This document shows, piece by piece, positions 1 to 43,119 of a stretch of 43,119 nt of DNA. Source of the DNA: a virus; IMG/VR virus record IMGVR_UViG_3300035182_000690, positions 1 to 43,119 of that record. The stretch is one strand, 5' to 3'. The translations under genes were made by a program, and so were the position numbers. Each line of letters begins with the position of its first letter. Positions within the stretch are counted from its first letter, which is position 1. A model generated the notes under the pieces. The model had not been told where the DNA came from and ran no database searches. It saw only the letters and a program-made list of their open reading frames with translations.

Positions 1-10
1 TTATGTTATT

Positions 11-349
11 TTAGATTAATCTAACATATTGCGGACAATATATGTATAAAATGATATATATTATCCAAAGACATATTTCAAGCGGTAAAACCCAAGGTTT
101 CCATTCACCTGTTGGTTGATGACAATAATAATCCATAAGAATATGATCATTTGAGAATGGAATTAACATATTACTTAACGTCATTTTATGACATTCATTA
201 TATGTTGTCCAATCAGATTTATCTTTTTGTAATAATCTAATAACATCAGGTCTTGCTGATAATATTATTACCGTTATATATAAAATTGGATTATATGTAA
301 ATCTTGATACTAACCACAAATTAAATAAAATATGAAAGAATGTAGACAT
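11..349 (-). CDS. Small putative membrane protein, leftward
   Basis: A 112-residue reading frame on the minus strand. I do not recognise the family. The N-terminal 30 residues and a stretch near residues 90-105 (rich in I, L, W, Y) are hydrophobic enough for two membrane segments, with a polar middle. The ATG is preceded by AGGA at a spacing of six bases, which supports it as a real gene. It is the only gene pointing left in the window and faces away from the rightward genes across a divergent intergenic region. It could still be chance, since AT-rich sequence gives hydrophobic frames easily. Confidence 0.5.
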   Translation of the reverse strand: MSTFFHILFNLWLVSRFTYNPILYITVIILSARPDVIRLLQKDKSDWTTYNECHKMTLSNMLIPFSNDHILMDYYCHQPTGEWKPWVLPLEICLWIIYIILYIYCPQYVRLI

Positions 350-439
350 TGGTTATCCTATTATTTAGAAAAAAATTAATATATAAAATAAATAGACTGA
401 AATTTTATAATTTATATCTTTATTTTTAATTTTAATGGT

Positions 440-478
440 AAAACCTAAATGTATAATATAATTAAATTTATAGGTTTT
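440..478. terminator. AT-rich hairpin with T-tract
   Basis: AAAACCTA (440-447) pairs perfectly with TAGGTTTT (471-478), and a T run follows to 479. The shape is that of a weak intrinsic terminator in either direction. It lies upstream of the first rightward gene and behind the start of the leftward gene, where no obvious transcript needs ending, so its role is unclear. Confidence 0.35.
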
Positions 479-501
479 TGTGGAACTTATATCAGAAATT
501 C

Positions 502-590
502 GCGGATTAGAAATCCGCTACCTTAAGAGTCGCATGCGACTCAGATGCGAAGCATCTACCGAAGTCGGAGAACGACTAAGCCTACGGCTT
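502..590. repeat. Array of five consecutive GC-rich hairpins
   Basis: Five perfect inverted repeats follow each other with 0-8 bases between them. (a) GCGGATT 502-508 / AATCCGC 512-518, loop AGA. (b) GAGTCGCATGCGACTC, a 16-base palindrome at 527-542. (c) AGATGC 543-548 / GCATCT 552-557, loop GAA. (d) AGTCG 563-567 / CGACT 573-577, loop GAGAA. (e) AAGCC 578-582 / GGCTT 586-590, loop TAC, then TTT. By hand count about half the bases are G or C, far above the flanks. No reading frame covers it. The last hairpin plus T-tract could terminate rightward transcription; the others have no assigned role. Possible roles are a structured RNA, a REP-like palindromic element or an origin-associated element. 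Confidence 0.85.
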
Positions 591-631
591 TTTAATATAT
601 ATTTTAGAAAATAAATTATTAAATAACACAA

Positions 632-662
632 TTGACATTACAATATATTTTAATTATATTTG
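632..662 (+). promoter_or_regulatory. Host-like promoter, TTGACA / TATATTTG
   Basis: TTGACA at 632-637 and TATATTTG at 655-662 leave 20 bases between the TTG and the downstream box. This matches the Bacteroidetes primary-sigma consensus TTG-N19-21-TAnnTTTG. The gene at 703 starts about 40 bases downstream and has a good ribosome site, so this promoter probably drives it. The stretch ATTACAATATATTT (637-650) recurs at the promoter at 28905. Confidence 0.65.
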
Positions 663-702
663 TATATCAATTAATTAACAAAACAAACAAAGAGGTTACT
701 CT

Positions 703-993
703 ATGGCAAAGAAGACAAAGGCTCTTGCCCCTACAATCAAAGAATCATTATTCGTACTATTAGCAAATGCTTCAGTATCTGATGGTTCATTTACAATCAC
801 AAATGATTCAGTTTCTAAACTAGCTAAAAAGTCATATAAAAGCTTAGGTTTGGAATCTGCCCCTGAGAGATCATATACTCATAATTATTTGATGCGTTTA
901 GTACGTGCAAATGCAGGGAAATTGTTCAAGCATACTCGTGATGCCGGTACATATGTTGCAACTGCAAAGTTGAAGAAATCATTTGCGGTTTAA
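703..993 (+). CDS. Small basic protein of unknown function
   Basis: A 96-residue, lysine-rich protein that I do not recognise. It has no cysteine and no membrane segment. It is mostly predicted helix with a KLAKKSYKSLGLESAPERSY segment in the middle, so nucleic-acid binding is possible but not shown. The start is clear: GAGGTTA lies four bases before the ATG. It has its own host-like promoter and is followed by a hairpin at 1004-1035, so it is probably a single-gene unit expressed early by host RNA polymerase. Codon use is slightly richer in C-ending codons at its 5' end than in its neighbours, which would fit high expression. Confidence 0.75.
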   Translation: MAKKTKALAPTIKESLFVLLANASVSDGSFTITNDSVSKLAKKSYKSLGLESAPERSYTHNYLMRLVRANAGKLFKHTRDAGTYVATAKLKKSFAV

Positions 994-1003
994 TTAATAC
1001 TTT

Positions 1004-1035
1004 TAGGGATGTGGAATGAAAATTTCATATCCCTA
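1004..1035 (+). terminator. Hairpin after the small basic protein gene
   Basis: TAGGGAT (1004-1010) pairs with ATCCCTA (1029-1035), and inside it ATGAA (1016-1020) pairs with TTCAT (1024-1028). The upper and lower stems are separated by a five-base bulge on one side. There is no clean T-tract, so it may be a processing or attenuation structure and not a true terminator. It sits directly before a TATATTTA box. Confidence 0.45.
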
Positions 1036-1036
1036 T

Positions 1037-1044
1037 TATATTTA
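1037..1044 (+). promoter_or_regulatory. Candidate late promoter box TATATTTA
   Basis: TATATTTA lies between the hairpin at 1004-1035 and the first ATG of the next gene at 1051. This is the same octamer that precedes several operons in the window. Here it is only six bases from the ATG, so a transcript would start at or near the start codon, unlike the 20-40 base leaders elsewhere. Weaker case than the others. Confidence 0.3.
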
Positions 1045-1050
1045 TTATAT

Positions 1051-1566
1051 ATGAAAAAGAAACAACCCAAAAATTTTACTCGTTTTGATTATACTTTGGA
1101 TAGAAGGAATAATCGAATGATTCATGTATCAGAATTAGATACTGATGAAAAACTATATGATTATATGTTTGATTTAATCAGTGGATATATACATGATGAA
1201 TTGTTATCACCATTCCTTTTGATAGATATTAATGAACAAATTAATATTTATGACAAAATTTTAGAGATATATTCTAAAGAAGGTGTTGTAGCAGGTCATG
1301 AATATTTAACTGAAAATGATATGATATCATTCTATAGGCTTAGAAAATCGTGTAAAGAATTTCTTGATATTTATAGTTCATATTATGACATTGGAAAATT
1401 TTCATATGTCAATATAAATAAAAAAACAAATAAACTTACTATCAAAATAACAAACAAAATAACAAAAGGTAGATTGGTTGATATTCCTACATCACAAACT
1501 GATGTATTGAGTAAAGCGGAAGACGAACTTAATGTAAAATTAATTCGTAATGAAATAAAAAAATAG
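1051..1566 (+). CDS. Hypothetical protein
   Basis: About 171 residues, family not recognised. It is charged, largely helical, with a basic start (MKKKQPKNFTRFDY) and a basic C-terminus; no cysteine cluster or membrane segment. The frame also has an in-frame ATG at 1009, but that lies inside the stem of a hairpin and has AGGG almost touching it, so I prefer 1051, which itself lacks a ribosome site. If the TATATTTA box at 1037 is active the message would be close to leaderless. It leads a run of small rightward genes with short gaps. Confidence 0.65.
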   Translation: MKKKQPKNFTRFDYTLDRRNNRMIHVSELDTDEKLYDYMFDLISGYIHDELLSPFLLIDINEQINIYDKILEIYSKEGVVAGHEYLTENDMISFYRLRKSCKEFLDIYSSYYDIGKFSYVNINKKTNKLTIKITNKITKGRLVDIPTSQTDVLSKAEDELNVKLIRNEIKK

Positions 1567-1590
1567 TTATTAATAAAATAAAAGTAGGTT

Positions 1591-2193
1591 ATGGAATTAT
1601 ATTCTCTTGCTATGATATCCGATAATAGGATATTATATAACTTTATAGTAGAAAAATTGCATTCTAAAAAATTACAATTTCCTATCACTACACATTGTAA
1701 AAGTACATTAAATGATATCGAAGATCTAAAATTAGCAATTAATTTATTAGAAAATATACAATCAAATAATGTAATTTATAAACCATACGAAAAAGAATTA
1801 TCATCATTTAAAGAATTTGTAAAGGCATTTGGTGATGATGAAATGTTTACTAAATGGTGTTTATCAAATGCAACTGGCGCACCTGAGTTGTTAACATTTC
1901 TAAATGATATGATTAGTTCATCAATTGTTATAAACGTTAAACATTCAGCAAAAAGAAATATTATATCTAAAGTTGTTTTGGAGGAAAAAATATTCGTACC
2001 AAACGTTATAGATGGCAAATTAATATGTGAAGATATTGATAGCGGTGAAGATTGGGCTGATGTTATAGGTGATGAAGGTAAAATAAAATATGCTATTAAA
2101 GAAAAATCATTTATTCGCGGACAAAAATTAGAAGGCGAAGATGATTGGTTATTTAGAACAGTAAAAAGAAAAGGACAGTTCAAAAATGGATAA
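1591..2193 (+). CDS. Hypothetical protein
   Basis: A 200-residue protein without a recognised domain. TAGGTT just before the ATG gives a convincing start. The N-terminal half is mainly helical; the C-terminal third is acidic, with a GEDWADVIGDEGKIKYAI segment, and ends in a short basic tail (TVKRKGQFKNG). No signal peptide or membrane helix. Its end overlaps the start of the metallopeptidase-like gene by eight bases, so the two are probably translationally coupled. I cannot assign a function. Confidence 0.75.
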   Translation: MELYSLAMISDNRILYNFIVEKLHSKKLQFPITTHCKSTLNDIEDLKLAINLLENIQSNNVIYKPYEKELSSFKEFVKAFGDDEMFTKWCLSNATGAPELLTFLNDMISSSIVINVKHSAKRNIISKVVLEEKIFVPNVIDGKLICEDIDSGEDWADVIGDEGKIKYAIKEKSFIRGQKLEGEDDWLFRTVKRKGQFKNG

Positions 2194-2656
2194 TAAAAAA
2201 ATCGGTAATAAAGATTATGTTGATGCTCCACAATTAAAAGATTTGGCAGCTGATATTATAGAAAAAGAAAAACTTAACATGTATGGTGCTAATATTGGAT
2301 ATGTTTTAGTATATCCTAATGTTAGTAAAACCATAGCAGGTCAATGTACAAGAGCAAATAAAGATTTGAAATATTACAGTGACTGTGATTATGTTATTAA
2401 GATGAGTGGTGAACTTTGGGATTCGCTTTCGGATGAAAGTCAATATATTCTAATGTTTCATGAATTGTTACATATTCTACCAGTTACCAATGATAAGACT
2501 GGTGATGTATCATATAAACTTCGCGATCATGATGTAAAAGATTTTGCTATTTTAATTAACCGTCATGGTATTAAATGGTTAGAAACCGTTCATGCAATTA
2601 ATTGTAGTCTTAATGATACCGATGTTAATGATCCTAAAAATAAACTAACATTATAA
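2186..2656 (+). CDS. Putative phage zinc metallopeptidase (HELLH)
   Basis: A 156-residue protein with the zincin signature HELLH at residues 92-96 (H92 and H96 as zinc ligands, E93 as general base). A second conserved-looking patch RDHDVKDF at about 113-120 offers H115 or D116 as third ligand. This arrangement fits the small 'putative phage metallopeptidase' family (Pfam PF18894, from memory). It is cytoplasmic, with no signal peptide. The substrate is unknown; a role in virion protein maturation or attack on a host protein would be guesses. It overlaps the preceding gene by eight bases and is followed 17 bases later by the receiver-like gene. Confidence 0.7.
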   Translation: MDNKKIGNKDYVDAPQLKDLAADIIEKEKLNMYGANIGYVLVYPNVSKTIAGQCTRANKDLKYYSDCDYVIKMSGELWDSLSDESQYILMFHELLHILPVTNDKTGDVSYKLRDHDVKDFAILINRHGIKWLETVHAINCSLNDTDVNDPKNKLTL

Positions 2657-2673
2657 TAAAATGGAGTGAATAA

Positions 2674-3090
2674 GTGAATGAATATAAAATTCTTGTATTA
2701 GAAGATTCTTATGAAAGAATTGATGAATTTAAGAAAAGATTCAATGAATTACAATGGCGTAATCATGTTGATGTGTATGTAGATTTTTGTGAAACTGTAA
2801 TAGATGCATGCAAACGTCTAAGTATGATTAAGTATGATTTAATATTTTTAGATCATGATCTTGGTGGTGAAGTATATGTTGATAGTAATAATGACAATAC
2901 TGGTGCCGAAGTTGCTAGATTTTTAAGTAATCCAGATTATGATAATAAACGTAATGAGTATACTCCAATTATTATTCATTCACTTAACACTACAGCTGCA
3001 ATTCATATGCATGAATTATTAGGTGATAGGTCAACGGTAATTCCATTTGTTTGGACTGCAATGAAATTTCATAATAATATACGCATATGA
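2674..3090 (+). CDS. Cyclic-phosphate-processing receiver-like protein (cREC)
   Basis: A 138-residue receiver-fold protein. It opens with a strand ending in acidic residues (ILVLEDS, residues 6-12), carries YDLIFLDHDLGG with D61 and D63 around 55-65, and has PIIIHSLNTTAA at about 99-110. The FLDHDLGG and IIHS(L/M)N motifs distinguish the cREC family (cyclic-phosphate-processing receiver) from ordinary response regulators; that family was linked to RNA end processing by comparative genomics. There is no output domain. The start is GTG at 2674 with GGAG upstream. Its stop overlaps the next start by four bases (ATGA), so it is coupled to the A1S_2505-like gene. Confidence 0.75.
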   Translation: MNEYKILVLEDSYERIDEFKKRFNELQWRNHVDVYVDFCETVIDACKRLSMIKYDLIFLDHDLGGEVYVDSNNDNTGAEVARFLSNPDYDNKRNEYTPIIIHSLNTTAAIHMHELLGDRSTVIPFVWTAMKFHNNIRI

Positions 3091-3449
3091 TAACAGCAAA
3101 ATATTTAATAGATAATCCTACACATATATTCGTATTTGGTGATAATTCTCTTCATAGAGGAACAAAAGGTGCAGCTGCACTAAGATATCATTCAAATTCA
3201 TATGGGTTTATAACTAAAAAATATCCATCATATAAAGATGATGCATATTATAAACCTAAAGAATATGAGTTAATATTCAAACGAGAATTGGATAAATTAA
3301 TAGATATTATTAAACATTCACCTAATAATTTATTTTTAATTTCAATGTTAGGTGCAGGATTGGCTAATAAGTATCATATATTTGAGAAAGTAATCGAACC
3401 TCAAATTAAAGATAAATTAGATTTTCAAAATGTAAAATTTTTATGGTAA
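3087..3449 (+). CDS. A1S_2505-like phage non-structural protein
   Basis: A 120-residue protein matching a family common in phages and annotated 'A1S_2505 family phage non-structural protein' (recalled, not searched). Visible motifs are IFVFGDNSLHRGTKGAAALR at residues 14-33, SYGFITKKYPS at about 38-48, a PKEYELIF segment, and a C-terminal LISMLGAGLANKYHIFEKVI. The glycine-rich GDNS and LGAGLAN loops look like a nucleotide or ADP-ribose-type ligand site, reminiscent of Macro-like folds, but that relation is inference. It overlaps the cREC gene by four bases and ThyX by seven, so all three are probably co-translated. Confidence 0.65.
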   Translation: MITAKYLIDNPTHIFVFGDNSLHRGTKGAAALRYHSNSYGFITKKYPSYKDDAYYKPKEYELIFKRELDKLIDIIKHSPNNLFLISMLGAGLANKYHIFEKVIEPQIKDKLDFQNVKFLW

Positions 3450-4282
3450 AAATGGATAATCAAACAAATACACCTGCTAATAATAAACCAAATGTGATAG
3501 ACAATGAAATACGAGTTGTTTTATTGGATCATTGGAATAGTGATAGAGATGTTGCCGAATCTGCTTGGGTAAGTACTCAAGGACCTAATACATATCGTCC
3601 TGATGAAGATGTTAAAAGAGTATTAGAAACATCAATTGTTCCTTTACATCACGATACACCTAAAGAGTGTGTATGGTTTAAGTTTTATTTACATGTTCCT
3701 ATTTATGTAGAACGCCAACTTGATAAATATCGTATGTCTAGACAAGTTCAGAATATGACGGTTGATAGTGACGATGGTAGTTTTGGTAGATTGGGTATAT
3801 CTCAAAATGAATTATCATTAAGATATAAAACAATGCCTAATACATATATTCCATTACCAACGGATGCGGTTGATATTATAAATAGAATACATGATCATGA
3901 AGATTTTGAATATCAACATGAAACCAAATACAGTCCAGATGTTGTTGAATTATATGATAGAGTAAATCAATATGCATCACTAATGTATGATAATTTAGTT
4001 AAGTTTTTACAATTTGGTAAAGAACATAATATTATTACTGCTAGCGAATTAAGAAGAGTTCGTGAAGTTTATCGTGGTATTTTAGGTACTGCTTTCTTTA
4101 CCGATATGCAAATTATATTAAACCTTAATTCATTAGAACATTTATTTAATCAACGTCTTAGTGATCATGCTCAACCTGAAACCAGATTAGCTGTGCATCA
4201 AATGTTAGAATGTTTAGTTAATAATAAAATATTACCAATTACTATTAATAAGATGATAGAGGTTAATAAATGGGTAGTGTAA
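3443..4282 (+). CDS. thyX: Flavin-dependent thymidylate synthase-like (ThyX), atypical
   Basis: A 279-residue ThyX family protein, expected to make dTMP from dUMP with FAD, NADPH and methylene-folate. Support: a VERQLDKYRMSRQ helix at 89-101, ISQNELSLRY at 119-128 (the S-x-NE-x-S-x-RY motif) and a C-terminal block LNLNSLEHLF...RLSDHAQPETR at 227-248 (the AQ-x-E-x-R motif). Oddly, the RHR of the signature RHR-x7-S reads KYR (95-97), and about 15 extra residues (101-118, acid and glycine-rich) separate it from SQNE. Activity is therefore uncertain. A second ATG at 3452 is an alternative start. It sits in an accessory operon, not in a clear nucleotide-metabolism cluster. Confidence 0.82.
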   Translation: MVKMDNQTNTPANNKPNVIDNEIRVVLLDHWNSDRDVAESAWVSTQGPNTYRPDEDVKRVLETSIVPLHHDTPKECVWFKFYLHVPIYVERQLDKYRMSRQVQNMTVDSDDGSFGRLGISQNELSLRYKTMPNTYIPLPTDAVDIINRIHDHEDFEYQHETKYSPDVVELYDRVNQYASLMYDNLVKFLQFGKEHNIITASELRRVREVYRGILGTAFFTDMQIILNLNSLEHLFNQRLSDHAQPETRLAVHQMLECLVNNKILPITINKMIEVNKWVV

Positions 4283-4512
4283 AACTTACCGACGATGAAT
4301 TAGTTATTTTATCAGATACTTTGGTTGTATGTCCATTTTGTGGTGCACATCCAACAATTATAAATATAGATGATGAAGAATATAATATAATGTGTTTAAC
4401 CGAAGGATGTTATTTGAAATATGGTAATGGAATTAATAGTCATGTTGATAATATACATAAATTAATTGATAAATGGAATATGCGAGTTAGGGTTAGAGGT
4501 TTAGGTATATGA
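4270..4512 (+). CDS. Lar-like zinc-ribbon protein
   Basis: An 80-residue protein with two CxxC-type pairs: C21-P-F-C24-G and C42...C47, followed by KLIDKWNMRVR (residues 64-74). CPFCG near the N-terminus, a second cysteine pair and a terminal WN-x-R is the pattern of the Lar restriction-alleviation family (Pfam PF14354, from memory). E. coli Lar modulates type I restriction, so an anti-restriction role is possible, but many phage members have no tested function. GAGGTTA precedes the ATG; it overlaps the thyX end by 13 bases and the next gene by four. Confidence 0.65.
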   Translation: MGSVKLTDDELVILSDTLVVCPFCGAHPTIINIDDEEYNIMCLTEGCYLKYGNGINSHVDNIHKLIDKWNMRVRVRGLGI

Positions 4513-4868
4513 TAAAATTGAAAGTACTATTTTTGTTTTTATTTCTAACTTGTGTATCATTTACACAATCATTAACATTTCTATCATCAAGTGTTACTGA
4601 GATTTATAAAAAAGATACTACAACAAAATCACAAAATATTATAATAAAATTAGATAGTGATAATGGTGTGATAAAAATATCAGATGGTTTACCACTTAAA
4701 GTTTTAGATTCAAAACAATTAACTGAAGTATCATACAAAATCAAATGTATAAACTATCTAAATGATACGTTAATTACATATGTATATATTAATAAAAATA
4801 AATCAGCAATTATAACATTCAAATATCCACAATATACATATATGTATATTTGTAAGTTTGTTAGGTAG
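4509..4868 (+). CDS. Secreted or periplasmic protein of unknown function
   Basis: A 119-residue protein with a classical signal peptide: MIKLK, then a hydrophobic core LFLFLFLTCV, with likely cleavage near residue 20-22 after FTQS. The cysteine at 15 is not in a lipobox, so a lipoprotein is unlikely. The mature part is short, beta-rich and basic, with no recognised motif. It would be exported to the periplasm or envelope. Its start overlaps the Lar-like gene (ATGA), so it is in the same operon. A role at the host envelope, such as superinfection exclusion, is conceivable but unsupported. Confidence 0.65.
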   Translation: MIKLKVLFLFLFLTCVSFTQSLTFLSSSVTEIYKKDTTTKSQNIIIKLDSDNGVIKISDGLPLKVLDSKQLTEVSYKIKCINYLNDTLITYVYINKNKSAIITFKYPQYTYMYICKFVR

Positions 4869-4870
4869 TT

Positions 4871-5122
4871 ATGATAATAACCATAAATGATGACAAATAT
4901 AATGCACTTTATATTTATAAAAATAACAAAGAGAATGAAGTTGACTTAAATTCTCGAAAAGGTGATTCATATACAATTATTAAAGGTTCAGATGGATATT
5001 TATACGTATGTGAAAAAATATTAGATGCCGAATTTGAAATTATAAATGAAGAAACAGGATTATTAAATGAGAAACAAGAAGAAAGTGTTGAGTCTTCTCA
5101 ACACGGTGAACAATCAAATTGA
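4871..5122 (+). CDS. Hypothetical protein
   Basis: An 83-residue protein, family not recognised. The first 60 residues look beta-rich (MIITINDDKYNALYIYK; YTIIKGSDGYLYVCEKIL) and could form a small barrel. The last 25 are acidic and glutamine/serine-rich, apparently disordered. It starts two bases after the secreted protein gene ends, and its last 56 bases overlap the next small gene in another frame. Confidence 0.55.
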   Translation: MIITINDDKYNALYIYKNNKENEVDLNSRKGDSYTIIKGSDGYLYVCEKILDAEFEIINEETGLLNEKQEESVESSQHGEQSN

Positions 5123-5252
5123 TGCGATAAATAGAGTTGTAAATTCTAATACTGTTGATAAGACATCATTAGAAAGAACTCTTATTGTTCTATTAGAAGA
5201 GTTAACACAATTAATTGAAGTTGTTGAATTAGAAAACGAAACACAATTTTAA
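5067..5252 (+). CDS. Small helical hypothetical protein
   Basis: A 61-residue protein beginning MRNKKKV, followed by heptad-like leucine, isoleucine and valine spacing through most of its length, which suggests a short coiled coil or helical hairpin. AGGATT lies upstream of the ATG. It overlaps the preceding frame by 56 bases, a larger overlap than usual here, so one of the two ends may not be as drawn. Function unknown. Confidence 0.5.
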   Translation: MRNKKKVLSLLNTVNNQIDAINRVVNSNTVDKTSLERTLIVLLEELTQLIEVVELENETQF

Positions 5253-5255
5253 TCA

Positions 5256-6215
5256 ATGAAGTTTAATTCATTCCTTACATTAGTGTCATTATCTGCGGCT
5301 GCATTGACTATGTCAGCCGCATTCTTTTCTGTATTTGGTATATCATTGTTATTTTCTGGTCATTATTATTCTGTAATGATTATGGCATCAACATTAGAAT
5401 ATTCTAAATTCATATTATCTACATTTCTATATAGATATTGGAAAACTGTTAATACATTAATGAAAAGTTATATGACAATTGCATTAATGGTTTTAATGTT
5501 AATAACTTCCGCAGGAATTTATGGATTCTTATCAGATGCATATCAAAAAACTAAAGAATCATATTCGGCGAATAGTAATAATGTTACATTATTGGTAAAT
5601 AAAAAATCATATTTCAAACAACAGTTGGATTATTCAAACAATCAATTAACATCATTAAATAAGTCATATAATCAACAACAAGATAGGTTAGACACCTTAT
5701 ATAAGCATAACAGATATCAGATTGGTAATCGTGTTGAATCAACAATCTCAGGTAATTTAAGTGATATTAAATTATTAAATAAAAACATATCTGCATTAAA
5801 TGATTCTATAATGTCATGTGATTTTCAAATATCTACATTAGAAACATCCAATCTAAAGGGTGAATTAGGTCCTATAATTTATATTAGTAAAATACTAAAT
5901 AAAGATATTGATGTAATATCTCAATATTTTATATTATTATTTGTGTTTGTATTTGACCCACTTGCAGTATGTTTAATTATTGCGGCTAACTATATTTATA
6001 GTGGAGGCGGTAAAACTCAGGATGATATTTTAGATGCGTTTAAGTCTAAAAAAGAAGAACCTAAAATAAATGATCCTGTAAGTGATCCCATAAATGATAC
6101 TCAACATGATACTCTAATTAAACCTGAAACTTTTAATGTTTCTGAAGAATTAAATAAACTACAATCTTCTAAACCACAAGCACCACCTTTTAGGTCATCA
6201 ATGCATAATGGTTAA
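5256..6215 (+). CDS. Multi-pass membrane protein with coiled-coil domain
   Basis: A 319-residue protein with three hydrophobic segments near residues 7-33, 36-58 and 70-92, a helical, glutamine/asparagine-rich coiled coil at about 95-205, a fourth segment at about 218-247 containing FVFDPLAVCLIIAAN, and a polar, proline-containing tail (about 250-319) likely in the cytoplasm. I recall proteins with the same membrane plan and FDPLAV motif in marine T4-like phages, but without a known function. It ends a block; the next gene has its own promoter. Confidence 0.75.
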   Translation: MKFNSFLTLVSLSAAALTMSAAFFSVFGISLLFSGHYYSVMIMASTLEYSKFILSTFLYRYWKTVNTLMKSYMTIALMVLMLITSAGIYGFLSDAYQKTKESYSANSNNVTLLVNKKSYFKQQLDYSNNQLTSLNKSYNQQQDRLDTLYKHNRYQIGNRVESTISGNLSDIKLLNKNISALNDSIMSCDFQISTLETSNLKGELGPIIYISKILNKDIDVISQYFILLFVFVFDPLAVCLIIAANYIYSGGGKTQDDILDAFKSKKEEPKINDPVSDPINDTQHDTLIKPETFNVSEELNKLQSSKPQAPPFRSSMHNG

Positions 6216-6224
6216 AAAACTCAA

Positions 6225-6255
6225 TTGACATTTGGTTTATAAATGGTTATATTTA
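6225..6255 (+). promoter_or_regulatory. Promoter, TTGACA / TATATTTA
   Basis: TTGACA at 6225-6230 and TATATTTA at 6248-6255, again with 20 bases between TTG and the downstream box as at 632. It combines a host-like upstream element with the recurrent TATATTTA octamer, so it may work with host sigma, the phage gp55-like factor, or both. The next start codon is 28 bases downstream at 6283. Confidence 0.65.
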
Positions 6256-6282
6256 TATTATAAAAATTAAACGGTTATAGAA

Positions 6283-6756
6283 TTGAAAAAACAAAAACGT
6301 AAAATTGTTAAAATGTCAGGTGCTCAAGCAGATAGATTATTGAATGCTAAAAAATCTCAAGATCTAAAATGTAAATGTGGTACCGTTGTTCCACATACTA
6401 GTACCGATGCTGTTTCTGTCACTTGTTCAAAATGTACAAGTGCTTTAGTTCCATTTGAATTACCTTCAAAGAAAGCAAAAGTTGAGAAAAAAGTAGGATA
6501 TCCACGTGGGTGGAAATTAATGCAGCAATTTGTTTACAAAGATGGTACTGTTTATAGATTTGGTGTTGAATCTCCAAAATTAAAAGGTACTTTACCGGTA
6601 ACCGATGTTGATGCAATTAAAGAAACTCAACGTAAAAATCGTGAAGCAAATAAAATTAAAAAAGAAGCACGATTGTTAAAAAGATATAACAAAGCTAAAA
6701 AAGAAAAGAAAATTTCAAAAAAGAAAGCAAAGGCAAAATTAAATGTTACTGAATAA
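6283..6756 (+). CDS. Zinc-ribbon protein with basic tail
   Basis: A 157-residue protein starting at TTG with CGGTTA upstream. It has a zinc ribbon C30-x-C32 ... C48-x2-C51, then GYPRGWKLMQQFVYKDGTVY (about 72-91) and LKGTLPVTD, a block I recall from other T4-like environmental phages. From about 115 onward it is extremely basic, with lysine-rich repeats, typical of nucleic-acid binding. No enzyme function can be given. It opens the operon driven by the promoter at 6225-6255, and its end overlaps the deformylase gene by 14 bases. Confidence 0.75.
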   Translation: MKKQKRKIVKMSGAQADRLLNAKKSQDLKCKCGTVVPHTSTDAVSVTCSKCTSALVPFELPSKKAKVEKKVGYPRGWKLMQQFVYKDGTVYRFGVESPKLKGTLPVTDVDAIKETQRKNREANKIKKEARLLKRYNKAKKEKKISKKKAKAKLNVTE

Positions 6757-7570
6757 TTCCAATGATTTAAGCGCTGTTAAACAAGCATTTCCTGTGATTG
6801 ATGAAAAATTAAATTCTGCCGAAGATGCTGAAGTTGTTTCATCTGAAAATGTTATGGCTTCGGATAAAATAGAAAGTGTAGATTATTCCAATGTTGGAAA
6901 TGATCCTAGTATTACATTAGGACTTGATAGTGTTGGTAGAATTAATATTATAAAAGATAAAAATAAACTACGCCAAGTTTCACAAAAAGTTGAATCCGTT
7001 GAGTATGGTGAAAAAATTGCATTGTTACTTTTACAATCAATGAAAGAAAATCCATGTATCGGTTTATCAGCTCCACAAATTGGTATTTTTAGAAAGGTCT
7101 TTGTTGTAAACGTAAAAGAACCTGAGATTTTTATAAATCCTGAAATTATCGAAGCCTCATATGAAACAGTTCCTTATGTAGAAGGCTGTATGTCAATTCC
7201 AAATAAATCAAGCAAAACCGTTCGTAGACTTTCAATAAAAGTTAAAGCAGATAATTTTGAAGGTGTACGTGAGTTTGGTATTAAAGATCCTGATTCTATT
7301 AAAAGCAAAAAGGCATTATATGCCGATTTGGATTTATTAGAATGTGTTGCTATTCAACATGAATATGATCACTTGATGGGTATTCTAATGACTGATAGAT
7401 CATATGCAGGTATTACTCATGTTCGTACTGAACCTAAAATTGGTAGGAATGAAAAAGTTGAATTTATTAATGATAATAATGAAAAAATCATTGATAAATA
7501 TAAAAATGCAGATAAGCATTTCAAAAATGGTTATAGACTTTCAGTAAAAGAAAATAAGGAAAATAAATGA
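6743..7570 (+). CDS. def: Peptide deformylase
   Basis: A 275-residue peptide deformylase, which removes the formyl group from new N-terminal methionines. All three signature motifs are present: GLSAPQ at 107-112 (motif 1, G-x-G-x-AAPQ-like), EGCMS at 147-151 with the metal-binding C149, and HEYDH at 206-210 with metal ligands H206 and H210 and catalytic E207. The family is usually 150-200 residues; this one has about 65 extra acidic N-terminal residues with no recognised domain, an insertion of charged residues near 178-195, and a basic tail. Phage deformylases are known from marine T4-like viruses, where they may keep phage-coded proteins processed when host supply runs down. Confidence 0.92.
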   Translation: MLLNNSNDLSAVKQAFPVIDEKLNSAEDAEVVSSENVMASDKIESVDYSNVGNDPSITLGLDSVGRINIIKDKNKLRQVSQKVESVEYGEKIALLLLQSMKENPCIGLSAPQIGIFRKVFVVNVKEPEIFINPEIIEASYETVPYVEGCMSIPNKSSKTVRRLSIKVKADNFEGVREFGIKDPDSIKSKKALYADLDLLECVAIQHEYDHLMGILMTDRSYAGITHVRTEPKIGRNEKVEFINDNNEKIIDKYKNADKHFKNGYRLSVKENKENK

Positions 7571-7893
7571 AAACTATTTTAATTAGACATGGTGAATTTG
7601 CACCTGAATTAGTCTATATAAATATTGATTTAGATGAACCTAAACTTTTAGCATGGCTTAATGAAAATTATGGTCATTCTAAAGATGATCGTCGTGATAA
7701 GATGTTTGATACAAAAAGAAAACTAATACCAAGACCTGAAGTTGAAAGTGAATTAAATTCAATTTTAACGGCTGGTGTTGCAACACGTGTATTTTTATAT
7801 AATAATGATGTTGGTGCTCGTGTTTGGACATGCGAAGATCTTAAAGATCTTATTTTCAAATTTTATGGAAGAGTTGGTCATTATGGTAACTAA
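7567..7893 (+). CDS. Hypothetical protein
   Basis: A 108-residue protein overlapping the deformylase end by four bases (ATGA). No domain recognised. It begins MKTILIRHGEFAP, which recalls the RHGE start of histidine phosphatases, but there is no second conserved histidine block and the length is far too short, so I do not make that call. The middle is charged (HSKDDRRDKMFDTKRK), the C-terminus mixed. It is probably translated together with its neighbours. Confidence 0.65.
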   Translation: MKTILIRHGEFAPELVYINIDLDEPKLLAWLNENYGHSKDDRRDKMFDTKRKLIPRPEVESELNSILTAGVATRVFLYNNDVGARVWTCEDLKDLIFKFYGRVGHYGN

Positions 7894-8224
7894 AGTAAAG
7901 ATTAAAGAAATTGAGACTAAAGTTTTATCAAAAATCAAAGTGTATTGTTTATCATTTTGGAAATTTGTAAAACTTTATAGCTTAATAATATTATCTATTG
8001 TCTTTGGTTATTTAGTGCACACTGTTAGAACAACAGTTCAACATAAAGTCTTTGAATTTAAGACAGGTGATAGTATTAGTATTATGGTTGATGATAAAGG
8101 TCAATTAAATATAATTGATTTTAAAGCAAATTCGGTTACTATATTTGATGATTCATCAACTACAATTATTAACGGTCAAATACAAGCGCAAATGCAACGT
8201 TCATATTTGAATAAAATAAAATGA
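7883..8224 (+). CDS. Membrane-anchored protein next to the transglycosylase
   Basis: About 113 residues. The frame is open from 7775, but ATG codons at 7865 and 7883 are more likely; 7883 overlaps the previous stop in the usual way and has GAGTTGG upstream. A basic N-terminus (KVKIKEIETK) is followed by one membrane helix (YSLIILSIVFGYLVHTV), then a small beta-rich, probably periplasmic domain ending QIQAQMQRSYLNKIK. Its stop overlaps the transglycosylase start. A role in host lysis, for example spanin-like, is possible from position only; it lacks the proline-rich or lipoprotein features of known spanins. Confidence 0.6.
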   Translation: MVTKVKIKEIETKVLSKIKVYCLSFWKFVKLYSLIILSIVFGYLVHTVRTTVQHKVFEFKTGDSISIMVDDKGQLNIIDFKANSVTIFDDSSTTIINGQIQAQMQRSYLNKIK

Positions 8225-8733
8225 AATTAACACATTTATATATGTCACTGTTATTTTTTATAACAGTGACTATGTTTATTACTGATATAGTTAGAATAAA
8301 TAATATAGAAGCAGAAGTTGTAAAAATTCATAATATACAAACAAAGCAAAATATTATTTCACCTGAAGTGCAGGTTTATTTAAGTACTGTAAAATATTCT
8401 AAAGAATATAATGTACCAACGAAATATGCACTAAGAATGTTATATCATGAATCAACATATCGTGGCCCAATAGATAAAGATTATAATGCAAATTTAATTT
8501 CAAATCAAAATGCATTAGGAGCTGCACAAGTAATGTTAAGTACGGCAAATTCAATGTCGGATAGTGTATTAACATATGACCAAGTGTTATATGATATAGA
8601 CCTTAACATAAAAGTGTCAATGAAATATTTAAGTACATTATATGCAAAATATCATAGATGGGATATTGCATTTGGTGTATACAATACTGGGCATAAAGTG
8701 GTTAATGATTATGCCAAATCAATTACAAAATAA
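8221..8733 (+). CDS. Lytic transglycosylase, membrane-anchored
   Basis: A 170-residue SLT-type murein transglycosylase. A hydrophobic N-terminal segment (about 6-22) acts as signal anchor. The catalytic domain spans about 45-170: catalytic glutamate E77 in MLYHESTYRG, ALGAAQVMLSTA at 98-109 (the GLMQ-like motif), and the C-terminal SMKYLSTLYAKYHRWDIAFG...YNTG block. It would cleave peptidoglycan from the periplasmic side of the membrane. It could serve entry, lysis or virion assembly. Its first 50 bases contain a perfect 11-bp hairpin (8244-8270). It follows the membrane protein gene directly, suggesting a small envelope module. Confidence 0.85.
   Translation: MKLTHLYMSLLFFITVTMFITDIVRINNIEAEVVKIHNIQTKQNIISPEVQVYLSTVKYSKEYNVPTKYALRMLYHESTYRGPIDKDYNANLISNQNALGAAQVMLSTANSMSDSVLTYDQVLYDIDLNIKVSMKYLSTLYAKYHRWDIAFGVYNTGHKVVNDYAKSITK
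8244..8270. repeat. Perfect 11-bp hairpin inside a coding start
   Basis: GTCACTGTTAT (8244-8254) and ATAACAGTGAC (8260-8270) are perfect inverted copies around a TTTTT loop. It lies 23 bases inside the transglycosylase gene, over codons of the membrane anchor. A stem this long is strong for such AT-rich sequence. It might slow ribosomes or be bound by a protein, or may simply reflect codons for SLLFFITVT. Confidence 0.8.
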
Positions 8734-8745
8734 AGAGGTTATTAA

Positions 8746-9519
8746 ATGAAAGAATTAACACCAGAACAAGTTCAAGCAAATTATGATAGATTAATCGAAT
8801 GGATTAAAGATTCATCTAAACATGGATTTTCACAAGATCGTATTGATAAACTATTAAAATTATATGGTGAATTTGAAGAGAGAATTACTATGATGCCGGC
8901 ATCAGGTAAAGAACATTTTCATTCATGTTTTGTTGGTGGTTATGTTCATCATGTTTTGAATGTTATCAGATGTGCAGAAGAATTGCATGAATTGTGGATT
9001 CGTATGGGTCAATTTGAGAATTATGAATATTCAGAATTAATGTTCGTTGCATTAAATCATGATATTGGTAAATTGGGAGATTTAGATAATGAATTATATG
9101 TTCCAGTAACTGAAGATTGGAAACGCAAACGTGGTGAAATGTATGATACAAATACAACTATTAAAAATGTAATGCCACATCAAGATAGAGCTTTATGGTT
9201 CTTACAAGAATATGATATTCGTATTACTGAAAATGAATTTATCGGAATTAGACTTCATGATGGTTTATATAATAAAGGTAATGAAGAATATTTAGTTTCT
9301 TGGTATGATTCTAAACAAATCAAAAATAACTTACCATATATAATTCATCAAGCCGATATGATGGCTATGCGTATTGAATACCAAGATTGGAAATTTGGTG
9401 AAAAGAATATAAAGGTTCTTAAATCAGGAAAACAGTCGGCACAAGCAAAAGCAGTTGATGTTTTCAAAGAATTTACTTTAGGTGACATGTCAGCAATATT
9501 AAATAAAAAGAAGTCATAA
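8746..9519 (+). CDS. HD-domain phosphohydrolase
   Basis: A 257-residue HD-superfamily protein. Metal-ligand candidates appear in the family order: H57 in KEHFHS, H68/H69 in GGYVHHVLNVIRCAEEL, the H105-D106 doublet in ALNHDIGKLG, H145 in MPHQDRA, H171 in IRLHDG, and D204 in IIHQADMMA. The LNHDIGKLG and QADMMA motifs are as in bacterial HD phosphohydrolases acting on nucleotides or RNA ends. Similar genes occur in marine T4-like phages, but the substrate is not known. AGAGGTTA precedes the ATG. It sits between the envelope module and the sigma factor gene. Confidence 0.85.
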   Translation: MKELTPEQVQANYDRLIEWIKDSSKHGFSQDRIDKLLKLYGEFEERITMMPASGKEHFHSCFVGGYVHHVLNVIRCAEELHELWIRMGQFENYEYSELMFVALNHDIGKLGDLDNELYVPVTEDWKRKRGEMYDTNTTIKNVMPHQDRALWFLQEYDIRITENEFIGIRLHDGLYNKGNEEYLVSWYDSKQIKNNLPYIIHQADMMAMRIEYQDWKFGEKNIKVLKSGKQSAQAKAVDVFKEFTLGDMSAILNKKKS

Positions 9520-9520
9520 T

Positions 9521-9826
9521 ATGGAAATACATATTGAATTATATAATACAATAGTTACTATATATGCATTAGTTGCAACATATGTTGCTATTAATACTTA
9601 TAGAAAACTAACAGTTATGGAATCTATATTAATTTCATTTGAACATTATAAAAGTTTAATGATATTACGATTTAATGATGCACTTAAGAAAATTAAGGAT
9701 ATTGATATTCGTGGTTCATTTGAAGCCGATGATGAAATTGGATGGACTTATAAATTTATAACAAATGAAATTAAAGAGTTACACGAAAACGTTGTTAACT
9801 ATTTTACTAATAAACCTACGGAATAA
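9521..9826 (+). CDS. Small membrane-anchored protein conserved in T4-like phages
   Basis: A 101-residue protein with one membrane segment at about 8-26 (TIVTIYALVATYVAINTY) and a cytoplasmic helical part containing GSFEADDEIGWTYKFITNEI (about 65-84). The FEADDEIG-x-x-(F/Y)K motif recurs in small proteins of marine T4-like phages as I remember them, always next to replication or regulatory genes, without known function. It begins one base after the HD gene ends and stops two bases before the sigma factor gene. Confidence 0.7.
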   Translation: MEIHIELYNTIVTIYALVATYVAINTYRKLTVMESILISFEHYKSLMILRFNDALKKIKDIDIRGSFEADDEIGWTYKFITNEIKELHENVVNYFTNKPTE

Positions 9827-9828
9827 AT

Positions 9829-10572
9829 ATGTTAACTCAATTGAGTAAAATTAAAAAGAAAAAGGGTAAGGTGTATTTTACACCTGATACTGAAGCTGCA
9901 GTGTTAGAATATATTGCTGAACCTGATGTGTTAAAACGAAGTATTATCTATAAAGATCGTATTGAGTTTGCATTGGATAAAATGGCAGAAAGTATTATTA
10001 ATACTAAAAAGTTTTCATATATTAATGAATCATTTTATGATATTAAGCATGAATTAGTTGCTCATATTTTATTAAACATAAGTAAAATATCTCCAGAAAA
10101 AGGTAGGGCATTTTCATACTTTACACGTTCTATGATTAATTATTTAATATTATGGAATAGGCGATGTGAAAGACGAATGAAAAATGAAATGTCAATGTCA
10201 GGTAATGATGATTCTGAAAATAGTTTTGCATTGGACATAAAAGATGAATCATATGATATTGATGAAAAAAATGATGATATATCAACATTCATACAACAGT
10301 TTATAATTTATCTTAAAGAAAATTCATATGAAATATGTAAAGGTAGAAAAAAATACCAAAATATATTATCAGCAATAATACACCTATTGGAAAATAAGGG
10401 AATGGACATCATTTCAAAGAAATCAATATTTGTATACATCCGCGAAATGACAGATGACACATCTCAAAACATCAACAGAATATTAAACGTAATGAAAAAA
10501 ATATACCTAAATGCATATTCTTCATATAAAGAACATGGTTATTTAGATATGTCAAAAAAATATTATAATTAA
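9829..10572 (+). CDS. 55: gp55-like late sigma factor
   Basis: A 247-residue protein resembling T4 gp55, the sigma factor that directs host RNA polymerase to late promoters. Visible: KVYFTPDTEAAVLEYIAEPD at about 14-33, a helical region with IIYKDRIEFALDKMAESIINTKKF (sigma region 2-like, about 39-62), and KGRAFSYFTRSMINYLILWN at about 91-110, the core-binding and promoter-melting segment shared with gp55 relatives. The C-terminal third is acidic, then helical and basic. It is followed by a terminator. The repeated TATATTTA boxes in this window are its likely targets. It lacks the regions 3 and 4 of full sigma-70 factors, as gp55 does. Confidence 0.85.
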   Translation: MLTQLSKIKKKKGKVYFTPDTEAAVLEYIAEPDVLKRSIIYKDRIEFALDKMAESIINTKKFSYINESFYDIKHELVAHILLNISKISPEKGRAFSYFTRSMINYLILWNRRCERRMKNEMSMSGNDDSENSFALDIKDESYDIDEKNDDISTFIQQFIIYLKENSYEICKGRKKYQNILSAIIHLLENKGMDIISKKSIFVYIREMTDDTSQNINRILNVMKKIYLNAYSSYKEHGYLDMSKKYYN

Positions 10573-10591
10573 TCATTATACTCCTACAAGC

Positions 10592-10622
10592 AGGCGGTTA
10601 TCGTAAGGTACCCGCCTTTTTT
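10592..10622 (+). terminator. Rho-independent terminator after the sigma gene
   Basis: AGGCGG (10592-10597) pairs with CCGCCT (10612-10617) around a 14-base loop, followed by an unbroken T run (10617-10622). A clear intrinsic terminator 20 bases after the gp55-like gene, ending the operon that starts at 6283. Confidence 0.9.
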
Positions 10623-10642
10623 ATTTATTTTTAGTACTTTCT

Positions 10643-10650
10643 TATATTTA
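10643..10650 (+). promoter_or_regulatory. Candidate late promoter box TATATTTA
   Basis: TATATTTA directly after the terminator, 38 bases before the ATG at 10688. No TTG lies at the host-like distance upstream. It would start transcription of the structural block. Confidence 0.65.
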
Positions 10651-10687
10651 TATAGACAAGGTTATAATATAACAATTCAAGGAAAGT

Positions 10688-11125
10688 ATGGATAAAGATA
10701 CTACAATATTTGGTGAGATATCACTATCAAATATTTATGCAGATATTTATAATAGTTCTAAAAATAAATCAAGTCAAATAGACTTCTTTTTAGAAAAATT
10801 AAATAGTCTAATTAAACAACCACAAGATGCTATGATTATTGTACCTTTAATTAAAGAATATTTTGAGGTTGCGGTTGCTAATGATGGAAATATGGTTAAA
10901 TTAGCAGCTATTATACAACGTATGATAAGTGCTATAAAAATAGGCGGAGGTGGTGAAACAGGTGCATTCACTGAAGATGAAAGACAAAGTTTAATTAAAG
11001 ATATTAATGCCCAACGTGCATTAGCAAAATCAGTAGATACAAATGTTAGTAATAGATTAACAACATTAATTGATAAAGCGGATGCCGCTATAAAAGATTT
11101 AGAAGGTGAAAATGTAAATGTTTGA
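10688..11125 (+). CDS. Conserved hypothetical protein of the structural block
   Basis: A 145-residue, mainly helical protein. SLSNIYADIYNSSKN near residue 12 and MIIVPLIKEYFEVAVANDGNMVKLAAIIQRM (about 49-79) match, as I recall, a short protein found beside baseplate hub genes in environmental T4-like phages. A glycine run (residues 85-88) separates it from a helical C-terminal part. Function unknown; a structural or assembly role is inferred from position only. AAGGAAAG precedes the ATG. It overlaps the hub gene by eight bases. Confidence 0.75.
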   Translation: MDKDTTIFGEISLSNIYADIYNSSKNKSSQIDFFLEKLNSLIKQPQDAMIIVPLIKEYFEVAVANDGNMVKLAAIIQRMISAIKIGGGGETGAFTEDERQSLIKDINAQRALAKSVDTNVSNRLTTLIDKADAAIKDLEGENVNV

Positions 11126-12185
11126 AAATAACAATGAATTAATAAGTAGTTCAACATTATCAAGTAAGTTACCACAGAATCAAAATGGTATTAAATCAAA
11201 CATTGCAGAAGTAACTGATATTATATTAGATGAAAATCATGTACTTTATACGGGTCCAAATGACATTGGTAAGGCCGTTATAAATATACTTGATGGAAAT
11301 CCTAATCCTGAAGGTGTATTAGCAACACCTGGGACTAAAAATATTTTTGTAATACCAATTATTGGTGAATTGGTAAAATTTTATTATATTTTAGATAAAG
11401 TATATTATGAAGCCCCTATTAGTTATATTGGAGATGTATTTGAAAATACAAGTAATAAGTTAGTTACTGGTGATAAAGTAACATCATCATCTACCAACAT
11501 TTCAAACTTCAAATCAAGTGGCCCTAAACCAACGGTCGCACCATCATCAACACCAACAACGGATAATAAGCTAAATAAGCTAAATAAATCTAAACAGGTT
11601 GATATGGTCCCTGGAATGTTAATGATTCAAAGTAGGTTTGGAAGTGCTATGATATTTTCATACGATAAAGATGCAAGATATCAAAACATAACAATTACTA
11701 ATAATGCATTGAACAATGATAATAGTATATTTATATGTGAGCAAAATGTCGAATTTAATGCATCAACAAATGGTAAACAGTATTATTATAATAATTTATC
11801 AGAACCTGTTTTTAAGGGTAAACAAATAATATTAAATTCAGATAGAATAATATTAAATTCAAATCAAAATGAAATTTCAATATTTTCAAAACGTAGTTTA
11901 TATGGTAGTGCTAATGAAAAAATAATATTTGAATGTGGTGATAATATAATACTTTCTACAGCAAAATCAATTTCATTGAAAGCAAATAAAATTACCATTG
12001 GAGATGGTGCAACAATCCCAGCAGTTTTAGGAACAAAATTAACACAATTAATTTCTAAGATAATACAAGAAATGACTAAACTTACATTTGGTGCACCTGG
12101 GACACCACCTGTTAATTTACCTTCAATATTAGCATTGAATAGTGAAGTAACTGGAATATTAAGTAATAATGTAAAAATAATATAA
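11118..12185 (+). CDS. 5: Baseplate hub / spike protein, gp5-like
   Basis: A 355-residue protein with the outline of a T4 gp5-type hub. Residues about 20-115 look like the OB-fold (GIKSNIAEVTDIILDENH; NIFVIPIIGELVKFYYILDK), followed by a serine/threonine/proline linker (about 116-160). Residues 170-300 carry short repeating strands (FKGKQIILNSDRIILNSNQN, IIFECGDNIILSTAKSISLKANKI) as in the spike beta-helix. There is no lysozyme domain, unlike T4 gp5. The linker contains a 9-base direct repeat AATAAGCTA (11565-11573 and 11574-11582). It should form the central membrane-piercing part of the baseplate. Confidence 0.8.
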   Translation: MFENNNELISSSTLSSKLPQNQNGIKSNIAEVTDIILDENHVLYTGPNDIGKAVINILDGNPNPEGVLATPGTKNIFVIPIIGELVKFYYILDKVYYEAPISYIGDVFENTSNKLVTGDKVTSSSTNISNFKSSGPKPTVAPSSTPTTDNKLNKLNKSKQVDMVPGMLMIQSRFGSAMIFSYDKDARYQNITITNNALNNDNSIFICEQNVEFNASTNGKQYYYNNLSEPVFKGKQIILNSDRIILNSNQNEISIFSKRSLYGSANEKIIFECGDNIILSTAKSISLKANKITIGDGATIPAVLGTKLTQLISKIIQEMTKLTFGAPGTPPVNLPSILALNSEVTGILSNNVKII

Positions 12186-12189
12186 TTCA

Positions 12190-12197
12190 TATATTTA
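12190..12197 (+). promoter_or_regulatory. Candidate late promoter box TATATTTA
   Basis: TATATTTA followed by TTATAAAAAGG, in the 32-base gap between the hub gene and the ATG at 12218. There is no TTG at the host-like distance upstream. It would give an internal start for the large tail block that runs to about 28785. Confidence 0.6.
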
Positions 12198-12217
12198 TTA
12201 TAAAAAGGTTAAGAAAA

Positions 12218-12577
12218 ATGGATGAAGCAAGATTTATAAAAATACTAAGAACTGTTGTTAGACAAGAGTTAGAAATAGCATTTAAGAAATTAGAAGAAAA
12301 TAATATTCTTTCTGATGATAAAGATGATGTATTAAAACTTATTAATAATAACGTTCCAAGAGTTGGTCAAAAACAACAAAAAAAAGTACAAGAATCACAA
12401 CGCCCTAAAATACAATTTAAGAATCCAGTATTGAATGATATCATGAATAATACTATAGATGATATTCCTGAAGGTGATACCGCTCCTAATGCATTAGATG
12501 CGATATCAGTAACAGATAAAAAATATGGTACATTTTTAGATAATGTTTTCAACAAAGATTATTCAGGTCAAATTTAA
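12218..12577 (+). CDS. Conserved hypothetical protein before gp25
   Basis: A 119-residue protein with a helical N-terminus (FIKILRTVVRQELEIAFKKL), a glutamine/lysine-rich, probably disordered middle, and a C-terminal KYGTFLDNVFNKDYSGQI motif that resembles the tail of small proteins found next to gp25 in other T4-like phages. Probably an accessory of baseplate assembly; not identified further. AAAGGTTA precedes the ATG, and gp25 follows after three bases. Confidence 0.7.
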   Translation: MDEARFIKILRTVVRQELEIAFKKLEENNILSDDKDDVLKLINNNVPRVGQKQQKKVQESQRPKIQFKNPVLNDIMNNTIDDIPEGDTAPNALDAISVTDKKYGTFLDNVFNKDYSGQI

Positions 12578-12580
12578 TAA

Positions 12581-12943
12581 ATGATAAGTAACCCATTAAG
12601 TATTAAATATCCTATAGAACCATCAAAAAAAGATGGATCTTTTAGTTTAAATTATACAACGCTTGAACATATAAAAACAAAAATAAGAATATTGTTTTCA
12701 TGTGAAGAAAATGAAAGATATTTCAATCTTACTGGTATGTCATTAACAAAGTATTTATTTGAACAAAATGATGAAACTAGCAATAAGAAAATAAAAAAAG
12801 ATATTATTGATAGCCTACGGACTTACATTCCAGAAATAACGGTTACTAATGTTACAATAGAAAAAATAACGGATCATGATACTCAAGTTTCAATAAACTT
12901 TATGTATTTTGGTACATCAGCAGTAGTTAAAATTAAAGTTTAA
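12581..12943 (+). CDS. 25: Baseplate wedge protein gp25
   Basis: A 120-residue protein of the GPW/gp25 family. The core is visible as DGSFSLNYTTLEHIKTKIRILFSC at about 18-41, ending in the usual turn before the cysteine/glycine-like position, followed by an acidic helix KKDIIDSLRTYIPEI and the C-terminal strand pair VTIEKITDHDTQVSINFMYFG. In T4, gp25 joins wedge proteins gp6 and gp53 and helps start sheath assembly. It is followed five bases later by the gp6 homologue, the same order as in many contractile tail systems. Confidence 0.85.
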   Translation: MISNPLSIKYPIEPSKKDGSFSLNYTTLEHIKTKIRILFSCEENERYFNLTGMSLTKYLFEQNDETSNKKIKKDIIDSLRTYIPEITVTNVTIEKITDHDTQVSINFMYFGTSAVVKIKV

Positions 12944-12948
12944 GGTAT

Positions 12949-14829
12949 ATGATAACTAAAGACATAAATAAAAACGTAAAATATATTAATAGAAATTTTG
13001 AAGATGTTAGAAATGCATTAATTGAATTTCTTAAAGTATATTTTCCAAATGAATTTACATCAATTTCAAATGAATCAGTTGAAATGATAATAGTAGAATT
13101 ATTATCATATATAACCGATTTAACTGGATTTTATCAAAATGTAAAATTTACAGAATCATTATTCTTTTCGGCAACCGATAGGACTAATATTATAAATCAA
13201 GCACAAAGTCTTTTTGGATATAGACCAAAAGTAAGTGCACAATCACATGCACAATTTATGTTATATCAATTAATACCTGCTACAACAGAAATGCCTCAAA
13301 AACCAGATTGGAATTATTCGTTAATATTATCGGATTTACAAATAGGTGCAGATGGTAGCGATACGACATTTATTCCTAATGATGGTATAATTGATTTTTC
13401 AAATACATTAACAGATGGAACTGTAATATCGGAATATTCAAAAGGTAATGATGGAAGTGTATTGTTTTATTTATTAGAAAAACCAATAGCTGGAAAATCG
13501 GGTAGTATTGAAACATATACTTATGATGTAGGTAATGCTCAAAAGTTTTTAACTATAACAATACCTGATGATAATGTTTTAGAAATTATTGATGTTGTAG
13601 GTAGTGATGGTACAGTTTGGTATGAAGTACCATATTTAGCATATAATAAAATAGTGGATGATATTCCTGTAAAAAATGATTTAAGATATGCGCATGCGCA
13701 ACATAATACACCTTATATATTAAACTATAAAAATGTAGATACTAGATTTATATCACGATTAGTTGATAATAAATTAATGATACAATTTGGTAGTGGTGTT
13801 ACACAATTATCAGATATTGATATATTACCTAGCCCAAAATATATTGGTACCGCAACATTTAATAAAAATATAGACCCAAGAAATTTTCTATTAAATAGAA
13901 GTTATGGTTTAAGTCCAAGTAATGTTACATTAACAATTAGATATCTAAAAGGCTACACCGGAAATACAAATTTTGCGGCTGATAGTTTGAATAAGATAAA
14001 GAATGTTAATTTTATAAGTAATGGTGCTAATTTAATTGGTAGTGATTTACAAACATTTAATTATATTAAATCAACATTAACAGTAAACAATATAACAGCC
14101 GCAACTGGTGGAAGAGGACCTGAATCATTATATGAAATTAAGGAAAATGCAATTGCATCATATCCTACACAAAATCGTTGTGTAACTACACCTGATTATG
14201 AAATAAGAATTTTATCATTACATCCTAAATATGGTTCAGTTGCAAAAGTAAAAGTTGTTAATAATTCAAACTTAATAGCAACTACAAATTCACCTGATGA
14301 AACATTGAATAAATTATCAGTTTCTTCATTGAGTGCATTTTGTTTAGGATATGATGAAAATAACAATTTGGTACCATTATCAGATTTAATAAAAGGTAAT
14401 ATAAAAACATACTTAGATGAATATCGTATGGCTACTGATACTATAGAAATAAGAGATGCGTATGTTATTAATATAGGTGTTAATTTTAGTGTATCAATAT
14501 TTGATGATATTATTGATAAAAAGGAAGTTCTATTAAAATGTATTACTGCATTAAAAGATTATTTTGATATTTCAAAATGGACAATTGGTCAACCAATTAT
14601 TATTCATGAAATTTATAATCTATTAGCAGTTATCCCAGGTGTAAGATCTATAGTTGATATTGAGATAGTAAATAAATCAAGTATTGGTGGTTCACCATAT
14701 TCAAATGTCTATTACCCAGATATAATGTCAAAGGCAAATGTAAATGGTGTAATTTATACGGCACTTGACCCATCTATTTTTGAAGTCAAATTACCAGACA
14801 ATGATATTGTTGGTACAATTGTTAATTAA
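12949..14829 (+). CDS. 6: Baseplate wedge protein gp6 (baseplate J family)
   Basis: A 626-residue homologue of T4 gp6. The N-terminal block RNFEDVRNALIEFLKVYFPNEF and MIIVELLSYITDLTGFYQN (about 15-64) plus ESLFFSATDRTNIINQAQSLFGYRPK (about 68-93) is characteristic. A C-terminal block with CVTTPDYEIRILSLHPKYGSVAKVKV (about 412-437) and RMATDTIEIRDAYVINIGVNF (about 491-511) matches the conserved gp6/baseplate-J core that forms the iris-like ring around the hub. T4 gp6 is 660 residues, so the length is typical. A 12-base palindrome TGCGCATGCGCA (13689-13700) lies inside but looks incidental. Confidence 0.9.
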   Translation: MITKDINKNVKYINRNFEDVRNALIEFLKVYFPNEFTSISNESVEMIIVELLSYITDLTGFYQNVKFTESLFFSATDRTNIINQAQSLFGYRPKVSAQSHAQFMLYQLIPATTEMPQKPDWNYSLILSDLQIGADGSDTTFIPNDGIIDFSNTLTDGTVISEYSKGNDGSVLFYLLEKPIAGKSGSIETYTYDVGNAQKFLTITIPDDNVLEIIDVVGSDGTVWYEVPYLAYNKIVDDIPVKNDLRYAHAQHNTPYILNYKNVDTRFISRLVDNKLMIQFGSGVTQLSDIDILPSPKYIGTATFNKNIDPRNFLLNRSYGLSPSNVTLTIRYLKGYTGNTNFAADSLNKIKNVNFISNGANLIGSDLQTFNYIKSTLTVNNITAATGGRGPESLYEIKENAIASYPTQNRCVTTPDYEIRILSLHPKYGSVAKVKVVNNSNLIATTNSPDETLNKLSVSSLSAFCLGYDENNNLVPLSDLIKGNIKTYLDEYRMATDTIEIRDAYVINIGVNFSVSIFDDIIDKKEVLLKCITALKDYFDISKWTIGQPIIIHEIYNLLAVIPGVRSIVDIEIVNKSSIGGSPYSNVYYPDIMSKANVNGVIYTALDPSIFEVKLPDNDIVGTIVN

Positions 14830-14837
14830 GGAACACA

Positions 14838-15971
14838 ATGCAAATTATTTTTTATGTAGATAAAGATACTACTTTATATCATAGTCAATCATATGATAAT
14901 AAAAATACAGGTGAAGATGAAATTTTAGAATTAACTAAAAGAAATATAAATATAGAACCTGTAATATCAAGGTCATTAGTATATTTTGATTTAGATAGAT
15001 TATTTACAGCGTTAGGTAGAATGCCAGATAAGGTTGAATTGTCCCTACCTATTTGTATAGCAGGTGATCGCATTAAAGGTTTAACTTTAGAATGCTTCCC
15101 AGTTAAACATTATTGGAGTGAAGGTTTTGGTAAATTCACAGAAACAAAAATAAATACAAATGATTCAAATTGGTTATATTCCACTGATAATGTTGCTTGG
15201 GATGTTGCTGGAGGAGATGTAGCAAGTGTTAATCCAAAGACTTGTACAATTATCGAAAAGGTTAAAGGTAGATTAAATGAATCTACAATGTTAGAGGATC
15301 CAAAATTTGATATTACCGAATTTGTTCAATCATATTATATAAGTGGTTCATCAGATCTAAAATATGGATTTTTAGTTAAGTTTCAAGATGCCGTAGAATC
15401 AAATGATTCTGATTATGGAACTTTATGTTTTTATTCAAAACAATCAAATACAATATATAGACCAAAATTAAATATCTATTTTGATGATTATGTACGAGCT
15501 TTAGAGATTACCGATGAGGACACTATTCTATCATTAGTTACCGATGATAATTATGTACCATCAAATATTAATACATCTATATATGAGTTATCAGGTAATG
15601 TATTATTAAGTAATATTTTTATTTTTTATAAAAATTTATCTAAAGAATATTCCGCTAATGATGTTGTTGCAATACGACTTAATAGTAGACCAAAATGGCA
15701 AAGAGATTCATATAATTTATTTTTGGCCGATACACCTGTGTTGTATTTACCAACTGAATCTTTTTATGGTATATTTGATGCAGTAACCGATGAACAAATT
15801 ATAGGTTTTTCGGAATATACAAAAATATCATCTGACATTGATGGTAATTATTTTAACATTTGGATGGACTCTTTAGTACCACAAAGAATGTATAAAATAA
15901 AAATAAAATTAACATATGGAAATAATTTACATATATTTGATAATAACAATACATTTATGGTTACTGACTAA
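14838..15971 (+). CDS. Virion structural protein with DNRLRE-like module
   Basis: A 377-residue protein directly after gp6. Its first 215 residues look like a DNRLRE-type beta-sandwich: SRSLVYFDLDRLF at 44-56, a tryptophan block (W93 in YWSEGFGKF, W112, W121, then GGD at 125-127), FDITEFVQSYY at about 157-167, and YGFLVKF...GTLCFYSKQSNTIYRPKLNIYF. The rest is beta-rich without a name. Proteins like this follow gp6 in several environmental T4-like phages as virion components. The role may be baseplate periphery or surface binding. It ends by overlapping the next start by one base. Confidence 0.7.
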   Translation: MQIIFYVDKDTTLYHSQSYDNKNTGEDEILELTKRNINIEPVISRSLVYFDLDRLFTALGRMPDKVELSLPICIAGDRIKGLTLECFPVKHYWSEGFGKFTETKINTNDSNWLYSTDNVAWDVAGGDVASVNPKTCTIIEKVKGRLNESTMLEDPKFDITEFVQSYYISGSSDLKYGFLVKFQDAVESNDSDYGTLCFYSKQSNTIYRPKLNIYFDDYVRALEITDEDTILSLVTDDNYVPSNINTSIYELSGNVLLSNIFIFYKNLSKEYSANDVVAIRLNSRPKWQRDSYNLFLADTPVLYLPTESFYGIFDAVTDEQIIGFSEYTKISSDIDGNYFNIWMDSLVPQRMYKIKIKLTYGNNLHIFDNNNTFMVTD

Positions 15972-17854
15972 TGGGATTTGACCTTGATAAAATTAAAGAT
16001 GGGACATATTTAACTCGCAGTGCAAATTTAGAACCTATTTTCTTAAATGATTCTAAACTTGATGCATCCGATATGTTATATGTGCATGCAGGAAACAACC
16101 CACCTTTTACATTAACACATATAGATGATATAGCGGAAGTTGTTAATACTGAATTACCTAATGATATTGAAGAAGTAAAAAAGGAAGATTATAAAAATTT
16201 ATATTTAACAGGCGCAAATCTTCAAGTTAACTTAGAAGAAATTAAAGATAATATTGTACAATATAAACAATCATTTAATAATGAAATGCATAATGTTGGA
16301 TTTGCATTAAATAAACCTAATACTTTTTATTACTTAAATGCAGCATTGAAATATATTTATAATTCATTACCAACACAAAGCGCAGGTATATTACCGGATC
16401 CAACGGCTTCAGCCGTAATACCAACTTGGGTTATAACACACTATTCAAATGATGAAATAATAAATTTTACAAGATCCAATGAAATTAACATTTCCGATAA
16501 TATTAAACTTATACAAAAAACAGATGCTATAACATATATAAGAGATTTATTAAATAAAATATATTCATTACCTAGACCATTTTGCAATGGTGATGATAAT
16601 ATGTTTAATTATATATTTGATTATACTATTGAGAATAGTAATTATATTTTACGTAATCTTAATAATAACAACAATCTTTCATTATTTCAATATACTGGAA
16701 GTAGTGAAACTGGTTTTAATTTTTTACCTATTTCTAGAAATGCTAGTATTAATTATGATTTACCAACATATTTTTATATAAATGTTGTAGGGCAAATACT
16801 TAATAACTCAAATGTATTGTTAAGTACAAATGCATTAAATCTAAATATAAATTTCAAATCATACAATTTAGATTTATTTACATTAGGATATTATAATATA
16901 GGTAATTATTATACTGATGATATGTTAAAAGCATTCAATTATGGTTATGTAAAATATTATGGTGGAAATTATGTAAATGTTACATATGATGGTATTGATG
17001 ATTTTATTTCATCTTTAGATGATGAAAGTGAAGTTGTTGTTTTAGATTATCTAAATCATTTATTGTCAATTTTTAAAGCAATGTCTAATAGGTTATTTAA
17101 GAATTTAACAAATAAAATATATCTTAACTCTACATTTGAAAGCTATTTCTTTGGTAATGATAATTATATAGATATTGTATGGGCACCCGAAGTAAGATAT
17201 ACTCGTGGTATTTATTGGAGCTCAAGCAAAACTGTACGTCCGCTATTGGCACCGGTGTTAGTATTAAATGATGGTATAATAGAAACTACAAATTATATTA
17301 AAATGAACACTAATATAATGAACACTCATTATAATGGTAGTAATTTAAGTAATTATTTTTATAACATTCCTGGGATTGGAATAGATTCTGCATTATTTAA
17401 TAGGGATACTAAATTTAATGGGTCATTTGAAACTTGTGATGAAGATACAGGTTATGATTGTTTAGCTTTACAGGTAAAACAAGAATCTATGAATAGTGAT
17501 AGATTACATACAATAATAGAATATATAGGTTCTCATGAAGGTACGTTTATAGTACGTGCCACAGGTAATGGTTCATTGGATGAAAATGGTTATAGGTCCA
17601 ATAATGGAACTTGTTATTATAGTAATAAAGGATATGTACCATTTTTTGGAATAAGACCTACTGATGAAATAAAGGATTTTGCTTATTATGATTTATTAGA
17701 AAACTTTCTAAATAAATATAAAATACGTTCAAAGGATGAAGCATTTTCATGGTTATTAGATACTCGTAATGAGTCATCAAATTTTTATAATATTAATTTA
17801 GGTACTACATATTATATGTCAAGTACTTCAGGAATAATAGCAAATAGCAAATGA
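15971..17854 (+). CDS. Tail/baseplate structural protein, paralogue of the FN3 protein N-terminus
   Basis: A 627-residue protein without a named domain. It begins MGFDLDKIKDGTYLTRSANL and has a helical N-terminal third, then asparagine/tyrosine-rich beta sequence. YIRDLLNKIYSLPRPFCNGD at about 190-209 matches LISNILTLPYPFCNGD in the following 1302-residue protein, so the two probably share a homologous N-terminal domain. The C-terminal part has a FGIRPTDEIKDFAYYDLLENFLNKYKI segment. Its location among baseplate genes and beta-rich composition point to a virion protein, perhaps filling the place of T4 gp7/gp8/gp10. It overlaps the next gene by four bases. Confidence 0.7.
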   Translation: MGFDLDKIKDGTYLTRSANLEPIFLNDSKLDASDMLYVHAGNNPPFTLTHIDDIAEVVNTELPNDIEEVKKEDYKNLYLTGANLQVNLEEIKDNIVQYKQSFNNEMHNVGFALNKPNTFYYLNAALKYIYNSLPTQSAGILPDPTASAVIPTWVITHYSNDEIINFTRSNEINISDNIKLIQKTDAITYIRDLLNKIYSLPRPFCNGDDNMFNYIFDYTIENSNYILRNLNNNNNLSLFQYTGSSETGFNFLPISRNASINYDLPTYFYINVVGQILNNSNVLLSTNALNLNINFKSYNLDLFTLGYYNIGNYYTDDMLKAFNYGYVKYYGGNYVNVTYDGIDDFISSLDDESEVVVLDYLNHLLSIFKAMSNRLFKNLTNKIYLNSTFESYFFGNDNYIDIVWAPEVRYTRGIYWSSSKTVRPLLAPVLVLNDGIIETTNYIKMNTNIMNTHYNGSNLSNYFYNIPGIGIDSALFNRDTKFNGSFETCDEDTGYDCLALQVKQESMNSDRLHTIIEYIGSHEGTFIVRATGNGSLDENGYRSNNGTCYYSNKGYVPFFGIRPTDEIKDFAYYDLLENFLNKYKIRSKDEAFSWLLDTRNESSNFYNINLGTTYYMSSTSGIIANSK

Positions 17855-20800
17855 TAACAGAAACAACTGAAATAATAGCTGACAAATTCAGTATAGATGA
17901 TTCTGATTTTAATACGGAATTTGAAGTTGAACATATATTACATGAAAAAGATGTAAAATATATTTATGTAACATCAAGTCAATATTTGAATGATAAATAT
18001 AATTATGATGAAGTGTCAGGTGCCGTTGCTAATTTATTAAATAATCAAAAGGATATTTATTCAGAAAATAAAACAACAAATTTTGAAATATTGCGTGATA
18101 CTAGAAGTGATATAATAGACTTTAATATGTCATTACCAAACAATCCATTGGGATTAGTTGAAACATATAATCTCATTCCATCAAAAACAAATATTAGCCC
18201 ATTTAATTATACTTCATCATTAATTAATACTATGCGGTATGCAGGTACATTATCAAATGAATCAAAACAAATAGCAGAATATATAAATAATAGTTCAAGA
18301 TTTGAAAGTGCATTTAATCTAAATACATCACAATCAATGTCAGATTTTACTGGTAATTTAATTTCAAATATATTAACGTTACCATATCCATTTTGTAATG
18401 GTGATGCTGAAGTTGCTGCAAAATTATTTAGACCATTCTTTATACCATATTCTGATAGTGAATTAAATGATCTAAAGGAAGATGATAGATATTTTTTAAT
18501 AAAATTTATTAATGAAAGATATCTTAAAGATCCATATATGAAATCAATACCAACAAATTTAAAGACAGTATTACATTTCGATACTTATGGTATATTATCA
18601 TCTTCATCTAAGCGTTCTAATCATAGAGATGGTTTTCCTCCAATTAATTATATTACACCAACTACACAATCAAGTAATATTTCATTTGCAAATATGACTA
18701 AAGATAGTATGTGGATTACTTGGACTAGAGGTAATGGTCATGACCATTATATTTTGTTAAATACTATAAATGAATTTACTGACCCTATAAATGGTACGGA
18801 TCCTATAGCAGATTCTCATTATAAAGGTTCAGGACAGCAATTAATATATGATGAATATTTTCCTCAAGATGGTGCTTTTAAAGTAACCGGATTAACTGAA
18901 GGTACAGAATATTATTGTAGAATATATGATAGATTAGGAAGTGGCACTGACACTGGATATAATCTAGATACAATGACACTAAATCCTAATGGAGTTATAT
19001 TAAAAAATACATCACTAATTACAACACCACCAACAAAACAAGCATCAAATTTGAATTTTACAAATTTAACATCTGATAGTGTTACTATAAATTGGTCTCG
19101 TGGTGATGGTGAAAAATGTATGGTTATATTTGGTGTCCAAGAACTATATGACCCACAAGATGGAGCTACTAATTTTAATTTTAGTAATGTATTTAATTAC
19201 GATACCGCAAATGGATTTGATAATGGTCAATTTGTATACATTGGTACTGGAACGACGGTAACGGTAACAAATTTAATGCCAAATAAAATATATCAATGTA
19301 GAGTTTATGAATTTAATGATAATGGAAATCCCTCAAATGGTAAATATTTAAGAACATTAACAAATGATAATAATAAAAATGTTACATTATCACCACCTAT
19401 TATTGTACCTATTAACGTACCAACTATTCAGGCATCCGATATCATCGCAAATGTTTCATCAAATGGTAGAGTACAATTATCATGGACTCGCGGTAATGGT
19501 AATGGTTGTGTTGTAATTCTATCAACATTTTTTAACGGTGGTGTATGGTTAAATGGTAATACTGATGAAGTTGATTCATATCCAATAATAGCAGATTCTT
19601 CAATAAGTAGTAATGTTTCTGAAATAGTATACTCAGGTAATGAAAACACTGTTATATTATCAAAAGTAATTGATGGTATGAATTATTATTGTTTAGTATT
19701 AGAATATAATACAAATGGTACTGAAGTTAAAACATTAAAAACATTAAATAATAATTCATCAAATACTAATCATTTTGTAGGTGTTAATAATACAAATCAA
19801 AGCTTATATCCAAAGACACAATCATATAATATAATGACAGGTTCATCAGGTTCTGATTATGTTGATATTATTTGGGATAGAGGTGATGGTAATAGATGTA
19901 TATTATTAATAAGTGATATAAACAATCCACAATGCCCGTTAGACGGTAATTATATTGTACCTAATTCAATATACACATCAGGTACACAGGTTGTTTATAA
20001 TGATTATCATCGTCTAACAATTGGTGGTGATAATAATAAAGCAAAAGTTACCGTGACAGGTTTAAAAGAAAATGTAAGATATTATGTTAAGGCTGTTGAA
20101 TATTATGGAGCTCCGGATATTGAATGTTTTTATTTAACAAATATTGGATTTTCTAATCCAATTAATTTTACATTAGTGTCTAGTGTAAAGGTACCTGAAA
20201 TTCAAATAAGTAATATTGCATTTAATACAATGAATATTGATAAGATGAATATTACGTGGAATAAAGGTCATGGTGAAAAGCGATTGATAATAATGAGCAA
20301 ATCCAATACTATAAATGATCCTAAAGATGGTGAAGATATTATTGGAAATTCAACATTTGGTAATAATAATCAACAAGTAATTTATAATGGTTTAGGTGAA
20401 ACCGTAAGTGTTAATGGTTTAATAAATGGCACTACTTATTATGTTAAAGGATATGAATTTAATGGTTCAGGAGCAAATACCAAGTATTTATTAGAAAATG
20501 CGATTGATAATCCAAAAAGTACTACATTCATATCAGGTGTAAATCCACCAAATGAACAAGCAAGCGGTTTAACATTTACTGATATAACAGATCATGCAAT
20601 GACGGTACATTGGGAACGTGGTAATGGTGAAAAATGTTTAGTTGTTATTAATAAGAATAATAAATTTGATACTCCTCCACTTAATGGAACGGATCCTGTT
20701 AAATTTAATAATGTTTCATCTAAATATGATAAAAATTTAACACAACAATTTATATATGGTGGAACTGGAACATCCGTTAAAGTAACAGGTTTGGCATCAG

Positions 20801-21759
20801 GTACTGAATATTACTTTAAAGTTTATGAATATAATGGTAATGACCAATTTACAAAATATTTGGTAAATGATAGTAATGATAATCCTAATTCTGAAAAAAC
20901 AACAGGAATATTAATATCAACAGCAAATGGATATGATTATACATTAGAGTATACAGGATTAGTATCTTTAAGTAATCCATTGATTTTTATAGATAATGAT
21001 ACAACACCTATAACACTTGGTGACTATCTAAGATCATGGTATCCTTATAATCAAATATTACAAATGTATGATTCAAATAGTACATATATGCCTATATTTG
21101 GTACAAATGGAAGATACAATTATCACACCACTTCATCGGTGCATGTTGAAGATTATGGACTATTTATAAAGGATTATTATAATACATATTATAGTGAAAT
21201 AATTAAAAATGATACTAATATTTTATTGGACATTTTCAAGTATATTGCATCGCTTTCTATAAAATATAGAACATATGATATTACTGCATTAAAGTCATTT
21301 TATGAAACATCTAATTATTATTTAATACCACATCAAACTGATGATACTTTATTATTAGAATATTCTAAAACTGGTGATGTTTTAATACCTAATCAACCAA
21401 ATACATATACATATATTGGTGAAAATATTTATGTAAATAATGTTACAAATAAAATGATATTATGGCATGGTGATATTTATATAAACAAACAATATGTTGA
21501 AAGTACTAATGCTAATGTATTATATAATGAATATATTGATGGTTACATACAAGTTGATAGAAATCTATTAAATTATAATACATTTATGGACGAGTCAATG
21601 AAAAATGATGTACATGATAAAATCAATACATCATTAAATGTACCATATAAATTATATAATAAATTTCAAGTTTTTGATTTTTGTATAGATAGTAATAATA
21701 CAAAATCAATTACATTTGGAATGAAGTATAATTCAACTATTAAATTTTTGGATAAATAA
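17851..21759 (+). CDS. Large tail protein with six FN3-like repeats
   Basis: A 1302-residue protein, likely on the virion surface. The N-terminal 265 residues resemble the preceding protein, sharing the PFCNGD motif (about 183-188). Six fibronectin type III-like repeats follow at about 267-390, 391-522, 523-651, 652-780, 781-899 and 900-1018. Each starts with a Q-(A/S)-S-x-(I/L)-x-F type strand, has a W-x-(R/K)G-(N/D/H)G turn and ends near a YY-x-(V/C/R)-x-x-Y/E-(F/Y)N-G strand. The repeat style is like FN3 modules in secreted Bacteroidetes proteins. A 280-residue tyrosine-rich C-terminal domain is unassigned. Probably a baseplate-attached adhesin or spacer. Overlaps both neighbours by one to four bases. 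Confidence 0.85.
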   Translation: MITETTEIIADKFSIDDSDFNTEFEVEHILHEKDVKYIYVTSSQYLNDKYNYDEVSGAVANLLNNQKDIYSENKTTNFEILRDTRSDIIDFNMSLPNNPLGLVETYNLIPSKTNISPFNYTSSLINTMRYAGTLSNESKQIAEYINNSSRFESAFNLNTSQSMSDFTGNLISNILTLPYPFCNGDAEVAAKLFRPFFIPYSDSELNDLKEDDRYFLIKFINERYLKDPYMKSIPTNLKTVLHFDTYGILSSSSKRSNHRDGFPPINYITPTTQSSNISFANMTKDSMWITWTRGNGHDHYILLNTINEFTDPINGTDPIADSHYKGSGQQLIYDEYFPQDGAFKVTGLTEGTEYYCRIYDRLGSGTDTGYNLDTMTLNPNGVILKNTSLITTPPTKQASNLNFTNLTSDSVTINWSRGDGEKCMVIFGVQELYDPQDGATNFNFSNVFNYDTANGFDNGQFVYIGTGTTVTVTNLMPNKIYQCRVYEFNDNGNPSNGKYLRTLTNDNNKNVTLSPPIIVPINVPTIQASDIIANVSSNGRVQLSWTRGNGNGCVVILSTFFNGGVWLNGNTDEVDSYPIIADSSISSNVSEIVYSGNENTVILSKVIDGMNYYCLVLEYNTNGTEVKTLKTLNNNSSNTNHFVGVNNTNQSLYPKTQSYNIMTGSSGSDYVDIIWDRGDGNRCILLISDINNPQCPLDGNYIVPNSIYTSGTQVVYNDYHRLTIGGDNNKAKVTVTGLKENVRYYVKAVEYYGAPDIECFYLTNIGFSNPINFTLVSSVKVPEIQISNIAFNTMNIDKMNITWNKGHGEKRLIIMSKSNTINDPKDGEDIIGNSTFGNNNQQVIYNGLGETVSVNGLINGTTYYVKGYEFNGSGANTKYLLENAIDNPKSTTFISGVNPPNEQASGLTFTDITDHAMTVHWERGNGEKCLVVINKNNKFDTPPLNGTDPVKFNNVSSKYDKNLTQQFIYGGTGTSVKVTGLASGTEYYFKVYEYNGNDQFTKYLVNDSNDNPNSEKTTGILISTANGYDYTLEYTGLVSLSNPLIFIDNDTTPITLGDYLRSWYPYNQILQMYDSNSTYMPIFGTNGRYNYHTTSSVHVEDYGLFIKDYYNTYYSEIIKNDTNILLDIFKYIASLSIKYRTYDITALKSFYETSNYYLIPHQTDDTLLLEYSKTGDVLIPNQPNTYTYIGENIYVNNVTNKMILWHGDIYINKQYVESTNANVLYNEYIDGYIQVDRNLLNYNTFMDESMKNDVHDKINTSLNVPYKLYNKFQVFDFCIDSNNTKSITFGMKYNSTIKFLDK
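18649..20905 (+). repeat. Six tandem FN3-coding repeats
   Basis: Repeat starts fall near 18649, 19024, 19420, 19806, 20191 and 20547, with periods of about 355-396 bases. At protein level the anchor Q-x-S...W-x-RG-x-G is seen in every copy (WTRGNG, WSRGDG, WTRGNG, WDRGDG, WNKGHG, WERGNG). The DNA copies have diverged, so this is an old expansion with no sign of recent perfect duplication. Confidence 0.85.
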
Positions 21760-23210
21760 TGGCTAACATGACTGAGACATATTCTATAACAAATAAATTA
21801 CATTATACTATTGTATTTTTAGATGCAGGTATATATGAAGGTTTTATTGATTATACGAGTGCACCTTTCAAAGATTTTATAACATTAACTATTCTAAATG
21901 ATAAATCAGTAGACATTATAGCCGATATTCCATTATTATTTGATAACTTAAATATATTTGATGAAGGTCAATGTAATGTACAATTTCAATTATTTGGTAC
22001 ATATGAATATGAATTACCAGTATATGATAAAGATGGAAATGTTACATATGTGCATACATTATTAAATGCACAAAATTTGAAAGTAAAACAAATTTCAAAT
22101 TCAAAAGTTGAATTGGTTATAAATTCTGATTATGAAATAAATGATATTATAGTAAATGCATTAAAAACAGAATTTAATTCATATGTTTATAATAACGGTA
22201 GTTTTTATCTAATATTAAATGCAAAGAAAACGAATACATCATCCACAACAGTAGGTATAGTTAATAACATATCACTTCTATTAAAATTAGAATCTGAATA
22301 TGACCAACGTGTAAATACTTCATGTGAAATTTATAAAGCATTAAGTGCAGTAACATCATTAGATATAAACTATTATATAAAATATGATCCTCCTGTTATT
22401 ACTGATACTAGATTAGCATTAACACCACAAACAAGTGTCGGTAGTTCGATTATTGATGTCAATAATAATTATAATTATAATCAATTGACATCAGGTTCAA
22501 AATATGATATAGAAACATATTTTAATATAAACGACTCAAAATACGTCCATGATGCCGTTGGTAATATTGACTATTCTAATTTATCAAATTTTTCATTTTT
22601 TGGTTCTGCTGAAAGTAGAATTAAAATATTCATGAATAAAATAATATCATTGGAATATTTATCATCCATACCAACATCATCGGTTAACTATTCTGCATCT
22701 TTGGATGAAATAAGTTCACTAAAATCAAAATTTGATGCATATGAAAGATATTTATATTTTGAAATTGATGAACAAGTTAATAATGAATATACTATACAAC
22801 CATATCCAAAAGATGGTTCAACATTATTACCATTATTATCAACCAATATAATAGTTAAAAATTGGTTAAGCGGATCATTAAATGTTGCTATAAATTATGA
22901 TAATGATAATATGAATAGATTGATTTATGGTATACCAACACAAATTTATGATGACTCTAATAATATATCACTTGTTAAATTAATAGATATGTGTGGCCAT
23001 TATTATGATCATATGTATAATACGGTAAAATATTTTGATTTATATAACTTTGATAATAGATTAAATAGTGGTAATGATCCAAATAATATTAATTTACTTT
23101 TATATAATTTTGGATTTAATCCAACTCCAAAAATAGATTCAAATGATACTACATTATATGATAGTATTAAAGAACAACAAATTGAAACGGTATTAAATAC
23201 CTTAGGATAA
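21759..23210 (+). CDS. Tail structural protein, upstream half of a gp7-like pair
   Basis: A 483-residue protein. The N-terminal 180 residues are beta-rich with no named domain. The C-terminal half has SLKSKFDAYERYLYFEIDEQ (about 323-342), ISLVKLIDMCGHYYDHMYNTVKYFD (about 407-431) and NNINLLLYNFGFNP, a series I recall as the middle part of a very large baseplate wedge (gp7-like) protein in other marine T4-like phages. Here it ends, and the next conserved block opens a separate gene one base later. The start overlaps the FN3 gene stop by one base. Confidence 0.7.
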   Translation: MANMTETYSITNKLHYTIVFLDAGIYEGFIDYTSAPFKDFITLTILNDKSVDIIADIPLLFDNLNIFDEGQCNVQFQLFGTYEYELPVYDKDGNVTYVHTLLNAQNLKVKQISNSKVELVINSDYEINDIIVNALKTEFNSYVYNNGSFYLILNAKKTNTSSTTVGIVNNISLLLKLESEYDQRVNTSCEIYKALSAVTSLDINYYIKYDPPVITDTRLALTPQTSVGSSIIDVNNNYNYNQLTSGSKYDIETYFNINDSKYVHDAVGNIDYSNLSNFSFFGSAESRIKIFMNKIISLEYLSSIPTSSVNYSASLDEISSLKSKFDAYERYLYFEIDEQVNNEYTIQPYPKDGSTLLPLLSTNIIVKNWLSGSLNVAINYDNDNMNRLIYGIPTQIYDDSNNISLVKLIDMCGHYYDHMYNTVKYFDLYNFDNRLNSGNDPNNINLLLYNFGFNPTPKIDSNDTTLYDSIKEQQIETVLNTLG

Positions 23211-23211
23211 T

Positions 23212-25206
23212 ATGAATTATTTATCACAATCATTTAGAAACTCTGATTTAGAAATTAAGAATCGTATTCTTAATAATCTTTTATATATGTACAAATCTAA
23301 AGGTACTATAAATTCATTACGAATGTTAATGGCTTGTTATGGTGTACCTGAACATATGTTAAAGATTAGAGAGTTTGGTAATTCACATGCCGCTATTAAA
23401 AATTTTAGTAGAGAAAAAGTAACATATTATAAACATTATTTATACGGTCAAAATACATCACAAAATATTGATTTTTATTTATCAGGTATAACGGATGTAC
23501 ATCAGTATACTATGTTATTCAAACCTGAATTAATGGAACATGGTGATATATTTACATATACTAATAGTGACGGTGATTTAATGTATACATTATCATGTCA
23601 TAAAGAAAATGGTAATTATATATCATTCAAAAATACCATAACTGATGTAGATACATCAACAACAGTACAAAAGATATCATCACATATAAAATGGTATGAA
23701 GGTATTACTATTTTAATTGAAATAAATCAACCTGAAGATGGTAATGTTAATTTTTCGTATAGATATTTAGACCAACTTACACAAGATGTTGAATATATAT
23801 CCGATAGTGGTGTAATTGCTAGTTCAGGTGGAAATGGTTTAATGGATGGTGCACATGTTATTATAAATTTATCACCACATTATGGTTTAGCAGAATTACG
23901 GTTATTTGCAGGTATATGTAATTTTGAAACACTAAATAAACATATAATGTTTCAAGATTCTATATTATGTGAAGGTTATTTTAATAAAGATACGACTGCA
24001 TTATTGGATAGATATTCATTAGATAAACCACAAGATTTACATTTAACTTCATCTATATTTAATGATTCTACAAACAGTGATTATGCAGGTGAAGTTGCAA
24101 TTGCAAATAATTTTACATCATCAATGTCATATCCTTATGGTTATCAATTAAAACCATATACCGCATTTATTGATTATCCTAATACATCTATTGCACAATT
24201 ATCATCGGATAATATTCAAATAGTAAGTACAAATAATGATATAAATACATTAACACAATTATCATATGATTCAAGTATTACTGATTTTTCAAATTCAATT
24301 ACATCACTACCATATTTAGGTATATACCTATCACCAACTGATTTTATAAATGAAAATATAATAAAGAATTTGGCAATATCAAATTATGATGATTTACTTG
24401 CAGATCCCGCCGATTATTATTCTGATTCATATTATGCTCTAGATGAAATAAGAAAACTATATATAAATAATTTTAATACAATTGATATTAAAGAATTTAT
24501 TGATTATATTAATAATTTAGATCCTACAATGTATAGTGCATTAACTCAATTTATACCGTCAAGAGTTATTCCATTATTTGGTTTATTATTTGAACAATCT
24601 ATGGTTGAACGAACAAAACCTAAACATATTAAACCAACTGCTCAATTATTAGATAATTTTGTTGTTTTAGATACTAAACCTAAAAATAATATAGGTTATA
24701 ATATAAATGATTCGTTTGGTTTAATTAGGACATCTATAAATGTACAAAGTGCATCATATAATGATATATCTAATATGTTACCTATAGGATTAAATATAAA
24801 TTCATCATTTGATGTTGGAAATGATGTAAAAACAACAATAAAAATAAATGAAATTAATAATACACAATATTTATTTATAAATGGTTTTATAAGCAATGTA
24901 CTATCAGCAAGTATTGATGATACTCAATATTTTTCAACTTCTGCTGATTTTATGAATATTGGGTCAATGTATGTTGATATTGATACAAATGCAATAATAT
25001 TTAATGATATTAGAAGATATGCAGAAAATCAAACATATACAACATCATATCCAAGTAAACATATTATAAGTAATAATTTTTACTTAGAAGGTGACAAACG
25101 AATGAGATTTACAGGATGCTTAAATGATGCATCAACGTCATATAATGGACAAAGTCCTATCATTGTAAATGATACATATGATACACAATTACCATTAATA
25201 AATTAA
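23212..25206 (+). CDS. Tail structural protein, downstream half of a gp7-like pair
   Basis: A 664-residue protein. It begins with EIKNRILNNLLYMYKSKGTINSLRMLMACYGVPEHMLKIREFG (about 14-56), a block strongly conserved in large baseplate proteins of environmental T4-like phages, normally found directly after the sequence that ends the preceding gene. AGGATAAT in front of the ATG gives a proper ribosome site, so this is a real separate start in the +1 frame. The middle is a beta-sandwich-like region (about 100-240, concanavalin-like in appearance); near 465-500 a FIPSRVIPLFGLLFEQSMVERTK segment follows. Likely a peripheral baseplate component. Confidence 0.75.
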   Translation: MNYLSQSFRNSDLEIKNRILNNLLYMYKSKGTINSLRMLMACYGVPEHMLKIREFGNSHAAIKNFSREKVTYYKHYLYGQNTSQNIDFYLSGITDVHQYTMLFKPELMEHGDIFTYTNSDGDLMYTLSCHKENGNYISFKNTITDVDTSTTVQKISSHIKWYEGITILIEINQPEDGNVNFSYRYLDQLTQDVEYISDSGVIASSGGNGLMDGAHVIINLSPHYGLAELRLFAGICNFETLNKHIMFQDSILCEGYFNKDTTALLDRYSLDKPQDLHLTSSIFNDSTNSDYAGEVAIANNFTSSMSYPYGYQLKPYTAFIDYPNTSIAQLSSDNIQIVSTNNDINTLTQLSYDSSITDFSNSITSLPYLGIYLSPTDFINENIIKNLAISNYDDLLADPADYYSDSYYALDEIRKLYINNFNTIDIKEFIDYINNLDPTMYSALTQFIPSRVIPLFGLLFEQSMVERTKPKHIKPTAQLLDNFVVLDTKPKNNIGYNINDSFGLIRTSINVQSASYNDISNMLPIGLNINSSFDVGNDVKTTIKINEINNTQYLFINGFISNVLSASIDDTQYFSTSADFMNIGSMYVDIDTNAIIFNDIRRYAENQTYTTSYPSKHIISNNFYLEGDKRMRFTGCLNDASTSYNGQSPIIVNDTYDTQLPLIN

Positions 25207-25229
25207 AAACATAATAAGGAAATTACATT

Positions 25230-25850
25230 ATGGGCTATATAGCAAATGATACATTAACAATAGATGCTATCCTAACACGAAGAGGTCGTGAGTTGCTTTC
25301 ACAAAGTAACTTTAAAATAACAAAATTTTCAGTTAGTGATGATGAAGTTGATTATAGATTATATAATAATACATCAAATTCAGGTTCATCACATTATGCA
25401 GATGCTATAACAAGTATGCCTGTATTACAAGCAATTACCGATGAAACAAAATTAATGAAATATAAATTAGTTAATGCAAATAAAGGACAATATAAACAAG
25501 CTATCGTTTCTATAGGTGCAACAACTATAAGAGTTCCTGCAATTACAACATCTCATCCTACACCTTGGGCATTGCTTGAAGTTGTACCAAGTACATCAAA
25601 TGGTAATAATGATACATACACAATGCAAATTTCAGATGATACTTATTTAGGATTATATGATAATGAAGGTAATTTGAGTGGTAAATCATCAACAGGACCA
25701 TCATTCATGTTAAGAGGTAAAACTCTACCAGCAGGTCAATCTTCAGTAACGGTTCAAGGAACAATAACTGGAAATGATGACGGTGGTGTAATTAATTTTT
25801 CAATTTTAGTATATGATAAATCATCACAAGCTGGTGATATTTTAGTTTAA
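25230..25850 (+). CDS. Conserved virion structural protein
   Basis: A 206-residue protein starting MGYIANDTLTIDAILTRRGRELLSQ and continuing FKITKFSVSDDEVDYRLYN. This N-terminal block is one I recall in structural proteins of large environmental T4-like phages, where 'T-x-D-x-x-LT-x-x-GRELL' is the anchor. The rest is beta-rich and ends in an immunoglobulin-like stretch (VTVQGTITGNDDGGVINFSIL). It probably binds tail or baseplate fibres. AAGGAAATTA precedes the ATG. Confidence 0.75.
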   Translation: MGYIANDTLTIDAILTRRGRELLSQSNFKITKFSVSDDEVDYRLYNNTSNSGSSHYADAITSMPVLQAITDETKLMKYKLVNANKGQYKQAIVSIGATTIRVPAITTSHPTPWALLEVVPSTSNGNNDTYTMQISDDTYLGLYDNEGNLSGKSSTGPSFMLRGKTLPAGQSSVTVQGTITGNDDGGVINFSILVYDKSSQAGDILV

Positions 25851-25867
25851 CACGGAGAAATATATAA

Positions 25868-26974
25868 ATGACAAATCCTAATATAAATAGTAATGGTACT
25901 TTACCATCACCTTTACCAGTAGTAAGATCAACAAACTTTAAAACATTGGATCCTGATACTGATGTTATTTACGGTACACCAACTAAAACATCATATGCTT
26001 TATGGGCAGCCGGTTCATTAGGTTTAATAAATACATTTACCGTAATTACAGGATCATCTGAACATTATAGAAATATAACAATAACAGGTTCAACAAATTC
26101 ATATGAATATTCAATTGCATTTGGACATGTTAATGGTAGTGGTTCAAATAATGCAGAAACGGCAAGTGGAATTTATTTCACAAAAACGGTTTATGACCAA
26201 TTTAGAAATTTATTGCTAAGTTCACCAACATCATTATTTAATGATGGTGATAGTCCAATGACATCAGTTTTATTCATTTCAATAAATAGAAATAATATTA
26301 AACAACGCCTTGACCCAGGTAATTGGGAATTACATTTATCTGGACTTATAACAGGTTCAGGTGCAGCTGGTAGTAAAACTATTAGTTTGATTGATAACAG
26401 TGGTGATTATACAAATACAAATAATGCATATGCATCACAATATCAAATAGTATCAGGTTCGAACGGTGTTGCATTTAATTCAGGTGGTTATGTTTATGGT
26501 TTAGTTTATCCTGATTATGGAATTATAGCATTAAATGCTAGCAAATTATTTTATTCTGCATCTGCAGATTGGCAAGCAGAAACAATTGCATCAAGCGGTA
26601 GTTCAAATACAAGTTGGTTGAACTTAGGAATTGCTGGACCTACTAGTGTTATTAAAGCATATAGTATGGATATGTTTTGTACTGCATCTTTAAGTGGTTC
26701 TTACTTTTCAGGTAGAAGTTTAGATACTGTTAACTCTCAATATTATTTCATTCGTATAATGAATAAAGATTTTAACTATAGTGTTAATCCTTCATTCTTC
26801 ACTGCATCTGGTGATTTATTATACAATGATTTTAATAGTGATCCTCATGTGTTTATGACAAGTGTAGGATTGTATGATGATAATAATGAATTGTTAGCAA
26901 TTGCAAAATTATCAAAACCAATCGAAAAAACATTCACAAAAGAAGCTACATTACAAATTAGACTGGATTATTAA
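25868..26974 (+). CDS. Virion structural protein, paralogue A
   Basis: A 368-residue beta-rich protein. Anchors are YEYSIAFGHVNGSGS (about 78-92), VYDQFRNLLLSSP (about 109-121), RNNIKQRLDPGNWELHLSG (about 141-159) and a C-terminal FMTSVGLYDDNNELLAIAKL followed by SKPIEKTF. I recall this pattern in structural proteins located after the 206-residue type in large T4-like phages. The C-terminal 60 residues match those of the next gene, showing paralogy. The overlap with the next gene is one base (TAATG). Probably a surface-exposed virion component; the exact part is unknown. Confidence 0.75.
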   Translation: MTNPNINSNGTLPSPLPVVRSTNFKTLDPDTDVIYGTPTKTSYALWAAGSLGLINTFTVITGSSEHYRNITITGSTNSYEYSIAFGHVNGSGSNNAETASGIYFTKTVYDQFRNLLLSSPTSLFNDGDSPMTSVLFISINRNNIKQRLDPGNWELHLSGLITGSGAAGSKTISLIDNSGDYTNTNNAYASQYQIVSGSNGVAFNSGGYVYGLVYPDYGIIALNASKLFYSASADWQAETIASSGSSNTSWLNLGIAGPTSVIKAYSMDMFCTASLSGSYFSGRSLDTVNSQYYFIRIMNKDFNYSVNPSFFTASGDLLYNDFNSDPHVFMTSVGLYDDNNELLAIAKLSKPIEKTFTKEATLQIRLDY

Positions 26975-28263
26975 TGATCTATAAATCTTTCGTTGGTGCT
27001 GATAAAATTGAAAATTATCAGCACTACGGATATAAAAGTCAACAATTTGTTTATACTGACTTTTTAATTACTGGAAGTGGTATGTATACCATATATGCGA
27101 CACTACATCCTGAATTATCTATGTCAAATTTCAATCCTAATAATCCTAATTTCATTTCAAAAGCAATGTATAATAAAATTGCTACACAATATGAAATGAA
27201 TGAATTGTTTACAAATCCAATTATTTCTGATATAGTATTACCACCTAATGATTCATCAATTGTTGGTTATAGAATGATATCTTTATCTCATGATGTAATT
27301 GGTGATGGTATAAAACCAGAATCAATAAGATTAACTATAAATGTTTCAGGTTCAGGACTTGAGCCTTATGATGGCGGTGTAATACATTTATTTGATGATG
27401 GTAATAATAACATATACACTATGGATGCATTCAAAATATTATATGAAAGTGATTTTTATAATAGTGTTAGTGAATGGATTCCATTAGATAAACAAAAATC
27501 ATCAATTTCTTTAGATTCAAATAATGGTGCATTACGATTAAATGTTAACGCAACCGGTTCTACAAATCAAGGATTAAAAATACCAGATGAATTTATTGCT
27601 AACCTAAATACTTCATCATCGATGATACTTTCATTTGAATGCATGGCAACTGGTGATTTTGTTGGTAAACAAATTAATAGTAATATTGGTTCTCCGGTAT
27701 TATTAAGTGGTATGACAACCGCATCATTAGATAATATGTGGCAACGAAATGTATACTATTTTAATAGTGGTTCAGCTGCATATTCATTTAATCTAAACTT
27801 CAGCGGTTCAACAATAAACAATGGTACATTTAGTATTAAAGATGTTACAATGTATTATGCAAATGGTACTGCATCAGCCGATAGTATTTATGTAGGTAAT
27901 GTTTCATATGAAAGTGGAATGATATGTTTATATGATAAAGTTGGACAAATACCTTATGGTGATTATTTTGATAAATATAATAGTATTGTAGATTTTAAGT
28001 CTACTGTATTATGTTCTGAAAATAATTATATTATAAACATTCACCCAGGTGAGTTTAATAAGTCAAACAATCCAACATCGGCAACATTTGATAATGAAAC
28101 TGGAATATCGGATGATACATTTAATAATGAATATCCAACATTTATATCATGTATAGGATTATATAATGATGTAAACGAATTATTGGCAATTGCAAAAGTT
28201 CCATACCCACTAGAAAAAAGTAAAAAGTTTCATACTACATTTGTGGTAAAATTAAATTATTAA
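26974..28263 (+). CDS. Virion structural protein, paralogue B with inserted beta domain
   Basis: A 429-residue paralogue of the preceding protein. They share the C-terminal region: FISCIGLYNDVNELLAIAKV then PYPLEKSKKF here, against FMTSVGLYDDNNELLAIAKL then SKPIEKTF there. Between about residues 155 and 300 this copy has an extra segment (SDFYNSVSEWIPLDK ... NGTFSIKDVTMYYANG) that looks like a carbohydrate-binding-module type jelly roll: a WIP strand, alternating polar/hydrophobic strands, and a closing FSIKDVT strand. Such an insertion suggests glycan contact at the host surface, which is inference. It is the last structural gene of this block. Confidence 0.72.
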   Translation: MIYKSFVGADKIENYQHYGYKSQQFVYTDFLITGSGMYTIYATLHPELSMSNFNPNNPNFISKAMYNKIATQYEMNELFTNPIISDIVLPPNDSSIVGYRMISLSHDVIGDGIKPESIRLTINVSGSGLEPYDGGVIHLFDDGNNNIYTMDAFKILYESDFYNSVSEWIPLDKQKSSISLDSNNGALRLNVNATGSTNQGLKIPDEFIANLNTSSSMILSFECMATGDFVGKQINSNIGSPVLLSGMTTASLDNMWQRNVYYFNSGSAAYSFNLNFSGSTINNGTFSIKDVTMYYANGTASADSIYVGNVSYESGMICLYDKVGQIPYGDYFDKYNSIVDFKSTVLCSENNYIINIHPGEFNKSNNPTSATFDNETGISDDTFNNEYPTFISCIGLYNDVNELLAIAKVPYPLEKSKKFHTTFVVKLNY

Positions 28264-28272
28264 AGGTTATAT

Positions 28273-28785
28273 ATGAAAACTAGGTCCGCAAAAAATAAAG
28301 GACGTCGTTTACAAGTGTTTGTACAAAACACACTAAGAGAAATATATTGTAATGAAACAACTGAATTAATAGAAGAAGATATTGCATCTAATATTATGTC
28401 AGAAAATGGTGTTGATGTTAAATTAACTCCTGCCGCAAAAAAATATATTCCTATGGATATTGAATGTAAGAATGTTGAAAACTTAAATATTTTTACAGCA
28501 ATGGAACAGGCTACCGCAAATTGTAAAAATAACAGAATACCTGTTGTTATATTTAGTAGAAATAGATTTCCTGAGTTTATATGTTTTCCATATAATAAAA
28601 TTTATGTATTAAATGAGAATGTAATACATAAAGAAATTAAGTCAGGAAATATCTGGTTACATGTACATAAAGATACTGATAGTTTTAGTTTTACAATGAA
28701 AAATAATATATATTATATTATGAATTATAAAAGCTTTTTAAAGAGGTTTTGTTCAAATCCATATAAAATTACAGTCCAACAATAA
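28273..28785 (+). CDS. PD-(D/E)XK nuclease, resolvase-like
   Basis: A 170-residue protein with the PD-(D/E)XK layout: a basic N-terminus (KTRSAKNKGRRLQ), acidic candidates E35/E44, D48 in NGVDVKL, the E64-x-K66 pair in MDIECKN, and Q79 in AMEQATANC. The pattern RSAKNKG...GVDV...IECKN resembles phage Holliday-junction resolvase or repair-type endonucleases. It probably acts on branched or damaged phage DNA before packaging, close in role to T4 gp49. AAAGGTTA precedes the ATG. It ends the tail block; primase and recombination genes follow after an intergenic region. Confidence 0.75.
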   Translation: MKTRSAKNKGRRLQVFVQNTLREIYCNETTELIEEDIASNIMSENGVDVKLTPAAKKYIPMDIECKNVENLNIFTAMEQATANCKNNRIPVVIFSRNRFPEFICFPYNKIYVLNENVIHKEIKSGNIWLHVHKDTDSFSFTMKNNIYYIMNYKSFLKRFCSNPYKITVQQ

Positions 28786-28875
28786 AAAGCATCTGGTCAT
28801 CATCTGAGAGTGCCATTTATGCATTGATTTGGGATAGTTGTGGTTAATTTTAACAGAACCTGAAAAATTATGATT

Positions 28876-28899
28876 TTTGTGAATATAATTTGTGAATAT
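28876..28899. repeat. 11-bp direct repeat before a promoter
   Basis: TTTGTGAATAT occurs at 28876-28886 and again at 28889-28899, two bases apart, just upstream of the TATATTTA box at 28905. A pair of identical sites here suggests an activator or repressor site. The rest of the 152-base gap 28786-28937 holds no gene that I can support. Confidence 0.6.
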
Positions 28900-28904
28900 T
28901 ACAA

Positions 28905-28912
28905 TATATTTA
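28905..28912 (+). promoter_or_regulatory. Candidate promoter box TATATTTA
   Basis: TATATTTA, 26 bases before the ATG at 28938, preceded by a direct repeat. The sequence ATTACAATATATTT (28898-28911) is identical to 637-650, upstream of the first rightward gene. It probably drives the primase/nuclease operon. Confidence 0.6.
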
Positions 28913-28937
28913 TTTTTAACAAATAATAGGTTATAAA

Positions 28938-29192
28938 ATGTACATACATACCACTCCAGTGTGGATAGAAAAATCAATAGGTATTGAACCCATAGCAGTT
29001 AATTATGATGGTGATATTATTGAATTTTTAGTACCTCATACATTTATATTAAATGATAATCATATTTATGAATTAAAATATTATTTTAATTATGATAGAT
29101 TGGAAATTTCTGCATTAATGAATGTTACGGATAATATATATTTGAAAATTACAATGCGTTCTAGAACGTTCAATTCAAGTGATTCGGAATAG
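28938..29192 (+). CDS. Hypothetical protein
   Basis: An 84-residue, beta-rich protein (VWIEKSIGIEPIAVNYDGDI; HIYELKYYFNYDRLEISALM) without recognised motif. ATAGGTTA precedes the ATG, so the start is good. It is the first gene of the operon that carries primase and the recombination nuclease, which might hint at a replication link, but nothing in the sequence shows it. The following gene starts five bases after its stop. Confidence 0.65.
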   Translation: MYIHTTPVWIEKSIGIEPIAVNYDGDIIEFLVPHTFILNDNHIYELKYYFNYDRLEISALMNVTDNIYLKITMRSRTFNSSDSE

Positions 29193-29197
29193 TTTTT

Positions 29198-30172
29198 ATG
29201 TATGAAGTTCAATCACTCCTTGAAGCCGCTATAAATCAAAAAGGCATTCTTAAAGGAAATGAAGTTATGTTTTGGTGTCCAAAATGTAATAAGTCATTTT
29301 CTAATAAAAAGATGTCTATAAATATAAATCCAAAATCTCCAAAATATGGACATTGGCATTGTTGGGTTTGTGAAAATGATAGCGGTACTCGTGGTAAACG
29401 AATTAAAACTTTTTTTGATTTATATAAAGTAGATCCTACATATTATCATAAGTTAGATTATGATTATGTACAAAATAATGGTTCACCAAAAATACCAGAT
29501 CATAGACAACGATTAGTAGTAAATTTACCTGCCGAATTTATATCACTTAAGAATCCAACAAAAGGTGATACATATAAAATAGCTATGGCATATTTGAAAA
29601 AACGTAATATTACATATTCTGATATAATAAAATATAATTTAGGATATTGTGATGTAGGCCCATTTGCAAATATGATTATTATTCCATCATATGATTCATT
29701 TGGTAAATTGAATTATTTTGCTGGTAGATCATTAGAAAAATACACTCGCTTCAAATACAAATATCCTGAGATTGATAAAAGTTCAATAGTATTTAATGAA
29801 CTATTTATAAATTGGGATGAACCTGTGGTTTTGGTTGAAGGACCATTTGATTTTTTAGCAACTAAAATAAATACTATTGCATTATTAGGTAAAAGTATTT
29901 GTGATGATATGAAAGAACTGTTGGCTGAAAAACGTATAAAGGAAATATATTTATGTTTAGATTCGGATGCAATGAAAACTGCAATAAAGCATACTGAGTA
30001 CTTTATTAAAAGAGGTATAAAAGTATACTTTATTGAACTTGATAAAAAGGATCCAAGTGAATTAGGATTTAATAAAATGAAAGAATATTTATTATCAGCA
30101 ACACCGGTTGGTGTAAATGATTTTAGGAAAATGTTAATGCTCAAACTAAAGGCAACAAATAAGGTTAATTAA
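29198..30172 (+). CDS. 61: DNA primase, gp61-like
   Basis: A 324-residue DnaG-type primase, which makes RNA primers for lagging-strand synthesis with the replicative helicase. It has an N-terminal zinc-binding domain, C27-P-K-C30 and C55-W-V-C58 (H54 adjacent), and a TOPRIM catalytic core: VVLVEGPFDFLA at about 208-219 with the catalytic glutamate, IYLCLDSDAMKTA at about 247-259 with the DSD motif, and KKDPSELG at about 286-293 with the third acidic site. T4 gp61 is 342 residues, so this is full length. It shares one base with the next gene's start (TAATG). Confidence 0.9.
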   Translation: MYEVQSLLEAAINQKGILKGNEVMFWCPKCNKSFSNKKMSININPKSPKYGHWHCWVCENDSGTRGKRIKTFFDLYKVDPTYYHKLDYDYVQNNGSPKIPDHRQRLVVNLPAEFISLKNPTKGDTYKIAMAYLKKRNITYSDIIKYNLGYCDVGPFANMIIIPSYDSFGKLNYFAGRSLEKYTRFKYKYPEIDKSSIVFNELFINWDEPVVLVEGPFDFLATKINTIALLGKSICDDMKELLAEKRIKEIYLCLDSDAMKTAIKHTEYFIKRGIKVYFIELDKKDPSELGFNKMKEYLLSATPVGVNDFRKMLMLKLKATNKVN

Positions 30173-33100
30173 TGGATTATATTAAATTAAATATAAAAAG
30201 AGATGTTAAAAAAATAATTCATCTTGCTGATATTCATATAAGACAATATAAAAGATATGAAGAATATGAAGAAGTATTCAAGGAAATGCATAATGAAGTT
30301 AAAAAACATTATGATGAAAATACATTAATTGCCGTACTTGGAGATGTTGTTCATTCTAAAAATGAACTATCACCTGAGTTAGTTGAATTAACTGCTTATT
30401 TTCTAAAATCATTATCAGATATAGGTCCTACAATATTAGTTGCAGGAAATCACGATGCAAACCTTAATAATAAAAATAGAATAGATTCATTAACACCAAT
30501 TGTTAATTTAATAAGTAATGATAATTTATTTTATTTAAGATCATCTGGACTATACACGGTTGGTAATTTATGTTTTTCGGTTATGTCAGTTTTTGATGAA
30601 ATGACTCATTATATAAAAGCTAAAGATATTGATGACAAATATGTAAAGATTGCATGTTATCATGGTCCTCTTAATGGTGTAAAGAATGATTCTAATTATA
30701 CACTATCAGGTAAGATGACTAATATGTTTTTTACAGGATATGATTCGGTATTATTAGGAGATATACATAATAGACAAATAGTATCAAAAAAACCACTGAT
30801 AGTTTACCCTGGTAGTTTATTATGCCAAAATTATGGTGAACATCCAACGGATCATGGATTTGCTGTACATGATATTGATACTATGACATGTACATTTGTT
30901 GATGTTAAAAATGATTATAGTTATTATACAATAGATGTTGATGATTCTTTAGTTATACCAAAAGTTAATATACAATCAAAACATCCAAGAATACGTGTTA
31001 GATTTAAAGATGTTAAGTTAGAATTGATTGCTGGAACTTTAGATGTTATAAAAAGAACATATCATCCATCGGAATTAATATATGTTAAAAATAATACGGT
31101 AGCAAATAATTCAGTTTTTAGTAAAAATCAAATATCTGATATTTCAAATATTAAAAATGTTGAAGTACAAAATAAATTTATACAACGTTTTCTAGATAAA
31201 AAATATAAATTATCTAAAGATATCGTTCAAGGCATATTGGATGTAAATCAAGAGACAAATGCTAATGTAAAGTTAGAAACATTCTTTAACACATCAATGT
31301 GGAATCTTTTAGAATTTCGTTGGTCAAACATGTTTTCTTTTGGTGAAGATAATTATATTAACTTTACTGATATGAATGGTGTTTATGGTTTATTTGGTGC
31401 TAATGCTACAGGTAAAAGTAGTTTTAGTGAATCATTAGCTTTTGCATTATTTGATAAAACATCAAAAGAATCTAAAATGATTAATTTATTAAATGTTAGA
31501 AAACAATCTTTCAAATGTTCAATAACGTTGGAACATTGTGGTAAAAAATATTTAATAAGAAGGGTTGGTACAAAAAATAAAAAAGGTACCGCCTTAAAAT
31601 ATGAAATTGATTTTTTTGAATATGAAGGTGATAAATTAGTATCATTAAATGGTGAAGATAAATGGGGTACCAATAGAAATATAAGATATATAATTGGTGA
31701 CTTAGATGATTTCTTATTATCATCATATAGTGTACAAAATGATAATCTAGGATTTGTTAATAAATCAAATTCAGAAAGAAAAGATATATTATTAAAATTC
31801 TTAGGATTAAAAATATTTGACTTATTATTTGATATTGCAAATGTAAAGTTAAAAGAATATAATGTATTATTACGTGACATTGATATTGATGCAATTTTAG
31901 ATGATAAGTTAAAATTAGAAAAGCAAATAAGTATCATACAAAATGATATAGATAAAGCAAATGAATCTAGTATAAATGTACAACAACAAATAATAGATAC
32001 TAAAGATAATATACTTAATACCCATAAAACTCTTATACAAATTAATGAAAATGAAAATGTTATTGATACTATGCAAATTACAAATGATTTGGAAGCATCA
32101 AAGTCAAAATTAAGTTCATTGGAAATTCAATTAAAAGATAATGAAATTAAGATATTAAAATATAAAGAAGCATATGATATTGCTCAGGATGCTTTAGTTG
32201 ATAAAGACATTATAATTAAAAAATATCAAGAATATTTAATTGATGAATCACAGTACAAATCGCTTAAAAAACAGCTTGATATTAATAAGATTGATTTAGA
32301 TAAATTAGAAAAAGAAGTTGCAACCGTTCATGAACTAGAATATGATCCAAATTGTGAATTTTGCCAAAAGAATTTTGGTTATCATTTTGATTCCGTTACA
32401 TCAAATTATAAGTCACGTAAAGAACGTTATAACGATATGCAAAATGAATGTAATGACGCATACACTCGTATGATTAGTCATGATAATATAGTTGACCAAT
32501 ACGGTACCGTTAATTCTATAATAGATAAAGTCCCAAGAATAACAAAGGAAATTTCATTACTTAATGATTCAATTGCAGCTACTAAAGCAGCTATAATAAA
32601 ACATGAAAAACAAATAATAGATTGGACAAATACTTTATCAGAATCAAAAGCAATTGCGGCAGCACAACTAAATAATAAGAATGCAAATGATAAAATAAAA
32701 ATATTAGAAAATAGATTAAAAGATGAAGAGTCTAGACTAAATGTATTAAAGACTAAAGTCATGGATAGTCTAATGAAAATGAATCAAGTATCATCAAAAA
32801 TAGATGATTATTCTAAAGATATTGATAAACATGCAAATATGGCCTTTAACAAAGAATGTCAATCAATGTATTGTGATATTGTTAAAAGAGATGGTATACC
32901 TTATGAAATAATTTTAGATATCTTACCTCAAGTCGAAGTTGAAGTTAATAATATATTATCACAGATTGTTGATTTTTCTTTACTTATATTACCTGATGAA
33001 AATAAAAACATCAATATTTATATAGTATACGATACGGAGCGCTATTGGAATCTTGATCTTGGTAGTGGAATGGAAAAGTTTATTTCATCATTAGCATTAA

Positions 33101-33357
33101 GAATTGCATTAACAAATCTATCAAATTTACCAAGACCTAACTTCTTAATAATTGATGAAGGTTGGGGTAATCTTGATAGTGAAAATATAGGTTCAATACA
33201 AAGGTTATTTGATTATCTTAGAAGCAAATATAAGTTTATATTAGTTATAAGTCATATTGATTCGATAAAAGATTCCGTAGATAGTATAATAGATATTAAA
33301 TTAAAGGATACTTTTAGTAAAATAGAATATGGCAACACTAGCACAACAATTACTTAA
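30172..33357 (+). CDS. Fused Mre11-Rad50 type nuclease (gp47-gp46)
   Basis: A single 1061-residue chain combining both subunits that T4 makes as gp47 and gp46. Residues 1-370 are the Mre11/SbcD metallophosphoesterase: D20-x-H22, GD58, GNHD 92-95, H164 in YHGPLNG and GDIH 196-199. Residues 375-1061 are the Rad50/SbcC ATPase: FGANATGKSS with K415 as Walker A, long coiled coils, a zinc hook C728-E-F-C731, a signature motif LDLGSGMEKFISSLALR (about 961-977), and Walker B FLIIDEGWG with D995-E996. It should process DNA ends for recombination-dependent replication. No frameshift is visible at the junction. Its 3' end overlaps the next gene by 29 bases. Confidence 0.92.
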   Translation: MDYIKLNIKRDVKKIIHLADIHIRQYKRYEEYEEVFKEMHNEVKKHYDENTLIAVLGDVVHSKNELSPELVELTAYFLKSLSDIGPTILVAGNHDANLNNKNRIDSLTPIVNLISNDNLFYLRSSGLYTVGNLCFSVMSVFDEMTHYIKAKDIDDKYVKIACYHGPLNGVKNDSNYTLSGKMTNMFFTGYDSVLLGDIHNRQIVSKKPLIVYPGSLLCQNYGEHPTDHGFAVHDIDTMTCTFVDVKNDYSYYTIDVDDSLVIPKVNIQSKHPRIRVRFKDVKLELIAGTLDVIKRTYHPSELIYVKNNTVANNSVFSKNQISDISNIKNVEVQNKFIQRFLDKKYKLSKDIVQGILDVNQETNANVKLETFFNTSMWNLLEFRWSNMFSFGEDNYINFTDMNGVYGLFGANATGKSSFSESLAFALFDKTSKESKMINLLNVRKQSFKCSITLEHCGKKYLIRRVGTKNKKGTALKYEIDFFEYEGDKLVSLNGEDKWGTNRNIRYIIGDLDDFLLSSYSVQNDNLGFVNKSNSERKDILLKFLGLKIFDLLFDIANVKLKEYNVLLRDIDIDAILDDKLKLEKQISIIQNDIDKANESSINVQQQIIDTKDNILNTHKTLIQINENENVIDTMQITNDLEASKSKLSSLEIQLKDNEIKILKYKEAYDIAQDALVDKDIIIKKYQEYLIDESQYKSLKKQLDINKIDLDKLEKEVATVHELEYDPNCEFCQKNFGYHFDSVTSNYKSRKERYNDMQNECNDAYTRMISHDNIVDQYGTVNSIIDKVPRITKEISLLNDSIAATKAAIIKHEKQIIDWTNTLSESKAIAAAQLNNKNANDKIKILENRLKDEESRLNVLKTKVMDSLMKMNQVSSKIDDYSKDIDKHANMAFNKECQSMYCDIVKRDGIPYEIILDILPQVEVEVNNILSQIVDFSLLILPDENKNINIYIVYDTERYWNLDLGSGMEKFISSLALRIALTNLSNLPRPNFLIIDEGWGNLDSENIGSIQRLFDYLRSKYKFILVISHIDSIKDSVDSIIDIKLKDTFSKIEYGNTSTTIT

Positions 33358-35773
33358 AAATAAATTAGTTGAAAATTTACACTTAATTGATGCAGTAGAA
33401 TCTAATGCATTTGTAATTTCTGGCCTACCTGCGGAATGTTCGTATGGTAGGCATTCTTTTTTATTATACACTAATGATGATAGTGTAAATGGTAAAATAC
33501 AAATACAATTAGAAATATTAGATTCGTTACAAAATAGAGTCGATTATAGTTATGAAAATTATAAAGAATCTAATAAAATATTAGTTACTGTTATTATTGA
33601 TGAACCACTTGAAAATGGTAATGCAACTATGACTTTAATTTTTAAGAATAAAAACGGTGATACGTTAAAACAATATCATTATTTTAATATAAACAAATCA
33701 ACACAAAATACATCAACACTTCGATTTGCAACAAATCCAATAATAAATGCAAACGTTATTAAAAAATATGTACAAGGATATGATTATAATAGATTTTCAC
33801 AATCATTAAATGTAACAAATTCATATACAGAATTAATTGATAATGCCCCAGAACGTCGTATGATTAAATATAAGGCCGATGTTTATAACACTGATTATAC
33901 ATATATAAACCTCTTATTACCTGATAATTTAACAAGTAGTCAACAAACTTTAGTTGGTGCAAAAGTGACTATACCTGATAGTGCTTTTTCATATTTAGGT
34001 TCAAATTATATAACATCTTCATTTACAGCAACTATACAATCATATGTTTCAGCAGGCCCATCAAATTATTATAAATTTAAGTTAAATGCAATACCAAAAT
34101 CATACAATAATACAGATGGATTATATTATAATGTTACCGCATCTACACACACTACATTTATAGAATATTTTAATAAATCAACAGATATAATAAATACTAT
34201 AAATTCATATTATAATAATTATGTAAGAATAACTGCTGATAATCTAAAATTACTATCAGGTAAAATTGATTCAATTGATGTTTATAAAAAATCATATATG
34301 AATGATCATAATTCATTTGAATTTGTCTATTCATTTGATACTTCAAAATTTAACATATTACAATATACATATAATACACTATCATATGATGCAGGTAATT
34401 TTTCAAACTATTTTTCAGGATCTTTATTTGATACATCAAAATTTAATAATATTTGGAGATTAGGTTATAATCAAGTAATTGATTCTACATCATTAATAAA
34501 CACAACATTAAATAATGATTATTTTTCAAATGCATTGTGTATAAATAATAGTGATAACTTATTTTTATCAGGTTCAACATTTCTTATGTTAAACAATAAC
34601 ATAGAATTAGTTCCACATTCTAATTATGAAATTATTTATGATTTTGCTGCTGATTATTCATCAACCACATCTAACACATCATTTAATTGGAATGTTAGTA
34701 TTAATAATCAAAGTTATAATAGATTATATAATGATATTGCAACACCAATTATTAAAACAATGATAAAAATAAATGAATCAATAAAGTTTAATTCTGAAAA
34801 TAATACATCCTTATCATTAGGATTTTGGGGTCATATTGATAACTTTACTAGTTCATCAATGTCATTAAGATTAGGTAATATAAAGATTCGTAGAATTGAT
34901 GCATATTCTGGATTTAATAATACTAATTATATTTTTGATGTACCTATAAGTAATACAAATATAGATGCAACTATTTTTAAGTTAAAGTATAAAAACACAA
35001 TAGGATATTCTTCATTTGAAAGTGATACATTATTACCTCTAGTAAATAATAATTTAAATGATACATATTTAGTTTCAAATGCATCACATGTTGCAAATAG
35101 AGGAAGTATACATTATACATCATCAGGAACAACAGATTATTATATTAATATAAATGATTATACACTAATATATTCCGGTTCATATAATATGAATTATTAT
35201 TTACCTGAATATGCATATTATGGTAAAGAATATTATATAAAATCATTAGGGCCTGGGAAAATAACAATGACACTTGGTACTGCATCTGCTAATTTTTTTG
35301 AAGATGAATCAGGTTTTGATACAGCCGGTCCAGATATTTTCCCAGGTGAAAATTATACATTTAAGTTTATAAAAAACAATAATAATAATGCTTGGGTTGT
35401 AACTAATAAATTTTTAATGACAAGTAGTTATGCTAATATGTTTGGAATTGGTACATCTAATACAAACAGTACATTACAATTAAGTGGTTCATTTGGTGTA
35501 TCCGTATTAAAAACAACAAATAATATAGCATTAGGAATTGACCATTATTTTGTACTATGTGACACATCAGCAAATAATATATTAGTAAATCTACCATATG
35601 CACAAGACTGTTTTGGTAGGATTTATGTAATTAAAAAAATATCAGGATCATATACGGTAACAATATCTGGAGTTTTAGGTCAATTAATTGACAATTCCAG
35701 TTCACAAACAATAACATCGGCATATACATCAATAAGTATTATTTCAGATGGTGCAAACTGGTGGATAACATAG
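33329..35773 (+). CDS. Tail fibre-like structural protein
   Basis: An 814-residue beta-rich protein. The N-terminal 130 residues look like an attachment or beta-sandwich region; the middle is serine/asparagine/tyrosine-rich as in fibre shafts. Near residues 640-695 and again 710-814 there are two similar C-terminal modules (YYGKEYYIKSLGPGKITMTL; DCFGRIYVIKKISGSYTVTI, ending SISIISDGANWWIT), typical of phage fibre tips and also seen in Bacteroidetes prophage structural proteins. Host binding is inferred. It starts inside the 3' end of the recombination gene (29-base overlap) with no strong ribosome site, so it may be re-initiated. Confidence 0.75.
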   Translation: MATLAQQLLKNKLVENLHLIDAVESNAFVISGLPAECSYGRHSFLLYTNDDSVNGKIQIQLEILDSLQNRVDYSYENYKESNKILVTVIIDEPLENGNATMTLIFKNKNGDTLKQYHYFNINKSTQNTSTLRFATNPIINANVIKKYVQGYDYNRFSQSLNVTNSYTELIDNAPERRMIKYKADVYNTDYTYINLLLPDNLTSSQQTLVGAKVTIPDSAFSYLGSNYITSSFTATIQSYVSAGPSNYYKFKLNAIPKSYNNTDGLYYNVTASTHTTFIEYFNKSTDIINTINSYYNNYVRITADNLKLLSGKIDSIDVYKKSYMNDHNSFEFVYSFDTSKFNILQYTYNTLSYDAGNFSNYFSGSLFDTSKFNNIWRLGYNQVIDSTSLINTTLNNDYFSNALCINNSDNLFLSGSTFLMLNNNIELVPHSNYEIIYDFAADYSSTTSNTSFNWNVSINNQSYNRLYNDIATPIIKTMIKINESIKFNSENNTSLSLGFWGHIDNFTSSSMSLRLGNIKIRRIDAYSGFNNTNYIFDVPISNTNIDATIFKLKYKNTIGYSSFESDTLLPLVNNNLNDTYLVSNASHVANRGSIHYTSSGTTDYYININDYTLIYSGSYNMNYYLPEYAYYGKEYYIKSLGPGKITMTLGTASANFFEDESGFDTAGPDIFPGENYTFKFIKNNNNNAWVVTNKFLMTSSYANMFGIGTSNTNSTLQLSGSFGVSVLKTTNNIALGIDHYFVLCDTSANNILVNLPYAQDCFGRIYVIKKISGSYTVTISGVLGQLIDNSSSQTITSAYTSISIISDGANWWIT

Positions 35774-35783
35774 GAGATATAAT

Positions 35784-36999
35784 ATGTCATATATAGAAGA
35801 TATAAGAATATCATCTGCAAATTCAATGTCAACAGATGCTTTTGGTAGATTTAGAGTATCAGAAGCGCATACTTTATTTGATAGCAAAAACTTAAATGAA
35901 TCCGGATCTTTATTTTGGGATTCATTAACAACCGGTGGGGGGAAGTATACTATATTCTACATCATCTAATGAAACGGTGTTATAAGTATCAAATGGTAAT
36001 GTTGGTAGATCTGTTAATCAAACAAAACGTAGATTTAATTATTGCCCAGGGAAAAGTCAATTATTTATGCTAACTGGTATTTTAGGTACTAGTTCATCAG
36101 GTATAATAAAGCGTATATGTGGATATGATGATAATAATGGAATATATTTTATGACATCAGGATCTCAATTTTATGTTGGTTTAAGAAATAATATATCAGG
36201 AGCAGTTATTGATACCGTTATACCACAATCATCATTTAATATTGATATAATGGATGGTTCTGGACCAAGTAAAGTAATATTAGATTTAACTAAAAATCAA
36301 ATATTTCATTTTGATTATCAGTGGTTGGGTGTAGGTCGTGTACGAATGGGCATAAATTATAGAGGTGATAATATATGCATGCATGAATTTTATAATGCAA
36401 ATGAAACATGTGGTGTTTATATTGGTACACCTAACTTACCAATTAGATATGAAATTATAAATTCAGGATCTGGTCAAGCTAGCTATATTAGACAAATATG
36501 TTCTACCGTTATAACTGACACCGGTCAAGAAGTTAATGGACAAATGGGATCTAATGGATGTAATGTTGGAATTTCAGTTACGACCGGACAAAAGATTGGT
36601 GTTGTTGGTATACGATTAAAATCAACATATATAGACACTACGGTTGTACCTAATATATTATCATTATTAGGCACTAGTACAAATAGGAATTATAGATGGT
36701 TTGTTAGTATTAATCCTAGTATATCAACATCAGGTTCTTTAATTTGGCAAGATGGTACCGTACGTCCAGTAGAATATGCTACTAGTAGTGCTAGTGTACC
36801 TGCAACTATTACAAATGAAGGTGTTGTATTATATCAAGGTTATGTATCAAATTCAAATCCAAGTATTACATTTCCTACAAATACTACATTATTAATAGGT
36901 ACCGATATTAATAATAAACCTGATGAACTTTGGTTATGTACTGATAATTTTGAAGGTGCAAATACCTTTTATGGTGCAATAAATTGGATATCTATGTAA
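35784..36999 (+). pseudogene. Interrupted virion structural gene (frameshift and stop)
   Basis: Two pieces of one protein. The first frame (35784-35969, 61 residues) carries SSANSMSTDAFGRFRVSEAH, a well-known start of conserved structural proteins in environmental T4-like phages. After the G6 run at 35937-35942 the homology jumps to the other frame, which continues to 36999 with QTKRRFNYCPGKSQLFMLTG, IFHFDYQWLGVGRVRMGI and LPIRYEI. Removing one G joins the frames, but a TAA at 35983-35985 still stops the joined frame. The second piece has an ATG at 36067 without a ribosome site. It may be a decayed gene, an assembly error, or partly expressed. The full protein would be about 400 residues. Confidence 0.8.
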
Positions 37000-37012
37000 T
37001 TTCAAATTGTTT

Positions 37013-37020
37013 TATATTTA
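37013..37020 (+). promoter_or_regulatory. Candidate late promoter box TATATTTA
   Basis: TATATTTA followed by TAATAAAA in the short gap after the interrupted structural gene, 33 bases before the holin ATG. No host-like TTG at the expected distance. It would drive the lysis and packaging genes, which are typically late. Confidence 0.65.
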
Positions 37021-37052
37021 TAATAAAATCATTAATTAAATGGAGTTATATT

Positions 37053-37346
37053 ATGTTTGGATTCGTTTCTGAGTTTTTAAAGAAAGAAAATGCAAAAAAA
37101 TTAGCAACTATGCTAATCGTATCCGTTCTTTCTATGATATTTATTGTTTATAATTTTGTAGAATTTTCTACATTTCTTATAACGTTCGTTAAAGCAATTG
37201 CAGGTATTATGATATTTTGGTGGGTAGATGAATACTTACTAAAAGGTGTTGATACAATTCAAGAAATATTAAAAGGAAATATTGCATATGCGTTATTCTT
37301 ATTTTCTATCGCTGCTATTATTGTTGGCGCTATTGTCGCTGGGTAA
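37053..37346 (+). CDS. Putative holin
   Basis: A 97-residue membrane protein with three hydrophobic segments (about 17-34, 38-58 and 75-96) and a lysine-rich amphipathic start (FLKKENAKK). Size, three-helix plan and position directly before a secreted peptidoglycan hydrolase support a holin that opens the inner membrane at lysis. The frame is open from 36984, but ATG at 37053 has TGGAG upstream and falls after the TATATTTA box, so it is preferred. Its last 59 bases overlap the endolysin gene. Confidence 0.7.
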   Translation: MFGFVSEFLKKENAKKLATMLIVSVLSMIFIVYNFVEFSTFLITFVKAIAGIMIFWWVDEYLLKGVDTIQEILKGNIAYALFLFSIAAIIVGAIVAG

Positions 37347-37842
37347 TATCCCACAAAAAAGCACAACACCACATGTAGATACTGCATTAACATATGTAGG
37401 AACTATGGAAGCAACTGGTCATAATGACGGTCCAGTAGTTGAAAAATTCTTACATAGTGTAGGACGCCATAAAGGAGATTCTTGGTGTGCCGCATTTGCT
37501 TCATATTGCATGCAAGCAGCTCACGTAAAAGCACCTACATTAAAAAGTGGTATGGCTCAAGCATATTTTAATAAAAAATCAATTAAAACAAATGATGTAT
37601 TAATTGGTAAAAAGAAAATAACTAAAGGTTATTTAGTTATTTGGAAACATGGTAATACAATGTCAGGTCATATTGGTATAGTTACTGGTGATTGGACAAA
37701 TAAAAGTGGCCCAACAGTTGAAGGAAATACATCAGGACCAACAGGCAGTCAATGGGACGGTGGTGGTGTATACAAAAAGATTAGATATTTACAACCAGCA
37801 AATGCATTCAGAATTATAGGATTCTCGGAGGTTACTTATTAA
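37288..37842 (+). CDS. Secreted CHAP-like endolysin
   Basis: A 184-residue protein with a signal peptide or release-type anchor (FLSLLLLLALLSLG, residues 6-19) and a cysteine peptidase/amidase domain of CHAP type. Catalytic C67 lies in KGDSWCAAFASYCM, H128 in SGHIGIVTG, and a third polar residue in VEGNTSG (about 144-150). It would cut peptidoglycan after export. TTG at 37282 is an alternative start; AGGA lies at about 37274. It is nested with the holin gene by 59 bases, a compact lysis cassette. Its stop codon shares a base with the ATT start of the next gene. Confidence 0.82.
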   Translation: MRYSYFLSLLLLLALLSLGNIPQKSTTPHVDTALTYVGTMEATGHNDGPVVEKFLHSVGRHKGDSWCAAFASYCMQAAHVKAPTLKSGMAQAYFNKKSIKTNDVLIGKKKITKGYLVIWKHGNTMSGHIGIVTGDWTNKSGPTVEGNTSGPTGSQWDGGGVYKKIRYLQPANAFRIIGFSEVTY

Positions 37843-39637
37843 ACACAAGAAATATGTTGATGCTATAGTTAAAAGAATTATAGCATCAAATGAATATAAA
37901 TTAATTCTAGAATCTACCAAAAAAGATTATGTTGTTACATACCCAGGTAGATTTCAACCGTTTCATAAAGGTCATTATGAAACATATAAATACTTATGTA
38001 ATAAATTTGGTTCTAATAATGTATATATATGTACATCAAATTCAACTAACGGTAATAATTCCATATTAAATTTTGCTCAAAAAAAGGCAATAATACAATC
38101 ATATGGTATACCTGCATCACATATTATTCAATGTAGAGTTCCATTACAACCAACCGAATTATTAAATAAATTTCCAAAAAGTGTATCATTAATTATTGGT
38201 ACTGGTGATAAAGATATGAATCGCCTTGCTGGAAAATACTTTAAGCCATTTAAGAATACTGATGATATGTTACCGTTTGAAAAAGCAGGATATATGATAA
38301 GTATACCAACTGTTAAAATAAGTGCAACTGATGTTCGTGATGGTATAAAATCTGGAAAAATTACATTAAAGAATATAAGCCAATATATGAATCCTAATAT
38401 AACACAACAAACTTATGATTTACTTAAAGGTAAATTATCAGAAGGTGGTGGTTATGGTCATATGCAACATATTTATGAAGATGCAAATTTAACATTTGGT
38501 GATATTAAAAAAATAATTGATTTAGGTTTAGGTGGTAAATTAAAATCCGTTACTGAAAAAACTGACGGTCAAAATTTAATGATTACTGTTGTTAATAATG
38601 AAGTAAGAGCGGCTCGTAATAAATCACATATTAAAAATTTTGCAAAAGATTCATTATCTATTGATGGTTTATTTAAGATGTTTGCCGGCCGCGGTGATAT
38701 ATCAAATGCATTTTCATTTGCTATGAATGATATGGCGGCCGCATTAAATGCATTAAGTAAAGCAGAAAAAGAAGATATCTTTAAAAATGGAAAAAGATTT
38801 TTATCATTTGAAGTAATATATCCAAAAACAACAAATGTTATTCCTTATGGAATGAGTATGTTAGTTTTTCATGGTATATATGAATATAATAAAGATGGTG
38901 ATAGAATTTCAGAAGTTAAAACAGGTGCAGGAAAATTATATAAATTAATTCAAAATGCAAACGCACATGTACAAAATACATTCACAATTAAACCAAAAGC
39001 TGACATTCATTTGAATGCTATAGAAAATGGACAAAATCTTAAAAAGGATTTATATAAACAATTATCAGCGATACAAGGTAAATGTGGAGCAAAGGATAGT
39101 GATAAACTATCAAAGTATTTTGAATTTAATTGGAGACATTATATTACATCATTAAATATAAACGATGATAAAGTAAATGAGATTTTATTAAATCGTTGGT
39201 TATATGATGATAAATCAACATCATTAAATGATATTAAGAAAATGGTTGATGAAAAACAATTTTCAGATATTAAGGCAACGGAAGGTGCTAAAGTCAAAAC
39301 ATTAAATAATACGTTTGTTGAACCAATACGTAATATGACTATGAATCTTGGTATTGCAATACTTAGTAATATGAAAAGTGTATTGACCGTTAACCCAAGT
39401 AAGGCAATTCAATCACTACAAGATGAAATAACAAGTACTATAGCGGCTATAAAGGCATCTAAAGATGATAGCCTTATAAATAAGCTTGATATTGAATTAA
39501 CAAAATTAAGAGGTGTAGGTAACATCGTATTACCAACCGAAGGAATTGTATTTACATATAAAGGCAATATTTATAAATTAACAGGAAGTTTCAACCCAAT
39601 AAATCAAATATTAGGTATGTTGAAATATGCAAGATAA
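37838..39637 (+). CDS. Nucleotidyltransferase fused to ligase-like domain, ATT start
   Basis: A 599-residue two-domain protein. Residues about 30-170 form an NMNAT/cytidylyltransferase-type domain: GRFQPFHKGH at 37-46 with the HxGH motif, and ISATDVRDG at 161-169 (ISxTxxR). Residues about 205-599 look like a nucleotidyltransferase of the RNA/DNA ligase type: TEKTDGQNL with candidate lysine K241, the RAARNK segment, FEVIYP, and EGIVF...KLTG (E568, K580). Between the upstream stop (37817-37819) and the first in-frame ATG at 38216 there is no ATG, GTG or TTG, yet the HxGH domain lies there. GGAGGTTA ending three bases before ATT at 37838 marks that as the start. It may serve NAD synthesis or RNA repair; neither is shown. 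Confidence 0.8.
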   Translation: MKHKKYVDAIVKRIIASNEYKLILESTKKDYVVTYPGRFQPFHKGHYETYKYLCNKFGSNNVYICTSNSTNGNNSILNFAQKKAIIQSYGIPASHIIQCRVPLQPTELLNKFPKSVSLIIGTGDKDMNRLAGKYFKPFKNTDDMLPFEKAGYMISIPTVKISATDVRDGIKSGKITLKNISQYMNPNITQQTYDLLKGKLSEGGGYGHMQHIYEDANLTFGDIKKIIDLGLGGKLKSVTEKTDGQNLMITVVNNEVRAARNKSHIKNFAKDSLSIDGLFKMFAGRGDISNAFSFAMNDMAAALNALSKAEKEDIFKNGKRFLSFEVIYPKTTNVIPYGMSMLVFHGIYEYNKDGDRISEVKTGAGKLYKLIQNANAHVQNTFTIKPKADIHLNAIENGQNLKKDLYKQLSAIQGKCGAKDSDKLSKYFEFNWRHYITSLNINDDKVNEILLNRWLYDDKSTSLNDIKKMVDEKQFSDIKATEGAKVKTLNNTFVEPIRNMTMNLGIAILSNMKSVLTVNPSKAIQSLQDEITSTIAAIKASKDDSLINKLDIELTKLRGVGNIVLPTEGIVFTYKGNIYKLTGSFNPINQILGMLKYAR

Positions 39638-39658
39638 TAAAAATAACATGAGGTTACA

Positions 39659-40423
39659 ATGGATGTTAAATCCAATGCAATAAATAAAGATTTCGTTGCA
39701 AGACGAAATAAAAAAGCACCATCACCATTAGATATTAATTATAGTAATCTTAAAGATGCTATTAATGGTAAATTATCTGAAGATATAACAGTTGGTGGTT
39801 ATACGGGTATTCGCAAGCACTATAAAACTGGCGAAATGATTCAATTTAGAGATAAAGAATATGAAGAATGGTTTAATCCAAATTCAAATACAAAATATAT
39901 TAATATAGCACCTGGGTATACAATAAATGACGGTGTATACACTGATAGATTTGCCGATAATAAAATGTTCGAAACCTGTCCAGTTTGTAAAAAAACTATA
40001 AGAAAACAATTTGATTATAAAATGTTTACAAAAACAGGAATGTGTTTAGATTGTAAAGTACATGAAGAAAACCAAATAAAAGAATCAGGTGGTTTTGAAA
40101 AATATGTACAAAATAAAATATTAAATAATAAACTTTCATATATGAAAGATACAAAAGGTCAAGTAGAAACGCTTATAAGTGGATTGAATAAAAAAATGAC
40201 ATATGTCAATGAAGACGGTTCAATTGATACTTGGGATAATGGTTCATATGATTCACAAAAGGCATTTTTAGAGTTACAATTAGCTGATATTGAAAAACTT
40301 ATAATAGGTTTGGAAAAAACATTATCAGGTGAAATAACCGAAGATGAATTAATGTTAATATATGATGAAGTAAAAGCAAATGGTGCACCTGAAACTGCTA
40401 GCACTGAGGAAGTAAAAGAGTAA
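39659..40423 (+). CDS. Zinc-ribbon protein before the large terminase
   Basis: A 254-residue protein. A basic N-terminus (NKDFVARRNKKAPSPLD) is followed by an internal zinc ribbon, C107-P-V-C110 ... C129-L-D-C132, and a helical, acidic C-terminal half with coiled-coil character (about 160-254). GAGGTTA precedes the ATG. Its stop overlaps the terminase start (TAATG). From position it could be the small terminase subunit, which in T4 (gp16) lies directly before gp17, but there is no sequence motif that proves it and zinc ribbons are not typical for gp16. Confidence 0.65.
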   Translation: MDVKSNAINKDFVARRNKKAPSPLDINYSNLKDAINGKLSEDITVGGYTGIRKHYKTGEMIQFRDKEYEEWFNPNSNTKYINIAPGYTINDGVYTDRFADNKMFETCPVCKKTIRKQFDYKMFTKTGMCLDCKVHEENQIKESGGFEKYVQNKILNNKLSYMKDTKGQVETLISGLNKKMTYVNEDGSIDTWDNGSYDSQKAFLELQLADIEKLIIGLEKTLSGEITEDELMLIYDEVKANGAPETASTEEVKE

Positions 40424-42039
40424 TGGAACTCGATGACATTGTAGTTAAAAAACCTACAATAAAAGAATTAATGGCTGAAGAATTTACACGATGTGGATTG
40501 GATTCAAAGTACTTTATTAAAAAATATTGTACAATAGTTCATCCTCAACGTGGTAAAATTTTATTTGAAACATATCCTTATCAAGATGATTTACTTGATA
40601 TATTTGAATCTAAACATAGAACGATTATATTAAAAGGTAGACAATTAGGTATATCAACATTATCAGCAGGTTTTATTTTATGGCGTATGATTTTTAATGA
40701 TGATTATAATGTTGTTATTGTTGCTACAAAACAAAAAGTAGCAAAAAATCTTGTTAAGAAGGTAAAGATTATGAATGATCTTTTACCATCTTGGATGCGA
40801 AGTGAATGTATAGAAAATAACATGTTAAGTGTTGTTTTATCAAATGGTTCGCGTATTATTGCAGAAACAACGGCAGAAGACGTAGGTCGTTCTGAAGCTG
40901 CATCATTGGTTGTTATTGATGAATGTGCTCACATTAAACGTATGAGTGATATTTGGACAGCATTACAACCTACACTTTCAACAGGTGGTGATTGTATTGC
41001 TTTAAGTTCACCTAATGGATATGGTAACTGGTTTCATAAAACATGGTGTGATGCTGAAGAAGGACGTAATAGTTTTCAAACTGTAGAACTTCCTTGGAGT
41101 GTTCATCCTGAACGTACTCAAAAATGGAGAGATGAACAGGAAATTGAACTTGGTCCAAGAAGAGCTGCACAAGAATGTGATGCTAAGTTCTTGTCATCAG
41201 GTAATACTGTTATTGCTCCTGATATTTTAGAATGGTATCAAAACAATACAGTAAAACAACCTATTCGTAAAATTACACCAACTGTTAGTTATAGCTCAGA
41301 TCTTAAAGATACTATTTGGATTTGGAAAGATCCTGATTTTGATGCAAAGTATATTATAAGTGGTGACGTTGCTCGTGGTGATGGTGATGATTATAGTACA
41401 TTTCATATTATAGATACAAAAACATATGAACAAGTTGCTGAATTTGAAGGTAAATTACCACCAAATAATTTCGGTGATTTAATATTAGAATATGCTGTAA
41501 AATATAATGATGCATATGTTATTGTTGAAAATGCAAACATTGGTATGGGTACATGTCAACGTTTAATTGATAGAGGATGTAGGAATCTTCATTATACAAA
41601 AGAATCTGATAAAAGAGGATTTGTTAATGAAAAGACAAAATTTTCATCGGCTATTAAAAAGAGTGATGTACCTGGGTTTACAATGTCATTAGCTACACGC
41701 CCATTAGTTATAAGTCAAATGGAAGAAATTATAAGATTAAAGCAAATTATAATAAATTCACAAAGAACAATAACCCAATTACGTACATTTGTATACTTAA
41801 ATAATAAACCACAAGCTGCATATGGTTATAATGATGATATTGTTATGGCATTATGTATTGCTATTTTTGGTAGGGATGTTGCATTAATTAATATATCACG
41901 AAATGATTCAATGGTTACCGCAATGTTAGGTGCTATACATGTTAGCAGGTCAGAACAAAATACACATGGTAATATAATAACCAATCCTTGGCAATATGGA
42001 ACTGGTAGACAAGCAATAAATTTAACGGAGTTTTTATAA
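40423..42039 (+). CDS. 17: Terminase large subunit, gp17-like
   Basis: A 538-residue packaging motor ATPase and headful nuclease. ATPase domain: adenine-binding Q54 in YPYQDDLL, Walker A-like KGRQLGIST at 71-79, Walker B LVVIDE at 162-167 with D166-E167, and coupling motif SSPNG at 195-199. Nuclease domain (RNase H fold): D315 in SGDVARGDGDDYS, E369 in VIVENANIG, and D471-D472 in YGYNDDIVMA. T4 gp17 is 610 residues; this is slightly short but has all motifs. It translocates DNA through the portal and cuts concatemers. Confidence 0.96.
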   Translation: MELDDIVVKKPTIKELMAEEFTRCGLDSKYFIKKYCTIVHPQRGKILFETYPYQDDLLDIFESKHRTIILKGRQLGISTLSAGFILWRMIFNDDYNVVIVATKQKVAKNLVKKVKIMNDLLPSWMRSECIENNMLSVVLSNGSRIIAETTAEDVGRSEAASLVVIDECAHIKRMSDIWTALQPTLSTGGDCIALSSPNGYGNWFHKTWCDAEEGRNSFQTVELPWSVHPERTQKWRDEQEIELGPRRAAQECDAKFLSSGNTVIAPDILEWYQNNTVKQPIRKITPTVSYSSDLKDTIWIWKDPDFDAKYIISGDVARGDGDDYSTFHIIDTKTYEQVAEFEGKLPPNNFGDLILEYAVKYNDAYVIVENANIGMGTCQRLIDRGCRNLHYTKESDKRGFVNEKTKFSSAIKKSDVPGFTMSLATRPLVISQMEEIIRLKQIIINSQRTITQLRTFVYLNNKPQAAYGYNDDIVMALCIAIFGRDVALINISRNDSMVTAMLGAIHVSRSEQNTHGNIITNPWQYGTGRQAINLTEFL

Positions 42040-42040
42040 A

Positions 42041-42538
42041 ATGAAATTATTGGAAGTATCATTAATACAAAAGGCAGAACAATTTGCTAGAGAAGTACAT
42101 ACTGGACAGTTTAGAAAATCATCGATGAAACCTTACATTGTTCATCCATTATTAGTTTATAAACTAACAAAACATTTTGGTTTTGGTAAGAATGAACAAA
42201 TAATTGCATTATTACATGATACATATGAAGATGGTGCAGATCCAAAAGCAATTGCCGATTATATTGGTAAAACATTTGGTAGTAATATATTGTCTATTGT
42301 TTTACTATTATCACATGATAAATCGGTTGAATATAATACCTATTTATTAGCATTAGCAAAAAAATCACCATTTGCATTGAATGTTAAATTATGTGATATG
42401 ATTGCAAATTTATCAGATGCACCAACACAAAGTCAATATAATAAATATAAGTCAGGATTCATGAATTTGAAATCTAACAATATTTATATACAGGACAACT
42501 TACTAAAGACATTAAACAAGATTTTCAAATTAGGATAA
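42041..42538 (+). CDS. MESH1/RelA-type HD hydrolase
   Basis: A 165-residue HD protein of the SpoT/MESH1 kind. Motifs: KAEQFAREVHTGQFRKSS at 11-28, PYIVHP at 31-36 (H35), the full HDxxED motif as H59-D60-T-Y-E63-D64, and VKLCDMIANLSD at 115-126 with D119. This is the complete metal set of small alarmone hydrolases that cut (p)ppGpp. No synthetase domain. It lies between the terminase and the portal genes, normally a strictly structural neighbourhood. Lowering ppGpp during infection, or removing a defence nucleotide signal, would fit but is inference. It follows the terminase after one base. Confidence 0.82.
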   Translation: MKLLEVSLIQKAEQFAREVHTGQFRKSSMKPYIVHPLLVYKLTKHFGFGKNEQIIALLHDTYEDGADPKAIADYIGKTFGSNILSIVLLLSHDKSVEYNTYLLALAKKSPFALNVKLCDMIANLSDAPTQSQYNKYKSGFMNLKSNNIYIQDNLLKTLNKIFKLG

Positions 42539-42541
42539 TAC

Positions 42542-43119
42542 ATGAGTGTATTCAGCTCTATAAATAAACTTTTCAGTACCGACCTTATTATACGAAACTA
42601 TAAGGGCGTAAACATGAAACCTATGGATGTTTACAACCCTAAAGTAGTTGGTAATATGGCTAATAACTATATGGGTTCAAGATATCAAAATCTTTACTCA
42701 ACATTAGCTATGGTTAATTCACAAAACCAAGGTATGCCAATTCATACTATGAGACTTATGATGTTTAGAGATTATGAATTAATGGACCAAGATCCAATAC
42801 TTCACTCTGCATTAGACTTATATTCTGAAGAATGTGCAATACGTAATGAATTTGGTGAAATAGTAAAAATAAAATGTGAAGATGAAGAAATTAATGAAGT
42901 ACTTCATAATTTATTTTATAATGTATTAAATGTTAATTTTAATCTTAGATCATGGGTAAGATCATTTGTTAAGTATGGTGATTTCTTTATGAAATTAAAC
43001 ATAGTCGATAAATTAGGAATAGTTGATACCGTAACAATGTCACCATATGACGTAACTCGAGTTGAAGAAGTTAATAAATCAACTGGTAAAATAGATACTA
43101 AATATGCTATTGAAGGTTA
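42542..43119 (+). CDS. 20: Portal protein gp20-like (5' part)
   Basis: The first about 192 residues of a portal protein, running off the window end. It starts MSVFSSINKLFSTDLIIRNY and carries TMRLMMFRDYELMDQDPILH with SALDLYSEEC after it (about 75-105), the conserved T4-type portal block, then a SWVRSFVKYGDFFMKLNI segment (about 139-156) and SPYDVTRVE. The portal forms the 12-mer ring at the head vertex through which DNA passes. It follows the HD gene after three bases. Confidence 0.9.
   Translation, partial: MSVFSSINKLFSTDLIIRNYKGVNMKPMDVYNPKVVGNMANNYMGSRYQNLYSTLAMVNSQNQGMPIHTMRLMMFRDYELMDQDPILHSALDLYSEECAIRNEFGEIVKIKCEDEEINEVLHNLFYNVLNVNFNLRSWVRSFVKYGDFFMKLNIVDKLGIVDTVTMSPYDVTRVEEVNKSTGKIDTKYAIEG

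Follow-up and report, generated by a model that had tools for sequence, protein, structure and literature searches.

REP elements have mainly been studied on chromosomes, as non-autonomous palindromes linked to a RAYT nuclease of the same genome. Table 1 of PMC3733652 gives stems of 5-13 bp and loops of 2-20 for REP hairpins of the GTAG family, and the available part of that source lists GTAG repeats for other phyla and CGTC repeats for Bacteroidetes. A Bacteroidetes RAYT subclass, 2.6, with 'atypical secondary structures' is described in the available part of PMC6006769. Other systems that invite comparison are small RNAs and intrinsic terminators, the N4 early promoters, for which the available part of PMC4496689 states that a G..A triloop closed by C:G is needed for hairpin extrusion, and the hairpin-forming repeats of sponge mitochondria (PMC2800124, available in part). 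We found no paper on tandem hairpins in phage intergenic regions, although we do not claim that they are absent from print.

Here, we analyze an array of five hairpins at positions 502-590 of a viral DNA stretch of 43,119 nucleotides (IMG/VR record IMGVR_UViG_3300035182_000690), the whole of which is called the window. Like REP/RAYT palindromes, the array has perfect short stems, small loops, paired hairpins and an intergenic site, and one of its units, unit B, has the outer stem and spacing of the Larkinella copies that flank a RAYT gene. It differs from them in lying in a phage, in comprising two tandem diverged units plus a fifth hairpin, in having no RAYT in the phage records, in not being multi-copy, in the replaced inner core of its first palindrome and in its shorter gaps. 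With small RNAs and intrinsic terminators it shares a series of stem-loops, the last hairpin being followed by T, but no phage-type promoter, Rfam match or divergent homologue was found for it. The N4 early promoters in PMC4496689 likewise have a short stem and a 3-nt loop, and hairpin H3 of the array carries C-GAA-G in GCGAAGC, but the phage has no giant virion RNA polymerase in ~193 kb and, by our own count against the available part of that source, H3 fails the +1C position. The sponge mitochondrial repeats, as far as PMC2800124 is available, are also intergenic hairpin-forming elements, though of unrelated genomes. A preliminary description of the window had offered three options: a structured RNA, a REP-like palindrome set acquired from a Bacteroidetes genome, or an origin or protein-binding site at a strand switch. 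Judged on sequence comparison, REP-like palindromes from a Bacteroidota host are the best supported of the three, and we put the probability that this T4-like phage has captured a cluster of REP-like palindromes in one of its intergenic gaps at roughly 55%.

Results

The window belongs to a T4-like phage, of which ~193 kb can be read from the records combined; the genome is not complete. Among the terminases listed, the best matches come from Microcystis phage Mel-JY01 (43.8%) and Flavobacterium phage immuto (46.4%). The host is probably a member of the Bacteroidota, because the immuto terminase is among the closest and because the phage promoters end in TATATTTG; the Bacteroidetes promoter consensus is TAnnTTTG. 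Against such a host, the Mel-JY01 record, whose terminase is also close, gives Microcystis elabens as its host. The features of the locus are as follows.

11-349, minus strand: lone leftward ORF, 112 aa; among the scanned viral contigs, found in the same phage only
502-518, minus strand: H1, GCGGATT-loop-AATCCGC; 7-bp stem, loop of 3
519-526, no strand: H1-H2 spacer; core stem CGACT to GCGGATT is 9 nt, the same as in the Bacteroidota double palindrome
527-542, minus strand: H2, 16-base palindrome GAGTCGCATGCGACTC; 8 bp, loop of 0, outer stem AGTCG/CGACT
502-542, minus strand: unit B (H2+H1); stem and spacing as in the Bacteroidota double palindrome
543-557, minus strand: H3, AGATGC-GAA-GCATCT; 6 bp, loop of 3, plus-strand triloop C(GAA)G
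558-562, no strand: spacer of unit A, 5 nt; GGT of GGTAG on the minus strand
563-577, minus strand: H4, AGTCG-5nt-CGACT; 5 bp, loop of 5; first hairpin of unit A
543-577, minus strand: unit A (H4+H3); diverged tandem copy of the unit B layout
578-590, plus strand: H5, AAGCC-TAC-GGCTT then a T-run; 5 bp, loop of 3; terminator-like
632-660, plus strand: phage promoter TTGACA-17-TATATT of gene 703-993; its start is 41 bases to the right of the array
703-993, plus strand: gene on the downstream side of the array, 96 aa; unmatched in PHROG and Pfam

The preliminary description had reported five perfect inverted repeats in 89 bases of otherwise AT-rich sequence, and both its coordinates and its contrast in GC content agree with ours (51.7% in 502-590 vs 14.7% in 352-501 and 14.3% in 591-702). 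Its three hairpins with 3-base loops are H1, H3 and H5, and its 16-base palindrome is H2, which when folded has 6 bp and a loop of 4. All 31 base pairs of the array are Watson-Crick, with zero G-U.

The hairpin cluster is far beyond chance. Clusters of even three such hairpins are absent from 100 first-order Markov versions of the window, and among 20,000 Markov versions of 480-610 the largest cluster had four hairpins and arose once. Folding z-scores of 497-594 are -5.8 and -5.0 for the two strands as DNA, and -4.3 and -3.4 as RNA. As DNA, the five hairpins form on both strands; as RNA, only the plus strand has the five hairpins as its minimum-energy fold, the minus strand folding differently. 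Because the array window ranks only 6th of 3505 by lowest 110-nt RNA folding energy, the array is exceptional by its form and not by its raw stability.

Read on the minus strand, the layout AGTCG..CGACT, GGTAG, hairpin occurs twice, with one extra hairpin. Unit A reads AGTCG-TTCTC-CGACT, TCGGTAG.., hairpin, and unit B reads AGTCG-CATG-CGACT, CTTAAGGTAG.., hairpin. The GGTAG lies on the 5' side of H1, its last G being the first stem base of H1, and overlaps the start of H3. The outer stem AGTCG/CGACT of H2 is common to H4 and to a Pedobacter palindrome. When 200,000 hairpin arrays of this geometry were drawn at random, H4 and H2 had identical stems together with a shared junction 5-mer at a frequency of 0.00028; with any two stems allowed to be the identical ones, the frequency was 0.0063.

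A second record of the phage, IMGVR_UViG_3300035180_001820 (67 kb), carries an identical array, is identical over window positions 1-672, matches the window at 99.985% across the next 20 kb and adds 46.6 kb leftward. An assembly join at the array, the artefact of which the preliminary description had warned, is ruled out, because the same stretch recurs in another assembly that differs slightly. Two other records of this phage span the right side and do not include the array. The ~193 kb of the phage covered contain no second cluster of at least three such hairpins. Among the clusters of at least four listed for 160 loci of this and related phages (2.08 Mb), the phage's own copy, present in two of the 160 (L166 and L246), stands alone; the 156 loci without the own phage (2.01 Mb) have six clusters of three and zero larger, and loci of related phages may overlap one another. 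Clusters of at least three are absent from the whole of Mel-JY01 and from 150 of 160 kb of immuto. In total, ~2.3 Mb from relatives gave no cluster of at least four. Of G003 the first 20,000 bases were covered, of G004 all but the last 489, and of immuto all but the first 10,410. IMG/VR scans returned the same phage alone, whether the query was the H2-H3 pattern or one of three proteins (those of gene 703, ORF 11-349 and gene 1009).

The preliminary description had proposed a search for homologues of the 89-base block in phages and Bacteroidetes, which gave chance-level matches only. In phages there was one 26-base chance match, common to 287 Vibrio phage records, and in plasmids one chance match. 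By blastn with the whole array, 14 of 395 Bacteroidota genomes had a match at E 0.1 or better vs ~40 expected, and among 396 genomes of one order there was one match at E 0.01 and nothing above chance (at most two candidates were scored per genome in these surveys of ~790 genomes). In Mel-JY01, 844 bp (L162 9965-10807) lack an annotated gene and are GC-rich in part; this stretch lies about as far before the Mel-JY01 thymidylate synthase gene as the array region does before the Thy1 gene of the window. The two places correspond by position and by two genes further along that match. As a counterpart array this gap was rejected, 10060-10320 folding like shuffles (z 0.12).

Scanning viral contigs for GCGGATTNNNAATCCGC gave at least 124 sites in at least 120 loci, 81 of the 124 inside tRNA genes; a genome scan with GTAG added in front found 37 sites in 36 stretches, and 17 of these sites are within tRNA genes. 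Nine of ten loci picked by eye (nine Bacteroidota by title and one 'uncultured bacterium') have a second perfect hairpin at most 20 nt from the site hairpin. The GCGGATT...AATCCGC palindrome, which the preliminary description linked to Bacteroidetes genomes, is real in some Bacteroidota arrays but is not a phylum-wide marker: with occurrences in 8 of 247 Bacteroidota genomes vs 46 of 249 in the phylum of a Sphingomonas genome, GCGGATTNNNAATCCGC was discarded as a general Bacteroidota mark.

Unit B has the form NGTCG-x-CGACN-9nt-GCGGATT-NNN-AATCCGC, which it shares with nine Bacteroidota copies in five genomes: two in Pedobacter, three in Larkinella, one in a Porphyromonadaceae bin, and two and one in further genomes of the Larkinella and Pedobacter families, respectively. 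Because the search was baited with GCGGATT/AATCCGC, only the GTCG/CGAC stem and its distance agree independently, and this agreement was noticed after the fact. CGAC lies at the unit-B distance in 6 of 90 other non-tRNA flanks vs 0 of 94 tRNA flanks, with ~0.35 of the 90 expected by base frequency alone; the window's own two flanks were excluded, identical contexts were counted once, and the loci are non-random, coming from earlier pattern and BLAST searches. Even in the Larkinella and Pedobacter families CGAC-N10-GCGGATTNNNAATCCGC is rare (2 of 200 and 2 of 201 genomes). The first palindrome of the Bacteroidota copies has a 13-nt inner part (GATTTGCAATC core) vs the 4-nt CATG of the phage, and H3-H5 have no match. 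Double palindromes occur in L461 and L465 and, as an inverted, REPIN-like pair, in L460. A Helicobacter sp. (L335 6790-6960) has perfect palindromes close together, CAAGGCTTTGCCTTG, GAATTCAACAAAGTTGAATTC and GCGGATTTTTAATCCGC.

In Larkinella humicola (L347 7090-7850), two inverted copies of the double palindrome bracket a RAYT gene. Its 179-aa protein scores 99.5 bits (cut-off 80) against NF047646, REP-associated tyrosine transposase, and also matches Pfam Y1_Tnp; its motifs NHVH and YLHDNP are a partial fit to the table in the available part of PMC6006769. In a further genome, G229, a GCGGATTTGCAATCCGC site is 38 bases from a RAYT match. RAYT genes above the cut-off are found in 94 of 247 genomes of the class of the Pedobacter genome. 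Perfect short hairpins occur at 38 of 46 RAYT flanks vs 34 of 120 and 46 of 111 control windows, and hairpin pairs at most 14 nt apart at 14 of 46 vs 4 of 120 and 0 of 111; these counts leave out 7 of 30 RAYT loci in which the motif search found no frame, the retained L475 and L476 share sequence, and in short loci the control windows at the far end can reach RAYT flanks. L472, L475, L481 and L486 combine a RAYT with hairpin pairs at gaps of 12-13 nt, the stems differing between genomes and the layout being constant. The gaps in the array are 8 and 5 nt vs the 12-13 nt usual at RAYT flanks.

Set against the published descriptions of REP hairpins, the array has stems of 5-8 bp and loops of 3-5 in four hairpins, H2 having a loop of 0. 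Unit B is a double palindrome of conserved spacing, with 9 nt between core stems as in the nine copies. Where a GTAG is expected 0-2 nt 5' of the hairpin, the array has one at H1 and one that overlaps H3; with GTAG excluded, the stems of H1 and H3 are 6 and 4 bp, below the 7 bp used in the available part of PMC6006769. The CGTC repeats that PMC3733652, in the part available, gives for Bacteroidetes argue against taking the GTAG tag as a mark of Bacteroidota. The phage has one cluster in ~193 kb, so the element is not multi-copy there, and Y1 transposase PF01797 was found in 0 of 4 phage records, which are fragments. We do not claim the array as a proven REP family member, because there is no such transposase in the phage, the array is single-copy there, its inner core differs and ~790 genomes gave no longer match. 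The earlier suggestion of a REP-like set from Bacteroidetes gains from the layout (outer stem, exact 9-nt spacing, copies flanking a RAYT gene) and loses from the unmatched H3-H5 and the different inner core.

The phage promoters are of the type TTGACA-17-TATATTTG. In ~193 kb, TTGACA-17-TA.ATT has 36 plus-strand matches and zero at that spacing on the minus strand, and a promoter weight matrix gives 37 plus-strand sites and no minus-strand site of score 4 or more. Many of the 36 (for example, window 632 and 6225) carry AACTCTATTGACA and TATATTTGTATATCAA, and the ~193 kb hold six additional TTGACA-23-TATATT. No phage-type promoter reads the array on either strand.

A structured non-coding RNA gene on the plus strand, in which four stem-loops are closed by H5 as intrinsic terminator, is the main rival to REP-like ancestry, because the non-ORF GC islands of the phage are mostly tRNA or tmRNA genes (23 of 32); we regard such a gene as unlikely, if still a serious candidate. 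Of the 64 islands of at least 50% GC in the phage, 32 fall within ORFs and 23 within tRNA/tmRNA genes; the other 9 belong to neither class, and several of these resemble unrecognised tRNAs by eye. The plus-strand preference of the five-hairpin RNA fold would also suit an RNA gene, as would H5, the only GC hairpin followed by a T-run and a putative terminator on the plus strand; the flanks are very T-rich, however, which makes the T-run weak evidence. Against an RNA gene stand the lack of a phage-type promoter in front on both strands, the zero G-U among 31 base pairs, and Rfam, which gave no match to the array at gathering score and one irrelevant match (E 1.4, outside the array) at a relaxed threshold. 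The array shows no covariation, the single further copy found being identical. A tRNA reading of H1 was rejected, ARAGORN finding no cloverleaf; H1 alone is an anticodon-arm look-alike.

The same phage has 40 tRNA genes by ARAGORN (L156 9582-19719, L157 356-8437) and a tmRNA at L157 11720-12079 (Rfam RF00023, 59.6 bits). A further non-coding stretch of ~240 nt with several imperfect stem-loops and repeated GTTTAAGC (L153 19287-19525, window frame ~65,544-65,782) has no Rfam match and sits behind a small gene, possibly tail tube by position.

The preliminary description had set terminators aside because no transcript would need terminating between the only leftward gene and all rightward genes. 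This argument loses force, since H5 resembles a terminator and a rightward promoter begins 41 bases behind the array. The same two features raise the idea that the phage itself made the block as an insulator, without REP ancestry, which would stop or slow rightward read-through and separate ORF 11-349 from the promoter at 632. The array does sit between the two, yet a T-run follows H5 only, the operon upstream is already closed by a strong hairpin of its own near -130, and the 170 bases before each of the other 35 promoters contain no more than two hairpins, of a looser kind, vs five here; we consider this origin improbable.

The proposed divergent region does not hold at larger scale. In the 25 kb left of the window every kept ORF of at least 80 aa is rightward, and 19 of 281 ORFs called in the whole ~193 kb are leftward. 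Because genes further left are again rightward, ORF 11-349 stands alone in its leftward direction and does not mark a strand switch. The check on GC skew proposed in the preliminary description showed no change at the array, cumulative skew rising steadily through it; with a steady skew and a lone leftward ORF, the array is not at a replication strand switch, and a replication origin at such a switch is not supported.

A structural site acting at the DNA level, with cruciform palindromes that take up negative supercoiling, serve as a binding site for gyrase or some other protein, or have a part in replication, is also given only a slim chance. Its stems are perfectly Watson-Crick, its folding z-scores are larger as DNA than as RNA, and H3 on the plus strand (C-GAA-G) and H5 on the minus strand (C-GTA-G) carry the G..A triloop closed by C:G that the available part of PMC4496689 describes as required for N4 hairpin extrusion, which makes hairpin extrusion at the DNA level plausible by analogy. 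The unchanged GC skew speaks against such a site, and the stems mostly differ, unlike one protein site. An N4-type vRNAP promoter, suggested by GCGAAGC in H3, was rejected; the largest open frame in the ~193 kb of the incomplete genome is only 1303 codons, which leaves no giant virion RNA polymerase there, a further point against a structural site.

A GTG ORF at 480-614 runs through the array and is open for 44 codons (44 aa). That it encodes a small protein is very improbable, given no protein-level match in phages, one chance match (E 7) in plasmids and no Pfam match; coding moreover does not account for the palindromes.

Elsewhere in the phage, window 2186-2656 matched PHROG 513 'transposase', yet by Pfam PF18894 (85 bits) it is a phage metallopeptidase. 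Three adjacent small genes in G001, ~9.0-7.8 kb left of window base 1, have a common KxRQGFVSNSSTSSF at or near the N-terminus and different bodies. TCTGGTGGGCATCTAA is shared by two places in the phage, L001 2260-2300 and window frame ~114,700.

Discussion

If the array is a captured REP-like cluster, a host RAYT, an HUH single-strand nuclease, would have acted on the hairpins as single-stranded DNA, and its action during phage replication or repair may have placed or copied the unit into the phage. The unit would now persist as a non-autonomous passenger between genes, where the phage would tolerate it and may draw a slight benefit from an insulator, structural or terminating, directly before the promoter at 632; H5 may contribute to this insulation. 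Any role for the array is inferred.

A bolder version, in which the phage took up host REP palindromes, kept them as a two-unit tandem and now exploits them, whether to decoy the host RAYT nuclease, to offer it a landing site or to form a structural switch before an early promoter, strikes us as doubtful, with odds well against it. If it were true, phages would be a vehicle that passes REP elements between Bacteroidota. NGTCG-x-CGACN-9nt-GCGGATT-NNN-AATCCGC, which brackets the Larkinella RAYT gene and occurs in four other Bacteroidota genomes, is a candidate substrate for Bacteroidota RAYT. A REP-like double unit in a phage without RAYT would allow a direct test of whether a Bacteroidota RAYT recognises, cuts or moves phage-borne hairpins.
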